Positions 1 through 56,352 of a DNA stretch of 56,352 nt are shown piece after piece. Positions within the stretch are counted from its first letter, which is position 1. Each line of letters begins with the position of its first letter. Below the pieces are notes generated by a model. The model was not told the DNA's origin and did not search any database. It saw only the letters and a program-made list of their open reading frames with translations. Source of the stretch: Planctomycetota bacterium (GTDB lineage Bacteria; Planctomycetota; Phycisphaerae; WQYP01); NCBI GenBank assembly GCA_021785435.1, contig JAJYFE010000005.1:1-56352 (forward strand), given 5' to 3'. The position numbers and the translations under genes are program-made.

Positions 1-1173
1 CATGTACGGTTGACGGGTCAGATTACCCGCAAATAACAGCCGGGTACCGATCTTCTTTTCATTTAAATGGTTGATCAGATCGACCCGCGTGAACGGGGCG
101 TCGTCCCGGATGGTGATGGGAAAACCAAACCAGGATGGTTGGCTCTTCGCGGTGGCCTGCGGCAGAATTAAAAATTCCTGCAAGCCGTCGAGCCGCCGCC
201 TTAAGTGCTCGAAATTGGCCTGGCGCGCCGCGCTGAAACGCGGCAGTTTATCCAGTTGGGCCAGGCCACAGGCTGCCTGCATATCCGTGATTTTCATGTT
301 GTATCCCATATGCGAGTAGATATATTTATGATCGTAGCCGAAGGGCAAATCCCCCAACTGCCAGCCAAAACGCTTTTTACAGGTATTCTCATGTCCCGGG
401 GCACAATAGCAGTCGCGGCCCCAATCCCGATAAGAGGCCAGAATAAGTTGCAGCAATGGGCTGCCGGTGAACACCGCGCCGCCTTCGCCCATGGTGATAT
501 GATGGGCGGGGTAGCAGCTTAAAGTCCCCACGTCGCCGAAACCGCCTACGGGCCGGCCGGCATAGCGGGCCCCCAGGGCGTCGCAGCAATCCTCCACCAG
601 CCACAAACGGTGGCGGCGGCAGAATTCCCCCACCGCGTCCAGGTTGCAGGGATTGCCCAACGTATGGGCCAGCATCACCGCGCGGGTATGGGGGCTTAGA
701 GCCTCGGTCAGATAACGGACGTCGATGTTGTAGGTGGGAATCTCCACATCCACAAAAACCGGCGTGGCCCCGTTCTGCATGATCGGATTGACCGTGGTGG
801 GAAAACTTGCGGCGACGGTGATGACTTCATCGCCGGGCTGGATAGCGCGCTTACCGAGTTTCGGAGAACACAGCGCGGTGAAAGCAAGTAGATTAGCCGA
901 GGATCCGGAATTGACGCTCAGCACGTATCGCGTTTGTAGAAGTTCTGCCAGCTTGTGTTCCAAAGCCGTGTTGAAACGACCGGCGGTCAACCAGCCGTCC
1001 AAAGCTGCTTCAATGATGGCGCGGGTTTCGGCCGCATCAATCACCCGGCCCGCCGGCGGGATAATCGTGACCCCCGGTTCAAAATGCTTTTCCGGGGCCG
1101 CCGCGACATATTGCTCAGCCAATTGGAGGATTTGCTGGCGTAATTCGTCCTGGCTATTTATCGCCTTGTCCAT
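1..1173 (-). CDS. rfbH: CDP-4-keto-6-deoxyglucose-3-dehydrase E1 (RfbH), 3' end cut off
   Basis: A PLP/PMP-dependent sugar dehydrase of the DegT/DnrJ fold that removes the C3 hydroxyl of CDP-4-keto-6-deoxyglucose on the way to 3,6-dideoxyhexoses of O-antigen-type polysaccharide. The minus-strand frame is open from an ATG at 1173 to the window edge (391 codons), so about 45 C-terminal residues are probably missing. The decisive motif is [11 protein letters not shown] near residue 220: a histidine stands where ordinary DegT aminotransferases have the PLP lysine, the hallmark of RfbH/E1. [10 protein letters not shown] near residue 90 and [10 protein letters not shown] near residue 195 fit the cofactor pocket. 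It lies 188 bp downstream of rfbG. No good SD precedes the ATG; TACACT sits 6 nt before it. Confidence 0.93.
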
Positions 1174-1361
1174 ACCGCCAGTGTACCGCCTTTCTTTTGC
1201 AGCGTAGACGACCCGCCCGCCTGTTGTACCGCAGGCCGGAGAATCGCCGCGGAGACCGTCCCGGCGGGCGCTGCTGCCGTTCCTGATGCGGACAGCATGC
1301 CCCTGCTACCACCGCCGTTTACCGACAGGACGCCCGCGCTACCTGGGCCGCCGCGCCAGGC

Positions 1362-2495
1362 TTAACGCCCGGGCGCCCGAATGCGGGCGGTTTCCGTTGG
1401 CACGCCGATCGCGTCGCTCTCGAAAGCGTCGATCTGACTTAAACCAAACGTCCGCATATCCTCGCCCACCAAATAGGCCCGATACCAACGCACGGTTTCC
1501 TCCACCGCCCGGGCCAATCGCCAACACGGTCGCCAGCGTAATTGGGTGACCGCCTTGTCGATATTAAGGCGCAGCGCGCCGGCCTCCGGTGGCTGCCGCG
1601 GGTCGCTCTGGTCCACCCACGTTCCGCCGCCCCAAGCGGCACAAAAACGTTGCACCAACTGCCGAACCGAAGTCTCTGCCCCATGCTGCGGGCCGAAGTT
1701 CCAGGCACTGCACAGCGCGGCTTCATCTGAGCGCAGCATCCGGTCCGCCAGCGTCAGATAACCCGCCAATGGATCGAGCACATGTTGCCAGGGGCGAATA
1801 GCCTCCGGATTACGCACGGGAATGGGTGTGCCTTTCGACAAATGGGTGATGGCATCGACTGCGATCCGGTCCGGCGCCCAGTCGCCCCCGCCGAGCACGT
1901 TGCCCGCCCGCACCGAGGCCAGCTTGAGGCGATGCTCCCGCACCCGCTCCGGGGCGAAAAACGACCGCCGATACGCCGCGGTAACCAGCTCGGCCGCGGC
2001 CTTGCTGGCGCTGTATGGGTCGGTTCCGCCGAGAGGATCGGTTTCCCGGAATTCACGCCTGGCCTCGCAATTCTCATAGCACTTGTCGCTGGTGACGATG
2101 AGCACCACGCAGCCGCGGCCGCGCCGGCGCACCGCTTCCAGCAGGTTGGCGGTTCCCAGCGCGTTGATCTCGAACGTTTCACGCGGTTGCGCATAACCGG
2201 TGCGAACCAGCGCCTGGGCGGCCAGATGAAATATGACTTCTGGATCCGCCGCATTAAGCGCCGCCTGCAAGCGCGGCACATCCCGAACATCCGCTTCGGT
2301 ATGGCCGGTGAAAAGCGAGCGCACCTGCGCCGCTTCAAAATGGTTGGGATGGGTCGGCGGCGGCAGAGCGTAGCCGAAGAGCTGGGCGCCCAGGCGGTGC
2401 AGCCACAGACTCAACCAGGATCCTTTGAATCCCGTGTGCCCGGTCAGAAAAACCCGCCGGCCATGCCAAAGGCGCTCGTCGAGGAAATCGGTCAT
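1362..2495 (-). CDS. rfbG: CDP-glucose 4,6-dehydratase
   Basis: An extended short-chain dehydrogenase (377 aa) that converts CDP-glucose to CDP-4-keto-6-deoxyglucose, the second step of CDP-dideoxyhexose synthesis in the cytoplasm. Visible are the NAD-binding GHTGFKGSWL near residue 20, the catalytic YSASK after TDP near residue 155, and TSDKCYEN, typical of sugar-nucleotide dehydratases. I chose the ATG at 2495 because it overlaps the rfbF stop as ATGA, the usual form of translational coupling. An in-frame ATG two codons upstream (2501) and one at 2531 inside rfbF are alternatives. The enzyme follows rfbF and precedes rfbH, so the three steps lie in pathway order. Confidence 0.95.
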   Translation of the reverse strand: MTDFLDERLWHGRRVFLTGHTGFKGSWLSLWLHRLGAQLFGYALPPPTHPNHFEAAQVRSLFTGHTEADVRDVPRLQAALNAADPEVIFHLAAQALVRTGYAQPRETFEINALGTANLLEAVRRRGRGCVVLIVTSDKCYENCEARREFRETDPLGGTDPYSASKAAAELVTAAYRRSFFAPERVREHRLKLASVRAGNVLGGGDWAPDRIAVDAITHLSKGTPIPVRNPEAIRPWQHVLDPLAGYLTLADRMLRSDEAALCSAWNFGPQHGAETSVRQLVQRFCAAWGGGTWVDQSDPRQPPEAGALRLNIDKAVTQLRWRPCWRLARAVEETVRWYRAYLVGEDMRTFGLSQIDAFESDAIGVPTETARIRAPGR

Positions 2496-3262
2496 GGCCA
2501 TACTTTCCAGGGCGCGGCGCCTTGCTCCCACAACATTTCCAGATGCTGCTTGTCCCGCAACATATCCATCGGCCGCCAGAATCCGCGGTGCTGGAACGCC
2601 TGCAGTTGGCCTTCCCGGGCCAGCCGTTCCAGCGGCTCGGCCTCCCAGAGGGTTTCATCACCGGCGATATAGTCGAGTACGTCGGTCTTTAAAACAAAAA
2701 AGCCGCCATTGATCCACCCCCCGTCACCAGGGGGTTTTTCCAGAAAGTTTTTCACGGTCCGGCCCTGGATATTCAAGGCCCCGAAACGACCGGGAGGCTG
2801 CACCGCGGTGATGGTGGCCTTGCACCCGTGACTGGCATGAAATGCCAACAGCTGTTTGATGTTTACATCGGCCAGGCCGTCGCCGTAAGTCAGGCAGAAA
2901 TCCTCCGCTCCCAGATATTCCCGTACGCGCCGCAGGCGCCCACCGGTTTGAGTTTTGTCGCCGGTATCCACCAACGTCACCTGCCAGGGTTCGGCTTGGT
3001 TTTGATGCGTGGTTACCTGGTTCCTGGCCAAGTCCACGGTTAGATCGGAGACGTGCCAATGGTAGTTCAGGAAATATTCCTTGATCATGTACCCCTTGTA
3101 ACCCAGGCACACGATGAAGTCCTTCAGCCCGTGCGCCGCGTATAACTTCATTATGTGCCATAGGATCGGCCGCCCCCCTATTTCCACCATCGGCTTGGGG
3201 CGCAAGGAGGTTTCCTCGCTAAGTCGCGTTCCCAAGCCACCCGCCAGAATCACCGTTTTCAA
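2492..3262 (-). CDS. rfbF: glucose-1-phosphate cytidylyltransferase
   Basis: Makes CDP-glucose from CTP and glucose-1-phosphate, the entry step of the CDP-sugar branch. The 256-residue length matches the family. The nucleotidyltransferase signature LAGGLGTRLSEET is at residues 6-18, followed by RPKPMVEIGGRPILWHIM; YGDGLADVN carries the metal-binding aspartate. The start is a TTG at 3262, preceded by AGGAG with 8 nt spacing; no ATG fits upstream. The region before it is AT-rich (3283-3305), which would suit a promoter, but I could not fix a convincing -35/-10 pair. It is the first gene of the rfbF-rfbG-rfbH set. Confidence 0.95.
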   Translation of the reverse strand: MKTVILAGGLGTRLSEETSLRPKPMVEIGGRPILWHIMKLYAAHGLKDFIVCLGYKGYMIKEYFLNYHWHVSDLTVDLARNQVTTHQNQAEPWQVTLVDTGDKTQTGGRLRRVREYLGAEDFCLTYGDGLADVNIKQLLAFHASHGCKATITAVQPPGRFGALNIQGRTVKNFLEKPPGDGGWINGGFFVLKTDVLDYIAGDETLWEAEPLERLAREGQLQAFQHRGFWRPMDMLRDKQHLEMLWEQGAAPWKVWP

Positions 3263-3569
3263 GGCGCCGCTCCTGTCCGCGCATTAATTTTAACAAATTT
3301 ACCGCGGCACAGCGCTGCCGACCGCCAGGCGGGTGGCCATGTTTTTCACCGGCAGTGGCCGTTTTTCCGGGGGCGTCGCCGCGGCAGGCATTTTGTTGGT
3401 AGGGCGGCCGTCTCTCGTTATCCCCCCCGGTGGGACCGCGCACGTCACGCAAGGGCTACTGCCTCGAAATAGCCGAAGGCGGAGGATCTCGTCGCGTCGG
3501 CGGGGATACCGGAGGAGGCGCGGCTGAAGCAGGAGATTCAGGCTTGGCTGGCGGCGGTTGCGGTGACCA
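3263..3569. other. intergenic stretch upstream of rfbF
   Basis: No gene is supported here. The first 45 bases hold an AT-rich run just upstream of the rfbF SD, a likely promoter zone. The rest is GC-rich and broken by stops in every frame that could resemble a known protein. It leads into a transposase remnant on the plus strand. Confidence 0.5.
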
Positions 3570-3855
3570 ATGTTCAAAACGCGCAAAAGGATCGCCGCTG
3601 CAGTGCCGCTCGCCGTGGCGACGGGTTACCCCGGGGAATTGGCCCGGCGGCAGGTTCGTGTGCTGTGCCTGCCGCCATATTCTCCAGGCTTCAATCTCGT
3701 CGAGTGCAGGTGGAGCCAAGTCAAGGCCTATCTCCGTATCGCCAAGGCGCGGACCTTCTCCGCCTTGCTGCAGAGTGGGCCAGGCGATCGCCCAAGTCAC
3801 GCCCGCTGCTTGCCGGGCCTAATTCCAAAATTGCGGATACGCTACATCAAGATGA
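3570..3855 (+). pseudogene. IS630-type transposase remnant (C-terminal piece)
   Basis: A broken end of a DDE transposase. One frame reads LPPYSPGFNLVECRWSQVKA near 3668-3727, the family-typical block with the last catalytic Glu (in LVE), then KARTFSALL. At about 3770 the homology moves to the next frame (VGQAIAQVTPAACRA), meets a stop, and ends as FQNCGYATSR before TGA at 3853-3855. So there is at least one frameshift and one nonsense change. The N-terminal helix-turn-helix and first two catalytic Asp residues were not found upstream, and no terminal inverted repeats were seen. It is dead. Confidence 0.8.
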
Positions 3856-3871
3856 AAAGTGAGCTTGTAGG

Positions 3872-4363
3872 TTACGCCGTTTTTTTTACTCTGCCCACAA
3901 CTTTTGATAGTGGCTCCCAGCACTGCGGTAAAAATCGCGGTAGGCACGCCCTCTGAGTGACCGATGACACCGATGCCTCCGGCTCGACTTCCGGGCGGCC
4001 GGGCTTGGTATGGCTGATCATGGCCCCTGGGCGGGGCCTAGCTTTGTCACCACATAGCTTTCGGGTACCCCGGCTGCCGCCATTCACCGGGTCGCCGTAG
4101 CGACTCCCAGACAGGATCAAGTTCGCCAAGACCCGCCCCAGGGGCCAGTTGGACCACACCCGCAGGCACAAGACGCGATGAAAATTGCTCCAATGGGCTG
4201 GGGCAAGGCCGCCCACGGCACGCACCATATTACTGACCGTGCGCTGCCGCAGATCCAGGATGGCGCCGAGCGTCAGGACCATCGCTCGCTGGAGATTGGG
4301 ACGGGTAAAGGCTATAGAGGAACGGGACCATAGCGGCTCGGCCGCTTGCGGCATGCACCACAT
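3872..4363 (-). pseudogene. transposase N-terminal remnant (IS701/IS4-like DDE), truncated by a repeat
   Basis: An open frame of 163 codons whose first 80 residues resemble the N-terminal part of IS701/IS4-like transposases: FTRPNLQRAMVLTLGAIL, then RTVSNMVRAVGG and NFHRVLCLRVWSNWPLGRVL. After LANLIL near residue 84 the frame runs into a copy of a dispersed repeat (4041-4104), and what follows has no resemblance to a transposase. The catalytic core is missing. The family assignment is from pattern memory; the call that it is a truncated transposase is firmer than the family name. Confidence 0.65.
4041..4104 (-). repeat. dispersed repeat family B, partial copy
   Basis: The minus strand here reads GCGACCCGGTGAATGGCGGC, continues through TACCCGAAAG and ends in GTGGTGACAAAGC. 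The same series occurs at 46631-46690 and, more diverged, at 6541-6598. It lies at the point where the neighbouring transposase frame loses homology. Confidence 0.8.
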
Positions 4364-4686
4364 ATTGGATTCCTTTCCGTTTCGTTTGGTGACTCCCTAC
4401 GAAGAGAGGGCGGAATCCGATTTTTAAGGGATGCGGCTAGGTTCAGGTACCGGAGCCTCACCGCCTGAGATCAGCTTTGCCGAACTGCGTGAGGCTCAAA
4501 AACGGGGCAAAAGTTGAGCTAAAGGATTGAGAGATGGTTGGAAGACCCCTGTGGGGGGGGGCGGGCATCTCGCCGCCGCGAGTCGCCCCGCGGCAGCGGG
4601 TAAACTGTGACGACCGGCCCGATGGCAGCCTCGAAAGCCGCCCTCCAAGGGGCGGTCCACTGGCCCCGACCGCGCTGGTTTCAATC
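4364..4686. other. intergenic stretch without a recognisable gene
   Basis: Between the transposase remnant and the end of the TIM-barrel gene I see no coding signal. A G-rich run lies at 4551-4562, and a CGCCGCCGCGAGTCGCCCCG stretch near 4571 resembles the palindromic repeats of the window but is not a clear copy. Confidence 0.45.
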
Positions 4687-5502
4687 TTACGTGCCTGTGG
4701 TATAGCGGGATAGCTCGGTGCGCAGGAAGGTGGCGGCGCGGGCGGCGGCGGGGTTGGACAGGTCGCGCACGTCCGCAACGATGGGACCGTGGAAATCGAT
4801 TTCGCGCAAGGCGGACAGTATTTTTTCCGGCTGTGCCTGGCCGCAACCAAGTTCCACCGGGCGCAGCGCATTACCGCTGCGGACCGCATCGGCGCACGTC
4901 CACAGACCAATCCGACCGGCGAGCGTTGGCAGCGCGGATTGCAGATTGTCGCCGGCGCCGAGCAGGCGCAATGTGTCCAGATTCGCCTGGACCCATGGTG
5001 CGTTTATGACCGCGAGAATCCGGGCCAAAGGCGCCACAGCGCTGCTACTTAGCGCCAACTGGATTCCCACGCGATCCGCCTGCTCGGCCAGGGCGTCCAC
5101 GGCCCTGCGCCAGGTCTCCGGGGGTGGCGCCCCGGGGCCTGGATCGCCCAGATAAACCGACACCGTCGGTGCTTTTAAATCCCCGGCCAGCTGGATAGCT
5201 GCCAACGCCTCGGTGACGCAACGGTCTACCGTGGCGGGATCAAAAATTCCTCCCGCGCGGGCACCGCTGCGCAAACACGTAAGTTGCAGGCCGCGCGACG
5301 CCAGCGTGCGCCGCAAATGCCGCCGCCCCGTTGGGCCGAGGTTCGCCGGCGCCAGGGTTCGATGGCGGGCGCCCACCGCCACGCCGGAGAAACCCGCGCC
5401 CGCGGCCAGATCCATCGCGGCCCGTAAATCATCGCCCAACGGATCGAGGGCTAAAGCGGCTCGGAAAAGCGCGGGAGAATTGGGGTTAAGCGGCGGGGTC
5501 AT
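4687..5502 (-). CDS. sugar phosphate isomerase/epimerase-like TIM barrel
   Basis: A 271-residue protein of the xylose-isomerase-like TIM-barrel superfamily (AP endonuclease 2 fold). The pattern of strands fits: AAMDLAAGAGFSGVAVGA near residue 28, LKAPTVSVYLGDPG near 108, GIQLALSSSA near 146, WVQANLDTLRLLGAGDN near 168, and GPIVADVRDL near the end. Such proteins isomerise or epimerise sugars or cyclitols using a metal; no substrate can be named. Some metal-ligand positions are poorly matched (LSSSA where many members have E/N), so activity may differ. It starts 24 nt after the stop of the YmdB-type gene and is probably co-transcribed with it; no good SD was seen. Confidence 0.75.
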   Translation of the reverse strand: MTPPLNPNSPALFRAALALDPLGDDLRAAMDLAAGAGFSGVAVGARHRTLAPANLGPTGRRHLRRTLASRGLQLTCLRSGARAGGIFDPATVDRCVTEALAAIQLAGDLKAPTVSVYLGDPGPGAPPPETWRRAVDALAEQADRVGIQLALSSSAVAPLARILAVINAPWVQANLDTLRLLGAGDNLQSALPTLAGRIGLWTCADAVRSGNALRPVELGCGQAQPEKILSALREIDFHGPIVADVRDLSNPAAARAATFLRTELSRYTTGT

Positions 5503-5526
5503 AACACGTATTTCATTCGCAAAAGC

Positions 5527-6375
5527 CTATCGTTCACCACCGGCGCCGCCGCCTTTGCCATCATCGGCATCATAGGCGGCCGCAGTGGCGGCGCCCGCCC
5601 GATCGCAGCGGACGATGGACAAGGCGCGGCCGGAGTTTTCATCCACGCTGGCCAGCACGCCGCAGAGGCGCGGATCGCCGGTGGCGATTTCAAAAAAGCA
5701 GGGCATGCCGGTGAGCAAATGCTTAAGCACGCGATCTTTTTTCCGGCCCAGGATGCTGTCATAGGGGCCAGTCATGCCGGCATCGGAAACGAACGCTGTG
5801 CCGCCGGGCAGCACGCGGGCGTCCGCGGTGGGCGTGTGGGTATGCGTACCGAAGACGACCGAGGCCCGGCCATCCAGATGCCAGCCCATCGCGATTTTTT
5901 CGCTGCTGGCCTCCGCATGGAAATCAACGATGCGCAGCCGCACGCCCGCCGGCAGCGCTTCCAGCATTCGATCGACCGCATAAAACGGATCATCCAGCGG
6001 CTTCATGTACAGGCGACCCATCACCTGCAGCACCGCGACCTCCAACCCAGCTCGGCTCTTCACCACCGTGCAACCCTTGCCCACGGCGGGGGGCGGATAA
6101 TTCCCCGGACGGATCAGCTGCGGGGACGATTCCAGCAGCGGCATGATCTCCCGTTTGCGGTAGGTGTGATCCCCCAGGGTGCACACATCGACGCCGCAGG
6201 CCAAAAGTTTTTGAAAAATAGCGGGCGTCAGGCCAGAACCACCGGCGGCGTTTTCCGCATTAGCGATCACCAGATCAATGCGCTCGCGCTCAATCAGCCC
6301 CGGCAGGAGATCCGCCAGCACCTGTCGGCCTGGTTTGCCGATGATATCGCCCAGACACAGAATTTTGACAGGCAA
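5527..6375 (-). CDS. YmdB/TIGR00282-type metallophosphoesterase
   Basis: A 282-residue dimetal phosphoesterase related to YmdB, which hydrolyses 2',3'-cyclic nucleotides. Metal and catalytic positions by comparison with Bacillus YmdB: Asp10 (LCLGDIIGKPGR), Glu41-Asn42 (ANAENAAGGSG), His70, His153 (VDFHAEASSEK), His178 and His180 (GTHTHTPTAD). The usual Asn before the catalytic His is Asp69 here (LGDHTY). The start is a TTG at 6375 with AAAGGA 6 nt upstream. The frame stays open to an ATG at 6450, but that extension has no family resemblance. It lies upstream of the TIM-barrel gene in the same direction. Confidence 0.9.
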   Translation of the reverse strand: MPVKILCLGDIIGKPGRQVLADLLPGLIERERIDLVIANAENAAGGSGLTPAIFQKLLACGVDVCTLGDHTYRKREIMPLLESSPQLIRPGNYPPPAVGKGCTVVKSRAGLEVAVLQVMGRLYMKPLDDPFYAVDRMLEALPAGVRLRIVDFHAEASSEKIAMGWHLDGRASVVFGTHTHTPTADARVLPGGTAFVSDAGMTGPYDSILGRKKDRVLKHLLTGMPCFFEIATGDPRLCGVLASVDENSGRALSIVRCDRAGAATAAAYDADDGKGGGAGGER

Positions 6376-6483
6376 GAGCGGTCCTTTCAAGGTTTCAGGT
6401 TTTAGCGGCGGCCAGCGGGGGCCTAGCGTTGAGCCCGTGGCATCTGGCATCTAATGCGTTGTCAAACCATAAATTTCGGGTTG

Positions 6484-6598
6484 GAGAAAGAGCCTCAGAC
6501 TCACCACCGAACCCGAAGCACCGGCCTCCGGGTCGCCGCGGCGACCCGGTGAACGGCTTCCGGACGCGACACCCGGAAGTTAAGCAGTGACCAAGCAC
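6484..6598 (+). repeat. dispersed repeat family B, full copy
   Basis: A 115-bp unit that starts GAGAAAGAG and runs to AAGCAC. It matches 46561-46690 over nearly its full length. In its centre is a perfect 22-bp palindrome (6528-6549, arms CCGGGTCGCCG) that could form a strong hairpin. It lies between the YmdB-type gene and the cydA promoter. Confidence 0.85.
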
Positions 6599-6686
6599 TA
6601 GCCTCTGGCATGTGGCATCTGGTACCTGCAACCCTGCAACCTGCGCCATCGTAACGGCTCCGGGGGCAGATGGGAAATCGCGAGGA

Positions 6687-6714
6687 TTGCCGTGGGCAAG
6701 ACGGTGGCTAGAAT
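6687..6714 (+). promoter_or_regulatory. candidate cydA promoter
   Basis: TTGCCG, a 16-nt spacer and TAGAAT, about 60 nt before the cydA ATG. It fits a housekeeping sigma-70-type promoter. No clear operator or ArcA/FNR-type palindrome was recognised. Confidence 0.45.
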
Positions 6715-6775
6715 AGTTCGGGTCGGGGCAAGCTAAGACCACCATGGCGGGGGCGCTGCCATATGGAATACGGCC

Positions 6776-8149
6776 ATGAATGCGCTGTTGTTATCACGAA
6801 TTCAATTCGGATTAACGGTTTCCTTCCATTATCTTTTCCCGCCTTTGAGCATAGGTTTGGGATTGTTGCTGGTTATTATGGAAGGCCTGTATCTGAAAAC
6901 CGGCCAGAAAGTTTATGAGCGGATGACCCGCTTTTGGCTGAAGATATTCGCTTTGACCTTCGGCTTGGGCGTGGCCACCGGCATTGTGATGGAATTTGAA
7001 TTTGGAACGAACTGGGCCAATTATTCGCGCTTTGTCGGCGACGTGTTCGGCGCCCCGTTGGCGGCGGAAGGGATTTTCGCCTTTTTTCTGGAATCAGGTT
7101 TTTTGGCGCTGCTGTTGTTCGGATGGGAAAAAGTCGGCCGCAAAATGCATTTTCTCTCGACGGTGTTGGTGGCGCTCGGGTCCATGTTCAGCGCCGTCTG
7201 GATCAACGTGGCCAATTCCTGGATGCAAACCCCGGCCGGTTTTCGTTTAGCCAGGCCTAACGGTGTGGTGCGGGCGCAGATGGTCAGCTTCTGGCAGGTG
7301 GTGTTTAATCCATCGACCATCGACCGTTTGGTGCATGTGCTGTTGGGGGCGTTTCTGGCCGGGGCGTTCCTGGTGCTGAGCGTGTCGGCGTGGTATCTGC
7401 TCAAGCAGCGGCATGTGGACCTGGCCCGCCGCGCCATGCGGATCGGCCTGCTGGTGGCCGTGATCGGGGCATGGTTGCAACTGGTCAGCGGGGACTTCAA
7501 CGCCCGGATGATCGCCCGGTATCAGCCGGCCAAGCTGGCCGCGTTTGAGGGGGCTTTCCCCGCCCATGCGCCGGAAGGCTTAGGCCTTGCCGGGTGGGTA
7601 AATCAGGCCCGGAGGAAAGTCTATGAATTACAGATTCCCGGTTTGTTAAGCTGGCTGCTTTATGGCAAAACCACGCGACCGGTGGAAGGGCTGGACGCCT
7701 TTCCCACCTCGGATTGGCCGCCGGTGAATCCCGTTTTTCAGTCTTATCACGCGATGGTCGCCATTGGCATATTGCTGATTGGGATCACCTTTCTGGGGGT
7801 GTTTTACTGGTGGCGCGGCACGTTATGGACGAAGCGCTGGCTGCTCTGGGTGTTTGTATTCGCAGTGATCGGTCCGCAGCTGGCTAATGAGTTGGGGTGG
7901 TTTTCCGCGGAAGTCGGCCGCCAGCCCTGGATTGTGTACGGGGTTCTGAAGACGGCGCAGGGCGTTTCGCCGAATGTGACGGCGGGGGAAGTGCTCACCA
8001 GCACCATTGGTTTTTCGGTGATTTATTTGCTGTTGGCGGTGCTGTTTTTCTATCTGCTGGATCGCAAAATCCGCCAAGGTCCGGAAGAGGCCCCGCTGTA
8101 TTTCCCGCCGGATGCTCCGTTGCCGCAGCACGGGCGGATGGACGCGTGA
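6776..8149 (+). CDS. cydA: cytochrome bd ubiquinol oxidase subunit I
   Basis: The haem-bearing subunit (457 aa) of the high-affinity terminal oxidase that reduces O2 with quinol in the inner membrane. Conserved ligands and proton-path residues can be placed: His18 (VSFHYLFP) for haem b595, His187 (RLVHVLLGAF) for b558, Glu98 and Glu106 (AAEGIFAFFLESGF), and the GRQPW block near residue 390. The quinol loop keeps QPAK with Lys253 and Glu258, and is of the short type. Nine or so hydrophobic spans are visible. A weak SD (GGAA) precedes the ATG. cydB follows after 144 bp. The cydX-type small subunit was not found. Confidence 0.97.
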   Translation: MNALLLSRIQFGLTVSFHYLFPPLSIGLGLLLVIMEGLYLKTGQKVYERMTRFWLKIFALTFGLGVATGIVMEFEFGTNWANYSRFVGDVFGAPLAAEGIFAFFLESGFLALLLFGWEKVGRKMHFLSTVLVALGSMFSAVWINVANSWMQTPAGFRLARPNGVVRAQMVSFWQVVFNPSTIDRLVHVLLGAFLAGAFLVLSVSAWYLLKQRHVDLARRAMRIGLLVAVIGAWLQLVSGDFNARMIARYQPAKLAAFEGAFPAHAPEGLGLAGWVNQARRKVYELQIPGLLSWLLYGKTTRPVEGLDAFPTSDWPPVNPVFQSYHAMVAIGILLIGITFLGVFYWWRGTLWTKRWLLWVFVFAVIGPQLANELGWFSAEVGRQPWIVYGVLKTAQGVSPNVTAGEVLTSTIGFSVIYLLLAVLFFYLLDRKIRQGPEEAPLYFPPDAPLPQHGRMDA

Positions 8150-8293
8150 AGGTTAGCCCGGCGGCCCGCCGGCCGACCGAGCCGCGACCGTCAGGGAGCG
8201 GTCCAACCCCGCCGCCGGTTGGTTAGCTCGGCGGCCCGCACGCCGGTTGGTGGCGCAGGGACGCGGGCACGGCGGAGGCTGGAGTGTAGAGTG

Positions 8294-9310
8294 ATGAATC
8301 TGCATATTATTTGGTTCACTTTATTGGGCGTGTTGTTCGCCGGTTACGCCATCCTGGACGGCTTTGATTTCGGGGTGGGCATGTTGTTGCTGCTGGTGCG
8401 CGATGACCAGGAGCGCCGGCTGTTACTGAACAGCATCGGACCGGTTTGGGACGGCAACGAGGTGTGGCTGGTCACGGGCGGCGGCGCCATGTTCGCGGCT
8501 TTTCCCGGCGTATACGCGACGACTTTTTCCGGTTTTTATCTGGTGTTTATGGCCCTGCTGCTGGCGCTAATTTTTCGGGCCGTATCCATTGAGTTCCGCA
8601 GCAAGGAACCGATGGCGTGGTGGCGGCGGCTTTGGGACACCTGCTTCTTCCTGGGCTCCCTGCTGGCGGCGCTGTTGCTGGGCGCCTTCGTCGGAAATCT
8701 GGCGCACGGCGTTCCGCTGAACCATGCGGGCAATTTTACGGGCAGCTTCTGGAGCCTGTTGAATCCGTATGCGCTGCTGGTCGGCGTAACCACGGTGGCG
8801 CTATTCCTGATGCACGGGGCGATTTATCTGGTGATGAAGACCGAAGGAGCCTTGCACGATCGTATTCGCGGTTGGGTCAACAACGCCATTATTTTCTTTA
8901 TTATCTGCGCCGTCACCACGACCTTGACGACCCTGCTGTACGTACCGCACATGGTCACCGCGTTCCGACTGCACCCAGGGTTGTTTATGGTGCCCTTGTT
9001 GATGATGCTGGCCATCGCCAACGTGCCGCGGGAGATTCACCACCGGCGCGATTGGGCGGCGTTCTGCTCCAGTGCCGGGGCGATCGTGCTGCTGATGGCT
9101 CTGCTGGGTATCGGGCTGTTTCCGGACCTGGTTTACGCTACCAACCAGGCGGCTTACAGTTTGACCATTTACAATGCTTCCTCAACGGGACACACCTTGG
9201 GGGTGATGTTGGTGATTGCCTTCATCGGTATACCGCTCGTTCTGCTTTATACCACTTATATTTACTGGGTTTTCCGGCATAAAGTACGTCTGGACGCGCA
9301 CAGCTATTAG
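8294..9310 (+). CDS. cydB: cytochrome bd ubiquinol oxidase subunit II
   Basis: The second membrane subunit (338 aa) of the bd oxidase. It has the family block GYAILDGFDFGVGML at residues 16-30 and SIGPVWDGNEVWLV with the conserved Trp-Asp-Asn, followed by about eight hydrophobic spans. The ATG at 8294 is preceded by GGAGG and GGAG in a purine-rich stretch; an in-frame GTG at 8219 would add 25 basic residues before the first membrane helix and is unlikely. The 144-bp gap after cydA holds an imperfect direct repeat (GTTAGCYCGGCGGCCCGC at 8152 and 8222), which lengthens the spacer between two normally adjacent genes. Confidence 0.96.
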   Translation: MNLHIIWFTLLGVLFAGYAILDGFDFGVGMLLLLVRDDQERRLLLNSIGPVWDGNEVWLVTGGGAMFAAFPGVYATTFSGFYLVFMALLLALIFRAVSIEFRSKEPMAWWRRLWDTCFFLGSLLAALLLGAFVGNLAHGVPLNHAGNFTGSFWSLLNPYALLVGVTTVALFLMHGAIYLVMKTEGALHDRIRGWVNNAIIFFIICAVTTTLTTLLYVPHMVTAFRLHPGLFMVPLLMMLAIANVPREIHHRRDWAAFCSSAGAIVLLMALLGIGLFPDLVYATNQAAYSLTIYNASSTGHTLGVMLVIAFIGIPLVLLYTTYIYWVFRHKVRLDAHSY

Positions 9311-9364
9311 AATCCCCCATGAAACAAGGCGTCCAGAATCTTATTCGGTTGGAGGTTCCCAGGC

Positions 9365-10408
9365 ATGCTTCGAGCGCCGGAAATGGACGCCGCTCTGCGG
9401 CGCTTGGTGGAAGCCGCCATTGCGGAAGATTTGGGAGGATTACCAGGCGCGCCGGGCGCCATCGATCAGACGGTGGCGGCCGCCATAAGCCCCACCCTGT
9501 CCTGCCGGGCGGAAATATCGGCTCGTGCGGATGGCATCACGTGCGGATTATTCCTGGTCGCGGCGATTCTTCAATATTACCATCCCGGCCTGACCTGGAC
9601 CCCTGAGGTGGCCGACGGGCAGGCGGTCATTCGCGGTCAGCGTTTGGGCGCCATCGCCGGGCCGGCGGGGGCGCTGCTTTCCGCGGAACGGGTAGTGCTG
9701 AATTTTGTGGGCCATTTAAGCGGCATCGCCACGCTGACCCATCGTTTTGTCAAGGCGGTGGAAGCGGCGGTCGAGGGCGAACGACCGGTGATCTGCGACA
9801 CCCGCAAAACCACACCTGGCTGGCGGCGGCTGGAAAAGTACGCGGTACGCTGCGGCGGCGGCGTGAACCATCGATTGGGGCTTTATGACGCCGTCATGCT
9901 CAAAGACACCCATTTGGCCGCGTGGGGAAAACAAGCTGGCCCGGCGAAATCATTGGCGGAACTGGCCGCTCAGGTTCGCGCGGCCTTGCCGCGTGACATG
10001 ACGCTGTGGCTGGAAGTTGAATCGCTGGAACAATTGGCGGCGGCTTTGGCTGGTGACGGTCCGGACATTATTCTGCTCGATAACATGACCACGCAGCAGC
10101 TGCGGCAGGCGGTGCGGATGCGGCGGCAGCGCCGGGGAACGCGCCGGCCGCTGCTGGAGGCGTCCGGCGGGATCAGCCTGGCCAACGTAGCGGCTATCGC
10201 ACGCACCGGTGTGGATCGAATCAGCGTCGGCGCGCTGACGCATTCCGCATCGTCATTGGATGTGGCCATGGAAGTCCTGTTCGAACCATCCGGCCCTGGG
10301 AGCCCCGCTCGCCCCGCCGCGGGCGAGCAGGACTTTGTCGAGCCGCCCTCTTCGGCGACCAGTGGGCGGGCGGGCTTTGGCGAGTCGCCTCCTTCGGCGA
10401 CATGCTAA
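9365..10408 (+). CDS. nadC: nicotinate-nucleotide pyrophosphorylase (carboxylating) with repeat-derived tail
   Basis: Converts quinolinate and PRPP to nicotinate mononucleotide in de novo NAD synthesis. The type II PRTase core is complete: ERVVLNFVGHLSGIAT, CDTRKTTPGWRRLEKYAVR, GGGVNHRLGLYDAVMLKD, DIILLDNM, EASGGISLANV and DRISVGALTHS. An SD (GGAGG, 9 nt) precedes the ATG. The core ends near residue 308 (DVAMEVLFE). The last 40 residues, rich in Ser, Pro and Gly, are encoded by a palindromic repeat (10307-10401) that has entered the 3' end of the frame. The core is intact, so the enzyme is probably active. It follows cydB by 54 bp and may share its transcript. Confidence 0.95.
   Translation: MLRAPEMDAALRRLVEAAIAEDLGGLPGAPGAIDQTVAAAISPTLSCRAEISARADGITCGLFLVAAILQYYHPGLTWTPEVADGQAVIRGQRLGAIAGPAGALLSAERVVLNFVGHLSGIATLTHRFVKAVEAAVEGERPVICDTRKTTPGWRRLEKYAVRCGGGVNHRLGLYDAVMLKDTHLAAWGKQAGPAKSLAELAAQVRAALPRDMTLWLEVESLEQLAAALAGDGPDIILLDNMTTQQLRQAVRMRRQRRGTRRPLLEASGGISLANVAAIARTGVDRISVGALTHSASSLDVAMEVLFEPSGPGSPARPAAGEQDFVEPPSSATSGRAGFGESPPSATC
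10307..10401 (+). repeat. palindromic repeat family A inside the nadC 3' end
   Basis: Begins with an inverted pair GCTCGCC/GGCGAGC (10307-10328), then TTTGTCGAGCCGCCCTC and TTCGGCGACCAGTGGGCGGG, and ends with GGCGAGTCGCCTCCTTCGGC GAC. The same modules in the same order occur at 37584-37687, and others at 28199, 36521, 36713, 55686 and 55997. All of it is translated as the tail of nadC. Confidence 0.88.
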
Positions 10409-10509
10409 TGCGGTGGTGTGCCGTCGATAGCGAAGCAACCACCGGAACAGCGTTTGGTGCTCGACTGGCCGCGTTACGCGTGGGGTGGCGCCGGAGGCCG
10501 GGGCAGCGA

Positions 10510-12852
10510 CTATTTCGTTGGGGGGCGGTGGGCCTGGGCGTAAAGCAAAATATCGCGGGCCAGCTTCTGGGCCGAAGCCGGCGTGTATCCGGCGATGCCC
10601 CAGGTGTTGGTGCCCAGCAGGCCGCTGGTAATGTCCCAGGGGGAAAAGAGAATCACCCAGCGCCCGCCCGCTTTAACACCCAGTAAATGGGGGGGACGGC
10701 GAGCGTGGCGGACGTTCCGCATGGCCAGGTAGTACTTTCGGTATCGAACGGTCGTCGCCGGCACGCCGCCGGGAAAGGCGCCGCGATAAATGGCGCTGGT
10801 CGGTGGCAGGGCCACGAGGGGGGCGCCGGGCCAAAGTTCGCCGGCCAGCGTAGTAAAGGCGTTGGTAAATGCGGCTTTTCCGCCGGCGGCGTCAGCGAAT
10901 AACAGGCCGCCGGCGTGCAAGTACGTCCGCAAATGTCGCTCGGCCTGGGTTGACAGCTTAAACGCCTCGGTGCCAGTCAGATGCACCAGGGTAATAGTGG
11001 ATGGAATAGGATTTTTTCCGGTCAGTGTGCGGAGCGTCACGCGGGTTTGGAAATAGGTGCGGGCCAGCGCCGCCAGGCGCGGCCAGGCGCCGGGTTCGGG
11101 ATTCCAATTGCCCGCATATTCCAGTTGCGCCATAGTAAAGCGGTGCACGGGCGGGGCGGTGGGCGGCGGCACCCGCAATGATTTGAGCCGATTGGCGAGA
11201 TAGCCTTTGCCGGTGGCGTACCAATACAGGTTGGCCGGCAATTCCCAGAAATCCTTTTTATCGAACGCCCGCCGCTGCCACACGGCGCCAAAGTCGATCG
11301 GAGTGACCAGCCAAAGATAGCGCACTCCGTTGGAAATCGCGGTCAGGCGCATATTCCGCCGGAAGTGGTACCACGGTTGGAGATGATAGAGCGTGGCGCT
11401 GGGCGCCAGCGGATGGGGCGGGTAGCGATCCTGTACGACCTGGCGGCCCACCTGGAGCATGGCGCGCTCAAAGGCATAAGAATGGGCGGAAGAACAGAAG
11501 ACCATACCGCCAGCATCGACATAGGCCCGGAGTTTGGCGATCGCGGCTGCGGAGAAATGGGGGGCGCGATAGCCGGTGATGAACAGCAGCGGGCAGTCCA
11601 GCCAATTGGAGACCGGGGTATGGATGTTGACGACCTGCCAGTTCATCGGGGCTTCAAAATTGCGGCTAACCCAGGCGGTGACATTGGCGTCGTCCCGCGG
11701 CCGGGCGTTCCACGGGCCGTAATACCGCCGGCTATATTGCAGTTTGTTCATAAAGACGGGGTTTAAGCCGCGGGCCAGAATCAGCAAGGCGTAGGCGGTG
11801 CTGACCACCGGGGTGGCGCCGATAAAATTGCCCGACCAACTGCCATTGGCGGCCTGTTGATGCACCAGCGTGTACGCGAAATCTTTGTACCAATTATGCC
11901 CGCCAAAGGTTTGCAAACCGCTGGCCATCCCCACCCGTTCGTCGCCGTACATGGCGTAGAAGTTGGTTTCGGCTGGGTTGAAATGCTCGTCCATCCAGCG
12001 CAGACCGGCGAGAATATTTGGATCCGCCACGGGACGCCGTGGCACATGGCGGGCACCGAGGAACTCATCACAAATAAAGAGGCTGGCGACGCCGGCCGGG
12101 GTGAATTGCATGCCCCGGGCCGCGGTCACAGCGCCGGGGTGGGGCATGTAACCCCAACTGCCGTCAATATATTGCGAACTCCGCCAATGGTGTGCGGCCA
12201 ATAACCAGTAGCGTGGCGGTATGTTCAAGCCGGCGTGGGCGCAGGCCCACATGCCCAGGACACCGTATTGGCTATTGGAATTGTCCCAGCCGGCCAGGTT
12301 GTACACGTAGTGGTAACCGCCGTCGCGGTGGATGCTGCGCAAAAGAAATTGGGCGTCGCCCCGCAGCACGGCTAAGAATTTCCGGCGCCGGGGCAGCAGG
12401 GTCAGCGCGTTGGCTTGAAACGAGGTCGCGTAGGTGGCCGGGGTCCGCAACCGCAGCAAATAGGCGATGGCCTTATTCATGCGGGGGTTGAAGGCATTTA
12501 ATTGGCGGATCAGTTTGGCCACATGATCGCGCCGGCGGGCAACATGGGGAAGCCCCTGTCCGATATCCAGCAGTGCCTCGGTAACCAGGGCGGTCTCGCC
12601 GCCGGTTTCGTTGTAGAACCATTTATGACCGGTATAAGGTCCCTCCCAAAAAGTGCCGGCCTTTTCCCGCTGCAGCAGGTATTCGGCCCCCTTTTTGATG
12701 GCGGCGATCACCTGGCCGCTGCGTACGGTTCGCAGCGCCCCGGCGGCGCTGCCGGGCCCTGCGGCGGCCATGGCCAGTCCCACCAGAGCGGCGCAACGGC
12801 GCCACGCCTTGGGCGGCGCGCCGCGGAGGGCCGTGACAGGATTTTGCAGCAT
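10510..12852 (-). CDS. secreted alpha/alpha-barrel protein with two DUF4159 domains
   Basis: A 780-residue exported protein. An N-terminal signal peptide (residues 1-38) precedes an alpha/alpha-toroid related to squalene-cyclase/prenyltransferase repeats (about 45-400), with QW-like segments such as DGGYHYV, DGSWGY and NGSWSG. Two DUF4159-like domains follow: one from CPLLFITGYRAPHFS with YVDAGGMVFCSSA, and one from TLVHLTGTEAFKLS with YLHAGGLLFADAAGG. Proteins of this architecture are common in Planctomycetota and have no assigned function. The ATG at 12852 puts the signal peptide at the start; an open extension to 13035 has none. No SD is present, but a promoter ends 7 nt before the ATG. 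It is divergent from rpoB. Confidence 0.85.
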   Translation of the reverse strand: MLQNPVTALRGAPPKAWRRCAALVGLAMAAAGPGSAAGALRTVRSGQVIAAIKKGAEYLLQREKAGTFWEGPYTGHKWFYNETGGETALVTEALLDIGQGLPHVARRRDHVAKLIRQLNAFNPRMNKAIAYLLRLRTPATYATSFQANALTLLPRRRKFLAVLRGDAQFLLRSIHRDGGYHYVYNLAGWDNSNSQYGVLGMWACAHAGLNIPPRYWLLAAHHWRSSQYIDGSWGYMPHPGAVTAARGMQFTPAGVASLFICDEFLGARHVPRRPVADPNILAGLRWMDEHFNPAETNFYAMYGDERVGMASGLQTFGGHNWYKDFAYTLVHQQAANGSWSGNFIGATPVVSTAYALLILARGLNPVFMNKLQYSRRYYGPWNARPRDDANVTAWVSRNFEAPMNWQVVNIHTPVSNWLDCPLLFITGYRAPHFSAAAIAKLRAYVDAGGMVFCSSAHSYAFERAMLQVGRQVVQDRYPPHPLAPSATLYHLQPWYHFRRNMRLTAISNGVRYLWLVTPIDFGAVWQRRAFDKKDFWELPANLYWYATGKGYLANRLKSLRVPPPTAPPVHRFTMAQLEYAGNWNPEPGAWPRLAALARTYFQTRVTLRTLTGKNPIPSTITLVHLTGTEAFKLSTQAERHLRTYLHAGGLLFADAAGGKAAFTNAFTTLAGELWPGAPLVALPPTSAIYRGAFPGGVPATTVRYRKYYLAMRNVRHARRPPHLLGVKAGGRWVILFSPWDITSGLLGTNTWGIAGYTPASAQKLARDILLYAQAHRPPTK

Positions 12853-12859
12853 GAGGGCT

Positions 12860-12889
12860 ACTATAATGAAGGCGTCTAGGATAATGCAA
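12860..12889 (-). promoter_or_regulatory. promoter of the DUF4159 gene, placing the start of mRNA at the ATG
   Basis: On the minus strand: TTGCAT, an 18-nt spacer and TATAGT, then 7 nt and the ATG of the DUF4159 gene. Transcription would begin at or next to the start codon, so the message would be leaderless. This agrees with the absence of an SD. Confidence 0.6.
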
Positions 12890-12898
12890 CCACTGGGC

Positions 12899-12928
12899 TT
12901 GCGTGCGGGCGGGGGGACATGATACAAT
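12899..12928 (+). promoter_or_regulatory. candidate rpoB promoter
   Basis: TTGCGT, an 18-nt spacer and TACAAT, giving a 5' leader of about 118 nt before rpoB. It stands back to back with the promoter of the DUF4159 gene, 9 nt apart, so the two polymerases may interfere. In many bacteria rpoB is read from rplJL; here it seems to have its own promoter. Confidence 0.5.
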
Positions 12929-13052
12929 ACGGGATTATGAAATGCCGGGCCGGAACGATCCTGATCAGAGCCATTGCTTACCTTCACACGGCGGAAACAA
13001 CTTCGGTTGTGGCGGCGCCATAAGTCCTTGACCATGTGGCAGAGGTGACTCC

Positions 13053-16000
13053 ATGCGTATAACGCAGGTACGTGACTATTCCAAGCGCGGCGACGCGATC
13101 CCGATTCCCAATCTCATGGAAATGCAGACCGCCGCCTACGAGCGTTTTCTGCAAGCTGACGCCGAGCCGGAGCAGCGCCGGCCGGAAGGGCTGGAAGGGT
13201 TGCTGCGTGAAGTGTTCCCGATTGCGTCGTACAACGGCACGATGAAGCTGGAGTACCTGAGCTACAGCCTGGGTAAGCCGCGCTACAGCCAGGATGAATG
13301 CCGGGCGCTGCGGCTGACCTACGGGATGCCGCTCAAGATAAAGGTGCGCCTGGTGCGCAAGGACAAACCGGACATCGTGGAGGAAGCGATCTACTTAGGC
13401 GACGTGCCGATCATGATCGGGGGCGGGGAATTCATCATCAACGGCGCGGAGCGGGCGATTGTATCGCAGTTGCACCGCTCACCGGGGGTGGATTTTGTCA
13501 TTGAAACGCAGGAATCGGACCGCCCGCTGCACGCCTGCCGGGTGATCCCGGAACGGGGCAGCTGGATTGAGATCAACGTGACCCGGAAAGACCTGCTGGT
13601 GGCGCACATTGACCAGTCCGGTAAGATTCCCGCCACCACGTTCCTGCGGGCCATGGACGAAAAATATGGTTCAGACGAGGCGTTGCTGCGAGCCTTCTAC
13701 GAAACCCGGACGGTCAGCGCCGGGCAGCTTCAGGCGGATTATTACGCCGTCGGCGCCATCGTCGACGCCGCCACCGGGGAGGAAATCGTCAAGAGCGGGG
13801 CGCTGATCGGAGATCGCGTGGCCCGGATTCAGAACAGCTCCATCAAGCAGGTGGAAGTGATCGAGAAGGTCACGGATCCGCTGATTCTTAACACTCTGCA
13901 GGAAGATGACGCCCACAGTCACAAGGAGGCGTTGCGCAAAATCTACAGTCGCCTGCGGCCGGGCAATCCCCCCAACGACGACAAAGCCCGCGCCCTGTTC
14001 GCGGAGCGGTTTTTCGATACCAATCGCTACCGGCTGGGCCGGGTGGGGCGCTTCCGGATCAACCGCAAATTCGGGCAAAACGTGCCCGAGGATGTGATGA
14101 CGCTGCGCCCGGATGACATCCTGGGGTGCATCAAATACATCATGGAAATGCGTTCCGGGAAGGGCTACGTGGATGATATCGACCATCTGGGCAACCGCCG
14201 GTTGCGCACGATCGGGGAACTGGCGGAGGAAGAGCTGCGTAAAGGCTTCCTGAAACTGCGGCGCACCGTGCAGGAACGGTTGTCGATGAAAGCGCCGGAG
14301 GAAGTGGCTAAGATCGTGGAGCTGGTCAATTCCAAAAGCATCAGCAGTTCTATTGAGTTCTTCTTCGGACGCAGCGAACTTTCCCAGGTGGTGGATCAGA
14401 CCAATCCGCTGGCGCAACTGACCCATGAGCGCCGCCTGTCGGCTTTGGGCCCCGGCGGGCTGAATCGCAAGCGGGCCGGGTTTGAAGTGCGCGATGTGCA
14501 TATTTCCCACTACGGGCGGATCTGTCCGATTGAAACGCCGGAGGGCACGAACATCGGTCTGATCGCCTCGCTTTCCATTTACGCCGGCGTGGACGCCTAC
14601 GGGTTTCTAATCACCCCCTACCGCGTGGTGGAAGGCGGCAAGGTTAACGGCGAGGTGAAATACCTGCGGGCCGATGAGGAAATGAAAACCGTGCTGGCGC
14701 CGCCGGAATCGGTGGATCCCAAGACGGGTAAAGTGAAGTCGGACATGCTGCTGGCCCGGGTCAACGGGGATCTGCAGCAGGTCAAGGGCGGCGACGTGGC
14801 CTACATCGACATCTCCCCCAAGCAGACGGTCGCTATTTCCGCCGCCCTGATTCCGTTTCTCGAACATGACGACGCGAATCGGGCTTTAATGGGATCGAAT
14901 ATGCAGCGCCAGGCGGTGCCGCTGCTGATCACAGAACCGCCGTTGGTCGCCACAGGGCTGGAAAAGCACATTCCGCCCAACAGCGGCATGGTGCGCAAGG
15001 CGGAGCGCGCCGGTACGGTCACGTTCGTGGATGCGGAGCGCATCGTGATCGACCACTCCGATGAATATGTGTTGCGCAAAAACGCGGGGCTTAACGACAA
15101 AACCTGCCTGACCCAAAAGCCGTTGGTGGCGGTTGGCCAGAAAGTGAAGAAGGGCCAGATCATTGCCGACGGCCCGGCCTGCCGCAACGGCGAACTGGCA
15201 CTGGGCCGCAACGTGCTGGTGGCGTTCATGACGTTCGACGGCTACAACTTTGAAGACGCCATCGTGGTCAACGAACGGCTGATCAAGGGGGATGTGTTCA
15301 CATCAATCCACATCGAGGAATTCGACGTCGAGATCCGGGAGACGAAACTGGGGCGGGAGGAATTCACACGCGATATCCCCAATGTCAGCGAACGGGCGCT
15401 GAAGAACTTGGATGAGCACGGCGTGGTGCGCCTCGGCGCCCGGGTGGTTCCGGGCGATATTCTGGTGGGCAAAGTGTCGCCGAAGAGTAAAACCGAGCTA
15501 TCCCCGGAGGAAAAACTGCTCCACGCCATCTTCGGACGGGCCGGGGAGGATGTGAAAAACGATTCTCTGGAGGTGCCGGCGGGGACGGAGGGAGTGGTGA
15601 TCGGGGCGCGGCGATTCAGCCGTCGTACGCACCTGGACGATGAGCAGAAAAAGCAGCTGCAAAAGGAAATGAAGAAATATACGCAGGAGTTGAACACCCG
15701 TTTGGTGAACGTTTTCCGCGCTATGGCGGCGGAAATCAACGCCGCCACGGGCCAGACCATGGTCGATCCGTCCACCCGGCAGAAAGTCGGCAAGTCCGAA
15801 GACGTCGACGTGCTTCTGGAACAGGTGCAGAACTTTACCACCAAGTGGATTAAGGGCGGCGAAGAGGGCCGGCGCAAAGGCGAACAAATTTATCAGCGCT
15901 ATCAAACGCGGCTGCAGGATCTGCAGGAAGAAAAAACGCGCCAGTTAGAACGCCTCAAGCACGGCGACGAGCTGCCGGCCGGGGTGTTGGAAATGGTTAA

Positions 16001-16799
16001 AGTGTATGTGGCCACCAAACGCCAGCTTTCGGTGGGGGATAAGATGGCCGGACGGCATGGCAACAAGGGCGTTATCGCCCGGATCGTGCCGGAAGAGGAT
16101 ATGCCGTTCCTGGAAGATGGCACACCGGTAGATATTCTGCTGAATCCGCTGGGCGTTCCCTCGCGTATGAACGTGGGGCAGATTCTGGAAACCCATCTGG
16201 GTTGGGCGGCGGCGGTGCTGGGATTCCAGGCGGTCACGCCCGTTTTCGATGGCGCCACGGAAGCCGAAATCCACGACGCGGTGGAAGAGGCCAACGGGCA
16301 TATCCGCAGCCGGCGCAAGCAACTGGCGGAACGCCGGCAGCCTCCACCGGCGTCGGAAATTTTTGTGGAAATGCCGCCGTCGCTGAAGGTGTCGCTCTAT
16401 GATGGCCGAACCGGGGAGCCTTTTGAGCAGAAAGTGACCGTCGGGTACATGTATATGCTCAAGCTGCACCATCTGGTGGATGATAAAATCCACGCCCGTT
16501 CCACCGGTCCGTACAGCCTGATCACCCAGCAACCCTTGGGCGGCAAGGCCCGCACGGGCGGCCAGCGTTTCGGGGAAATGGAGGTCTGGGCGCTGGAGGC
16601 GTATGGCGCCGCGTATGTGTTGCAGGAACTGCTCACCGTCAAGTCGGACGATGTCGAAGGCCGCACGAAAATTTATGAAAGCATGGTGCGGGGGAACAAC
16701 GTCCTGGAGGCAGGCACGCCGGTGTCCTTTGATGTCCTATGTAATGAAATCCGCGGGTTGGGTCTGAATATCAGCCTCGAAAAGCGCCAGGGGATATGA
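13053..16799 (+). CDS. rpoB: RNA polymerase beta subunit
   Basis: The 1248-residue beta subunit. The rifampicin-pocket segment is clear at about residues 432-500 ([20 protein letters not shown], then [11 protein letters not shown], then [16 protein letters not shown]). Residues matching E. coli Gln513, Asp516, His526, Arg529 and Ser531 are all present, so natural rifampicin resistance is not predicted from this site. [13 protein letters not shown] and the C-terminal [20 protein letters not shown] are intact. GAGGTGA lies 4 nt before the ATG. No L7/L12, L10, L1 or L11 gene lies upstream; the neighbour is a divergent secreted-protein gene. rpoC follows after 131 bp. Confidence 0.98.
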
Positions 16800-16834
16800 A
16801 GAAGGCGCAAGGAAGAGGGCCGAAGGCTCGGACC

Positions 16835-16889
16835 CAGGTTTCAGGGGTTAGGTTTAAGCCAAGAAGAGGCGCCGGAAGCCTGAAACCTG
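16835..16889. repeat. inverted repeat in the rpoB-rpoC spacer
   Basis: CAGGTTTCAGG (16835-16845) and its perfect complement (16879-16889) flank 33 nt. A transcript would fold into an 11-bp stem between rpoB and rpoC. There is no U-tract, so it is not a classical terminator. The GTTTCAGG word recurs in other spacers (6390, 28318). Confidence 0.65.
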
Positions 16890-16930
16890 AGAACCAATAG
16901 ACCAAGCACCTGAAGTTGGAGCGTTACACC

Positions 16931-19900
16931 ATGGCTGAACCTGTTTATGATCGAGTCAACGATTACAGCTCCGTGAAGATCGCGCTGGCCAGTCCGAACG
17001 ACATCCGTTCCTGGAGCTTCGGCGAAGTCAAAAAACCGGAGACGATTAACTATCGCACCTACCGTCCGGAACGGGACGGCTTGTTCTGTGAGCGCATTTT
17101 CGGTCCGGAACGGGATTGGGAATGCGCGTGCGGCAAATACAAAGGGACTAAATACAAAGGGGTGATCTGCGACCGGTGCGGCGTAAAGGTGACGCACAGC
17201 CGCGTGCGCCGCAAGCGGATGGGCCACATCAACCTGGCCGCTCCGATCGTGCATATCTGGTTTTTCAAAGCCATGCCGAGCCGGCTGGGCAATCTGCTGG
17301 ATATGAAGACCGGCGATCTGGAAAAAGTGATCTATTACCAGGATTATTGCGTCACGGATCCGGCCTCCACGCCGCTGAAAAAGAAGCAACTGCTGACCGA
17401 GGAAGAATACCGCGAAGCCCGGCAGAAGTACGGCCCGGACTTCAAGGTCCACATGGGGGCCGATGCCATCCGCGTGTTGTTGACCGCGATGGATCTGGCC
17501 GCCACTTCAGCGGAGATCCGCCAGCAGATTGAAAAGACCGCCAGCAAGCAGAAGATTAAGGATTTGACCAAGCGGCTGCGCGTGGTCGAGGCGATCCGCA
17601 AGTCCCAGAACAAGCCGGAATGGATGCTCTACGAAGTGATCCCGGTCATTCCGCCCGACCTGCGCCCGCTGGTGCTGCTGGAGTCCGGTAATTTCGCCAC
17701 CAGCGATTTGAACGACTTGTATCGCCGCATCATCAACCGGAATAATCGCCTCAAGAAGCTGGTGGATTTGAACGCGCCGGAGGTGATCATCCGCAATGAG
17801 AAGCGGATGCTCCAGCAGGCGGTCGACTCCCTGTTCGACAACGGCCGCTGCCGGCGGCCGGTGCTGGGATCGTCGAACCGGCCGCTCAAGTCGCTGACCG
17901 ACATGATCAAGGGCAAACAGGGCCGCTTCCGGGAAAACCTGCTGGGCAAACGGGTGGACTATTCCGCCCGCTCGGTGATTGTCGTGGGGCCGGAGCTGAA
18001 GCTGCATCAGTGCGGCCTGCCGAAAAAGATAGCCCTGGAGCTGTACCAGCCATTCATCATCCGTAAACTGAAAGAGCATGGCCTGGCGGATACGATCAAG
18101 TCCGCCAAGAAGATGATTGAGCGCCGCGACCAGGAAATCTGGGATATTCTGGAAGAGGTGATCAAAGGCCATCCCGTGCTGCTGAATCGCGCTCCCACCC
18201 TGCACCGCATGGGCATTCAGGCCTTCGAGCCGGTGCTGATTGAAGGCAACGCCATCAAGATTCACCCGCTGGTCTGCAAAGGCTTCAACGCCGACTTCGA
18301 CGGAGACCAGATGGCCGTGCACCTGCCCCTGTCGATTGAGGCCCAAGCGGAGGCGCACCTGCTGATGTTGTCCACCCACAACATCTTCTCGCCGGCGAAC
18401 GGTTCCCCGATCATCGGGCCGTCGCAGGACATCGTGCTGGGCATCTATTACATCACCGCCCTGCGCCAGGGCGAGGCGGGGCAGCGGGAACCGGGCCAGG
18501 AACTCGCGTTCCGGGATCTGGCCGAGGCTCTGCGGGCGTACGAGGAGAAACGGATCGGCATGCACACCGCGATCCGCGTGCGTATCGAGCGGGACGCGGT
18601 GGTCCAGGCCCAAACTAAATCGGCCGAACCGGCCCCGGCCCATCGCCGGCTCGTGACCACCGTGGGCCGCTGCCTGTTCAACGACATTCTTCCGCCCAGG
18701 ATGCCGTTCTACAATTACACGCTTTCCAACAAGGGCGGCAGCCGGGTGATCGCGGATTGCTACCATCTTCTCGGCCGCCCGGCCACCATTGATCTGCTCG
18801 ACAACATGAAAGAGCTGGGCTTCAAAATGTCCACGCTGGCCGGCTTAAGTTTCGGCATCACCGATCTGCGCATTCCGGCCCGTAAGGCGCAGATCATTGA
18901 AGGCTCCCAGAAGAAAGCGGAACGGGTGGAACGCAACCTGCACCTGGGCGCCATTACAGAGCGCGAACGCTATAACCAGTTGTTGGACATCTGGGCCCAC
19001 GCCCGCGAGGAAGTCACCAAAGAAATGATGCATGAGCTGGAGCAGGACACCCGCGACCCCCAGACTTATGCGCTGCTCGCGCCGGGTGACGCCAAGGGCA
19101 AGCCCTATCTGAACCCGATCTTCCTGATGGCCGATTCCGGCGCCCGCGGTAACGTGGATAATTTTCGACAGTTGGCGGCCATGCGCGGCCTGATGAGCCG
19201 TCCTTCCGGCGAAATCATGGAAACCCCCATCAAGACGAATTTCCGCGAAGGGCTTTCCGTGCTGGAGTATTTCACCTCCACCCACGGCGCCCGCAAGGGT
19301 TTGGCCGACACGGCGCTCAAGACCGCCGATTCCGGCTACCTGACGCGTAAACTCGCCGACGTGGCCCAGAATGTCATTGTCGCCATGAACGATTGCGGCA
19401 CCTCGAACGGGATCCGCAAGAGCGCCCTGTATAAGGGGGAACAAATCGACGTGCCCCTGCGCGACATCATCGTCGGGCGTTGCGCCGCCGACAGCCTGAT
19501 TAACCCGGTCACCGATGAAGTCATCGTCCGGGAAGGGCAGATTATCACCGAGCCCATCGCCCGCAAGATTGAGGCGATCAACATCGAAACGGTGCGGGTG
19601 CGCAGTCCCCTGACGTGCGAATGCGCCAGCGGCGTGTGCGCCAAATGCTACGGCGTGGATCTGTCCACGAATACCCTGGTGGAAGAAGGCATGGCGGTGG
19701 GCATTATCGCCGCCCAGTCCATCGGTGAGCCGGGTACGCAGTTGACCATGCGGACGTTCCATACCGGCGGTTCGGCGACGCGCATTCTGGAGAAGAACGA
19801 CGTGCGGGCGGGCGTGGCGGGCACGGTGCAATACCGTGACTTGAACGCGGTTCAGGCCTCCGACAGCGAAGGCAACCAGCATACCGTGGTGCTCAAACGC

Positions 19901-21322
19901 AACGGCGAGATCGCCGTGTTGGACGCCAAGCAGCGCGAGCTGGAAAAATATCCGGTGCCCTACGGGGCGTTTTTGATGGTCAAGGACGGCGAGGCCGTTC
20001 GCGCCAACCAGCCTTTGTGCAGCTGGGATCAACACCGCACGCCCATCCTGGCGGAAAAGGGTGGCCAGGTGAAGTTCGAGGATATCCAGGAGGGTGAAAC
20101 CGCACGGGCCGAATCGGAAGGCCGCGGTGGCAAGAAGCGCCTGGTCATCATCGAACATCGCGGCGAGCGCCATCCCCGCATCGTGATCGAGGACCCCGCC
20201 GACGGCAAGATTCTGGATTTCCATTACCTGCCGGCCAAGGCCCGTATTGAAGTTGATCCGGGTCAGAAAGTGACGCCGGGCACTCTGTTGGCCCGCCAGC
20301 CGCGGGAAGTGAAGGGTACTTCGGATATCACGTCCGGTCTGCCCCGGGTGACGGAAATTTTTGAGGCCCGCAAACCGAAGGATCCGGCGGTGATGGCGGA
20401 GATTTCCGGCGCGGTGGAACTCCGCTCTGACAAGCGCCGCGGCAAGATGACCATTATCGTGCATGGCGCGGGAGGTCTGGATCGCGAATACCACGTTCCA
20501 CAGGACCGCCAGCTGCGCGTGCACACCGGCGACCAGGTCGATGCCGGTGATCCGTTGATTGAAGGACCGCTGGTTCCGCACGACATTCTGCGCATCAAGG
20601 GGGAAGATATGCTCCAGGAATATCTGCTCACCGAGGTGCAGAACGTCTACCGCACGCAGAATCAGCGCATCAGCGACAAACACATCGAGGTGATTGTGGC
20701 GCAGATGCTCCGGCGGGTGAAGGTTGATAACGCCGGGGACACGGGCTTTCTGCCCGGCGAGGTGCTCGACAAGTTCCGGTTCCGCCGTGGTAATGAAGCC
20801 GTGGCCAGGATGCTGGTGGTGGAAGATCCCGGCGATACTTCACTGGCGGTTGGCAGTCTGGTGTCGCGGGAACAGTTGAAAGAGGCCGTCGCCGCGCTGG
20901 AAGGCAAGAAGGCCAAGGAGCCGCGGACGCGCCGCGCCAAGCCCGCCACGGCCAAAACGCTGCTGCTGGGGATTACCAAGGCCAGTCTGCAAAGCGATTC
21001 GTTCGTCTCCGCCGCAAGCTTCCAGGAAACCACCAAAGTGCTCACCGAGGCCGCCTTGGCCGGGCGCGAGGATACCTTGCAGGGTCTGAAAGAAAACGTG
21101 ATCTTAGGCCACCTGATTCCAGCGGGAACCGCGTTCCGCCCGTATCAGGAAATCCAGTTGGCGCATCTGGGCAAGCCGGTGGTGGAGGTGACGCCGGAGG
21201 AACTGATCCAGGTTATGCCGACACCGGAACCCGCGGCGCCAGCCGTCGCGGAAGCCGCGGCTCCGACCACGGCGAAGACCGAAACCGCGGTCGAAGTGGA
21301 AGCCGCCGTTGCCGCGCCATAA
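16931..21322 (+). CDS. rpoC: RNA polymerase beta' subunit
   Basis: The 1463-residue beta' subunit. The N-terminal zinc site has [20 protein letters not shown]; the catalytic Mg2+ loop [12 protein letters not shown] is at about residues 453-464; the second zinc site shows [13 protein letters not shown]; the trigger-loop and bridge-helix region runs through [17 protein letters not shown] and [20 protein letters not shown]. The C-terminus has an acidic, Ala/Pro/Glu-rich tail of about 45 residues after the conserved core. The ATG at 16931 has GGAG 9 nt upstream; a TTG at 16916 would add five residues and is less likely. It is co-transcribed with rpoB. Confidence 0.98.
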
Positions 21323-21463
21323 ACCGATGCCAAGCGATCGTTCCAAGGTCGGCCTGGCGCGCCGGCTATGGGAAATTCATGGCGATTATGGCTTCGGCGG
21401 GGCGGTTCATGCCGGGATCAGGGCAGGGCGGAACAAACGCGCTATGGGCCGGGTGGTTGGTGC

Positions 21464-21520
21464 TCTGTTCCACCTGTAATGAGGGGTGGACGGCCGACGA
21501 GGGCGTCGGCTCTACGGGGG
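21464..21520 (+). repeat. dispersed hairpin repeats E and D
   Basis: Two repeat words side by side. 21464-21493 (family E) is identical over 30 nt to 35567-35596 and can fold through TCCACC and GGTGGA. It runs into family D: GGCCGACGAGGGCGTCGGC (21492-21510), a perfect 7-bp stem with an AGGG loop, followed by TCTAC. Family D relatives lie at 28390, 31719, 36922 and 39844. The stretch 21323-21559 between rpoC and the M24 peptidase gene contains nothing else I can name. Confidence 0.8.
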
Positions 21521-21559
21521 GCGCCGGCGGGAAATCAGGGGCTGGCGGGTGCGAGCCGC

Positions 21560-22747
21560 TCAGCAACCAACTTCCCGTAGTTCGGTACCGAAGGTGGTCA
21601 AACTCTCCCAACCATCGCGCGTGATTACTCCGGCATCCTCCAGCAGCATCCACACGCCAGCCGGTCCAAGGCTTATTTCGATCACCACGACCATCCCTTC
21701 TTCCAGGACCGTTTCGTCGTCCGGGCCCAATACGGGCGGTTCATGGCACTCAATGCCCAAGCCGTGTCCCAGGTAGGGAAGGGATTGCCCGACCGAGGTT
21801 AGATAATCCTGGCCTGCCCGGTAGACCTCGCACGCACGCGCCCCGGGGCGGATGGCCGCCTGGACGCGCTCGCGGGCCTTTCGTAACAGCTGATAACCAT
21901 CCCGCACCTCGGCCTCAGCCGGGCCGAGCGACACCATCCGCCCGAAATCGGTCGTGTAGCCGCCGTGGATCAGTCCTATGTCGAGCAACACCACGTCGCC
22001 GGGATGGATGCGAAAATCCGGCTCGCGCGAGACAGCGCCGCCGGGCCGGTAGACCGGTGCGACGTAACCGAACTGGAGCGGCGGGCAACCGGCGGCGAGC
22101 GCCCGCTGCATTTCCATCTCCCGCACCTCACCCACGGTTGGCGACCGTGGCAGCAGATCCAATACCGCGCGGTAGATTTCCTCGGCCAGCCGGTACGCCT
22201 GCCGCTGGCGGGCGAGCTCGCTTTCCGTTTTGACCATCCGCATGCGCCACACCACCTCGCTTGCGTTCCGCCAAGTGGCGGCGGGCAGCCGGCTCTGCAA
22301 CTCCTGAAAGATCCCCACTGGCAGATTATTTCTTTCAATGCCGATCCGCGCCCCTGCCAGCCCGCGCTCCTCGATCGCCGCCACCAGGCATTCCACCGCC
22401 GATGGTTTTTGGCCCCGGTCGCAGTACGGCTTGACGTCCGCGATCCAGCCGCGCCCGCGCCAGATATGGGCGCGGTTCTCGTGGGCGATCACGAACGCCG
22501 GGGCCGAACGGTCGGCGGGCAGTCCCGCGAAGTAGTACGCGGCGCAACCGTCATCCTCGCGTTCCAGGCAATGGGCCACCTCGGGGTATTCCCAAACCAG
22601 CAAACTGAACCGCCCGGTCAGGTAGGCCACCGTGTGCCGCCGCGAGGCCAGGATCAGGTCCAGCCCTGCTGCCTCCATCAGCGTCGCGGCGCGGCGTGGG
22701 TCAAACAGCGGTTGAGCATCATGGGCTGGTGCGGCATTCGTAAGCAT
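21560..22747 (-). CDS. M24-family metallopeptidase (Xaa-Pro aminopeptidase/creatinase fold)
   Basis: A 395-residue pita-bread-fold enzyme. All five metal ligands can be placed: Asp256 (LLDIGL), Asp267 (YTTDFGR), His328 (LGHGLGIECHEPP), Glu357 (VVIEISL) and Glu370 (LLEDAGVIT). The N-terminal half (about 20-165) is the creatinase_N domain. The family contains Xaa-Pro aminopeptidases and C-N hydrolases such as creatinase, so peptidase activity is likely but not certain. The ATG at 22747 has GAGGA 8 nt upstream; the frame extends seven codons further. It is the last gene of a five-gene set, 10 nt after the M19 gene, suggesting a role in the breakdown of peptides or amino-acid amides. Confidence 0.87.
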   Translation of the reverse strand: MLTNAAPAHDAQPLFDPRRAATLMEAAGLDLILASRRHTVAYLTGRFSLLVWEYPEVAHCLEREDDGCAAYYFAGLPADRSAPAFVIAHENRAHIWRGRGWIADVKPYCDRGQKPSAVECLVAAIEERGLAGARIGIERNNLPVGIFQELQSRLPAATWRNASEVVWRMRMVKTESELARQRQAYRLAEEIYRAVLDLLPRSPTVGEVREMEMQRALAAGCPPLQFGYVAPVYRPGGAVSREPDFRIHPGDVVLLDIGLIHGGYTTDFGRMVSLGPAEAEVRDGYQLLRKARERVQAAIRPGARACEVYRAGQDYLTSVGQSLPYLGHGLGIECHEPPVLGPDDETVLEEGMVVVIEISLGPAGVWMLLEDAGVITRDGWESLTTFGTELREVGC

Positions 22748-22757
22748 GGTGAAATCC

Positions 22758-23771
22758 TCATTTTCCAAATACAGCCCGGCAGACCCGGAGGAAGTTCAGG
22801 CCGAGTATCTTTTGGACCTCCCCGTCGCCGTATCCTCGCGTCACCAGGGCGCGCGTGACCAGGGGCATTTGGCTCAGATCATCGATGGCCCAGCGAATGG
22901 AGTTCGCGCCCTGGACCCGTTGAAAATCAAGCCAGGCGCCGCCGGTCGGGAAGAAATCGACGCCGAGTCCGATGTGGTCGATCCCCACCAACGCTTTCAG
23001 GTAGTCGACCTGATCAACGAACTCATCGAGGCCGAAGCCCGGCGCCCGGCGGCCATCCGGCAGCACCTTCGCCAGGTAGGTCGAATAAAAGTGGATCCCG
23101 ATGACCCCTCGGGTGGCCGCGACCGCGCGAATTTGTTCGTCGTCCAAGTCCACCGTGACGCCGCGGGCCGCTCCGTGCGAGACAATCACCGGCCGGCCCG
23201 TCAGGCCGATCACGTCATCGAACGCGCGGCGGGGCAGGTGCGTCAGGTCTATGATCAGGCCGAGGGTGTTCATTTCCCGCACCACCTCCCGGCCGAACGC
23301 GGTAAGCCCCCCCTCTCCGGCGATCTGATTGGCGAAGGCCCAGGTAAGCTGCAACTCGCGCAGGCCAAGCCGATGGAAGGAGCGCAGCAAAGGCAGCTCA
23401 CCCTCCAGCAATTTGCCGCCCTCACAGCCGAGCACGATGGCGCGCCGGCCCGCCGAGTGGGCGGCCTCGATGTCCCCCGCCGTCAGAGCGAGGCGGGCTT
23501 CGTCGGCATGGGACTCGAGGTCGCGGAGCACCTCCTCCAGGCCCAGCAGCGCGCGGCGCGCCCAGCCCTGCCATTGCGCGGCACTGGCCTGATAATCGGC
23601 CCCGATGTCCGCATCCACGCCGATGTTCACCACTTTCGCGATCACGCCGCCCCGTGCCATGCGGGGTAAATCCATGCCCACCGGGTTGTGGTCGTGCATT
23701 ACGATCACCAGCGAGCGTTGATGCAAGTTGAGTGCGTGGTCCCCGGTCATCTGCGTACCCCGCAAAGTCAC
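22758..23771 (-). CDS. M19-family membrane-dipeptidase-like metallohydrolase
   Basis: A 337-residue amidohydrolase-fold enzyme of the renal dipeptidase family, which cleaves dipeptides including those with a D-residue in second place. Family blocks: HDHN at 26-29, the bridging Glu in LGCEGGKLLEG, IIDLTHLPRRAFDDV, PVIVSHGAARGV and IDHIGLGVDFF. The first motif departs from the usual HxD (His-Asn-Pro here), so one zinc site may be altered. There is no signal peptide, so it is cytoplasmic. The GTG at 23771 overlaps the preceding stop as GTGA; an ATG at 23750 is the alternative. It lies between the amidase and M24 genes. Confidence 0.85.
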   Translation of the reverse strand: MTLRGTQMTGDHALNLHQRSLVIVMHDHNPVGMDLPRMARGGVIAKVVNIGVDADIGADYQASAAQWQGWARRALLGLEEVLRDLESHADEARLALTAGDIEAAHSAGRRAIVLGCEGGKLLEGELPLLRSFHRLGLRELQLTWAFANQIAGEGGLTAFGREVVREMNTLGLIIDLTHLPRRAFDDVIGLTGRPVIVSHGAARGVTVDLDDEQIRAVAATRGVIGIHFYSTYLAKVLPDGRRAPGFGLDEFVDQVDYLKALVGIDHIGLGVDFFPTGGAWLDFQRVQGANSIRWAIDDLSQMPLVTRALVTRGYGDGEVQKILGLNFLRVCRAVFGK

Positions 23772-24664
23772 AAAACGCTGGTTTGGGTAATCAAGCGCTT
23801 GGGAAATTTCACCTTGCAGGTGACGCCGCTCTGATTTACCACCTGCGAGATGGCGGCGTGGCCGGCGGCGCCCGCCAGAAGGTAGGCCTCCTCAAACCGC
23901 GTTCGCAGGCGTGACGCGAGAAATGTCACCATCCGGTCAGCGGCCGTTCGTAGCGCCGTCTCCGGATCCGGATCGGTGGCCAGCGTAATCCACTCGGCTT
24001 CGGTTTCCACGAGCGGACCATCGACCGGCGCCCGCTCCGCCAACGAAACCCGGATACCCACCTCGCCGGCGACCTCCACTCCGCTGCCGCTGATTTCCCC
24101 GTCACCCATCGCGGCATGCACGTCCGCGAGGTACAAGCCGGCGCCTGGCGCCTGTACGGGCAGATGCACCCGCGCGCCGGCGGCGATCTCCCGCGTGTCC
24201 AGATTCCCGCCGTAGTCACCGGTCATCAGCGTGCGCACGGTCCATGTCGCCGGTGTGACGCCGATGACGCCCACCATCGGCGCCACCGGTAATCGGCGCC
24301 CGCGGGGGAACTCGATATGGCTATCTCGAATCGGGAGAAACAGTACCTCGTCTTTCCCGACCTTGCCGCCCAAAAGGCCCACGCCCGGCCGTAACACCAT
24401 GATGCCGACGTCAGCCACTCGAACATGCAGGATCTCCACGCACAGGCCCATTCCGGGCCGCGCCCCTTCCACCCGAATGGGGCCGAATGCCGGGCACCGG
24501 TTGCCCCGATGGATGTTCCCATGGGTGGCGGGATCATGCCGCACCCCGCCCTCCACCCAGTCGGGAATGAACAGCGCCTCCTCCACGCCGACCCGCATCG
24601 CCAACACCGGCGCGGTGGCGGGTCCGATCTCATAATTGTAATGGGTAAATCGGTGGACTCCCAT
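23768..24664 (-). CDS. acetamidase/formamidase family protein
   Basis: A 298-residue member of the FmdA/AmdA family, which hydrolyses formamide, acetamide and related amides. The family blocks VHAAMGDGEISGSGVE and MTGDYGGNLDTREI are intact, as is PVAPMVGVIGV. The ATG at 24664 begins one nucleotide after the stop of the aminotransferase gene, so translation is probably coupled; the frame stays open to 24730 inside that gene. Its neighbours (aminotransferase, two peptidase-like hydrolases) suggest an amide or N-acyl amino acid as substrate rather than free acetamide, but this is inference. Confidence 0.87.
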   Translation of the reverse strand: MGVHRFTHYNYEIGPATAPVLAMRVGVEEALFIPDWVEGGVRHDPATHGNIHRGNRCPAFGPIRVEGARPGMGLCVEILHVRVADVGIMVLRPGVGLLGGKVGKDEVLFLPIRDSHIEFPRGRRLPVAPMVGVIGVTPATWTVRTLMTGDYGGNLDTREIAAGARVHLPVQAPGAGLYLADVHAAMGDGEISGSGVEVAGEVGIRVSLAERAPVDGPLVETEAEWITLATDPDPETALRTAADRMVTFLASRLRTRFEEAYLLAGAAGHAAISQVVNQSGVTCKVKFPKRLITQTSVL

Positions 24665-24665
24665 T

Positions 24666-25835
24666 TCAACCCCGTGGCTCGAATTTATCGACGGCCGCCA
24701 CGACGCGGCGACCGGCCTCCATAACATCACGCGTTTCGCCTCCGAAGGGGATCCGCAGCCAGCCCGACAGGCCGTGGTACGTCCCCGGCGTATTCGGAAC
24801 GCCGTGCGACTCGATCAGGCGCCGCGAGAACCGCACATCCTCTTTTCCCAGTCCGGCCACCTTCACGAATACAAACGGGTTGCCGCCCGGCGCCGTCACT
24901 GCGAGCCGGGGGCTGGCCCGCAGGATCCCGACCAGCGCATCGCGGTTACGCTGGAACCGGGCCGTTACGTCCGCCAGCCAGCCGGCGCCGGAGCGCAGGA
25001 CCAGCGCCGCCACCTTTTGGTTCAGGTAGGGGCCGAACAGGTTGGTCCATTCCAGGGCTTTCCGCGCTGCCCGGATGGCGGGGGCCGGTCCCACCAGGTA
25101 CCCGACGCGCCATTGGGGCAGACCGTAGCTTTTCGTGAAGGACCGGACCAGCAGCCCGCATTCCCGCCCCATCCGGGTGGCGAAGAAGCTGGTATGCCGG
25201 CGTCCGTCGTACACCAGTTTATCGTACGACTCGTCGCTGATGACCACCCCGCCCGTCGTCTTCGCCCATGCGGCGATCGCGCCCAACGTCGCCGCATCCG
25301 GCACGACGCCGGTGGGATTCACAGGCGCGTTGAGGATCAGGACCCGCGCCCGCGGAAACGCGGCAAGCCTTTCGACCGGCAGCCGAAAGGCCTGCCGCGG
25401 ATCACAGGGCGCCGGCCGCGGCACACCGCCGCAAAGCTCAATGAGTCCGCCGAAAAAGAAGCTGGGCGTGAAATACAACACCTCCGCGCCGGGGTCGAGC
25501 GTCGTCAACAGGGCCAGCTGCAGGGCGTGCATGGCGCCCGCCGTGACCAGTACCTCCGACTCCGGATCCGGTCGCCAGCCCACTTCACCCGCCAGCCGGT
25601 CGGCGATGGCTTCGCGAAGCTCCAGCAGCCCGACCGAGGGCGGATGGGCGCCCACTTTCAGCCCGCGCGCGGCCGCGGCGCGGATGGCTTCCGGCAACGG
25701 GTGGCTCGGATAGGCGCTCAACGGCAGCATTCCGGTTCCGCGCCTCCGGGCGGCCGCGGCCAGTTCATCGGTCAAACGGGAGCCGACGCGTGGGATGCGT
25801 TCGATGCGCGCCGCGATGGGGAGCTGATACGTCAT
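24666..25835 (-). CDS. class I/II PLP-dependent aminotransferase
   Basis: A 389-residue fold-type I aminotransferase. PLP contacts can be seen: Asn173 in APVNPTG, Asp201 and Tyr204 in SDESYDKLVYDG, the Schiff-base Lys235 in RSFTKSYGLPQWRVG, and a carboxylate-binding Arg in LRIPFG near the C-terminus. The substrate is not evident; the closest pattern is aspartate/alanine-type transaminases. No strong SD precedes the ATG at 25835. It begins the tightly packed part of the operon; the isomerase gene lies 213 bp upstream in the same direction. Confidence 0.88.
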   Translation of the reverse strand: MTYQLPIAARIERIPRVGSRLTDELAAAARRRGTGMLPLSAYPSHPLPEAIRAAAARGLKVGAHPPSVGLLELREAIADRLAGEVGWRPDPESEVLVTAGAMHALQLALLTTLDPGAEVLYFTPSFFFGGLIELCGGVPRPAPCDPRQAFRLPVERLAAFPRARVLILNAPVNPTGVVPDAATLGAIAAWAKTTGGVVISDESYDKLVYDGRRHTSFFATRMGRECGLLVRSFTKSYGLPQWRVGYLVGPAPAIRAARKALEWTNLFGPYLNQKVAALVLRSGAGWLADVTARFQRNRDALVGILRASPRLAVTAPGGNPFVFVKVAGLGKEDVRFSRRLIESHGVPNTPGTYHGLSGWLRIPFGGETRDVMEAGRRVVAAVDKFEPRG

Positions 25836-25883
25836 GCGAATACCCGTTAGCGGAAAACCGGGGGCCGGTTAAACCCAACCCTT

Positions 25884-26038
25884 CACGGCCGAGACGCGGA
25901 GATCGCGGAGACTGGGGAAATGAAAACGCCCTGGGGAGGGCTTTTCCACAACACCGCGGGTACGGGATGTCCGCGGCGACATCCTGGTTATCCCTTTATT
26001 CCTCCGCCGCCCCTGCGTGCTCCGCGCCTCCGCGGTGG
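25884..26038. repeat. imperfect inverted repeat of the 'CTCCGCG' type
   Basis: CGAGACGCGGAGATCGCGGA (25890-25909) and TGCTCCGCGCCTCCGCGG (26018-26035) are partly complementary and flank about 110 nt in the gap between the isomerase and aminotransferase genes. It looks like one more short palindromic element. The match is imperfect, so confidence is low. Confidence 0.35.
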
Positions 26039-26048
26039 AAAATTCGGC

Positions 26049-26879
26049 TTAAGACGGCTGGCGCAGGCCCGCGCCGCGGAGGCGCCGGACCACCGCGGCG
26101 CACGCCTCCAGCGCCGTCATCCCATCCGGGACCGCGCCTTCAATGGCGACCACGCCGCGGTAATCGACCGCCTCCACAACGCGGATCGCTTCCGCAAAGT
26201 TGATCTCGCCAAATCCCGGCAGGGGCCGGTCCGGTTTCCCCGGCGCGGAGCAAAAATCCGAAAAATGAATATACCCGATTTGCGGCTTTGCCCGCGCCAG
26301 GGCCGCGTTGAAATCCTCCCCGTTGCAGTGGGCATGGTAGGTGTCGGCGCACACCATGACGCTCGGCGATCCGAGGCCACGGCAGAATTCAGCGGCCGAC
26401 TCAATCGTATCGAGCAACGGGCGGTTCGGGCGGGAAAGCGGCTCGAGGAAAACCTTCGTGCCAATCGCCGCCGCATACCTGCCCAATTCCGCGAACGACT
26501 CGCCCACGTACGCCAACGCCTCATCGCGGGCGGCCGGCGCCGCTTCCGGTTCCCGCCGGTGGTCGATCGTCACGACGCCCCCGGCGTTCGATTCCACCGC
26601 GAGGTCGAGCAACGGCTTCATTCGCTCCAGGGCGAAACGGCGGGTTGCGGCGGCGGGGCTACAGGCGCCACGGATGCCGTAAACCCAAATCGCGCCGATC
26701 TCCAGCCCGGCGTCGCGCGACCTCCGCACGGTCTCTTTCGCCAACGGTATGTACTCCGGCCTGCCGCAGCCGACCCAGGCCAGTTCGATGGCCGCGAAAC
26801 CCGCCGCCTTGAGCTTAGGCAATACGCGAGCCACTTCCTCGACCGGGAACAGCATGTCCGGACAGGAAAGCGGAATCAT
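26049..26879 (-). CDS. sugar phosphate isomerase/epimerase-like TIM barrel
   Basis: A 276-residue xylose-isomerase-like TIM barrel. Expected metal-binding strands are present: KVFLEPLSRPN with the ligand Glu near 154, VMVCADTYHAHCNGE with Asp-x-x-His near 188, IGYIHFSDFCSAPG near 215, and a final VVAIEGAVPDG. The AGGAG six nt before the ATG sets the start. This class isomerises keto-sugars or cyclitols; the DxYHxH pattern resembles hydroxypyruvate isomerase and inosose-type enzymes. It is first in a set with an aminotransferase, amidase and two peptidase-like enzymes, an unusual mixture for a sugar isomerase. Confidence 0.85.
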   Translation of the reverse strand: MIPLSCPDMLFPVEEVARVLPKLKAAGFAAIELAWVGCGRPEYIPLAKETVRRSRDAGLEIGAIWVYGIRGACSPAAATRRFALERMKPLLDLAVESNAGGVVTIDHRREPEAAPAARDEALAYVGESFAELGRYAAAIGTKVFLEPLSRPNRPLLDTIESAAEFCRGLGSPSVMVCADTYHAHCNGEDFNAALARAKPQIGYIHFSDFCSAPGKPDRPLPGFGEINFAEAIRVVEAVDYRGVVAIEGAVPDGMTALEACAAVVRRLRGAGLRQPS

Positions 26880-26923
26880 CGTTGGTCTCCTGGATTTCGC
26901 GTTCCTACCCAGCGCCGGCTGGG

Positions 26924-26953
26924 TGATCCGGCAGGCCTTGGCCTGCCGGATCA
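26924..26953. terminator. perfect palindrome downstream of the prepilin gene
   Basis: A 30-nt near-perfect palindrome with 14-bp arms (TGATCCGGCAGGCC and its complement) around TT. It lies just after the prepilin stop and before the isomerase gene, both on the minus strand. It may end the prepilin transcript or protect its 3' end. No T-run follows, so it is not a canonical intrinsic terminator. Confidence 0.5.
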
Positions 26954-26967
26954 GCGGCGCCCAAGCC

Positions 26968-28272
26968 TCACCACGCCTCTTGTTTCGCGGCGTAGCTGGG
27001 ATTCACGATTCGTATCGGCATCATGCAGACATCAAACGGGGCGCCCAGTGTCATAATCGGAGGGGGGACAACTTGGTAGTATGGGTCGTTCATGGCCTCG
27101 TATTGCAGCTGGCTGGTATCCGTGGCGCCATTGACCGGGACGACCGGGTTACCATTGTAGTTGTGGAACGTGAAAATGTTGTCGCCGTCTTGGCCCACGT
27201 AAGGCGAAATTTCCCAGGTCACGTGATCGTCACCGAAGCCGACATTCTGGCCGTCGCCGGCGTGATTGCCGGAGTTGTAAATATAGGGGCCATAAGTATT
27301 GGCCGTCGGCAGCGTGGCGACGGCCCGCTGGTACACGCCCATGCCCGGACCGTCGCCAGTGGGTCCCCACCCCCACGGCCCGGTGCCATTCTCCGGCGAC
27401 ATGTCGCTGACCAGGGGAACTTGGGTGTTGGCGCCGTTGGTGGTCCACCACTGACCCACGGGGCCGGGGACGCCCGAACTTATGACATTCGAAGGGTACG
27501 GGAAAGCGGTGGAATAGCTTATGCCTTGGCCCTCCTTGCTGGTTACATAGCCGCCGACGGAGCTGTAGGCGCCGGAGCCGGGCACCAAGCCAAAGTTGCT
27601 GAAGTATGCGGGAACTCCCGCATTTTTATAGTATTCCTCGGATGGGCCGAACGCCAAGGGGTCCGACGGGCAGATGAACGTCGCCGGGGTGGCATAGCCC
27701 TGGAGCACCAATATCCACAAGCCCGCCAGCGTGTCGACCATGCTTCCCGGATGCGAACTCTTGTACCAATCTTGCACCACGTTGGCGGCGGCGCCGGCCT
27801 CGGTGGGGACGTAGCCATAGGCGTTGTCGGGCGCGTAGTCGACGGCGCCCCCGCCGTAAGCTCCCGTAGCCGCGGACGCATTGGCGGTCGCCGGGAACGT
27901 GCCGTAGTTGCTGTTCGCGTACGTGGTCATCGCCTGGATGATCCCGCGGATGTTGGCCATGCACACCGCCCGGTTGGCCAGTTCCCGGGCCTTGGCCAAG
28001 GCTGGTAAAAGTATAGATATCAATATAGCTATAATTGATATCACCACCAGCAGCTCGATCAGCGTGAACGCGGCGCGTTTAGTTCGCGCCGGGCGCAGGC
28101 GGGCATCGAGGGCGGCCAGGAGCGGGGCGTCGGTGTAATCGCCGGGACGCCACGCGCCTGAACCGTCCAGCCCGGCGGGCCGCAGTTCCGCCACGGCGGC
28201 TCGCCTTGTCGAGTCGCCCTCTTCGGCGACTTCGGCCGCCAGGGCCAGCAGGTTGACTTGGGAAGCACTCAT
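26968..28272 (-). CDS. DUF1559-type prepilin-like protein with long repeat-containing leader
   Basis: A 434-residue protein with a type IV prepilin/pseudopilin signature, [19 protein letters not shown] (Phe69 at the presumed cleavage site, Ala at -1), then a long hydrophobic helix and a Gly/Ser/Tyr-rich exported domain. Near the C-terminus, [12 protein letters not shown] resembles the H-x9-DG region of DUF1559 proteins, abundant in Planctomycetota. The leader before the cleavage site is 68 residues, against the usual 6-26. Residues 14-25 ([12 protein letters not shown]) are encoded by a dispersed palindromic repeat. The ATG at 28272 has AAGGAGA 5 nt upstream. In-frame ATGs at 28350 and 28443 have equally good SDs and would give 460- and 491-residue forms. 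Confidence 0.85.
28199..28230 (-). repeat. palindromic repeat family A inside the prepilin reading frame
   Basis: A 32-nt copy of the module CTCGCCTTGTCGAGTCGCCC plus TCTTCGGCGAC, the same sequence that forms the ends of the MITE-like units at 36521-36745 and 55997-56254. It is read in frame as part of the prepilin leader. Confidence 0.9.
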
Positions 28273-28535
28273 GAAAGTCTCCTTACAAAAAGAGGGAACA
28301 ATCCCGCCCATCCGCGGTTTCAGGTTTTCAGCGCCTTGGGAACCATTCATGGAAGTCTCCTGTAAAAAATGGACCACAATCTTTACGCCAGCCGTCGAGG
28401 GCGACGGCTCTACATGGGAATTGATGCCTTGTGGCACTTCCATGGAAATCTCCTTAAAAAAAAAGGGGGAACAATGTCACCCGTTGGCGGTCTTGTGTTT
28501 CCAGTTTTCGATGCATCGAACACGGTAAACTCCTT
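28272..28535 (-). promoter_or_regulatory. four tandem ribosome-binding/start modules ahead of the prepilin
   Basis: Four copies of one module lie in tandem on the minus strand. Each has a run of 5-9 T, an SD (AAGGAGT, AAGGAGA, CAGGAGA, AAGGAGA), exactly 5 nt, and a start codon: GTG 28523, ATG 28443, ATG 28350, ATG 28272. Spacings are 80, 93 and 78 nt. The last three are in frame with the prepilin and begin alike (MEVPQG, MNGSQG, MSASQV). The first opens a 37-codon frame ending at 28410. A family D hairpin (28390-28418) sits in the second unit. The whole looks like repeated duplication of a 5' gene end. Confidence 0.85.
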
Positions 28536-28561
28536 ACAAAAAAAGCCAACGCTTTCATAAT

Positions 28562-28580
28562 AGCCCCGGGGCCCGGGGCT
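28562..28580. terminator. GC palindrome between the DUF4838 gene and the prepilin leader
   Basis: AGCCCCGGGGCCCGGGGCT is a near-perfect 19-nt palindrome about 60 nt after the DUF4838 stop. It could form a strong hairpin. A run of seven T follows only 25 nt later, so it does not look like a standard intrinsic terminator. Confidence 0.4.
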
Positions 28581-28583
28581 TGT

Positions 28584-28621
28584 CTTTAGCAATTTTGATA
28601 ACGGATGTCACAGTCTTAAAC
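28584..28621 (-). promoter_or_regulatory. second AraC-operator-like site
   Basis: On the plus strand CTTTAGCAATTTTGATAA is followed by TGTCAC and TCTT. It aligns with the site at the araC gene (CTTTAGCGATCCTGATAA, then TTTCAC and TCTT), about 26 of 34 positions alike. It lies downstream of the DUF4838 stop and about 60 nt ahead of the prepilin start modules, so the local AraC regulator may also act on the prepilin. Confidence 0.5.
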
Positions 28622-28639
28622 ACAGCGCCGGCCCCCTTT

Positions 28640-30583
28640 TCAAGGCCTTGGGAGCTTGCGGCCCCAGGCTTGCATGACCCGGGCGATGGAACCGTACCCG
28701 GCCGGCCCGTTGTCGAACACCCAGCCGCCCTTGAAACTCCGGATAAATGTTTCCAAGCCGTCCAATTCCTGTCTGGCCCGCCGAAACTTGCCCTGCGCGC
28801 GCCGATCCAGGAAACGGCGGGTGCGCAGAGCCACCTGATAGCCCGCCCAGACGCCTTCCAGGCGTTGGGCGTACAGATGGCGGCCCCGAACCAGCGCCCG
28901 GGCCCGGGCCATATCGCGCCCCAGTTTCCGAAGCAGCGCGTCCGTGAAAAGATTCCACGCGCCCCAGCCGCCGCTGTAGAAATGGCCCCCGCCTTCCGCC
29001 GCCTTTTCCATGGCCTGGTAATACCGCTTCATGGGCGCCGCGGCGGGGCCGAAATAATTCTGGTAGTACCGGTCCAATTCCTTGTGGACGTTCATATTGG
29101 GATTCCACAGGAGCTGGCCGTACATATACAGGTCCAGCCCCTGCGGCCCCCAGCTCGGGTGCGACTCCAGGTACACTCCATCCACGTGGTAACGGCGGTA
29201 GGCGCGCAAGCGATTCACCATGGTATGAATAATGGGCAGCGGGCCGTACCAGCAGTAACCGGACCAATATTCGTAGGTCATCAGGGGCGGCCTCGTCAGC
29301 CGGGCATAACCCTTCAGGACCTTGAGGAAATTCGCGTTCCCCGGGCTGGACGGATCGGTCAGGCTTCTGGAATAATCGCTGTAGGATGCGGTGTAGGCGG
29401 CAGCCTGCACCACCAGGTTCGGCGCCAGTGAATGGACCAGGCTGGGGACCCCGGTGTACTCGGAATAGGCGAGGCAGCCGATCCTGGCCCAAGGCACTGC
29501 CTTGGCCACCAGGCGGGCCACAATATTATTGAATTCGCAGACGCGATTAGACATCGACACGCCGCCGTAGGGACTTTTTTGGCCGGGATCGTCCATGGCT
29601 CTGGACTTCGGGCCTTGGCTAAAGAGTCCCAAGTTATCCTGCGGGGTGATGGAAAAAATCCGCTGTTCGGGATTGGCCTTGGCCTCGGCGATAATTTGGG
29701 CGGCCACCAGTTTTTGTACGGCCCGGTTGGCCAAGTCCAGTTGTCCATTGGGGTCGCGTCGGCCATTGATTAAAGCGAAATAGTTCGGATGTTTGGCGAA
29801 ATATTCCTGGGGCGGCACCAGCTGGTCGTAACTGCCGTCCCCAAAATTCACCCAAAAGCAACCGCCGTATTTTGTGATGAGGCCCGCCTGGCCGGTATTG
29901 ACCAGGTCAACATTCAAGCGACTGCGCACCGCCCACAGGCGGGCCATGGCGCGCTGCCGGGCCGTTTCGTCCTGCCACTCCACGTATTTTCTGATTCCCC
30001 AGCGATATTTATACGCGGGGCGATACGTCTTGCGGCCCAGCGGCAGAACAATCCGTTTCAATTTTGGCACATATTCGCCCCAGCGCTCGGGCCGATACCA
30101 GCGCACGCCGAGGCTTTCCAGAAACTGGTACACGCCGTACAACGTGCCGCGTTCCTGAACAAAGACCTGCCCTTGCGCTTTGACCGTCGGGCCAATGCCG
30201 CCGGCGATGCGCAGGCGATGGGGGCTTACGGCGATGGCGAAAGAGTCCGGCCCCAGCTTTTGCCAACCCAGGCCGCGGTTGTAGGGATGCGGGCCAAGGA
30301 TAATCAGCGGGGCGCCGACCGGTGTGGCGGTCCGCGCGATTTTCAACTTTTTACCCGTGATTCGCCGCAGGTAAGTCCGCAACTGCCGCGCCGCGAAGTT
30401 TTCCACCGGCGTCGGCGAAACCGGCAGCACGATCACCGGCGTGCGATGGGCGCCCAGCAGGACCATCGATGAACGGGCGGCCGCGGGTGGCGCCGCAACC
30501 GCCTGGCGGCAGGCGCCGCCCGCGAACAGCATCGCCAGCAGGGCGCCAGCGACGCGGAAATAGGGTTGGCAGGTGTACCGCAT
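28640..30583 (-). CDS. secreted DUF4838 protein (glycosidase-like)
   Basis: A 647-residue exported protein. Residues 1-31 form a signal peptide; Cys25 in FAGGAC could also be lipidated, but the lipobox is poor. Residues 45-165 (VIVLPVSPTPVENFAARQL to FLESLGVRWYRP) resemble the alpha/beta N-terminal domain found before family 67/20-type glycosidases. The rest is DUF4838 (RKYVEWQDE, RIFSITPQDN, IGCLAYSEYT, MTYEYWSGY, YLESHPSWGPQGLDLY). The family is seen with polysaccharide-degrading genes and is presumed to act on glycans; no substrate is proven here. AGGAGGA lies 7 nt before the ATG. It is divergent from the AraC gene and presumably under its control. Confidence 0.87.
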   Translation of the reverse strand: MRYTCQPYFRVAGALLAMLFAGGACRQAVAAPPAAARSSMVLLGAHRTPVIVLPVSPTPVENFAARQLRTYLRRITGKKLKIARTATPVGAPLIILGPHPYNRGLGWQKLGPDSFAIAVSPHRLRIAGGIGPTVKAQGQVFVQERGTLYGVYQFLESLGVRWYRPERWGEYVPKLKRIVLPLGRKTYRPAYKYRWGIRKYVEWQDETARQRAMARLWAVRSRLNVDLVNTGQAGLITKYGGCFWVNFGDGSYDQLVPPQEYFAKHPNYFALINGRRDPNGQLDLANRAVQKLVAAQIIAEAKANPEQRIFSITPQDNLGLFSQGPKSRAMDDPGQKSPYGGVSMSNRVCEFNNIVARLVAKAVPWARIGCLAYSEYTGVPSLVHSLAPNLVVQAAAYTASYSDYSRSLTDPSSPGNANFLKVLKGYARLTRPPLMTYEYWSGYCWYGPLPIIHTMVNRLRAYRRYHVDGVYLESHPSWGPQGLDLYMYGQLLWNPNMNVHKELDRYYQNYFGPAAAPMKRYYQAMEKAAEGGGHFYSGGWGAWNLFTDALLRKLGRDMARARALVRGRHLYAQRLEGVWAGYQVALRTRRFLDRRAQGKFRRARQELDGLETFIRSFKGGWVFDNGPAGYGSIARVMQAWGRKLPRP

Positions 30584-30637
30584 GGTTTGGTCCTCCTATC
30601 TTGTTTCGATTCATCCACCCGGTGCGGCGGCTGGTTC

Positions 30638-30665
30638 TTGTTCCGATCGCACGGCTTGGTATGAT
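30638..30665 (+). promoter_or_regulatory. candidate promoter of the AraC-type gene
   Basis: TTGTTC, a 16-nt spacer and TATGAT, in the 141-bp gap between the divergent DUF4838 and AraC genes. The start of transcription would fall near 30672, upstream of the direct-repeat operator. Confidence 0.4.
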
Positions 30666-30693
30666 AATAAACAATGAAGGCGTGCGCCTTTAG

Positions 30694-30725
30694 CGATCCT
30701 GATAATATATTTCACGATCTTGATA
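30694..30725 (+). promoter_or_regulatory. AraC-type direct-repeat operator
   Basis: Two direct half-sites, CGATCCTGATA (30694-30704) and CGATCTTGATA (30715-30725), begin 21 bp apart, two helical turns, as expected for an AraC-family dimer. The second half-site touches the ATG at 30725. Binding downstream of the presumed promoter would favour self-repression, and it could also act on the divergent DUF4838 gene. Confidence 0.6.
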
Positions 30726-31702
30726 TGACCAGCCCAGCTAAATCGCCGGTTTCCGTCGTGCGGCCCGCCGGGGCGGTGCACGGGCCCCCGGTGCGACCAG
30801 TGCCGTCCGTGGGTTGCGACCGGGCGGTTATGACGAGCTTCGCCGCGGTGGGCGAAGTGCCGGTGCGACAAGTGCTGTACTGCGATCGTTACTCGCGTCC
30901 GCCCAGTGGCGCCCTGGTCGTCAGCGACGGGTACCCGGGCCATCTGCTGCAACTGGCGGTCAGCGGTCGCGTGGAGTACGAGGTGGCCGGGCGTACCTAC
31001 CTGCTGCGGCCGGGCGACTTAATCTGGCACCACGAGCTCGAGACGGTCAAGCGGCGCGTCTTGACGGGGCAGTGGGAATGCTACAGCGTGAATTTTCTGG
31101 CGCCGGATTTGCCGCCGCCGCCGTTCGATCGGCGGGTGCGCCATGTCAGCCCGGCGATCGAGCGCCGCTTCGCCGCGCTGCTGGCGGCTTGGCGGCAAAC
31201 GGCCGCGCTGCCGGTGGTGCGTTTGCTGCGCGTCCATGCGGCCTTAGGCGAGTTGTTGGCGGATCTATTGGCGGGCTCGTCCGCGCCAACTCCCGAAAGC
31301 GGCTTCCGCACGGACGAGCCGGCCTTGTTGTGGTGGCAAATCGAAGAGCGCCTGCGCCACAAGCTCGCCGGGCCGATGACCACGCGGCGAATCGCCGAAA
31401 TAGCCGGCTACAGTTTCGCCACAGTCAACTCCGCTTGTCATGCCGCGACGGGTCAATCGCCGATGAAGCGCTTTAAGCACCTTCGCCTGAGCCTGGCCCG
31501 CAGCCTGGTGGAACGCTCGCGGATGAAATTTTGGGAAATCGCCGAGCATGTCGGTTACGAACTGCAGCATCAGTTCAGCCGCGACTACCATAAAGCGTTC
31601 GGCGCCGCGCCGCGCGACCACCGCCGCGCGGCTGCTGGGCAGGGGCCCGAGGGGGGCGGGGGCCGACGGAGCCAGGCTCAAGCGCAAAGGCGCGGCGGGT
31701 AG
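30725..31702 (+). CDS. AraC-family transcriptional regulator
   Basis: A 325-residue regulator. An N-terminal cupin-like sensor (LQLAVSGRVEYEVAGRTYLL, then RPGDLIW) probably binds a sugar. The C-terminal HTH_18 domain shows MTTRRIAEIAGYSFATVN and FWEIAEHVGYELQHQFSRDY with the typical second helix-turn-helix ending KAFGAAP. I start it at the ATG at 30725, because the frame's first 17 codons (from 30674) coincide with the operator sequence. An ATG at 30830 is a shorter option. It lies between the divergent DUF4838 gene and the URO-D/GH4 genes, so it probably controls this carbohydrate locus. Confidence 0.88.
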   Translation: MTSPAKSPVSVVRPAGAVHGPPVRPVPSVGCDRAVMTSFAAVGEVPVRQVLYCDRYSRPPSGALVVSDGYPGHLLQLAVSGRVEYEVAGRTYLLRPGDLIWHHELETVKRRVLTGQWECYSVNFLAPDLPPPPFDRRVRHVSPAIERRFAALLAAWRQTAALPVVRLLRVHAALGELLADLLAGSSAPTPESGFRTDEPALLWWQIEERLRHKLAGPMTTRRIAEIAGYSFATVNSACHAATGQSPMKRFKHLRLSLARSLVERSRMKFWEIAEHVGYELQHQFSRDYHKAFGAAPRDHRRAAAGQGPEGGGGRRSQAQAQRRGG

Positions 31703-31718
31703 ACCCCGTGTGACGACC

Positions 31719-31746
31719 AGCCGACGGGGCGTCGGCTCTACAGGGG
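31719..31746 (+). repeat. family D hairpin after the AraC gene
   Basis: AGCCGACGGGGCGTCGGCT is a perfect 8-bp stem with a 3-nt loop, followed by CTACAGGGG. It is a relative of 21492, 28390, 36922 and 39844. It lies 17 nt past the AraC stop and may trim or end that message. Confidence 0.75.
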
Positions 31747-31832
31747 GGGCGGCGCTACGGGGGGCTGAAGCGCGAAGTATTTTATTAAAACTGCCAAAGG
31801 CGCGAGCCGCGCCGCAAGCTTATAATTACCAT

Positions 31833-32993
31833 GTGGCCAACACGCTTACTTATCCGCCGATCACGCCGCTTGCCGGTATTCATGTCTGGACGGAGCGGCT
31901 TGAACACATCGCCGGCCAGCCGCTGGAATTTTGCCCGGATTTTCCCGCCATTACACGGAGGTTCGAAGCCTGGTGGGCGCACGAGTTGATCGACCGCCCG
32001 ATTTTCATCGCCGCAGCCAATACGAATCCAGGCCGGCCCATCAATCGCCGGCTCGAGCTGCTGGAAAATCCCCAGGCCTGGCTCGCGGCGAAGCTGGCTG
32101 ACCTGCGGCAGACCCATCGGGTGGGCGACGCGTTGCCCCACGTCCGTGTGGATTTCGGCCCCGTGCTGCTCGGCGGAATGCTCGGCGGTAAGACCGAGTT
32201 CGGCGCTGACACAACCTGGACGCACTCGTTTATCCATGACGATTGGTCGAACGCGCCGGACTGGACGCTGCGTCCGGACAATCAGCTTTGGGTGTTGTTA
32301 CGCCAACTGTTGCGGCTCGCGGCAAAGGACGCGAAGGGGCGATACCTGGTGTGCACCCCGGACCTGGGCGGATCGGCCGACGTGTTGCTCAACCTCCGCG
32401 GCTCAGCGCCATTATGCTTGGACACCGTGGAGCAGCCGGAACGCGTGCGTGGCGCCCTGGAGGCCATTTATCCCGCCTGGCGCCGGGCGTTCACGGAGAT
32501 GAATCGCATCCCGCTCGAAAGCGGCGCCGGCGTCATTCACTGGCTGGGGCTTTGGTCAAACCGCCCTTATATGATCCCGGCCTGTGATTTTAGTTTCATG
32601 ATCGGCCCCGCCGAATTTCGGCGACTATGTTGGCCCGACATCGCGCGCCAGGCCGCCACGGTGGGCCGGGCGGTCTTTCACCTCGATGGCCCCGGCGCGG
32701 CGCGGCACGTGGATGCGCTCCTTGAGGTACCGGACATCCAGGCCATCCAGTTCACGCCCGGTACGGGAACGCCGTCGGCGCTGGCGTGGGTGGATATGTT
32801 CCGGAAAATTCAAGAACACGGTCGCTCCATGCTGGTGATCTGCCCCGCCGACGAAGTGTTATCCTTGTGCGACGCGCTGCGTCCTGAAGGATTGGCCATC
32901 CTTATCGTGGATGCGCTAACGCCCGAAGCACTGGACGAACTATTCGCCGGATTCGAGAAAAAGTTCCTGAACGGAAAAGGATCCATGCCGTGA
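31833..32993 (+). CDS. URO-D-like (uroporphyrinogen decarboxylase family) protein
   Basis: A 386-residue member of the URO-D superfamily, which also holds methyltransferase-like enzymes and planctomycetal homologues of unknown role. Segments such as FSFMIGPAEFRRLCWPDI, FHLDGPGAARHVDAL and IQAIQFTPGTGTPSA fit the C-terminal half of the barrel. Haem synthesis is unlikely: the genes around it are for glycan use, and such URO-D relatives often sit in sugar loci. I start it at a GTG at 31833; TATAAT ends 6 nt before it and there is no SD, so a leaderless start is possible. The open frame reaches back to 31548 through the AraC end. Its TGA overlaps a GTG of the GH4 gene. Confidence 0.75.
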   Translation: MANTLTYPPITPLAGIHVWTERLEHIAGQPLEFCPDFPAITRRFEAWWAHELIDRPIFIAAANTNPGRPINRRLELLENPQAWLAAKLADLRQTHRVGDALPHVRVDFGPVLLGGMLGGKTEFGADTTWTHSFIHDDWSNAPDWTLRPDNQLWVLLRQLLRLAAKDAKGRYLVCTPDLGGSADVLLNLRGSAPLCLDTVEQPERVRGALEAIYPAWRRAFTEMNRIPLESGAGVIHWLGLWSNRPYMIPACDFSFMIGPAEFRRLCWPDIARQAATVGRAVFHLDGPGAARHVDALLEVPDIQAIQFTPGTGTPSALAWVDMFRKIQEHGRSMLVICPADEVLSLCDALRPEGLAILIVDALTPEALDELFAGFEKKFLNGKGSMP

Positions 32994-33028
32994 GTCGTTC
33001 CGGGCGGCGGAAAAGGGAGTTGGGCCAT

Positions 33029-34375
33029 ATGGGCCGTCTTAGTCAACTAAAAATAGTTCTCATTGGCGGCGGCAGCGTCAATTGGGCCCCCAACATCGTC
33101 CGCGACATGTTGCTGACGCCATCCCTGTGCAACTCGGAATTTGTTCTCCTTGATATTGACCAGGCGGCCGGCGATTTAACGAAGGCCTTTCTCCAAAAAC
33201 TGGCGACGGGGCTCGGCGCCAAGGCCCGGTTCGAGTCCACCACGCAGCCGTCCGCGCTGGCCGGGGCCGATTACGTGCTGATCACCATCTCCACCGGCGG
33301 TTTGGAAGCCATGGCGCACGATCTGAGGATTCCCGAAAAATATAGCGTCTTCCACACGGTCGGCGACACCTGCGGCCCCGGGGGTTGGGCGAGAACCATC
33401 CGCAATTTCCAGGTTTTCGACGATCTGTCCAAGCGGATCAACCGCTATGCCCCTGGCGCCATGGTGCTCAACTACAGCAACCCGATGACCACCCTGACCG
33501 ACGTCCTGGCGCGACGCTGCCAGGGACCTGTGATCGGTCTGTGCCACGGCCTGTTCGAAAATTTGGAATTCATCAAGGGCCTCTATAAGCTCGACCGCGA
33601 GGAAGACATTACCCTTCGCTATGGGGGGCTTAATCATTTTTTTTGGTGCACCAGCGTCCGGGCCCGGGATATCGACGTGCTGGCGGATTTGAAACGCCGG
33701 CTGCCGCGGGGCGGCTTCACCCGCCTGCTCAGCCACCTGAGGCGCGACGCCGCGGGTTTTGGCTCGGAAAACCGCGAAGTGGCGACGGAGCTGTTTCAGG
33801 TGACCGGGACGATGCCGTACCTTGGCGACCGGCATACGTGCGAATTCTTTTCCTGCTACCTCACCGACCGGCGGAATCTGAAGAAATACAAACTGGTGCG
33901 CACCACCATCGCCCAGCGGCGGCGGATGGCCCTGCGAAGGCGACGCGAGATCGAGCGCCTGGCGCGCACGACCCCGGACCCGAGCTATCATCAGCGAACG
34001 CGTGAAACCGCCGCCGACATTATCGACGCCCACGTCCGGGGGAGGAGTTTTATCGACGTTGGCAACACGCCCAACCGGGGGCAGATTGCCAATCTGCCGC
34101 GCGGCCTGGTGGTGGAGACGGCGGTGCGCGTCGATGGTACGGGCGTAACCCCGCTGACCTTCGGTGAATTGCCGGAGCTCATCGCTGGTTTCGTGCAACC
34201 GCACGCGCAGGCGTTTGGAATGGTCGTGGACGCCTGTCGGCACGGCAACCGCAGCTTGGCCGTTCAGGCGTTGCGTCTGGATCCACTGTGCGCTCATCTT
34301 ACCGGCGAGCAGGTCCGGCGGTTGGCCGATGAATTGCTCGGGGCGCATCGTTCTTACATTCGGTGTTTTGGCTGA
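33029..34375 (+). CDS. glycoside hydrolase family 4 enzyme (alpha-galactosidase/glucosidase-like)
   Basis: A 448-residue NAD+- and Mn2+-dependent glycosidase of family GH4. The Rossmann motif IGGGSVNWAP is at residues 12-21, NYSNPM at 148-153, and metal ligands Cys172 (GLCHG) and His203 (GLNHFFW) match Thermotoga GH4 enzymes. GH4 acts on alpha-galactosides, alpha-glucosides or glucuronides by an oxidation-elimination path; the SVNW variant resembles alpha-galactosidase/galacturonase members. The ATG at 33029 has AGGGAG 9 nt upstream. A GTG at 32990 overlapping the preceding TGA, with AAAGGA upstream, is a serious alternative that adds 13 basic residues. It is cytoplasmic and probably coupled to the URO-D gene. 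Confidence 0.9.
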   Translation: MGRLSQLKIVLIGGGSVNWAPNIVRDMLLTPSLCNSEFVLLDIDQAAGDLTKAFLQKLATGLGAKARFESTTQPSALAGADYVLITISTGGLEAMAHDLRIPEKYSVFHTVGDTCGPGGWARTIRNFQVFDDLSKRINRYAPGAMVLNYSNPMTTLTDVLARRCQGPVIGLCHGLFENLEFIKGLYKLDREEDITLRYGGLNHFFWCTSVRARDIDVLADLKRRLPRGGFTRLLSHLRRDAAGFGSENREVATELFQVTGTMPYLGDRHTCEFFSCYLTDRRNLKKYKLVRTTIAQRRRMALRRRREIERLARTTPDPSYHQRTRETAADIIDAHVRGRSFIDVGNTPNRGQIANLPRGLVVETAVRVDGTGVTPLTFGELPELIAGFVQPHAQAFGMVVDACRHGNRSLAVQALRLDPLCAHLTGEQVRRLADELLGAHRSYIRCFG

Positions 34376-34546
34376 TGCGGCAGGGGCGCCAGTTATCCGC
34401 GTCCGTGTACCCGGCGGTAGGCACGCGGCAATCCGGATTTTCCATGGAGGCGGTCGGAAAAGGCCGGCGACCCTGGGGTGATTCAGTGGTTGAATGCGCA
34501 CGGAGTGACGCGAATACGGATTAGTTAAACAGGGGTACATCAACTT

Positions 34547-35476
34547 ATGCGCGTTTTGATCATCGGGGGAACGGGACATATCGGCGTTTTTCTTACCAAA
34601 ATGCTGGCGGACGACGGAAATGAGGTCACCGTAGTCTCAACCGGGCGCACCATGACCGACGTGGGCGCCCTCCGCGGCGTCCACCTGGCCAGGATGGATT
34701 ACCGGCAGGCTCTCGACGATGGCACGTTCATCAAGCTCCTAAAGGAGAGCAATATTGAGGCGGTGGTGGATATACTGCAGAGCCACAGCGCCTTGGTATA
34801 CGATGCCTGCCGCAAGTCAGGAGTGGCGCAACTCGTCGCGTGCGGATCCGTCTGGATGTTCGGTCGACCGAAGGTGGTGCCCACACCGGAAGTCGACCAG
34901 GGAGGCAATCCGTTTGGCGGCTATAGGCAGAGGTTCGCGGAGATGCTGGAGGTGATGCATCGGTCGAAGCGCGACGGCTTTCCCTTCACCGGCATCATGC
35001 CTCCGAACATCTGCGGGCCAGGCAAGATCCCGCTGGAGGGGGCGGGCGGAAGGTCCATTGAGGTTCATCGGGCGCATCAGAGGGGCGAAGAGGTTGTGTT
35101 GCCGTTCCCCCGTACGAACCTTATCGGTCCCTGCGACGCCGAAGACGTCGCACGCGGGTTCCACGGCGCGCTGCGCAACCGCCAAGCCGCGGCGGGGGAG
35201 ATTTTCAATGTCGGTTCCGCCTATGCGCTGACGACGGAGAAGTTCATTGCAACCTACAGCGGGATTTATGGGTCAAGGATACCTGTCCGCTACGTCCCGG
35301 CGGAAATATACACAAGGGATATATCTCCCGAAATAGGCGCGCACTTCCATTTCATCGAGCCTATGTGCCCGGACATCTCCAAAATCTCCTCCCGTCTCGG
35401 ATACAAGCCCAAGTACACGCCGGAAGAGACCATGGCGCGGGCGGTGGGATGGATGCGCGAGAAGGGGATGCTGTAA
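34547..35476 (+). CDS. NAD-dependent epimerase/dehydratase (atypical extended SDR)
   Basis: A 309-residue extended short-chain dehydrogenase-like protein. The N-terminal GGTGHIGVFL binds NAD(P). The C-terminal half has PPNICGPGKIPLEG and FNVGSAYALTTEKF, usual in sugar epimerases. The catalytic YxxxK is not seen: the best match is YRQRF (about residue 128), so the lysine is missing and the reaction may differ. The SD is weak (AGGGG, 12 nt). It is separated from GH4 by 171 bp with no recognised feature, and probably belongs to the same sugar-use unit. Confidence 0.8.
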   Translation: MRVLIIGGTGHIGVFLTKMLADDGNEVTVVSTGRTMTDVGALRGVHLARMDYRQALDDGTFIKLLKESNIEAVVDILQSHSALVYDACRKSGVAQLVACGSVWMFGRPKVVPTPEVDQGGNPFGGYRQRFAEMLEVMHRSKRDGFPFTGIMPPNICGPGKIPLEGAGGRSIEVHRAHQRGEEVVLPFPRTNLIGPCDAEDVARGFHGALRNRQAAAGEIFNVGSAYALTTEKFIATYSGIYGSRIPVRYVPAEIYTRDISPEIGAHFHFIEPMCPDISKISSRLGYKPKYTPEETMARAVGWMREKGML

Positions 35477-35566
35477 GCCAGTCCGACTAAGACCGAGCGC
35501 GCCTTTTGCATCTCCGCAGGTTTCCGCGGAGGATGAGGCATCCTGGTGAAACCATCGGCTAGCGCT

Positions 35567-35596
35567 TCTGTTCCACCTGTAATGAGGGGTGGACGG
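35567..35596 (+). repeat. family E repeat
   Basis: Thirty nucleotides identical to 21464-21493, beginning TCTGTTCCACC and ending GGGTGGACGG, with internal TCCACC/GGTGGA complementarity. It runs directly into the long hairpin at 35594-35691. Confidence 0.85.
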
Positions 35597-35691
35597 AGGG
35601 CCGTGTGGCCGCAGGCGCGAAGCGAGGAGGATGGCGTATGGGTGCATACGCCGACGACGAGCGACAAAGCCTGCGGCCACACGGCCCTCCG
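35594..35691. repeat. long two-stage hairpin
   Basis: The arms 35594-35616 and 35669-35691 are perfect 23-bp inverted repeats (left arm begins CGGAGGGCCGTGTGGCC). Inside them is a second perfect inverted pair, GGCGTATG (35633-35640) and CATACGCC (35645-35652). A transcript could form a hairpin of about 98 nt with an inner stem. A further repeat, CGGTCGCCTCCTTCGGCGACCG (35698-35719), has been split here for length only and is itself a perfect hairpin of family A. Confidence 0.85.
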
Positions 35692-35721
35692 CCCACCGGT
35701 CGCCTCCTTCGGCGACCGGCA

Positions 35722-36227
35722 TGATTTTGTAGGACAGTATAATTACCAGGGCATGGCCCCGCGCGCGGCTGGCCAGACGCACATGCACCGGGCGCATCTC
35801 CAAGTCCATGGTCCCGCCGTAGCGGATCTTCGATTTGCTGGTTCGGAACACCCACTCCACCATGGCCAGGTCCTTGTGGCGGGCGTGGACACTCTGCGCG
35901 TTGAGCTGGGCTGGGGTCGGATCGGTCGGGAGGACATAGCAACCGTCGCGCTTTTGCTGGTCGGCCAGTCTGGGAGTCGCTGTGGCGCCCCAAGGTCACT
36001 GCGCCGTCGCCGATCTGGGAGTCGGTACGGCGACAGCGATCGGCGACCTTGCGGATCTGACTGGCCATCGTTGCGGTGTCCTGGGTATTGCCGGCAAATA
36101 CCTCCATCGACAGCGGTTGGCGTTGGGCGTTGCACAGCAGCCCGATGACGATTTGTCGTTGGCCCTTTTTGCCGTCGCGGTTATAGCCGAAGGCGGCCAG
36201 TTTATTGCAGATCCCTTCGAGATATAC
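35722..36227 (-). pseudogene. IS1634-type transposase remnant
   Basis: Parts of one transposase in two frames on the minus strand. The first part reads VYLEGICNKLAAFGYNRDGK, continues with GQRQIVIGLLCNAQRQPLS and ends MEVFAGNTQDTATMASQIRK near 36050. After an internal disturbance the second part is in another frame: RDGCYVLPTDPTPAQLNAQ, then HARHKDLAMVEWVFRTSKS and MRPVHVRLASRARGHALVI. The middle of the catalytic domain and the N-terminal third are missing. An upstream stop (36228-36230) closes the frame. No ends or target duplications were seen. It is clearly dead; the IS1634/IS4 family name is from motif pattern. Confidence 0.82.
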
Positions 36228-36520
36228 TCAATGCGGCCTCTGACGGCACATTATGGGGAGCGAAGGCTGCGGAAACATGCTGATTTTCCGGCCATCATAC
36301 CGAATCAGATATCCCATTAACAGCCGCGTACAATAAATGTCTCATTACAGGCCAAACGGAGTATAGCTGTCCGGCAGACCTGGAGGTCTGCACCACAAGC
36401 ATTTGCCGTGGGCCTCCAGCCTGATCGGGATAGGGAAGGCCGGTTGATTCCGGCGTCCCCTCCCGCCAGACCGGACGGGCGGATTTCCCGCATCCGGCTT
36501 TCCAGTCAGTGGGCCATCTT
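36228..36520. other. spacer without a gene, with a small hairpin
   Basis: No coding signal. GCAGACCTGGAGGTCTGC (36374-36391) is a perfect 8-bp stem with a 2-nt loop. The rest is not recognisable. Confidence 0.5.
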
Positions 36521-36745
36521 CTCGCCTTGTCGAGTCGCTCTCTTCGGCGACATGCAACCTTTCGCTCCATGCCCATGACGGCACTTCTTCGCTACTATGG
36601 TTGCCTTGACTCCTGCCGGCCGGGCCCGCCTTCGGCGCGCCAGCACTGTTGCCAACAGGTCTCATGGATTCACGGATTCCAGCCTTCCAGCCATACCGTC
36701 TCCAACCACCCTATGTCGCCGAAGAGGGCGACTCGACAAGGCGAG
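36521..36745. mobile_element. MITE-like unit with 33-bp terminal inverted repeats
   Basis: The ends 36521-36553 and 36713-36745 are inverted copies of each other with 32 of 33 matches; the end begins CTCGCCTTGTCGAGTCG. They enclose 159 bp with no gene. The same end sequence bounds 55997-56254 and occurs alone at 28199 and 37584. No target-site duplication was found next to the ends. It could be a non-autonomous transposon or two inverted REP-type modules. Confidence 0.7.
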
Positions 36746-36921
36746 CTAAATCGAGTTCACCTGGGCAGGTCAGTCACTGCCCGTGTTACGGTCTGATTGT
36801 TCGTCTTCGGTTGCTTGCCACCCTGCCTCGCGGCAACGCGGTGACCTTCGACTACACGCCGGAACATCGGCGTGGGGAGGACTTCCACCTCTCCGACTCA
36901 AATCTGCTCTCCATCGCACTG

Positions 36922-36979
36922 GAGCCGACGCCCTTGTCGGCTGGTCGCCTGATCGATAGGGGCATCGGCCCTACATGGC
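36922..36979. repeat. two facing family D hairpins
   Basis: GAGCCGACGCCCTTGTCGGC (36922-36941) is a family D copy in reverse, followed by a diverged forward copy, CGATAGGGGCATCGGCCCTA (36955-36974), leading to CATGG. They lie 110 nt upstream of the PTPS-family gene. Between 36746 and 37091 nothing else is recognised. Confidence 0.65.
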
Positions 36980-37091
36980 CCGGAGCCTAAGGGACGACGA
37001 TGCTGGCTGTATTTCCACGCTGGTGCTGGTAGCCCTTGTTCCGAGGCGGCGGCTGGATGAAAATAGCGGCGGTATTTTTGAGCGGAGTCGG

Positions 37092-37460
37092 ATGTACGCC
37101 ATTGAAGTCCAAACCGAGTTTCTGGCCGCGCATCAGCTTCGCCTGCTAGATGGTTCGCTGGAACCGCGGCATGAGCATCGCTGGCTGGTGCGGGCACGGA
37201 TTGAATCACCGCAACTCGACACCCTTGAAACCGTCATGGATTTTCACGTGCTCGAAGCACAGCTGCGGGCGATTGTCGCGCCGTGGCAGGGGCGGCGCCT
37301 TAATGACCTGGAGCCATTTGCCACCCAAATGAATCCTTCCGCGGAGCGCGTCGCGGAGCATATCGCATCGGTGCTGGCCCCGCAAATCCATCGCCCGGCC
37401 CGTCTGGTCTGCGTTCGGGTTACGGAAGCGTCGCATTGCCACGCCATTTTCACGCCCTGA
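37092..37460 (+). CDS. 6-pyruvoyltetrahydropterin synthase/QueD-family protein
   Basis: A compact 122-residue T-fold protein. The three zinc-binding histidines are His14 (FLAAHQL), His27 and His29 (EPRHEH), followed by MDFHVLE and a late catalytic Glu in VRVTEASHC. The cysteine nucleophile of QueD and PTPS-II, normally a few residues before HxH, is absent; Glu24 stands in ExxHxH, the arrangement described for PTPS-III, which can bypass FolB in folate synthesis. Queuosine or folate precursor chemistry is therefore possible; I favour PTPS-III without certainty. The ATG at 37092 has GGAG 5 nt upstream; the frame stays open to 36975. It is a lone gene among repeats. Confidence 0.82.
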   Translation: MYAIEVQTEFLAAHQLRLLDGSLEPRHEHRWLVRARIESPQLDTLETVMDFHVLEAQLRAIVAPWQGRRLNDLEPFATQMNPSAERVAEHIASVLAPQIHRPARLVCVRVTEASHCHAIFTP

Positions 37461-37583
37461 CGGGAGTACCCGCGGGTGTCCGCGGGACGCGGAAGTGGTT
37501 CGCAACGGTGGGCGTGGCAATTTTTCCGGGCGGGGGTTGAAAAGGCCACCTTTTCACGGGAGCTCTGAAGCCCACTCGCCCCG

Positions 37584-37687
37584 CTCGCCTTGTCGAGTCG
37601 CCCTCTTCGGCGACCAGTGGGCGGGCAGGTCGCCGGGGGGCGACTCGCAGACTGGCGAGCTTTGTCGAGTCGCCTCCTTCGGCGACC
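37584..37687 (+). repeat. composite palindromic repeat, family A
   Basis: Begins with the same module as the MITE-like ends, then CAGTGGGCGGGCAGGTCGCC, CGACTCGCAGACTGGCGAGC and GAGTCGCCTCCTTCGGCGAC. Module order matches 10329-10401 and, in reverse complement, 55686-55768. The gap between the PTPS-family gene and sppA (37461-37873) holds this element and no gene. Confidence 0.88.
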
Positions 37688-37873
37688 GGGATAAACCCGG
37701 TGGCTCGCCGGGCGAGTTGATGCGGGATGCCCGGAAAAATTGCCGCATTCGCAACGGTGAGGGGGCATCACCGGCTACGCTGACCGCTGGGTGCGAATCG
37801 CACGCCCGGTTCCCCCACATCCCTGCGTAAACCGGCGGCCCAGACCCGACCGCGGCCAACGCCTGGGCCGGAA

Positions 37874-38881
37874 CTATGGCATATATAAATATTCCATGCG
37901 CGGACGGGCCAGGTCCAGCAGAAGGCGGCGCGAAATCTGCAGGCGCGGCGCCGGTAGGACACTGCGCACATTCAGCAGGTTTAGTAAACCAGGCGCCGCT
38001 TTCAGCTCCACGATCGTCGGATGCGCGATCCTGGCCAGCTTCGCGGCCGCCTGACAGGCTGCCGCCAGATACCCGATATGATCCACCAGGCCTTGGCGCA
38101 GAGCCGCTCGAGCGGTGAAAATTTTGCCATTGGCCACCTGGGCTAGCGGCGCCTTTAAGCGTGTACCGCGCCCCCGCTGGACGATGCTTTCGAAGCGCGC
38201 ATCATCGACATCCAGCAGATGTTGCAGATAGGCTTTCACCGGGGGGGTGAATTCGGAGAACGGCGACCCCGCCTCCTTCCATACGGCGGCCTTGCTGGTA
38301 AGGAATTCCGGTTTAACTCCGATTTTGTTAAGCAGCCCCGTCATTTGAAAGCCCGGCATCATCACCCCAATGCTGCCGGTAATGGTGGTCGGTTCCGCGT
38401 AAATTTGCTGGCTGGCCATGGAAATGTAGTATGCCCCACTGGCCGCCAATGCGCCCATGCTCACCACAATGGGTTTGGCGCCGCGCAGTTTGCGAAGGGC
38501 GTGGTAGCAGTCATCCGCCGCCGTGACGCCTCCGCCCGGCGAATCCACCCGCAGCACCAGAGCCTTGATGGCCGCGTCGTGTCGGATGGTGCGCAGATCC
38601 ACCCGCAGTTGTTGGACCGTCGCCGAGCTGATTAAACCGGAAATGGGAATGATGGCAACCTTGTTGGGCGTGCCATGCCGGATCACCACTTGCCGCACGC
38701 GCCCCGGTGCGAAGCCACCGGTCAAAATGGCCATCCCACTCAACGCCGCGATTAGAATGCCGTTGAGCACCAGCGAAACCAGAAGCACCAGGTAAAACAC
38801 CACGCGAAAAAAAATTCTTCCCGTCCGCGGCGGCGGATTTTGATATACCATCACCGGATTGGAACCGCCGGCTTGAGTCAT
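37874..38881 (-). CDS. sppA: signal peptide peptidase SppA (S49)
   Basis: A 335-residue inner-membrane serine peptidase of the short, single-domain SppA type that digests released signal peptides. One transmembrane helix lies at about residues 24-50. The catalytic pair is Ser148 (ALAASGAYYIS) and Lys202 (VWKEAGSPFSE), close to Ser147/Lys199 of B. subtilis SppA; RVDSPGGGVTAAD and TTITGSIGVM are also conserved. GGGAGGTGA lies 3 nt before the ATG. The TIM-barrel gene lies 61 bp downstream of this start on the same strand, that is, upstream in transcription. Confidence 0.95.
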   Translation of the reverse strand: MTQAGGSNPVMVYQNPPPRTGRIFFRVVFYLVLLVSLVLNGILIAALSGMAILTGGFAPGRVRQVVIRHGTPNKVAIIPISGLISSATVQQLRVDLRTIRHDAAIKALVLRVDSPGGGVTAADDCYHALRKLRGAKPIVVSMGALAASGAYYISMASQQIYAEPTTITGSIGVMMPGFQMTGLLNKIGVKPEFLTSKAAVWKEAGSPFSEFTPPVKAYLQHLLDVDDARFESIVQRGRGTRLKAPLAQVANGKIFTARAALRQGLVDHIGYLAAACQAAAKLARIAHPTIVELKAAPGLLNLLNVRSVLPAPRLQISRRLLLDLARPRMEYLYMP

Positions 38882-38942
38882 GATTCACCTCCCGTCAAAA
38901 TGGGCCTGGATGCCGGCCCAACCAGTTGCAGCGCGATAGCAC

Positions 38943-39707
38943 TTATACGTGCGCCAGTCTCCGCAGGTTCTCCCGGCTGAGGCGCGCCGCCTCCAGCGGC
39001 GGCGTGTCGTAACAGTTGTCCTGTTCCACCACCAGCCAGCGCACGGCGGTTTTGGCGGCGGCGGCTAAAATCGCCCTCCAATCCAACACCCCCGCGCCCA
39101 CCGGGGCGAATTTCCGCTCCGGCCCGGCCGCCATGTCCTTGACATGCAGAAACGATATCCGCGCCGCATGGCGCTGAATGTATTCCGCGGGGTTGCCTCC
39201 ACCAAACTGTACCCAGTACGTGTCCAACTCCCACTTCAAGTTTCGCGGATCGGAGTTTTTCAGAAGAATATCCAGCCCCGTCGTCCCATCGAATTTATCA
39301 AATTCAAAGGCGTGGTTATGGTAACTCAGAGTCGCACCTCGCTCGCGGCAGCGCTGCCCCAGCGCCGACAACTTTTCAGCGCTGGCCGCCCAATCCGCGG
39401 CGGTGCGACGACGATCCTCCGGCAGCCAGGAGCAAACGAGCTGCGTGACGGCCGCCTGCCCGTAATATTCCAGCACCTGGTCTAATTGTGTCTCCAGGGC
39501 CTCAATACCAACGTGCACGCCACAGGCCGTCAGTTTCATCCTTGCCAGGGCGGCGCGCAGATCAGCGGCGCTAAGCGTGGTGCGGGTGTCGCAAAGCTCC
39601 ACGCCCTGGTACCCGAGATCAGCCACCTGTTGGCAGGTCCCCGGAAAATCTTTTGCCGCCAACGTCCGCACGGTGTACAGTTGCAGCGCTGCCTTCATCT
39701 TCGCCAT
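38943..39707 (-). CDS. sugar phosphate isomerase/epimerase-like TIM barrel
   Basis: A 254-residue protein, the third xylose-isomerase-like barrel in the window. Metal-binding strands are well kept: ATLSYHNHAFEFDKFDG (His-x-Asn), NLKWELDTYWVQFGGGN (Glu and Asp), ISFLHVKDMAAG (His, Lys-Asp) and WLVVEQDNCYDTPP. This pattern is that of IolE/IolI-like enzymes and many planctomycetal sugar isomerases, typically cytoplasmic. GGAAG lies 5 nt before the ATG. It may be co-transcribed with sppA, which follows after 61 bp. Confidence 0.88.
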   Translation of the reverse strand: MAKMKAALQLYTVRTLAAKDFPGTCQQVADLGYQGVELCDTRTTLSAADLRAALARMKLTACGVHVGIEALETQLDQVLEYYGQAAVTQLVCSWLPEDRRRTAADWAASAEKLSALGQRCRERGATLSYHNHAFEFDKFDGTTGLDILLKNSDPRNLKWELDTYWVQFGGGNPAEYIQRHAARISFLHVKDMAAGPERKFAPVGAGVLDWRAILAAAAKTAVRWLVVEQDNCYDTPPLEAARLSRENLRRLAHV

Positions 39708-40209
39708 GATGCTTCCGCCTCCGCGGATACTGAAGATCCAGTCAATGCCCGCCTTCAGCCCGTCGGGCGATGGGCCGATCCAGCCGCCAGTTGGTCACGC
39801 TCCCGACCCGTCGCCGCAGTTTAGTCGCCCTTGGCGACCTCCGGGCTACGTAGGGCCGATGCCCCCATCGGCCAAGCGAGCAGCCGGGCAGGTGCTGCGG
39901 TGGCCCAGCCGAGGCTTCATCATAACTCCGGCCGGCGCCGCCGCCAACCATCGCACTGCCGGGTGATGGCTAAGCGCTGCTGGTCCTGAAAACGGAGAAT
40001 TTGTGCAGCGGGTGAGTCAACCAGTCTGCGAGGCGACGCTTTCGATCGGATGATCATCCGGTGCTCCCGCGCCGCACCCGGCTTCAAGCACTGCGTTTCA
40101 ACGCGGTGAACGGGGGACGGCAGGATTCTCGTGGCGTTGGTGGAGCGCCGAGCGTCGGCGATCGCCAAACCTTGCAGAGAGCCGGCGCTGGTGGCTGGAA
40201 ACGATGGCT
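39708..40209. other. gene-free spacer with family D and F repeats
   Basis: No gene is supported. A family D hairpin (GGGCCGATGCCCCCATCGGCC, 39853-39873, one base over the display limit only when its flanks are added) sits near the left. Family F lies at 40018-40065 (CAACCAGTCTGCGAGGCGAC to CCGGTGCTC) and matches 42308-42355. GCAGTTTAGTCGCC at 39817 recurs as GTAGTTTAGTCGCC at 50273. Confidence 0.6.
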
Positions 40210-40701
40210 TTAGTGACCGGCATGGGCCGGGTTGAAAGTCTGGTTCAGGTAGTTAATCACATCCCAGCGTTGGGTGCGGGTTAAGCTATCCCGGAAGCTG
40301 GGCATCGGGCTGTGGCCAGTGGTGATTTTCCAGAAAATGGCTCCCTGACATTGTTTCCAGAAGGCCGCGGTGGTCAGATTCGCCGGGTGAGGCGAAAGGA
40401 AAGACGCCGTAGGGCCATCCCCTTGGGCGTTGTCCCCATGGCAGGCGGCACAGTTCTGGCTGAACACCGCTTGGCCGGTTTGAATGGACTCAGCGGTGAG
40501 TGGGATGGGATTCTTGGTCTTACAGGCCCGGGCCGGGGCACGCCAACGGTCCAACCGTAAAATAGGGCGGCCGCCCACCATCCCGGCGTGGCGGGGCGGC
40601 TTGGGCCATGCAGAGATCACTCCACGACCGGTTCCGACGCACACCACACCGACGATGCCCGCTACGGCAAGAAGAATAGCGGCGGCGTGCTTGGCTGGCA
40701 T
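40210..40701 (-). CDS. exported c-type cytochrome
   Basis: A 163-residue protein with an N-terminal hydrophobic helix (about residues 7-24) for export or anchoring, and one haem-binding motif CAACH at 84-88. Met133 in GHSPMPSF is the likely second iron ligand, and WDVINYLNQTF is the last helix usual in class I cytochromes c. It can carry electrons in the periplasm; partner and donor are unknown. The ATG at 40701 gives the export signal at the start; the frame is open to 40797. It is divergent from the DUF2892-MFP-RND operon and shares its 204-bp control region. Confidence 0.87.
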   Translation of the reverse strand: MPAKHAAAILLAVAGIVGVVCVGTGRGVISAWPKPPRHAGMVGGRPILRLDRWRAPARACKTKNPIPLTAESIQTGQAVFSQNCAACHGDNAQGDGPTASFLSPHPANLTTAAFWKQCQGAIFWKITTGHSPMPSFRDSLTRTQRWDVINYLNQTFNPAHAGH

Positions 40702-40811
40702 TTGGTTCTTCCCGCAGGCGCGTCTCGCTGGCGGCGAGACAGAACAGCATATTATAGGCGGAGCCTTCATCAAGGCAGCTTTGGCGAAGGCAGTCAAGAA
40801 ATCCGATAGAC

Positions 40812-40847
40812 TTGACTTAATAGCTGTATGCTGATATAGTCATACAG
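40812..40847 (+). promoter_or_regulatory. strong promoter with overlapping palindromic operator
   Basis: TTGACT, a 17-nt spacer and TATAGT form the best sigma-70-like promoter in the window, 65 nt before the DUF2892 gene. CTGTATG (40824-40830) and CATACAG (40841-40847) are perfect inverted 7-mers with a 10-nt gap that contains the -10 box. A repressor bound there would block the polymerase. The geometry suits ArsR/TetR/MarR-type dimers; no such regulator gene is in the window. Confidence 0.75.
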
Positions 40848-40905
40848 TTGTTTAACACTGGCGCGTCATAACAGCACGAGGTGGAACATTTAGAGGAGAT
40901 GTCCT

Positions 40906-41100
40906 ATGACGATCGAAAACGCGGTGCGATCCCTGGCTGGAAGTATGGTGTTGATCGGCGTGATCTTGAGCCTGACGGTAAGTCCCTGGTGGCTGCTGCT
41001 AACGGCGTTCGTTGGATTGAATCTCTTGCAGTCGGCATTTACAGGATTCTGTCCAGCGGAGAAGATATTCAGACGCTGCGGGCTTAAGGCGCAGGTGTAG
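40906..41100 (+). CDS. DUF2892 small inner-membrane protein (YgaP-like)
   Basis: A 64-residue protein with two hydrophobic spans (about 10-26 and 27-46) and the family end LLQSAFTGFCPAEKIFRRCG. DUF2892 domains are found alone or fused to rhodaneses (YgaP), often in operons for sulfur compounds, oxidative stress or efflux. The SD AGAGGAG is 7 nt before the ATG. The MFP gene begins 13 nt after its stop, so the two are one transcript from the strong promoter at 40812. Confidence 0.9.
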   Translation: MTIENAVRSLAGSMVLIGVILSLTVSPWWLLLTAFVGLNLLQSAFTGFCPAEKIFRRCGLKAQV

Positions 41101-41113
41101 ATAGCGGAATTTC

Positions 41114-42244
41114 ATGGTATCCCCGAAATTGTGGCAACAGTTTTTCTGCGGCGGATGGTGGCGCTGGTTGCGTAAGATCACGCTCACTGTGGCGTTGGTG
41201 GCGCTGGTGACGGCGCTGCTGCTAAGGTTTACCGGAGCCTTGGCGCCGAAAATTCCCGCCGGCTCAGTGCCCACAGCGGTCGGTCCGCCCTATCGCGGCC
41301 CTTACGCCGTGGCGCGGCTGGAAACCATTCCCGAGACGATCCGGGCGGTGGGCACGGTTCGCCCCATTGAACCGGTGGTGCTCACGCCGCGAATAACGGG
41401 CCGCGTGGTTTATAGCGCGCTTTTCGCGGGAGCCAGGGTGCACCGCGGCGAAGTGCTGCTCCGGCTGGACGACGTTCAATTGAAAGCCGAGTTGGCGCAG
41501 GCCGTCGCCGCGGTATTCTTGGCGAAGGCGCAACTGCACCAGGCGCGCATCGATCAGCGGCGTGACCAAACGCTCCTGGCCACCGGCGATGTCACGCGTG
41601 CCGCGATGGATCTCGCCGATACGAAGGTAGCGGTGGATCGGGCGGACGTCGCCCGGGCCCTGGCGGCCCGGAAAACCGCGCGAACGGTGCTCGGTTACGC
41701 GACCATCCGCAGCCCCCTCAACGGCCTGGTCATGCGCAAATTCGTCAGCGTCGGCGACATGGCCCTGCCCGGCCAAGCGCTGGCGGATTTGTACGATCCC
41801 CGGAAATTGCAATTGGCGGCCGTGGTGCGGGAGGCGCTGGCGTCGGACTTGCGGCTGGGGCAAAAACTACCGGTGCGGCTGGAGGGGCTTCGGACCACGG
41901 TGGCGGCGCGGATTCGGGAGATTGTGCCGCGCGTCAACGCCCGAACCCGCAGCTTTACGGTGAAGGCGGCCGGAGTCTTCCCCGCCGGAGTTTGGCCCGG
42001 CATGTACGGCACGCTGCGGATTCCGACCGGCCAACAGAAAGTTCTGGTGATTCCGGCGGCTGCCATCCGGCACGTGGGTGAGTTGGACCTGGTAACGTTG
42101 GTGGAGCATGGCCGGCGGGTGCGGCAGACCGTGCAGCCCGGCCGGCGCTTAGGGGCGCTGCGTGAAATCCTGGCCGGTCTGACCGCCGGCCAGCGTGTGG
42201 TGATTCCCCGCGTCCGCCATACGCTCCCGGCGCCGGCGGGATAA
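41114..42244 (+). CDS. RND efflux periplasmic adaptor (membrane fusion protein)
   Basis: A 376-residue HlyD/AcrA-type adaptor linking an inner-membrane pump to an outer-membrane channel. One transmembrane helix lies at about 22-42. A lipoyl-like half is seen at RITGRVVYSALFAGARVHRG, then an alpha-hairpin (KAELAQAVAAVFLAKAQLHQ), the second lipoyl half (ATIRSPLNGLVMRKFVSVGD) and a beta-barrel part ending GMYGTLRIP. The RND permease gene follows after 174 bp. The nature of the exported compound is not evident. Confidence 0.92.
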   Translation: MVSPKLWQQFFCGGWWRWLRKITLTVALVALVTALLLRFTGALAPKIPAGSVPTAVGPPYRGPYAVARLETIPETIRAVGTVRPIEPVVLTPRITGRVVYSALFAGARVHRGEVLLRLDDVQLKAELAQAVAAVFLAKAQLHQARIDQRRDQTLLATGDVTRAAMDLADTKVAVDRADVARALAARKTARTVLGYATIRSPLNGLVMRKFVSVGDMALPGQALADLYDPRKLQLAAVVREALASDLRLGQKLPVRLEGLRTTVAARIREIVPRVNARTRSFTVKAAGVFPAGVWPGMYGTLRIPTGQQKVLVIPAAAIRHVGELDLVTLVEHGRRVRQTVQPGRRLGALREILAGLTAGQRVVIPRVRHTLPAPAG

Positions 42245-42307
42245 AAAGGGACCGTGGCGGCGGAGGGCGCCGTGTGGTAATACGATGGCGCGCGACCGGG
42301 CGCGCCC

Positions 42308-42355
42308 CAACCAATCTCCGCGGCGACGCTTCGACCGGGTTATCAACCGGTGCTC
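42308..42355 (+). repeat. family F repeat in the MFP-RND spacer
   Basis: CAACCAATCTCCGCGGCGAC to CCGGTGCTC. It matches 40018-40065 at most positions. It lengthens the spacer between two genes that are usually adjacent. Confidence 0.75.
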
Positions 42356-42418
42356 GGTTCTGTTTTGATCGTTCGCGGACGGCCGCCGCGCTGACGGCAG
42401 GGGGCAATGGGGTAAATC

Positions 42419-45400
42419 ATGGACCAACAACGTTCCGATAGCGCCAATCAACTCACGGCGATCGAACGGCTGGTCAAGCTGTTTTTGTACTCTAAACTTT
42501 CGCTGGTGCTTATTCTGCTGGCCGTAGCCCTGGGCGTGGCGGCCCTGGTCATCACGCCGCGCGAAAAAGATCCGCAAATCGTCGTGCCCATGGTGGATAT
42601 TTACGTCAGCTTTCCGGGCCACAGCGCCAAAAGCGTTGAACAACTGGTCACCACGCCGCTGGAGCGAATTCTATATCACATTCATGGCGTGCAATATGTA
42701 TATTCCACCAGTCAGCGCGACCAGGCATTGGTGACCGCCCGGTTTTTCGTCGGGCAGAATCTGGAACGCAGCATCGTCAAGGTGTTCCGGGAGTTCAAGG
42801 AGCATAGGAGCCTGATTCCGCCGGGGGTGGCGGGATGGGTGATTAAACCGGAGACGATCAATGACGTACCGATAGTGACGTTCACGCTTACCAGCCGGAG
42901 GGCCAGCGCGGTCGCCCTGCGGGAAACGGCGGAGGAACTGGCGGCCCGCTTGGCGGCGGCGCCGGATGTTTCCCGGGCCTACGTGGTCGGCGGTCGGCCC
43001 CGGGTGGTATACGCCTATCTGAATCCGGCCCGCCTGCACGCCTATAACCTGACCCCGCTGGAAATTGACCGCGACATCAAGGCCGCGGATGTCACCCTGA
43101 CCGCGGGCCGTTACAAGCGTAACAATCAGGAAATTCAGGTGCTCGCCGGTGTGGCGTTCGCCAATGCCCGGCAACTGGGGCGCCTGGTGGTGGCGGTGTG
43201 GCATCAACAGCCGGTGTACCTGCACGAAGTGGCCCGGGTGGTAGATGGTCCGGCGGAGGTTCATTCCTATGTGTGGCATACTTGGGGGCCGGCCGGGCAG
43301 GCCCCGGAAAACCTGGATTTCCCGGGGACGATGCTGGCGGGATCCACCGCGCGCAAAAGCGGCTCCGGGGCGCCGGCGGTGACGGTCGCGGTCGCCAAAA
43401 AGGCGGGCAGCAACGCGGTCTGGGTGTCCGCGGATGTCATCTCACGGGCCAGGAAGCTGGCCCGGGTGCTGATCCCCCACGACATGAATCTGATTATCAC
43501 GCGCAACAGTGGCCTGTCCGCCAACGCCAAAGTCGACTCGCTGGTGGAAGGGTTGCTGGTGGCGATTGTCATCGTCGTCGCCCTGCTGATCATCGGGCTG
43601 GGTTGGCGGGAATCCGTGATCGTGGCGGTGGCCATACCCGTGGTGTTCGGGCTGACGCTGACCTGCAACCTGCTGCTCGGATTCACGATCAATCGCGTGA
43701 CGCTTTTCGCGCTGATCTTATCGCTGGGTTTGCTGGTGGATGATCCCATTGTGGACGTGGAAAACATCAGCCGGCATTTTGCGTTGGAAGGCCGGGCCAC
43801 GCGGAGGATCGCGCTGAAAGCCATTTCCGAAATCCTCCCTCCGCTGATTGTGGCCACGCTGGCGGTGATTCTTTCCTTCGTTCCGATGTTCTTCATTACC
43901 GGCATGATGGGACCGTACATGCGTCCGATGGCGTTCAACGTACCGGTGGCCATGATCGTATCCATGCTGGTGGCGTTTACCATCACACCGTGGCTAAGCT
44001 TCCATTTGCTTAAGCACAAGCCTCACGAAACGAAACTCCACGCCCGGGAGGACTCCGCCGATCCGCAGGTCCGGTCGGTGATCACGCATACCCTGCGTTA
44101 CCGGATTTTTTCCCCCCTGCTCGGGTCGCTGCTGAAATTTCGGCTGGCGCGTTGGGGCTTTCTGGCGGCGGTGGCCGGGATCACGGCGGCGGCGATCGCC
44201 TTGCCGGCTTTACGCATGATTCCGTTGAAAATGCTGCCGTTCAGCGATCAAAGCAATCTGCTGATCGTCGTGCACGCTCCCCGCGGCACAACCCTGCAGC
44301 AAACCGACGCCGCCACCCGGGCGCTGGCGGAACGGCTCCAGCGGCTGCGGGAGGTGGTGGATCTGACCAGTTATGTCGGGGTGGCGGCGCCGATGGATTT
44401 CAACGGTCTGGTGCGCCATTACTTCCTGCGCAATCAGCCCAACGACGCCCAGATCGCCGTCGATTTAGCGGGCAAGAAGCAACGCGCCATGCAGACCCAT
44501 GAAATCGCTCTGCGCATCCGCCATTCCCTTACGGCCATTGCCCGGCGCTTCGGCGTGCGCCTGCAGATTGTCGAGGCTCCGCCGGGACCGCCGGTGCTGG
44601 ACACCATCGTCGGGGAAATCTACGGTGCGCCAACCACCAGCTACCATGAAATGCAGTTGGCGGCCCGGACGTTGCGCCACCGCCTGAGGCTGGAACCGGA
44701 CGTGGTGGATGTGGACGATTCCGTGCAAGCGCCGGAGAAACAACTGGTTTTTGTCACCGACCAGCGCAAGGCGGCGCTTAACGGCATAAGCACGGCGGAA
44801 ATTTCGCAAACGCTGGCCCTGGCCCTGGGCGGGCAAGTCGCGGGAATTATTCACGCCCCGCGTCAGCGGCAGCCGCTGAACATTATTCTTCGCCTGCCCA
44901 GAGCGCGGCGTTCCAGCCCGGTGGATTTAGCCAAGATTTTCGTCCGTGGCACCAACGGGGCGCTGGTTCCGTTGGCGGAATTGGGGCGCTGGCGGCAGGA
45001 ATGGGCCGGCGAAGCCATTTACCATAAAGACCTCCGTCGCGTGGTGTATGTATACGCCGATACCGCCGGCCGGCCGCCGGTCAACGCCATTCTGGATGTG
45101 GAGGCGGACCGCCGGCCCGACGCCAACACCCCCGCTCTGGCGGGCATGACGCAGGTCGGCGCCGGATGGATTCATCAGGTGAAACCTCGACCGCTTTCCG
45201 CCCGGTCCTATTTTCATAACGGTTCCGGCATCGCCTGGCAGTTGCCGCGGGGACTGTCGGTTAATTTCGCCGGCGAGGGTGAGTGGCGCATCACCCTGCA
45301 CGTATTTCGCGATCTGGGTATCGCGTTTGGGGCGGCCATGGTCGGCATCTATATTCTGCTGGTCGCCCAGACCGGGTCTTTCCTGCTGCCTCTGGTGATC

Positions 45401-45865
45401 ATGCTGGCCATTCCGCTGACCATCCCCGGCGTCATGCCCGGCTTCTGGGTGCTGAATCTGCTGACGGCGCACCGTGTCGGCGGTTATCAGGACGTGGTCT
45501 TTTTCACCGCCACCGCCATGATTGGGATGATTGCCTTGGCCGGCATCGTGACGCGTAATTCGGTGATCCTGATCGATTTTATTCACCGGTCGCTGGCCCG
45601 CGGGCAAAGCCTGTATGACGCGATACTCGAGAGCGTGGTGGTGCGGATGCGTCCGATTCTGCTGACCGCGGGGGCCGCCATGTTTTCATCGACGCCCATT
45701 TTGAGCGATCCGATTTTTTCCGGCCTGGCGTGGGCGCTGATTTTCGGCCTGCTGGCCTCGACAGTGTTTACGCTCTTTGTGGTGCCCGTGACCTACTGGA
45801 TTCTCTTCGCACGCCAGCCGGGCCACGGGGCGCCCCGGAAGGCGGACGGGCCAGGCCAGGATTGA
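42419..45865 (+). CDS. RND-family efflux permease
   Basis: A 1148-residue inner-membrane transporter of the AcrB/CzcA superfamily, driven by protons. There are twelve hydrophobic spans and two large periplasmic loops. The proton-relay acids are Asp441-Asp442 in LLVDDPIVDVEN (as Asp407-Asp408 in AcrB). The lysine of AcrB helix 10 is replaced: GIVTRNSVILIDF has Thr-Arg. PREKDPQIVVPMVDIYVSFP near residue 47 marks a subclass often next to DUF2892 and adaptor genes. Neither heavy-metal nor drug specificity can be told. Its stop is 7 nt from the convergent thpR stop. Confidence 0.94.
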   Translation: MDQQRSDSANQLTAIERLVKLFLYSKLSLVLILLAVALGVAALVITPREKDPQIVVPMVDIYVSFPGHSAKSVEQLVTTPLERILYHIHGVQYVYSTSQRDQALVTARFFVGQNLERSIVKVFREFKEHRSLIPPGVAGWVIKPETINDVPIVTFTLTSRRASAVALRETAEELAARLAAAPDVSRAYVVGGRPRVVYAYLNPARLHAYNLTPLEIDRDIKAADVTLTAGRYKRNNQEIQVLAGVAFANARQLGRLVVAVWHQQPVYLHEVARVVDGPAEVHSYVWHTWGPAGQAPENLDFPGTMLAGSTARKSGSGAPAVTVAVAKKAGSNAVWVSADVISRARKLARVLIPHDMNLIITRNSGLSANAKVDSLVEGLLVAIVIVVALLIIGLGWRESVIVAVAIPVVFGLTLTCNLLLGFTINRVTLFALILSLGLLVDDPIVDVENISRHFALEGRATRRIALKAISEILPPLIVATLAVILSFVPMFFITGMMGPYMRPMAFNVPVAMIVSMLVAFTITPWLSFHLLKHKPHETKLHAREDSADPQVRSVITHTLRYRIFSPLLGSLLKFRLARWGFLAAVAGITAAAIALPALRMIPLKMLPFSDQSNLLIVVHAPRGTTLQQTDAATRALAERLQRLREVVDLTSYVGVAAPMDFNGLVRHYFLRNQPNDAQIAVDLAGKKQRAMQTHEIALRIRHSLTAIARRFGVRLQIVEAPPGPPVLDTIVGEIYGAPTTSYHEMQLAARTLRHRLRLEPDVVDVDDSVQAPEKQLVFVTDQRKAALNGISTAEISQTLALALGGQVAGIIHAPRQRQPLNIILRLPRARRSSPVDLAKIFVRGTNGALVPLAELGRWRQEWAGEAIYHKDLRRVVYVYADTAGRPPVNAILDVEADRRPDANTPALAGMTQVGAGWIHQVKPRPLSARSYFHNGSGIAWQLPRGLSVNFAGEGEWRITLHVFRDLGIAFGAAMVGIYILLVAQTGSFLLPLVIMLAIPLTIPGVMPGFWVLNLLTAHRVGGYQDVVFFTATAMIGMIALAGIVTRNSVILIDFIHRSLARGQSLYDAILESVVVRMRPILLTAGAAMFSSTPILSDPIFSGLAWALIFGLLASTVFTLFVVPVTYWILFARQPGHGAPRKADGPGQD

Positions 45866-45872
45866 CCGCCGG

Positions 45873-46448
45873 TTAATCCAGCGGTTGCAGCGCGGCGTGG
45901 TGCAGACTGCGATAAACAACCCCTTGAGCGGAAGGCGTACTTTGCATCAGCGACACTTCACCTACCGGCCAGGGCCCGAGCGGTGCAATCCGCCCCGCCG
46001 CAAAACGCTCCAGCCGGCGCAGCAGTTTGTTTAGCGAATGGTTGCTCCGCACGCGACCGAGCGTCAGGTGCGGGCGCAGGGGCCGCGTGTCCAGAGGGAT
46101 CCCCAGCCCGGCGAATTCCTGATCGATCCGCCGATGCAGCCGGTTTAACCGCTGATCCGGCGACACCACCTCGGCCATGATTATGCGGACCTGCCCCCGC
46201 ACTTCCAGACGGGACAATCCAGATATCGACAGAGCAAACGCGGGCGTTTCCGCGGCGGCCTGGTCCAGACGATTGCGAATCTCCGCCCAGCGCGCCTCCG
46301 CGATTTCTCCGATGAATTTGACGGTGAGGTGATATTGCTCCGGCGGCACCCAACGCACCTGGGCGGGAATTCGCGCCAGCTGTTGCTGCCATTCTGACAA
46401 TTGTCCGGCAATATCCAGGCGGACGCCTACTGCCACAAACAGACGCAT
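45873..46448 (-). CDS. thpR: RNA 2',3'-cyclic phosphodiesterase (LigT/ThpR)
   Basis: A 191-residue 2H phosphoesterase that opens 2',3'-cyclic phosphate ends of RNA and can ligate tRNA halves in vitro. The two catalytic HxTx motifs are His40-Leu-Thr42 (YHLTVKFIGE) and His127-Leu-Thr129 (RPHLTLGRVR). Length and order match the family. AAAGGA lies 8 nt before the ATG. It is a single gene, convergent with the RND permease. Confidence 0.95.
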   Translation of the reverse strand: MRLFVAVGVRLDIAGQLSEWQQQLARIPAQVRWVPPEQYHLTVKFIGEIAEARWAEIRNRLDQAAAETPAFALSISGLSRLEVRGQVRIIMAEVVSPDQRLNRLHRRIDQEFAGLGIPLDTRPLRPHLTLGRVRSNHSLNKLLRRLERFAAGRIAPLGPWPVGEVSLMQSTPSAQGVVYRSLHHAALQPLD

Positions 46449-46560
46449 GGATTGGTTCCTTTCCGCTGGCGACGGGCGTGCACAGATAATGTGGATTCTC
46501 GCAGAAAGCGACCACGAAATAAACCGCCTACGGCTCTGTCAAGCGGTCAATTCCTGGGGG

Positions 46561-46690
46561 GAGAAAGAGTCCCCGCCCCGCCGCCGAACCCCGAGCACCG
46601 GCCTCCGGGTCGCCGTAGCGAGTCGCCGGCGGCGACCCGGTGAATGGCGGCGGCCGGGATACCCGAAAGATAAGTGGTGACAGAGCACTG
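46561..46690 (+). repeat. dispersed repeat family B, full copy
   Basis: Starts GAGAAAGAG like the copy at 6484 and shares CCGGCCTCCGGGTCGCCG, GGCGACCCGGTGAA and the ending TAAGTGGTGACAGAGCACTG. Compared with 6484 it carries an extra AGCGAGTCGCCG between the palindrome arms. It lies in the 538-bp gap between thpR and the porin gene, in which no gene is seen. Confidence 0.85.
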
Positions 46691-46986
46691 CTCGGCGATC
46701 AATAAACCGTGCGCGGTGATCCGATTCACGGCACATATGGCTTCCGGGCCTGTTGGCAACGTTGAATCTTTTTCGCGGGCGGCTTGGGACCCGGGTTAAG
46801 GTTCTGTCAGCGCCGCGCTAAGCAGGCGCATGGCTGCCGTCCCGGGGCGGCTATTATCCAAGAACATACCTTTCACCCATCAAATCCTAACAAATCTCAG
46901 CATAAATATGGGCGTATCCCACGCCGAATGGTTCGCGGCGCGGGTTTGGAGTTGTGGTTGTTTTCTTCTTCTTAAGGAGTTCCATC

Positions 46987-48450
46987 ATGGCGAGTGTTAC
47001 CAGCACCACGGGAATTAAAGGACGGGCTTTCGCGGCCGCCCTGGGGGCCGCTCTGGCCGCCATGGGCGCGACTTGGAACGCCGGGCCGGCGTGCGCTGCG
47101 GATCCGACCAATGCCCAATTACAGGCCGAGATTAAGGCTCTGAAAACCGAGGTCGCCCAATTGCAGGCCAAACCGGCCACGGGCGATCAGCAATGGACCC
47201 GCACGCAGGAAGCGGCCCAGATGAAGGCCATTGCCGAGGAAGTCATGGCGGAAAGTCGGAAGCAGCAGGCTTCCGCACTGCAGGCCGGCTACAACAACGG
47301 CTTTTTCATCCAGACGCCGAATAAGGATTTCAAGCTGACGATCAATGGCTACCTGCAGTTCCGCTACAGCTACGCCGCGGCCGGAAATGACACTACGCCC
47401 GCCGGTGCCGCGGGTGAGCATAAGGACTACAGCGGGTTTAACTTCCGCCGGGCCCGCTTGATCTTGTCGGGGAATGCCTTTAAGAATTTCATTTACTGCA
47501 TCTCCGGGGATTTCGAGACGGGAATCAGCGGAGCGCCGGCCGGCAGTAACAACGCTTTCGCCATTCTCGACACCTGGGCGGGCTACCGATTCAGCCCGAT
47601 GTTCATTGTGCGGGCCGGCTCCATGCTGGTGCCGTTTACGCATGTGGAATACTTTTCCTCGGGAACCGAATTTCCGGACTTCGCGGTGAGTGAATATCCG
47701 TTTGATCCGGTCCGTTCGGACGCGCTGGATCTGGAAGGGGCCATCGTGCCGCACACGTTTAACTACGAAATCCAGATCAACAATGGTTCCACGTCGCAGG
47801 ACAACGGGCCAGTGGGACCGGGGGGGCACTTTGGAAATCGGATGGGGGTATACGGTCGGGTTAATTTCGCCCAAGGCGGGCCTATTTCAGATTTCAACGA
47901 TTCGCCGGATGTGGCCTGGCACCGGCACTTGGCCTGGCTGATCGGCGCTGCGGCCGGTTATGAATCGCAGAATTCCACCTTGCAGACCACCACGTCGTTT
48001 CCCAGCCTCGGTGAATGGGAAACCGGCGCTGGCAACTACACCCTCAACGGAAGCCTGTCCCGCTTCACCATCGATGCCCATGCCAAGTATCGCGGCTTTG
48101 CTTTCAACAGCGCGCTATACCTGCAGAACATCAGTGACGATGCCCCCTCGCCGGCACTGGCCGGGTATGCCTCGGTTTTGGAGACTGGCTACTATGTCGA
48201 AGGCGGTTATTTTGTTATCCCCCACCGGTGGGAGCTGGCCGCCCGGTTCGGCGAGCTGCTGTTCAATCACAGCTCCGAGCACCAATACGAAGCCACCGGT
48301 GGCGTGAACTACTATATCTTCGGCGAAAACGCCAAGATTCAGGCTGCGGTTACCTACGTTAATAATGCCGCCTACACCAACAGCAACCTGGGTACAACCG
48401 TCGGGACCGACGACCTGATTGGTCAGATTCAGTTGCAATTCAAGTTCTAA
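46987..48450 (+). CDS. phosphate-selective porin O/P-type outer-membrane protein
   Basis: A 487-residue outer-membrane beta-barrel of the OprO/OprP type. A signal peptide ends near Ala38 (ACAADP). A short coiled coil (LQAEIKALKTEVAQLQAK, residues 44-61) is usual before such trimeric barrels. Then come alternating strands (FKLTINGYLQFRYSY, FNFRRARLILSG) and a C-terminal phenylalanine (IQLQFKF) for BAM recognition. It forms a channel for phosphate or other small anions; exact selectivity is unknown. AAGGAG lies 8 nt before the ATG after a T/C-rich tract like those of the prepilin modules. A strong terminator follows, so it is a single-gene unit. Confidence 0.9.
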   Translation: MASVTSTTGIKGRAFAAALGAALAAMGATWNAGPACAADPTNAQLQAEIKALKTEVAQLQAKPATGDQQWTRTQEAAQMKAIAEEVMAESRKQQASALQAGYNNGFFIQTPNKDFKLTINGYLQFRYSYAAAGNDTTPAGAAGEHKDYSGFNFRRARLILSGNAFKNFIYCISGDFETGISGAPAGSNNAFAILDTWAGYRFSPMFIVRAGSMLVPFTHVEYFSSGTEFPDFAVSEYPFDPVRSDALDLEGAIVPHTFNYEIQINNGSTSQDNGPVGPGGHFGNRMGVYGRVNFAQGGPISDFNDSPDVAWHRHLAWLIGAAAGYESQNSTLQTTTSFPSLGEWETGAGNYTLNGSLSRFTIDAHAKYRGFAFNSALYLQNISDDAPSPALAGYASVLETGYYVEGGYFVIPHRWELAARFGELLFNHSSEHQYEATGGVNYYIFGENAKIQAAVTYVNNAAYTNSNLGTTVGTDDLIGQIQLQFKF

Positions 48451-48481
48451 AGCCCGGCCACCCACAGCACATCTGTTCCCC

Positions 48482-48512
48482 GGCCCGCCGCTCAAGGCGG
48501 GCCTTTTTCTTT
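48482..48512 (+). terminator. intrinsic terminator of the porin gene
   Basis: GGCCCGCC, a GCTCAA loop and GGCGGGCC make a perfect 8-bp GC stem, followed by TTTTTCTTT. It begins 31 nt after the porin stop. It is the clearest rho-independent terminator in the window. Confidence 0.93.
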
Positions 48513-48670
48513 GAGCCAGGCGCAAGAACCGCACCCGCGGGCCGGACGCGCGGCGCCCGGTTCGCTCCGCGGATACGGGCATGTTCGCAGCGGGTCGCCG
48601 CGGGCGGCCAAACTACTGAGGCCCCGCCAGCTGAAGGGTGCGGTTGGCGCTGGGACGCGCTGGTGCAATA

Positions 48671-49516
48671 TCAGGGGCCGCCCGGTCCCACCGGCACGAA
48701 AACCAGCACCGTTTCGCGCTGCGGCACACGGCGGGTTTGGGTCAGAAACCTGGCGGCGAGCGACAGGGCAGAGCGGCGGGCCGCCGCGGGCGCCAGCAGC
48801 AGGAAGTAATGCGGCGGAATGGCCGCGTCGATGCGCATAGTGGTGAACACGCGCTGCAGCGGCTGTACGCCGGCCACCACCCCCAGAGCGGCCGGTCCCC
48901 GCTGGAATGCCACGGTGCCCAGGTCGACCGCAGGTTCCAATTGCACGATAGTTTCGGATGAATCGGGCCGAACGTGGGCGGCCAGCAGAAACACATTGTC
49001 ACAATCTTGGTAGGTCCGGACTGTCAGGCCGCCGTCCAAGCCCCGCCACGCCACAATTTCCCGTCGCACGTTCGCCCGGGCCGTCAGGGTAACGGGATGG
49101 ATGGCCGACAGTTGGCAATAAATGCGTTGGTGCGTAGCGCCGGGACGGTTTAAAAGCTGGGCGATGGTTTTCCAGGCGGTGAACGGCGCCAGACCGGCCC
49201 GGAAGCCGTTGGCGGCCAAAAGGGCCGTCGTCGCATCGGCGTTGGCCACCGGTCGCAGCAATTTCCACACGCCGGGGTTGTTGCTGCACGCTCCCAGCGG
49301 CAGGTGCAAAACCAACACCTGAACCTGCAGCGCCGGCGGGAACGGCGACGCGCGGGCGGCAGGTGCTGATACGTGCGGCGTGGGCGGCGCACGGTTCAGC
49401 GAGACCAGAAAAGGGCCTCTCTTCACTGTACAGCTGGCAAGCAGTAACAGACTGGTCGTTCCCAATACACCGGCCGCCGCCAAGGCGGCGCTGCGGAAGC
49501 GTCTGGTCAGCCTCAT
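48671..49516 (-). CDS. lipoprotein of unknown function
   Basis: A 281-residue protein with a lipoprotein signal: a basic start (MRLTRRFR), a hydrophobic core and the lipobox LASC with Cys29. The mature part has a Pro/Ala-rich linker and segments such as LQVQVLVLHLPLGACSNNP, PLQRVFTTMRIDAAIPPHYF and ETVLVFVPVG. I do not recognise the family. The ATG at 49516 sets the signal at the start. There is no SD, but a full promoter ends 6 nt before the ATG (49523-49552), so the mRNA is probably leaderless. Confidence 0.7.
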   Translation of the reverse strand: MRLTRRFRSAALAAAGVLGTTSLLLLASCTVKRGPFLVSLNRAPPTPHVSAPAARASPFPPALQVQVLVLHLPLGACSNNPGVWKLLRPVANADATTALLAANGFRAGLAPFTAWKTIAQLLNRPGATHQRIYCQLSAIHPVTLTARANVRREIVAWRGLDGGLTVRTYQDCDNVFLLAAHVRPDSSETIVQLEPAVDLGTVAFQRGPAALGVVAGVQPLQRVFTTMRIDAAIPPHYFLLLAPAAARRSALSLAARFLTQTRRVPQRETVLVFVPVGPGGP

Positions 49517-49522
49517 AGCGGC

Positions 49523-49552
49523 ATGATACGCTGCGCCTGGCAGCGGTGGCAA
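49523..49552 (-). promoter_or_regulatory. promoter of the lipoprotein gene, giving a leaderless mRNA
   Basis: On the minus strand TTGCCA, an 18-nt spacer and TATCAT, then 6 nt and the ATG. It is the same geometry as at the DUF4159 gene (18-nt spacer, -10 box 7 nt from the ATG). Confidence 0.6.
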
Positions 49553-49600
49553 TATGGGGGACTAAATGTTCCGTTTTCGGGGTTCCGTTTTCAGAATGTT

Positions 49601-50029
49601 TCAGGCCAGAAAGTCGAAGGGATTGTTGATCGCACCGCCCTGGCCCAGGCGGGCGAGGATTTTTTCCGCGGTTTGCAGCAATTGGCGGAGTAATTGCTGG
49701 ATTTGCTTCTCTTCGACAGCGGACGGCGGCGGCGCCGATGTGATGACGGAAGTCGGGGGCGCGGCACCCTGCAGCGCCCACGGGTCTACGGCCGCCGCGT
49801 CGGGACGCCCCTCCCCATGGCGTGGCGTTTCTACCCGCTGACTTCGCTGCTCTAACGCGGGGACAAAGCGGCGCTGCAACTGGCGCCATTGCGGTGCGGT
49901 AAACGGCCGATCTTGGCGCCGACGTGGCGTGGCACGATCGGACGTGACTGTCTCCGCGGGCCGCGGCGTTTCGCGGAGCTCCTTTGGGAATGGTTCGGAT
50001 TCGAGCGACTGGGGTTCGTTTTCGGTCAT
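49601..50029 (-). CDS. small unknown protein at the end of the phage-like cassette
   Basis: A 142-residue protein I do not recognise. It is rich in Pro, Arg, Gln and Glu, with a low-complexity middle and a predicted helix at the C-terminus (VEEKQIQQLLRQLLQTAEKI) ending NNPFDFLA. GGAGGT lies 6 nt before the ATG, so it is probably expressed. It is the last gene on the strand of the phage head-tail genes, separated from them by a repeat, and could be a further virion or assembly factor; this is only inferred from position. Confidence 0.6.
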   Translation of the reverse strand: MTENEPQSLESEPFPKELRETPRPAETVTSDRATPRRRQDRPFTAPQWRQLQRRFVPALEQRSQRVETPRHGEGRPDAAAVDPWALQGAAPPTSVITSAPPPSAVEEKQIQQLLRQLLQTAEKILARLGQGGAINNPFDFLA

Positions 50030-50115
50030 GGCATGACCTCCGGTTGTGGTTTAATTGGTATTGGCACTACCTGCGCCAGCCGTTTTTCAGCTGTGCCCCG
50101 CCGGCCGCGCTATAT

Positions 50116-50254
50116 CACAATCCTTGAAAATCTTCGCGCGGTGTGAAGATTTTTGTTCGTCATCGGGACAGCATGTTCGCCGGCGGACCTGCTACCCCCG
50201 GCAAGGTCTCCAAAGGCGACTCCTCGATCCGCCTCCGTGCGGACCGGGGGCTAT
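50116..50254 (+). repeat. family C repeat
   Basis: Shares several long words with 56034-56202: CACAATCC, CGCGGTGTGAAGATTTT, CCCGGCAAGGTCTCC, AAGGCGACTCCTCGATCC and GCCTCCGTGCGGACCGGGGG. It includes a hairpin AAAATCTTC/GAAGATTTT (50128-50152) followed by T, terminator-like. It lies between the unknown gene and the tail-type gene (50030-50315), in which no gene is seen. Confidence 0.82.
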
Positions 50255-50315
50255 CGTTTTTGGGTTGTCGACGTAGTTTAGTCGCCATGGTGACCCGCGT
50301 CGGGTCATCGGCGAA

Positions 50316-50702
50316 TTATGAATTTATCCAGGTTTTGGTGTACGGCCCTACCGATGCGATCTCCGCGGTAAATACGCTGACCTGCCCAACCTGCAGGCGG
50401 ATCCGTAAGCGGGTGAGATTGAAATTGCCGCTGACGACGCAGCCAGCGGCGGCGGTAAAGGTAATCGGCACATTCGCGTGCATGGCGGCCAGGCCAGGAT
50501 CATAATCCGTCAGCCAGCCGATGACGGTGCCCCGCAACCGCATTCCGGTCAGCACGCCGCCGCCATAGCCCGCGTCGAGAAACGATTCCGCATCTTTTTC
50601 GCGGAAATCCTCCTCCAGTTGAGCCTCATAAATATTGGCGGTCACGCCCGGTGGCAAGGTGACCGAAGCCGTCAGGCCGGACAGGGGAATGGGGCTGGAC
50701 AT
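50316..50702 (-). CDS. phage tail-tube-like protein
   Basis: A 128-residue, beta-rich protein with no signal peptide. The layout (SGLTASVTLPPGVTANIYEA, GYGGGVLTGMRLRGTVIGWL, FNLTRLRIRLQVGQV) suits small major tail proteins or tail-tube subunits, and the place after head-closure and tail-completion genes fits that role. Sequence alone does not prove it. AAGGAGA lies 7 nt before the ATG. Confidence 0.5.
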   Translation of the reverse strand: MSSPIPLSGLTASVTLPPGVTANIYEAQLEEDFREKDAESFLDAGYGGGVLTGMRLRGTVIGWLTDYDPGLAAMHANVPITFTAAAGCVVSGNFNLTRLRIRLQVGQVSVFTAEIASVGPYTKTWINS

Positions 50703-50840
50703 GGTTGGGTCTCCTTATTTAGCGGTCAGCATGCAGCTTGCGGTGACCAGCGGGCGGCTGGGCCGCAGGTTTTCAGTTTTCGGTCCAGCGGGGCGAAGCT
50801 TCGGGTTTCAGTTCTCAGTAGCGCGCCCCGCGCAGCCTGG

Positions 50841-51275
50841 CTACGCTCCCGCGGCGTTGAACACGGAACAAATGAATTTCACTTCCACGTGGTACACTTC
50901 GGTGTTGGCGGCGTCAAAACCAGCCAGGGCGGGTTGCGGGGCCGCGGTTTGCCGACAATCCAGCAGCGTCCCGACGGACAGGGGAAAGGAGGCCGCATCC
51001 AGCAGCGTTGTAAGTTGATCCGCCATGGCCAAAGCGGTGGTCAGGGCGCCGGCTACGCAGGTCAAGGTGAGGCTCGCCGGCGTGATTCGATCTCCGGCGA
51101 AGTCATGAGCGCCCGCTAATCCCGGCGTGCCGGCGGCAACATGCAAGGTGATAAACGGCATCGTCGCCGTTTCCGGGGCCCGGCTCAGGTAGACCGTCGG
51201 AGCGGTTCCGGCGATTTGCGACAGCGCACTATCGCTGCTGATGCGGTTAAGGATAGCCTGAATCAGTGGTTGCAT
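50841..51275 (-). CDS. DUF3168-like phage tail completion protein
   Basis: A 144-residue protein resembling DUF3168/gp10-type neck proteins: an N-terminal helix (MQPLIQAILNRISSDSALSQ), VYLSRAPETATMPFITLHV, a central TLTCVAGALTTALAMADQLT helix region and a C-terminal strand EVYHVEVKFICSVF. These proteins join head and tail in siphovirus-like particles. AAGGAAAGG precedes the ATG at short distance. It lies 11 nt after the head-closure gene on the same strand. Confidence 0.6.
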   Translation of the reverse strand: MQPLIQAILNRISSDSALSQIAGTAPTVYLSRAPETATMPFITLHVAAGTPGLAGAHDFAGDRITPASLTLTCVAGALTTALAMADQLTTLLDAASFPLSVGTLLDCRQTAAPQPALAGFDAANTEVYHVEVKFICSVFNAAGA

Positions 51276-51286
51276 GGAGCCTTTCC

Positions 51287-51640
51287 TTAATCCTGCGGCG
51301 CCAGCCGCTGCGTATAGATCGCCCAGCCTTGGTCGCGATCCCCCAAATTGATCGTAAAGCGCACCTGGTAATAGTCGGTTCCATCGAAAATGCGGTCGCC
51401 GAAATCGGCGCCGAGGGCAGCGCCAACTATGATTACATGGGTAGCGCTCATGCTACGCCGATCCGGGGGCGCTGGCATGGCTAAGGCGCCTTGGCCGCCC
51501 TGCACCCGCAACGCCAGGATGGTGGCGGGAATATTTGCGGCGAGAATCCGCCATTGACGCAGCGCCTCGCCGTTGGGGCCGGTGGAGACGGTGGCGCGCT
51601 GCAGGCTGATTTGCCGGCGGCATAGCAAACGTAAACTCAT
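51287..51640 (-). CDS. phage head-closure/head-tail adaptor-like protein
   Basis: A 117-residue protein. MSLRLLCRRQISLQRATVST, GEALRQWRILAANIPATIL and a late DRIFDGTDYYQVRFTINLGD match the layout of head-tail joining proteins (SPP1 gp16/HK97 gp7-like): an opening strand, W-containing second strand and a late DG-YQV strand. Its ATG overlaps the stop of the connector gene as ATGA, so the two are coupled. There is no membrane or signal segment. Confidence 0.6.
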   Translation of the reverse strand: MSLRLLCRRQISLQRATVSTGPNGEALRQWRILAANIPATILALRVQGGQGALAMPAPPDRRSMSATHVIIVGAALGADFGDRIFDGTDYYQVRFTINLGDRDQGWAIYTQRLAPQD

Positions 51641-52470
51641 ACCAACACATCCCGGTAGCGATCCAAAATCGCCTTGATTTCCGGCGTAAAAATTAAATCA
51701 CCGGCCCGGGCGACATATTCATAGCCGACGGTCTTGCCTTGGGATTCGCGCTGCTTGCTCAAGTCCGGTTGGTTGAGCACGTTGCCGATGGCCAGGGCTG
51801 CGGCCAGCTGGATGTCCTGCGGAATCAGGCTGCCGCTGATCTGGCAGCCCGCGGCATGGGCATTGACAAAAACGGCGGCGAAACCCGTCGCGGTGGTGCT
51901 GATGACGCTGATGATTTCCTGACTGTCCTGATCCGGATCGATCGTTAAATCCATGCTCGGGGTGATGGTCCAGGGTTGGCCGTCAAAAAGGCCGCTCATG
52001 GCCTGCGGCGTAACGGAGGCCGGGCCGGCGGCAATGGCAGCGCTGGCGGTGGTCAAAAAACCGAAGCCGGCATTGTAATCCACCAAGATGGCATTCAGCC
52101 CCGCATAGGCGAACCCGGCGCGTTGGGCATAGCCACCGGGAAAGTTCGCGGTGAGCTCCGGCCTAAAGCTAAGCCGCCCGATTTCCGGGCGCAGGTCGAA
52201 TTGATCCACGGCGTAGTTGATGGGGTTGGGGCCTGTGGGGAAAAAGGTCACCGCATTGACGGCCAGCACCGGCGTGCGGCGAAGCATCAAAAACGGCATC
52301 GCACCGGCGTCGTGGTATTCCTGGTAACGGGCGGGCGTGAAACTGCGCCGACAATAACGCTCCACCGCCTGGCTGACGGCGGAAATCAGGCTGGCCAACA
52401 TGGCACTATCGGCGCCGCTGGCCGCAGGGGTCACGCTGGTGACATAAGCTGCGGTGACGAGATCAGCCAT
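51637..52470 (-). CDS. phage head-tail connector (gp6-like) protein
   Basis: A 277-residue protein with the typical start of gp6-like connectors: MADLVTAAYVTSVTPAASGA, then MLASLISAVSQAVERYCRRS, a tyrosine- and proline-containing RTPVLAVNAVTFFPTG, and a C-terminal helix region IPQDIQLAAALAIGNVLNQ leading to IKAILDRYRDVLV. In tailed phages it forms the ring under the portal. The start at 52470 removes an unlikely 103-residue extension that runs through the inverted-repeat element. No SD is seen; TATAGC lies 6 nt before the ATG. Portal, protease and capsid genes, expected upstream, are absent. Confidence 0.7.
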   Translation of the reverse strand: MADLVTAAYVTSVTPAASGADSAMLASLISAVSQAVERYCRRSFTPARYQEYHDAGAMPFLMLRRTPVLAVNAVTFFPTGPNPINYAVDQFDLRPEIGRLSFRPELTANFPGGYAQRAGFAYAGLNAILVDYNAGFGFLTTASAAIAAGPASVTPQAMSGLFDGQPWTITPSMDLTIDPDQDSQEIISVISTTATGFAAVFVNAHAAGCQISGSLIPQDIQLAAALAIGNVLNQPDLSKQRESQGKTVGYEYVARAGDLIFTPEIKAILDRYRDVLV

Positions 52471-52630
52471 GAGAAAGCTATAGCGGCGGCCGCCGGGGGT
52501 AATAGGTGAACTGGCTTGACGCCGTTCCGGCAGGGCGCCGCCGGGCCAGGCGTCCGCGAAGAACTGGCGCCCCGCCGGTGATAAATTCGCGTCCCCCGAC
52601 TTGTGGTTGTTACGGGAGTGGCCGATAATC

Positions 52631-52783
52631 CTAAGTAGGAACGCAGAGTGAATGCGGCGATTGAAACGAGGCTTCCGGATGGGTCCCAGTAGCAGGCACG
52701 GTCCCCGTGCCGTGGCTTCTCCGCTTGGTTTAACGGCACGCGGAACGCGCCTTCTAGCGCATTCATTCTGCGTTCCCACTTAG
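52631..52783. mobile_element. MITE-like element with 26-bp terminal inverted repeats
   Basis: The ends 52631-52656 and 52758-52783 are inverted copies with 24 of 26 matches; the left end begins CTAAGTAGGAACGCAGAGTG. They enclose 101 bp, including a GGCACGG/CCGTGCC hairpin. No gene and no clear target duplication. It lies between the connector gene and the HNH gene, where the capsid genes of a phage would be expected. It is unrelated to the family A units. Confidence 0.75.
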
Positions 52784-52853
52784 CCACAAGGCTGGGCCAC
52801 AGGGTGTTGTTGGTGCTTGGCGCAATGCGGCGCGTTCTGGTTAGGCAGGCGCG

Positions 52854-53792
52854 GTGAGCTACGAGAGTGAAATGCTGCGGCGGTTTGGGATGCCGCCCCG
52901 GAAGCGGGTGTCGCAAACCCTGATGCGCGTGCTGCTCAAGCACGGTGGCGTGGTAAAAGAGTTCGCTTCCGGCCAGCAGGTGGTACGCGAAATAGCCGAT
53001 GAGCTTGGGCTGAATGAGCGGCAGCGCTCCGCCTGCCTGGAGACGGTGTACCGGAAGGAGGGACGCTTGAAGAAATCTCTTTTGTGGCATCGTCTGCTCT
53101 TCCGCGCGGCGGATGCCCTCGCACGACATGGGCTGGCCTCCCGTCCGACGCGGACGGCACGGCTTACCGAGCAACGGGAGTGGATGCTAACGGAGAAGGG
53201 CCTTGACGAAGCGCTCGGGCTGTGTGGTATCCCAGCCGAAAAGAAGGAGTCCCTCCCCCTTAGGTCGTACGAGGTTCAAAGGATCGCAAGCACGCTCGCA
53301 CGGTCCGCGCGGGCCGAGGATTACGATCCGTTCGACAGGGGCAAAAATACGGTCGTACGCCAAGAGAAATCCACGCTACGGGGCAGGGGGTTCCGCCAAG
53401 CGGTGATCGACGCCTATGATTGCCGCTGCGCGATCTGCGGGCTAAAAATAAGGTCACCCGATGCGTTGTCCTGGGAGGTGGAGGCTGCGCATATCGTACC
53501 CAGCGGGCTGCTGGGAAAGGACGATCTCTGCAACGGCATTGCGCTGTGCCGTCTTCACCACTGGGCGTTCGACGTGGGCTGGCTTACCCTTCTGGACAGC
53601 TACCGGGTCCAGGTCTCACCCCGCGTGGACGGGCTGCCGCCAACGTGGGGACGGATCGGAGGATACGAGTGCATCCGGGCGCTCGCGGGAAACCCCGGAA
53701 GAATACGCCTGCCGTACCGGGAGGAGATCTACCCGCATCCCAACGCGATGCGGTGGCACCGCGAGAACGTCTTTTACGGCCGGGATCGATGA
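52854..53792 (+). CDS. HNH endonuclease, restriction-type
   Basis: A 312-residue nuclease. The N-terminal part (about 1-130) resembles the winged-helix Mrr_N module (LMRVLLKHGGVVKEFASGQQ, ending WMLTEKGLDEAL). The C-terminal HNH domain is complete: CRCAICGLKI, the first catalytic His in VEAAHIVPSG, Asn in LCNGIALC and His in RLHHWAFDVGW. HNH_2-type proteins of this layout are found as restriction enzymes that cut modified or foreign DNA. The start is a GTG at 52854 with AGG a few nt upstream. It follows the MITE-like element; a small gene follows after 20 nt, and a probable methyltransferase begins 2.5 kb further on. Confidence 0.85.
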   Translation: MSYESEMLRRFGMPPRKRVSQTLMRVLLKHGGVVKEFASGQQVVREIADELGLNERQRSACLETVYRKEGRLKKSLLWHRLLFRAADALARHGLASRPTRTARLTEQREWMLTEKGLDEALGLCGIPAEKKESLPLRSYEVQRIASTLARSARAEDYDPFDRGKNTVVRQEKSTLRGRGFRQAVIDAYDCRCAICGLKIRSPDALSWEVEAAHIVPSGLLGKDDLCNGIALCRLHHWAFDVGWLTLLDSYRVQVSPRVDGLPPTWGRIGGYECIRALAGNPGRIRLPYREEIYPHPNAMRWHRENVFYGRDR

Positions 53793-53812
53793 TCTGGGGT
53801 GGCTGACGGACA

Positions 53813-54139
53813 ATGAACGAACAAAAAAGGGTGGTATATTCCATAGAGGTAGGGGACCTGCAGGCCGTCGCTAAGCAGGAACTCGGGCGGAGATTAACCC
53901 CCAAGGAGGCCCGCGCGGTCGAACGCACGCTCGACGACTGCCTCGCCTGGTACGACGCCGTTGCCTACGCGATCAGTGCTCGCGTGGGATTGGACGCTGC
54001 GTCCAAGCCTCGACGAACGCGCGCGGCCCGCGCCACTGGAGTCCCCCTGGCTCTTCGCCACAGACCCGCGGCGCACAAACCCGCGCGTCGGGGCGAAGAC
54101 GCCCGGGGCGTTAGGGGAACACGGAAAAACTCGGCCTAA
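53813..54139 (+). CDS. small protein of unknown function next to the HNH nuclease
   Basis: A 108-codon frame. The first 57 residues look real (VVYSIEVGDLQAVAKQELG, LTPKEARAVERTLDDCLAWY): a mixed alpha/beta start and two helices, as in small accessory proteins. The last 45 residues are Arg/Ala-rich and may be out of the natural frame, so a frameshift or a late end is possible. It starts 20 nt after the HNH stop and is likely on the same message. Its end overlaps the convergent dadA-like gene by 4 nt. No function is known. Confidence 0.6.
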   Translation: MNEQKRVVYSIEVGDLQAVAKQELGRRLTPKEARAVERTLDDCLAWYDAVAYAISARVGLDAASKPRRTRAARATGVPLALRHRPAAHKPARRGEDARGVRGTRKNSA

Positions 54140-55392
54140 CCGTACCGATCCGGGTTCAGTCGCTCCAGAGCGATGGCCGGCGTTTCACCGGAGAGCACCT
54201 GGGCCATCAACTGGCCGGTGATCGGACCCAGGCTCAGGCCCATCATGGCGTGCCCCGCCGCCACCGCAAGATTCGCGTAACGGGCGAAGCGCCCGACATA
54301 GGGCAGACCGTCGGGCGAGCAGGGGCGCAAGCCGCACCAGCGCTGGCCTTCCCGGAAATCATCCGGTCCAAACTCCGGCAGATATTGCCCAATGGATTTA
54401 AGCATGCCGTGGATGCGGCGCGGATTCAGCGACAGGTCCAGGCCGCCGATTTCCATGGTGCCGGCGAAGCGCAGACGCTGGCCCATGGGCGTGACGGCGA
54501 CGCGCGCTTCCGCCAACAGCACACTTCGGGTCGGCTTTGTTTTCGCGCGTGGCAAGGTCAGGTGATAACCTTTGCCCGCCTGCAGAGGCAACCGCAAACC
54601 CAGCTGGCCGGCCAGCCGCGCCGACCAGGAACCGCCTGCGATGACAAACTCATCCGCGGAAATATCGCCGTGATTGGTTTGTGCGGCGATGACGCGGTGG
54701 TGGTCGACGCGCCATCCGGCAACTTCCGTGGAAAAGGACAGTTGCACTCCGCGGTCCGCCGCCAGGCGCCGCAACGTGGCCATAAAGCGTTCTGGAACGA
54801 GATGGCCATCCTGCGGATAGTACACCGCTCCGGCGATGTTCATCTGGAAATTCGGTTCCAACCGCTTGGCTTCTTCAGGCGTCAGCACCTCCACTTGCAG
54901 GCCGAGCTTGCGCACCAGCTCGGCCGTTTCCCGTTCCTCCCTTAATCCCGGCGCAGACCGGCACAGCACGAGCAACCCGCTTGGGGTCAATCCAAATTCA
55001 TTGCCGGTAAGATCCGCCAATTCGTCAAAAAGTCGGCGGCTGGCCAGATGCAAATCCCGCAACAGCGGCGCACAGGCGGCGACGTGCGCGGCATTGGCGG
55101 CGCGGTAAAATAGCCAGCTCCACCGCCATAAATCGCGGTCCCAACGGAGCCGCAGGTAAAACGGGCTTTCCGGGTTGAGCATCATCCGCAGCCCCTTGGC
55201 CACCATGCCCGGCGCGGCCAGCGGCACGCAGTGGCTCGGAACAATGAACCCGGCATTGCCAAATGAGCAACACTCGTCCTCCGGGGCGCCGCGTTCCACG
55301 ACGGTGACGGGATGCCCCCGCTGCCGCGCGTAATAGGCGGTGCACAAGCCGACGACCCCGCCGCCCACAATCAAGATTCGGGAGTTTGGCAT
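54136..55392 (-). CDS. DadA-like FAD-dependent D-amino acid dehydrogenase/oxidase
   Basis: A 418-residue flavoprotein of the DAO/GlyR family. The FAD-binding GGGVVGLCTAYYARQRGH is at 10-27 with the acidic VVER strand end; SFGNAGFIVPSH is typical of DadA and of hydroxyproline dehydrogenases; the C-terminal GLRPCSPDGLPYVGR and AAGHAMMGLSLGPITG contact substrate and flavin. It would deaminate D-amino acids or cis-hydroxyproline and pass electrons to the quinone pool. Only a weak SD (AGAAG) lies before the ATG. It is a single gene, not next to an alanine racemase. Confidence 0.9.
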   Translation of the reverse strand: MPNSRILIVGGGVVGLCTAYYARQRGHPVTVVERGAPEDECCSFGNAGFIVPSHCVPLAAPGMVAKGLRMMLNPESPFYLRLRWDRDLWRWSWLFYRAANAAHVAACAPLLRDLHLASRRLFDELADLTGNEFGLTPSGLLVLCRSAPGLREERETAELVRKLGLQVEVLTPEEAKRLEPNFQMNIAGAVYYPQDGHLVPERFMATLRRLAADRGVQLSFSTEVAGWRVDHHRVIAAQTNHGDISADEFVIAGGSWSARLAGQLGLRLPLQAGKGYHLTLPRAKTKPTRSVLLAEARVAVTPMGQRLRFAGTMEIGGLDLSLNPRRIHGMLKSIGQYLPEFGPDDFREGQRWCGLRPCSPDGLPYVGRFARYANLAVAAGHAMMGLSLGPITGQLMAQVLSGETPAIALERLNPDRYG

Positions 55393-55685
55393 CTTCTGTT
55401 TATTCCAGGCCAGCGCGGTGCGGGCGGCATCCTAAAAGTTTTGGAGAATCCCAGACCGCCAACCCGCGGCCGCATAGGATAACGTTGGTCCGTCGATTGC
55501 CCAAACCCAATTGGCCCAGCGTTCCGCTCCCCGAATAGCCGTTCCTGCCCAGCGGATACTCTCCGCCGCGGGCCTTCGGCCTGAGGATTATGAAAATAGC
55601 GTTCACCTGGCCTATCTATACCGCGCGCAACCAAGTTTGAAACAAATGGTCGGGGCAGGGTCGGGCGTCGGCTGCCCCGTTGCCC

Positions 55686-55768
55686 GGGTCACCGCGGGCG
55701 AGTCGCCAAAGCTCGCCAGTCTGCGAGTCGCGCCCTGGCGACCTGCCCGCCCACTGGCGGGGTGACCC
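55686..55768. repeat. composite palindromic repeat, family A (inverted copy)
   Basis: Bounded by GGGTCACC and GGTGACCC. In reverse complement it holds CCAGTGGGCGGGCAGGTCGC, CGACTCGCAGACTGGCGAGC and GGCGACTCGCC, the module series of 37612-37680. The spacer 55393-55685 shows no gene. Confidence 0.85.
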
Positions 55769-55996
55769 GAAGCCCCGGTGCTTTTGATAGGCACCGCTGG
55801 GGCGCCTAAAACCACGCCTTGCCAGGCGCCGGCACTTCGAAGTTGGGTGCGTCGGGGATAGCCCCGATCGAAGAGTCGCCTTGGGAGATTTTGTGGAGGG
55901 TGCTGTTACCGCGCCACCCCAGCCCGTCATCTGCGGGGCAGGAACGCCACTCGGCGACGTGGTACAATGCTCCGAAGGGTAACGATGAAATCGATG

Positions 55997-56254
55997 CTCG
56001 CCTTGTCGAGTCGCCTTCTTCGGCGACCGGTGCCACAATCCGTCAAGATCTCCGCGCCGTGCGAAGATTTTGGTTCGGTAGGAAACTTTGGTTGCCCGGC
56101 GGCCCCGACACCCCCGGCAAGGTCTCCGAAGGCGACTCCTCGATCCACCGAGGGTCGCCGGGGCGACTGAACCGATCCGCCTCCGTGCGGACCGGGGGAT
56201 ATATGTTTGGTTGCGGCCCGCAGGTCGCCGAAGAAGGCGACTCGACAAGGCGAG
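55997..56254. mobile_element. MITE-like unit with perfect 32-bp terminal inverted repeats
   Basis: The ends 55997-56028 and 56223-56254 are perfect inverted copies over 32 bp (beginning CTCGCCTTGTCGAGTCGCC), and extend to 33 bp with the next base. They enclose 194 bp that contain a family C copy and no gene. Compare 36521-36745, whose ends are the same sequence with few changes. No target duplication is seen. It stands just before the methyltransferase start. Confidence 0.75.
56034..56202 (+). repeat. family C repeat nested in the MITE-like unit
   Basis: Matches 50116-50254 in five long words, with about 30 extra bases (GAGGGTCGCCGGGGCGACTG region, 56150-56169) in the middle that are absent there. 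It fills the interior of the unit at 55997-56254, so the families are nested. Confidence 0.8.
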
Positions 56255-56290
56255 CCGCGCTGGGCAAACACCAAATCCCAGGAGGCCGCG

Positions 56291-56352
56291 TTGGAATTAA
56301 ACCGCATCCACCAGGGCGATTGTATCGCCGGCATGGCACAGCTGCCCGCAGA
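56291..56352 (+). CDS. probable DNA methyltransferase, N-terminus only
   Basis: The last 62 bases read LELNRIHQGDCIAGMAQLPA from a TTG at 56291, with AGGAGG 6 nt upstream. IHQGDCxxGMxxLP is the standard beginning of adenine/cytosine-N4 DNA methylases of the N6_N4_Mtase family, just before the catalytic DPP[FY]. Only 20 codons are inside the window, so target and completeness are unknown. With the HNH nuclease 2.5 kb upstream it could belong to a restriction-modification or defence locus, but the two are separated by a metabolic gene on the other strand. Confidence 0.6.
   Translation, partial: MELNRIHQGDCIAGMAQLPA

Follow-up and report, generated by a model that had tools for sequence, protein, structure and literature searches.

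Background

In activating AraC-type proteins the proximal half-site of the operator lies on the -35 region, and in E. coli araI the half-sites are spaced by 21 bp and overlap with the -35. Binding of E. coli AraC to the adjacent half-sites I1-I2 results in activation (PMC4486848). For AraC-family sugar regulators elsewhere, tandem repeats located 5' of promoter elements were interpreted as activator sites (PMC8579813). The planctomycete Rhodopirellula baltica encodes 74 DUF1559 proteins (PMC2754498). In the literature we found no sugar-regulator operator described for DUF1559 proteins of Planctomycetes, no paper joining DUF1559 or prepilins with AraC in Planctomycetes and none joining PhyH, URO-D and AraC.

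Here, a DNA stretch of 56,352 nucleotides from an uncultured planctomycete (contig JAJYFE010000005.1; referred to as the window) was analyzed, all evidence being sequence comparison of metagenome assemblies. A local AraC-type activator regulon that would cover an enzyme and a prepilin is well supported by these comparisons.

Gene content of the locus

The features of the locus are listed in Table 1. The start of the regulator gene was selected by alignment with orthologues; the frame is likewise open from an ATG further 5', at 30725. The regulator carries a C-terminal double helix-turn-helix as in AraC/XylS transcription regulators (HTH_18/HTH_AraC; HTH_18 above the cut-off with an E-value of 3.8e-13) and a weak match to an N-terminal cupin-type ligand domain (AraC_binding, 19.7 bits compared to a cut-off of 21.1). 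An assignment as E. coli AraC proper, i.e., the arabinose regulator, was rejected (PRK10572, 34.9 bits compared to a cut-off of 208). The regulator gene is divergent from the DUF4838 gene, the domain of which matches with 145.9 bits (cut-off 26.6) and the product of which is a predicted sugar-degrading enzyme. The URO-D-like gene shows no Pfam match of its own, and it is probably leaderless as an in-frame GTG follows 7 nt past the TATAAT hexamer (window 31821-31835). Past the 3' end of the epimerase gene, at window 35590-35700, lies a long inverted repeat of high GC content (GGCCGTGTGGCCGCAGGC ... GCCTGCGGCCACACGGCC).

The prepilin shows the N-terminal cleavage/methylation motif (N_methyl, 29 bits, cut-off 21.2; TIGR02532, 24.6 bits, cut-off 16.3), and its DUF1559 domain scores slightly under the cut-off (PF07596, 21.8 bits compared to 23.3). 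The leader of the prepilin gene (28272-28530, minus strand) contains four similar modules consisting of a T-run, AGGAG and a start codon, with the starts GTG at 28523 and ATG at 28443, 28350 and 28272. The latter three are mutually in frame, so the prepilin could begin at any of them.

Table 1. Positions of genes, operator copies and -10 hexamers in the window.
Feature	Position	Strand	Basis
DUF1559-type prepilin gene, N_methyl signal	26968..28443	-	profile search
-10 hexamer TATTAT, prepilin promoter, 20 nt past O1	28557..28562	-	
Operator O1, 5' of prepilin gene	28583..28620	-	motif scan and matrix
DUF4838 (glycosidase-like) gene	28640..30583	-	profile search
-10 hexamer TATCAT, DUF4838 promoter, 20 nt past O2	30661..30666	-	
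Operator O2, between DUF4838 gene and regulator gene	30687..30724	-	motif scan and matrix
AraC-family regulator gene (HTH_18)	30830..31702	+	profile search; orthologue alignment for start
Operator O3, 5' of URO-D-like/GH4 operon	31763..31800	+	motif scan
-10 hexamer TATAAT, 20 nt past O3	31821..31826	+	
URO-D-like gene, probably leaderless	31833..32993	+	resemblance to URO-D genes adjoining orthologous regulators
GH4 family gene, overlaps 3' end of URO-D-like gene	32990..34375	+	profile search
NAD-dependent epimerase family gene, possible last gene of URO-D-like/GH4 operon	34547..35476	+	

Operator sites in the window

An earlier note on this DNA had described two direct 11-mers at the regulator gene and a related site in front of the prepilin. 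Both 11-mers, CGATCCTGATA at 30694-30704 and CGATCTTGATA at 30715-30725, are present with starts 21 bp apart, and they belong to the same 21-bp repeat as the conserved half-sites of the operator, which are TGCGAAAT and GCTAAAG if read toward the gene. The site 5' of the prepilin (28584) is equally real and shares 26/38 positions with the site at 30688; in 100 simulated 56-kb sequences of intergenic composition the best value was 25, and the best site-pair match in simulated windows was at most 24/38. The consensus of these two sites matches twice in the window and was not found in 100 shuffles. Comparison of the sites revealed a third copy that the earlier note had overlooked, O3, which sits 3' of the regulator gene and 5' of the URO-D-like gene, on the opposite strand to the other two. 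The putative regulon also takes in the URO-D/GH4 operon. Read toward the nearest downstream gene, O1 (AAGACTGTGACATCCGTTATCAAAATTGCTAAAG, prepilin direction), O2 (AAGATCGTGAAATATATTATCAGGATCGCTAAAG, DUF4838 direction) and O3 (GAAGCGCGAAGTATTTTATTAAAACTGCCAAAG, URO-D-like direction) all have the same polarity.

Genome-wide distribution and the paralogous locus

The earlier note had suggested a genome scan with the motif. The three-site consensus, allowing up to three mismatches, gave six matches in the 4.4-Mb genome, three in the window and three on contig C54; the reversed control pattern gave no match in the same scan. All six strong sites surround the only two close paralogues of this regulator in the genome. 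The operator recurs at the C54 locus with the same three gene types, i.e., AraC regulator (70% identity), DUF4838 gene (76%) and prepilin (65%), and the C54 sites precede the DUF4838 gene, a sugar-type MFS transporter gene and the prepilin gene. With a looser and shorter pattern one further site was matched exactly, at C121:36711. This seventh site has a matrix score of 32.7 and a correctly placed -10; it follows a URO-D gene and precedes an ORF that weakly resembles, at a score under the cut-off, the hypothetical glycosyl hydrolase family GHL6. C121 has its own AraC gene, so that this site may serve that protein or another one.

Since the distal half of the prepilin site in the window departs from the consensus (TGTGACAT), it could be a decayed or accidental match, with regulation confined to the DUF4838 and URO-D operons. 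This is very improbable, as with the refined matrix O1 scores 29.3, which is far beyond chance, and its -10 is correctly spaced, while the prepilin site of C54 is the best of all sites (42.0).

Promoter geometry

All six strong sites are oriented toward a gene start, and a -10 hexamer begins 18-20 nt past each of the seven sites, i.e., the six strong ones and the one on C121. The hexamers match on average 4.86 of the six consensus bases, compared to 2.14 in shuffles, and none of 2,000 shuffles was as good; for 25 relatives the mean was 3.96 compared to 2.56, again with 0/2,000. With the -10 at this distance the proximal half-site falls on the -35, and judged from the sequences the orientation of the sites together with the -10 spacing is the geometry of AraC activation.

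From its orientation toward and its spacing from the -10 of the DUF4838 gene it follows that O2 is the promoter-side operator of this divergent gene. The earlier note had proposed one regulator for itself, the DUF4838 gene and the prepilin. The shared operator in the DUF4838/regulator region and in the prepilin leader holds; self-regulation via the site at 30688 found no support, as this site faces the -10 of the DUF4838 gene instead. A control of the regulator itself by O2 is possible on grounds of proximity.

Conservation in related bacteria

Orthologous regulators are encoded in 12 of 397 genomes of the class, and a species-wide collection contains orthologues at 35 loci, mainly in Planctomycetota, Verrucomicrobia and Lentisphaerae. 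A matrix trained solely on the six sites of this genome detected the operator just 5' of the regulator gene in 20 of the 33 testable relatives (p<0.01), in all 20 on the same strand and pointing to the divergent gene; two of these matches, L079 and L088, are low-scoring and may be fortuitous, and the obvious site of L078 falls below the threshold. The refined matrix, which was partly trained on the sites it scores, yields 24-42 at the sites of the relatives, and the control of reversed sequence (505 kb) scores no higher than 14.5. For more distant regulators (e.g., L065, L079, L085, L088, L091) no convincing motif was found. The earlier note had regarded absence of the motif in relatives with the same gene order as evidence against its proposal; the same-genus relative G001 keeps the DUF4838-AraC order and has the operator, as an exact match to the family-wide strict pattern. 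This pattern gave a few scattered matches with two to three mismatches in other genomes, barely above the control, and these were disregarded while the exact G001 site was kept.

The same site is kept beside related regulators in distant bacteria, which makes it very likely that the regulatory link between the regulator and the operator copies is real. This also bears on the possibility that the sites are common to these genes through DNA duplication, either of the locus or of a small repeat, rather than through use by one regulator. The C54 locus and the window locus are indeed clearly paralogous; however, the half-sites and the -10 spacing are kept within unrelated flanking sequence, and the same motif adjoins diverged regulators in three phyla. 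On these grounds an origin by duplication is rejected as scarcely credible.

Most relatives have a single operator, placed without exception at the -35 of the divergent gene, which usually encodes a dioxygenase of the PhyH family or a member of the URO-D family. Control of the URO-D operon therefore probably came first, and this lineage would have gained the DUF4838 and prepilin sites later. An operator 5' of a prepilin was found only at the two loci of this genome, the G001 contig ending short of the position; in L072 and L087, which have prepilins nearby, no operator was found before the prepilin. Across the three phyla (L058-L091) this regulator subfamily is coupled to URO-D-family and PhyH-family genes.

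The protein might alternatively act as a repressor, or as a ligand-dependent activator/repressor that loops between the three operators, which lie within 3.2 kb. E. coli AraC loops between distant sites in the absence of arabinose (PMC4486848). However, the single operator of most relatives at the -35 of the divergent gene is an activator geometry, and we consider looping or repression unlikely.

Proposed model

We consider it probable, with good confidence, that a ligand-responsive AraC activator drives the DUF4838, prepilin and URO-D-like/GH4 targets via the shared operator. The regulator dimer would bind the direct repeat of 21-bp period, with the consensus TGCGAAAT-N14-GCTAAAG read toward the target, the proximal half overlapping the -35 region, and the bound regulator would recruit RNA polymerase. 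The three operator copies would thereby drive the DUF4838 gene, the gene of the pilin-like surface protein and, as a sugar-metabolism operon, the URO-D-like and GH4 genes, possibly together with the epimerase gene, and the C54 locus would do likewise for its DUF4838 gene, MFS transporter gene and prepilin gene. Computation established where the sites lie, how they are oriented and spaced from the -10, and that they are conserved next to the regulator gene, and we infer that this regulator binds them and activates. The ligand may be a sugar or uronide released by the enzymes of the cluster; the locus of one relative carries the tagaturonate epimerase UxaE, which is a hint at uronides. The prepilin may act as a fibre or adhesin.

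Prepilins and regulators in the genome

The 4.4-Mb genome contains about 80 matches to this prepilin, many of them 55-65% identical, and a prepilin is found within 2.5 kb of 14 of the 36 AraC or LacI regulators, where about 3.8 would be expected (binomial P about 8e-6). When the DNA before other AraC-linked prepilins was searched generically for a direct repeat plus a -10, one notable case emerged, C50:11528-11560 (L146:1329-1361), in which TGCGTTAAA occurs twice with a 21-bp period directly before the prepilin; the repeat differs from the window operator, and TATGAT comes next. As this search was insensitive, recovering one of the six known sites, it neither proves nor excludes a general model. 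The 14 regulators beside prepilins together with the C50 repeat suggest that regulator-controlled prepilins may be the general rule. More tentatively, and rather doubtful at present, the prepilins of these planctomycetes (about 80 per genome) could be surface modules specific for particular substrates, with the local sugar regulator of each gene cluster turning on its own prepilin, comparable to the surface glycan-binding proteins of Bacteroidetes polysaccharide loci; if so, this locus would be one worked example.

Comparison with known systems

The locus provides a concrete candidate operator for a regulator subfamily of Planctomycetota, Verrucomicrobia and Lentisphaerae, in which few regulons have been reconstructed. 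It would link a probable member of the large and functionally obscure DUF1559 prepilin family to a sugar-type regulon, suggesting when and why these prepilins are made. In analogy to other planctomycete DUF1559 proteins, the prepilin would belong to a large family, and a prepilin signal is present here.

As in E. coli AraC/araBAD (I1-I2), an AraC-type HTH protein is encoded divergently from a target, and as in araI the direct-repeat half-sites are one 21-bp period apart over the -35. In contrast to E. coli AraC, the half-site sequence is another one, nothing in the sequence points to arabinose as ligand, a prepilin is among the predicted targets and three operators occur in one locus. AraC-family sugar regulons reconstructed by comparative genomics, e.g., in Caldicellulosiruptor, share the local regulator and the tandem-repeat sites 5' of the promoter elements of sugar genes (PMC8579813); in contrast to these, the present regulators occur in other phyla, pilin-like genes are added, and the ancestral target is probably a URO-D/PhyH gene.
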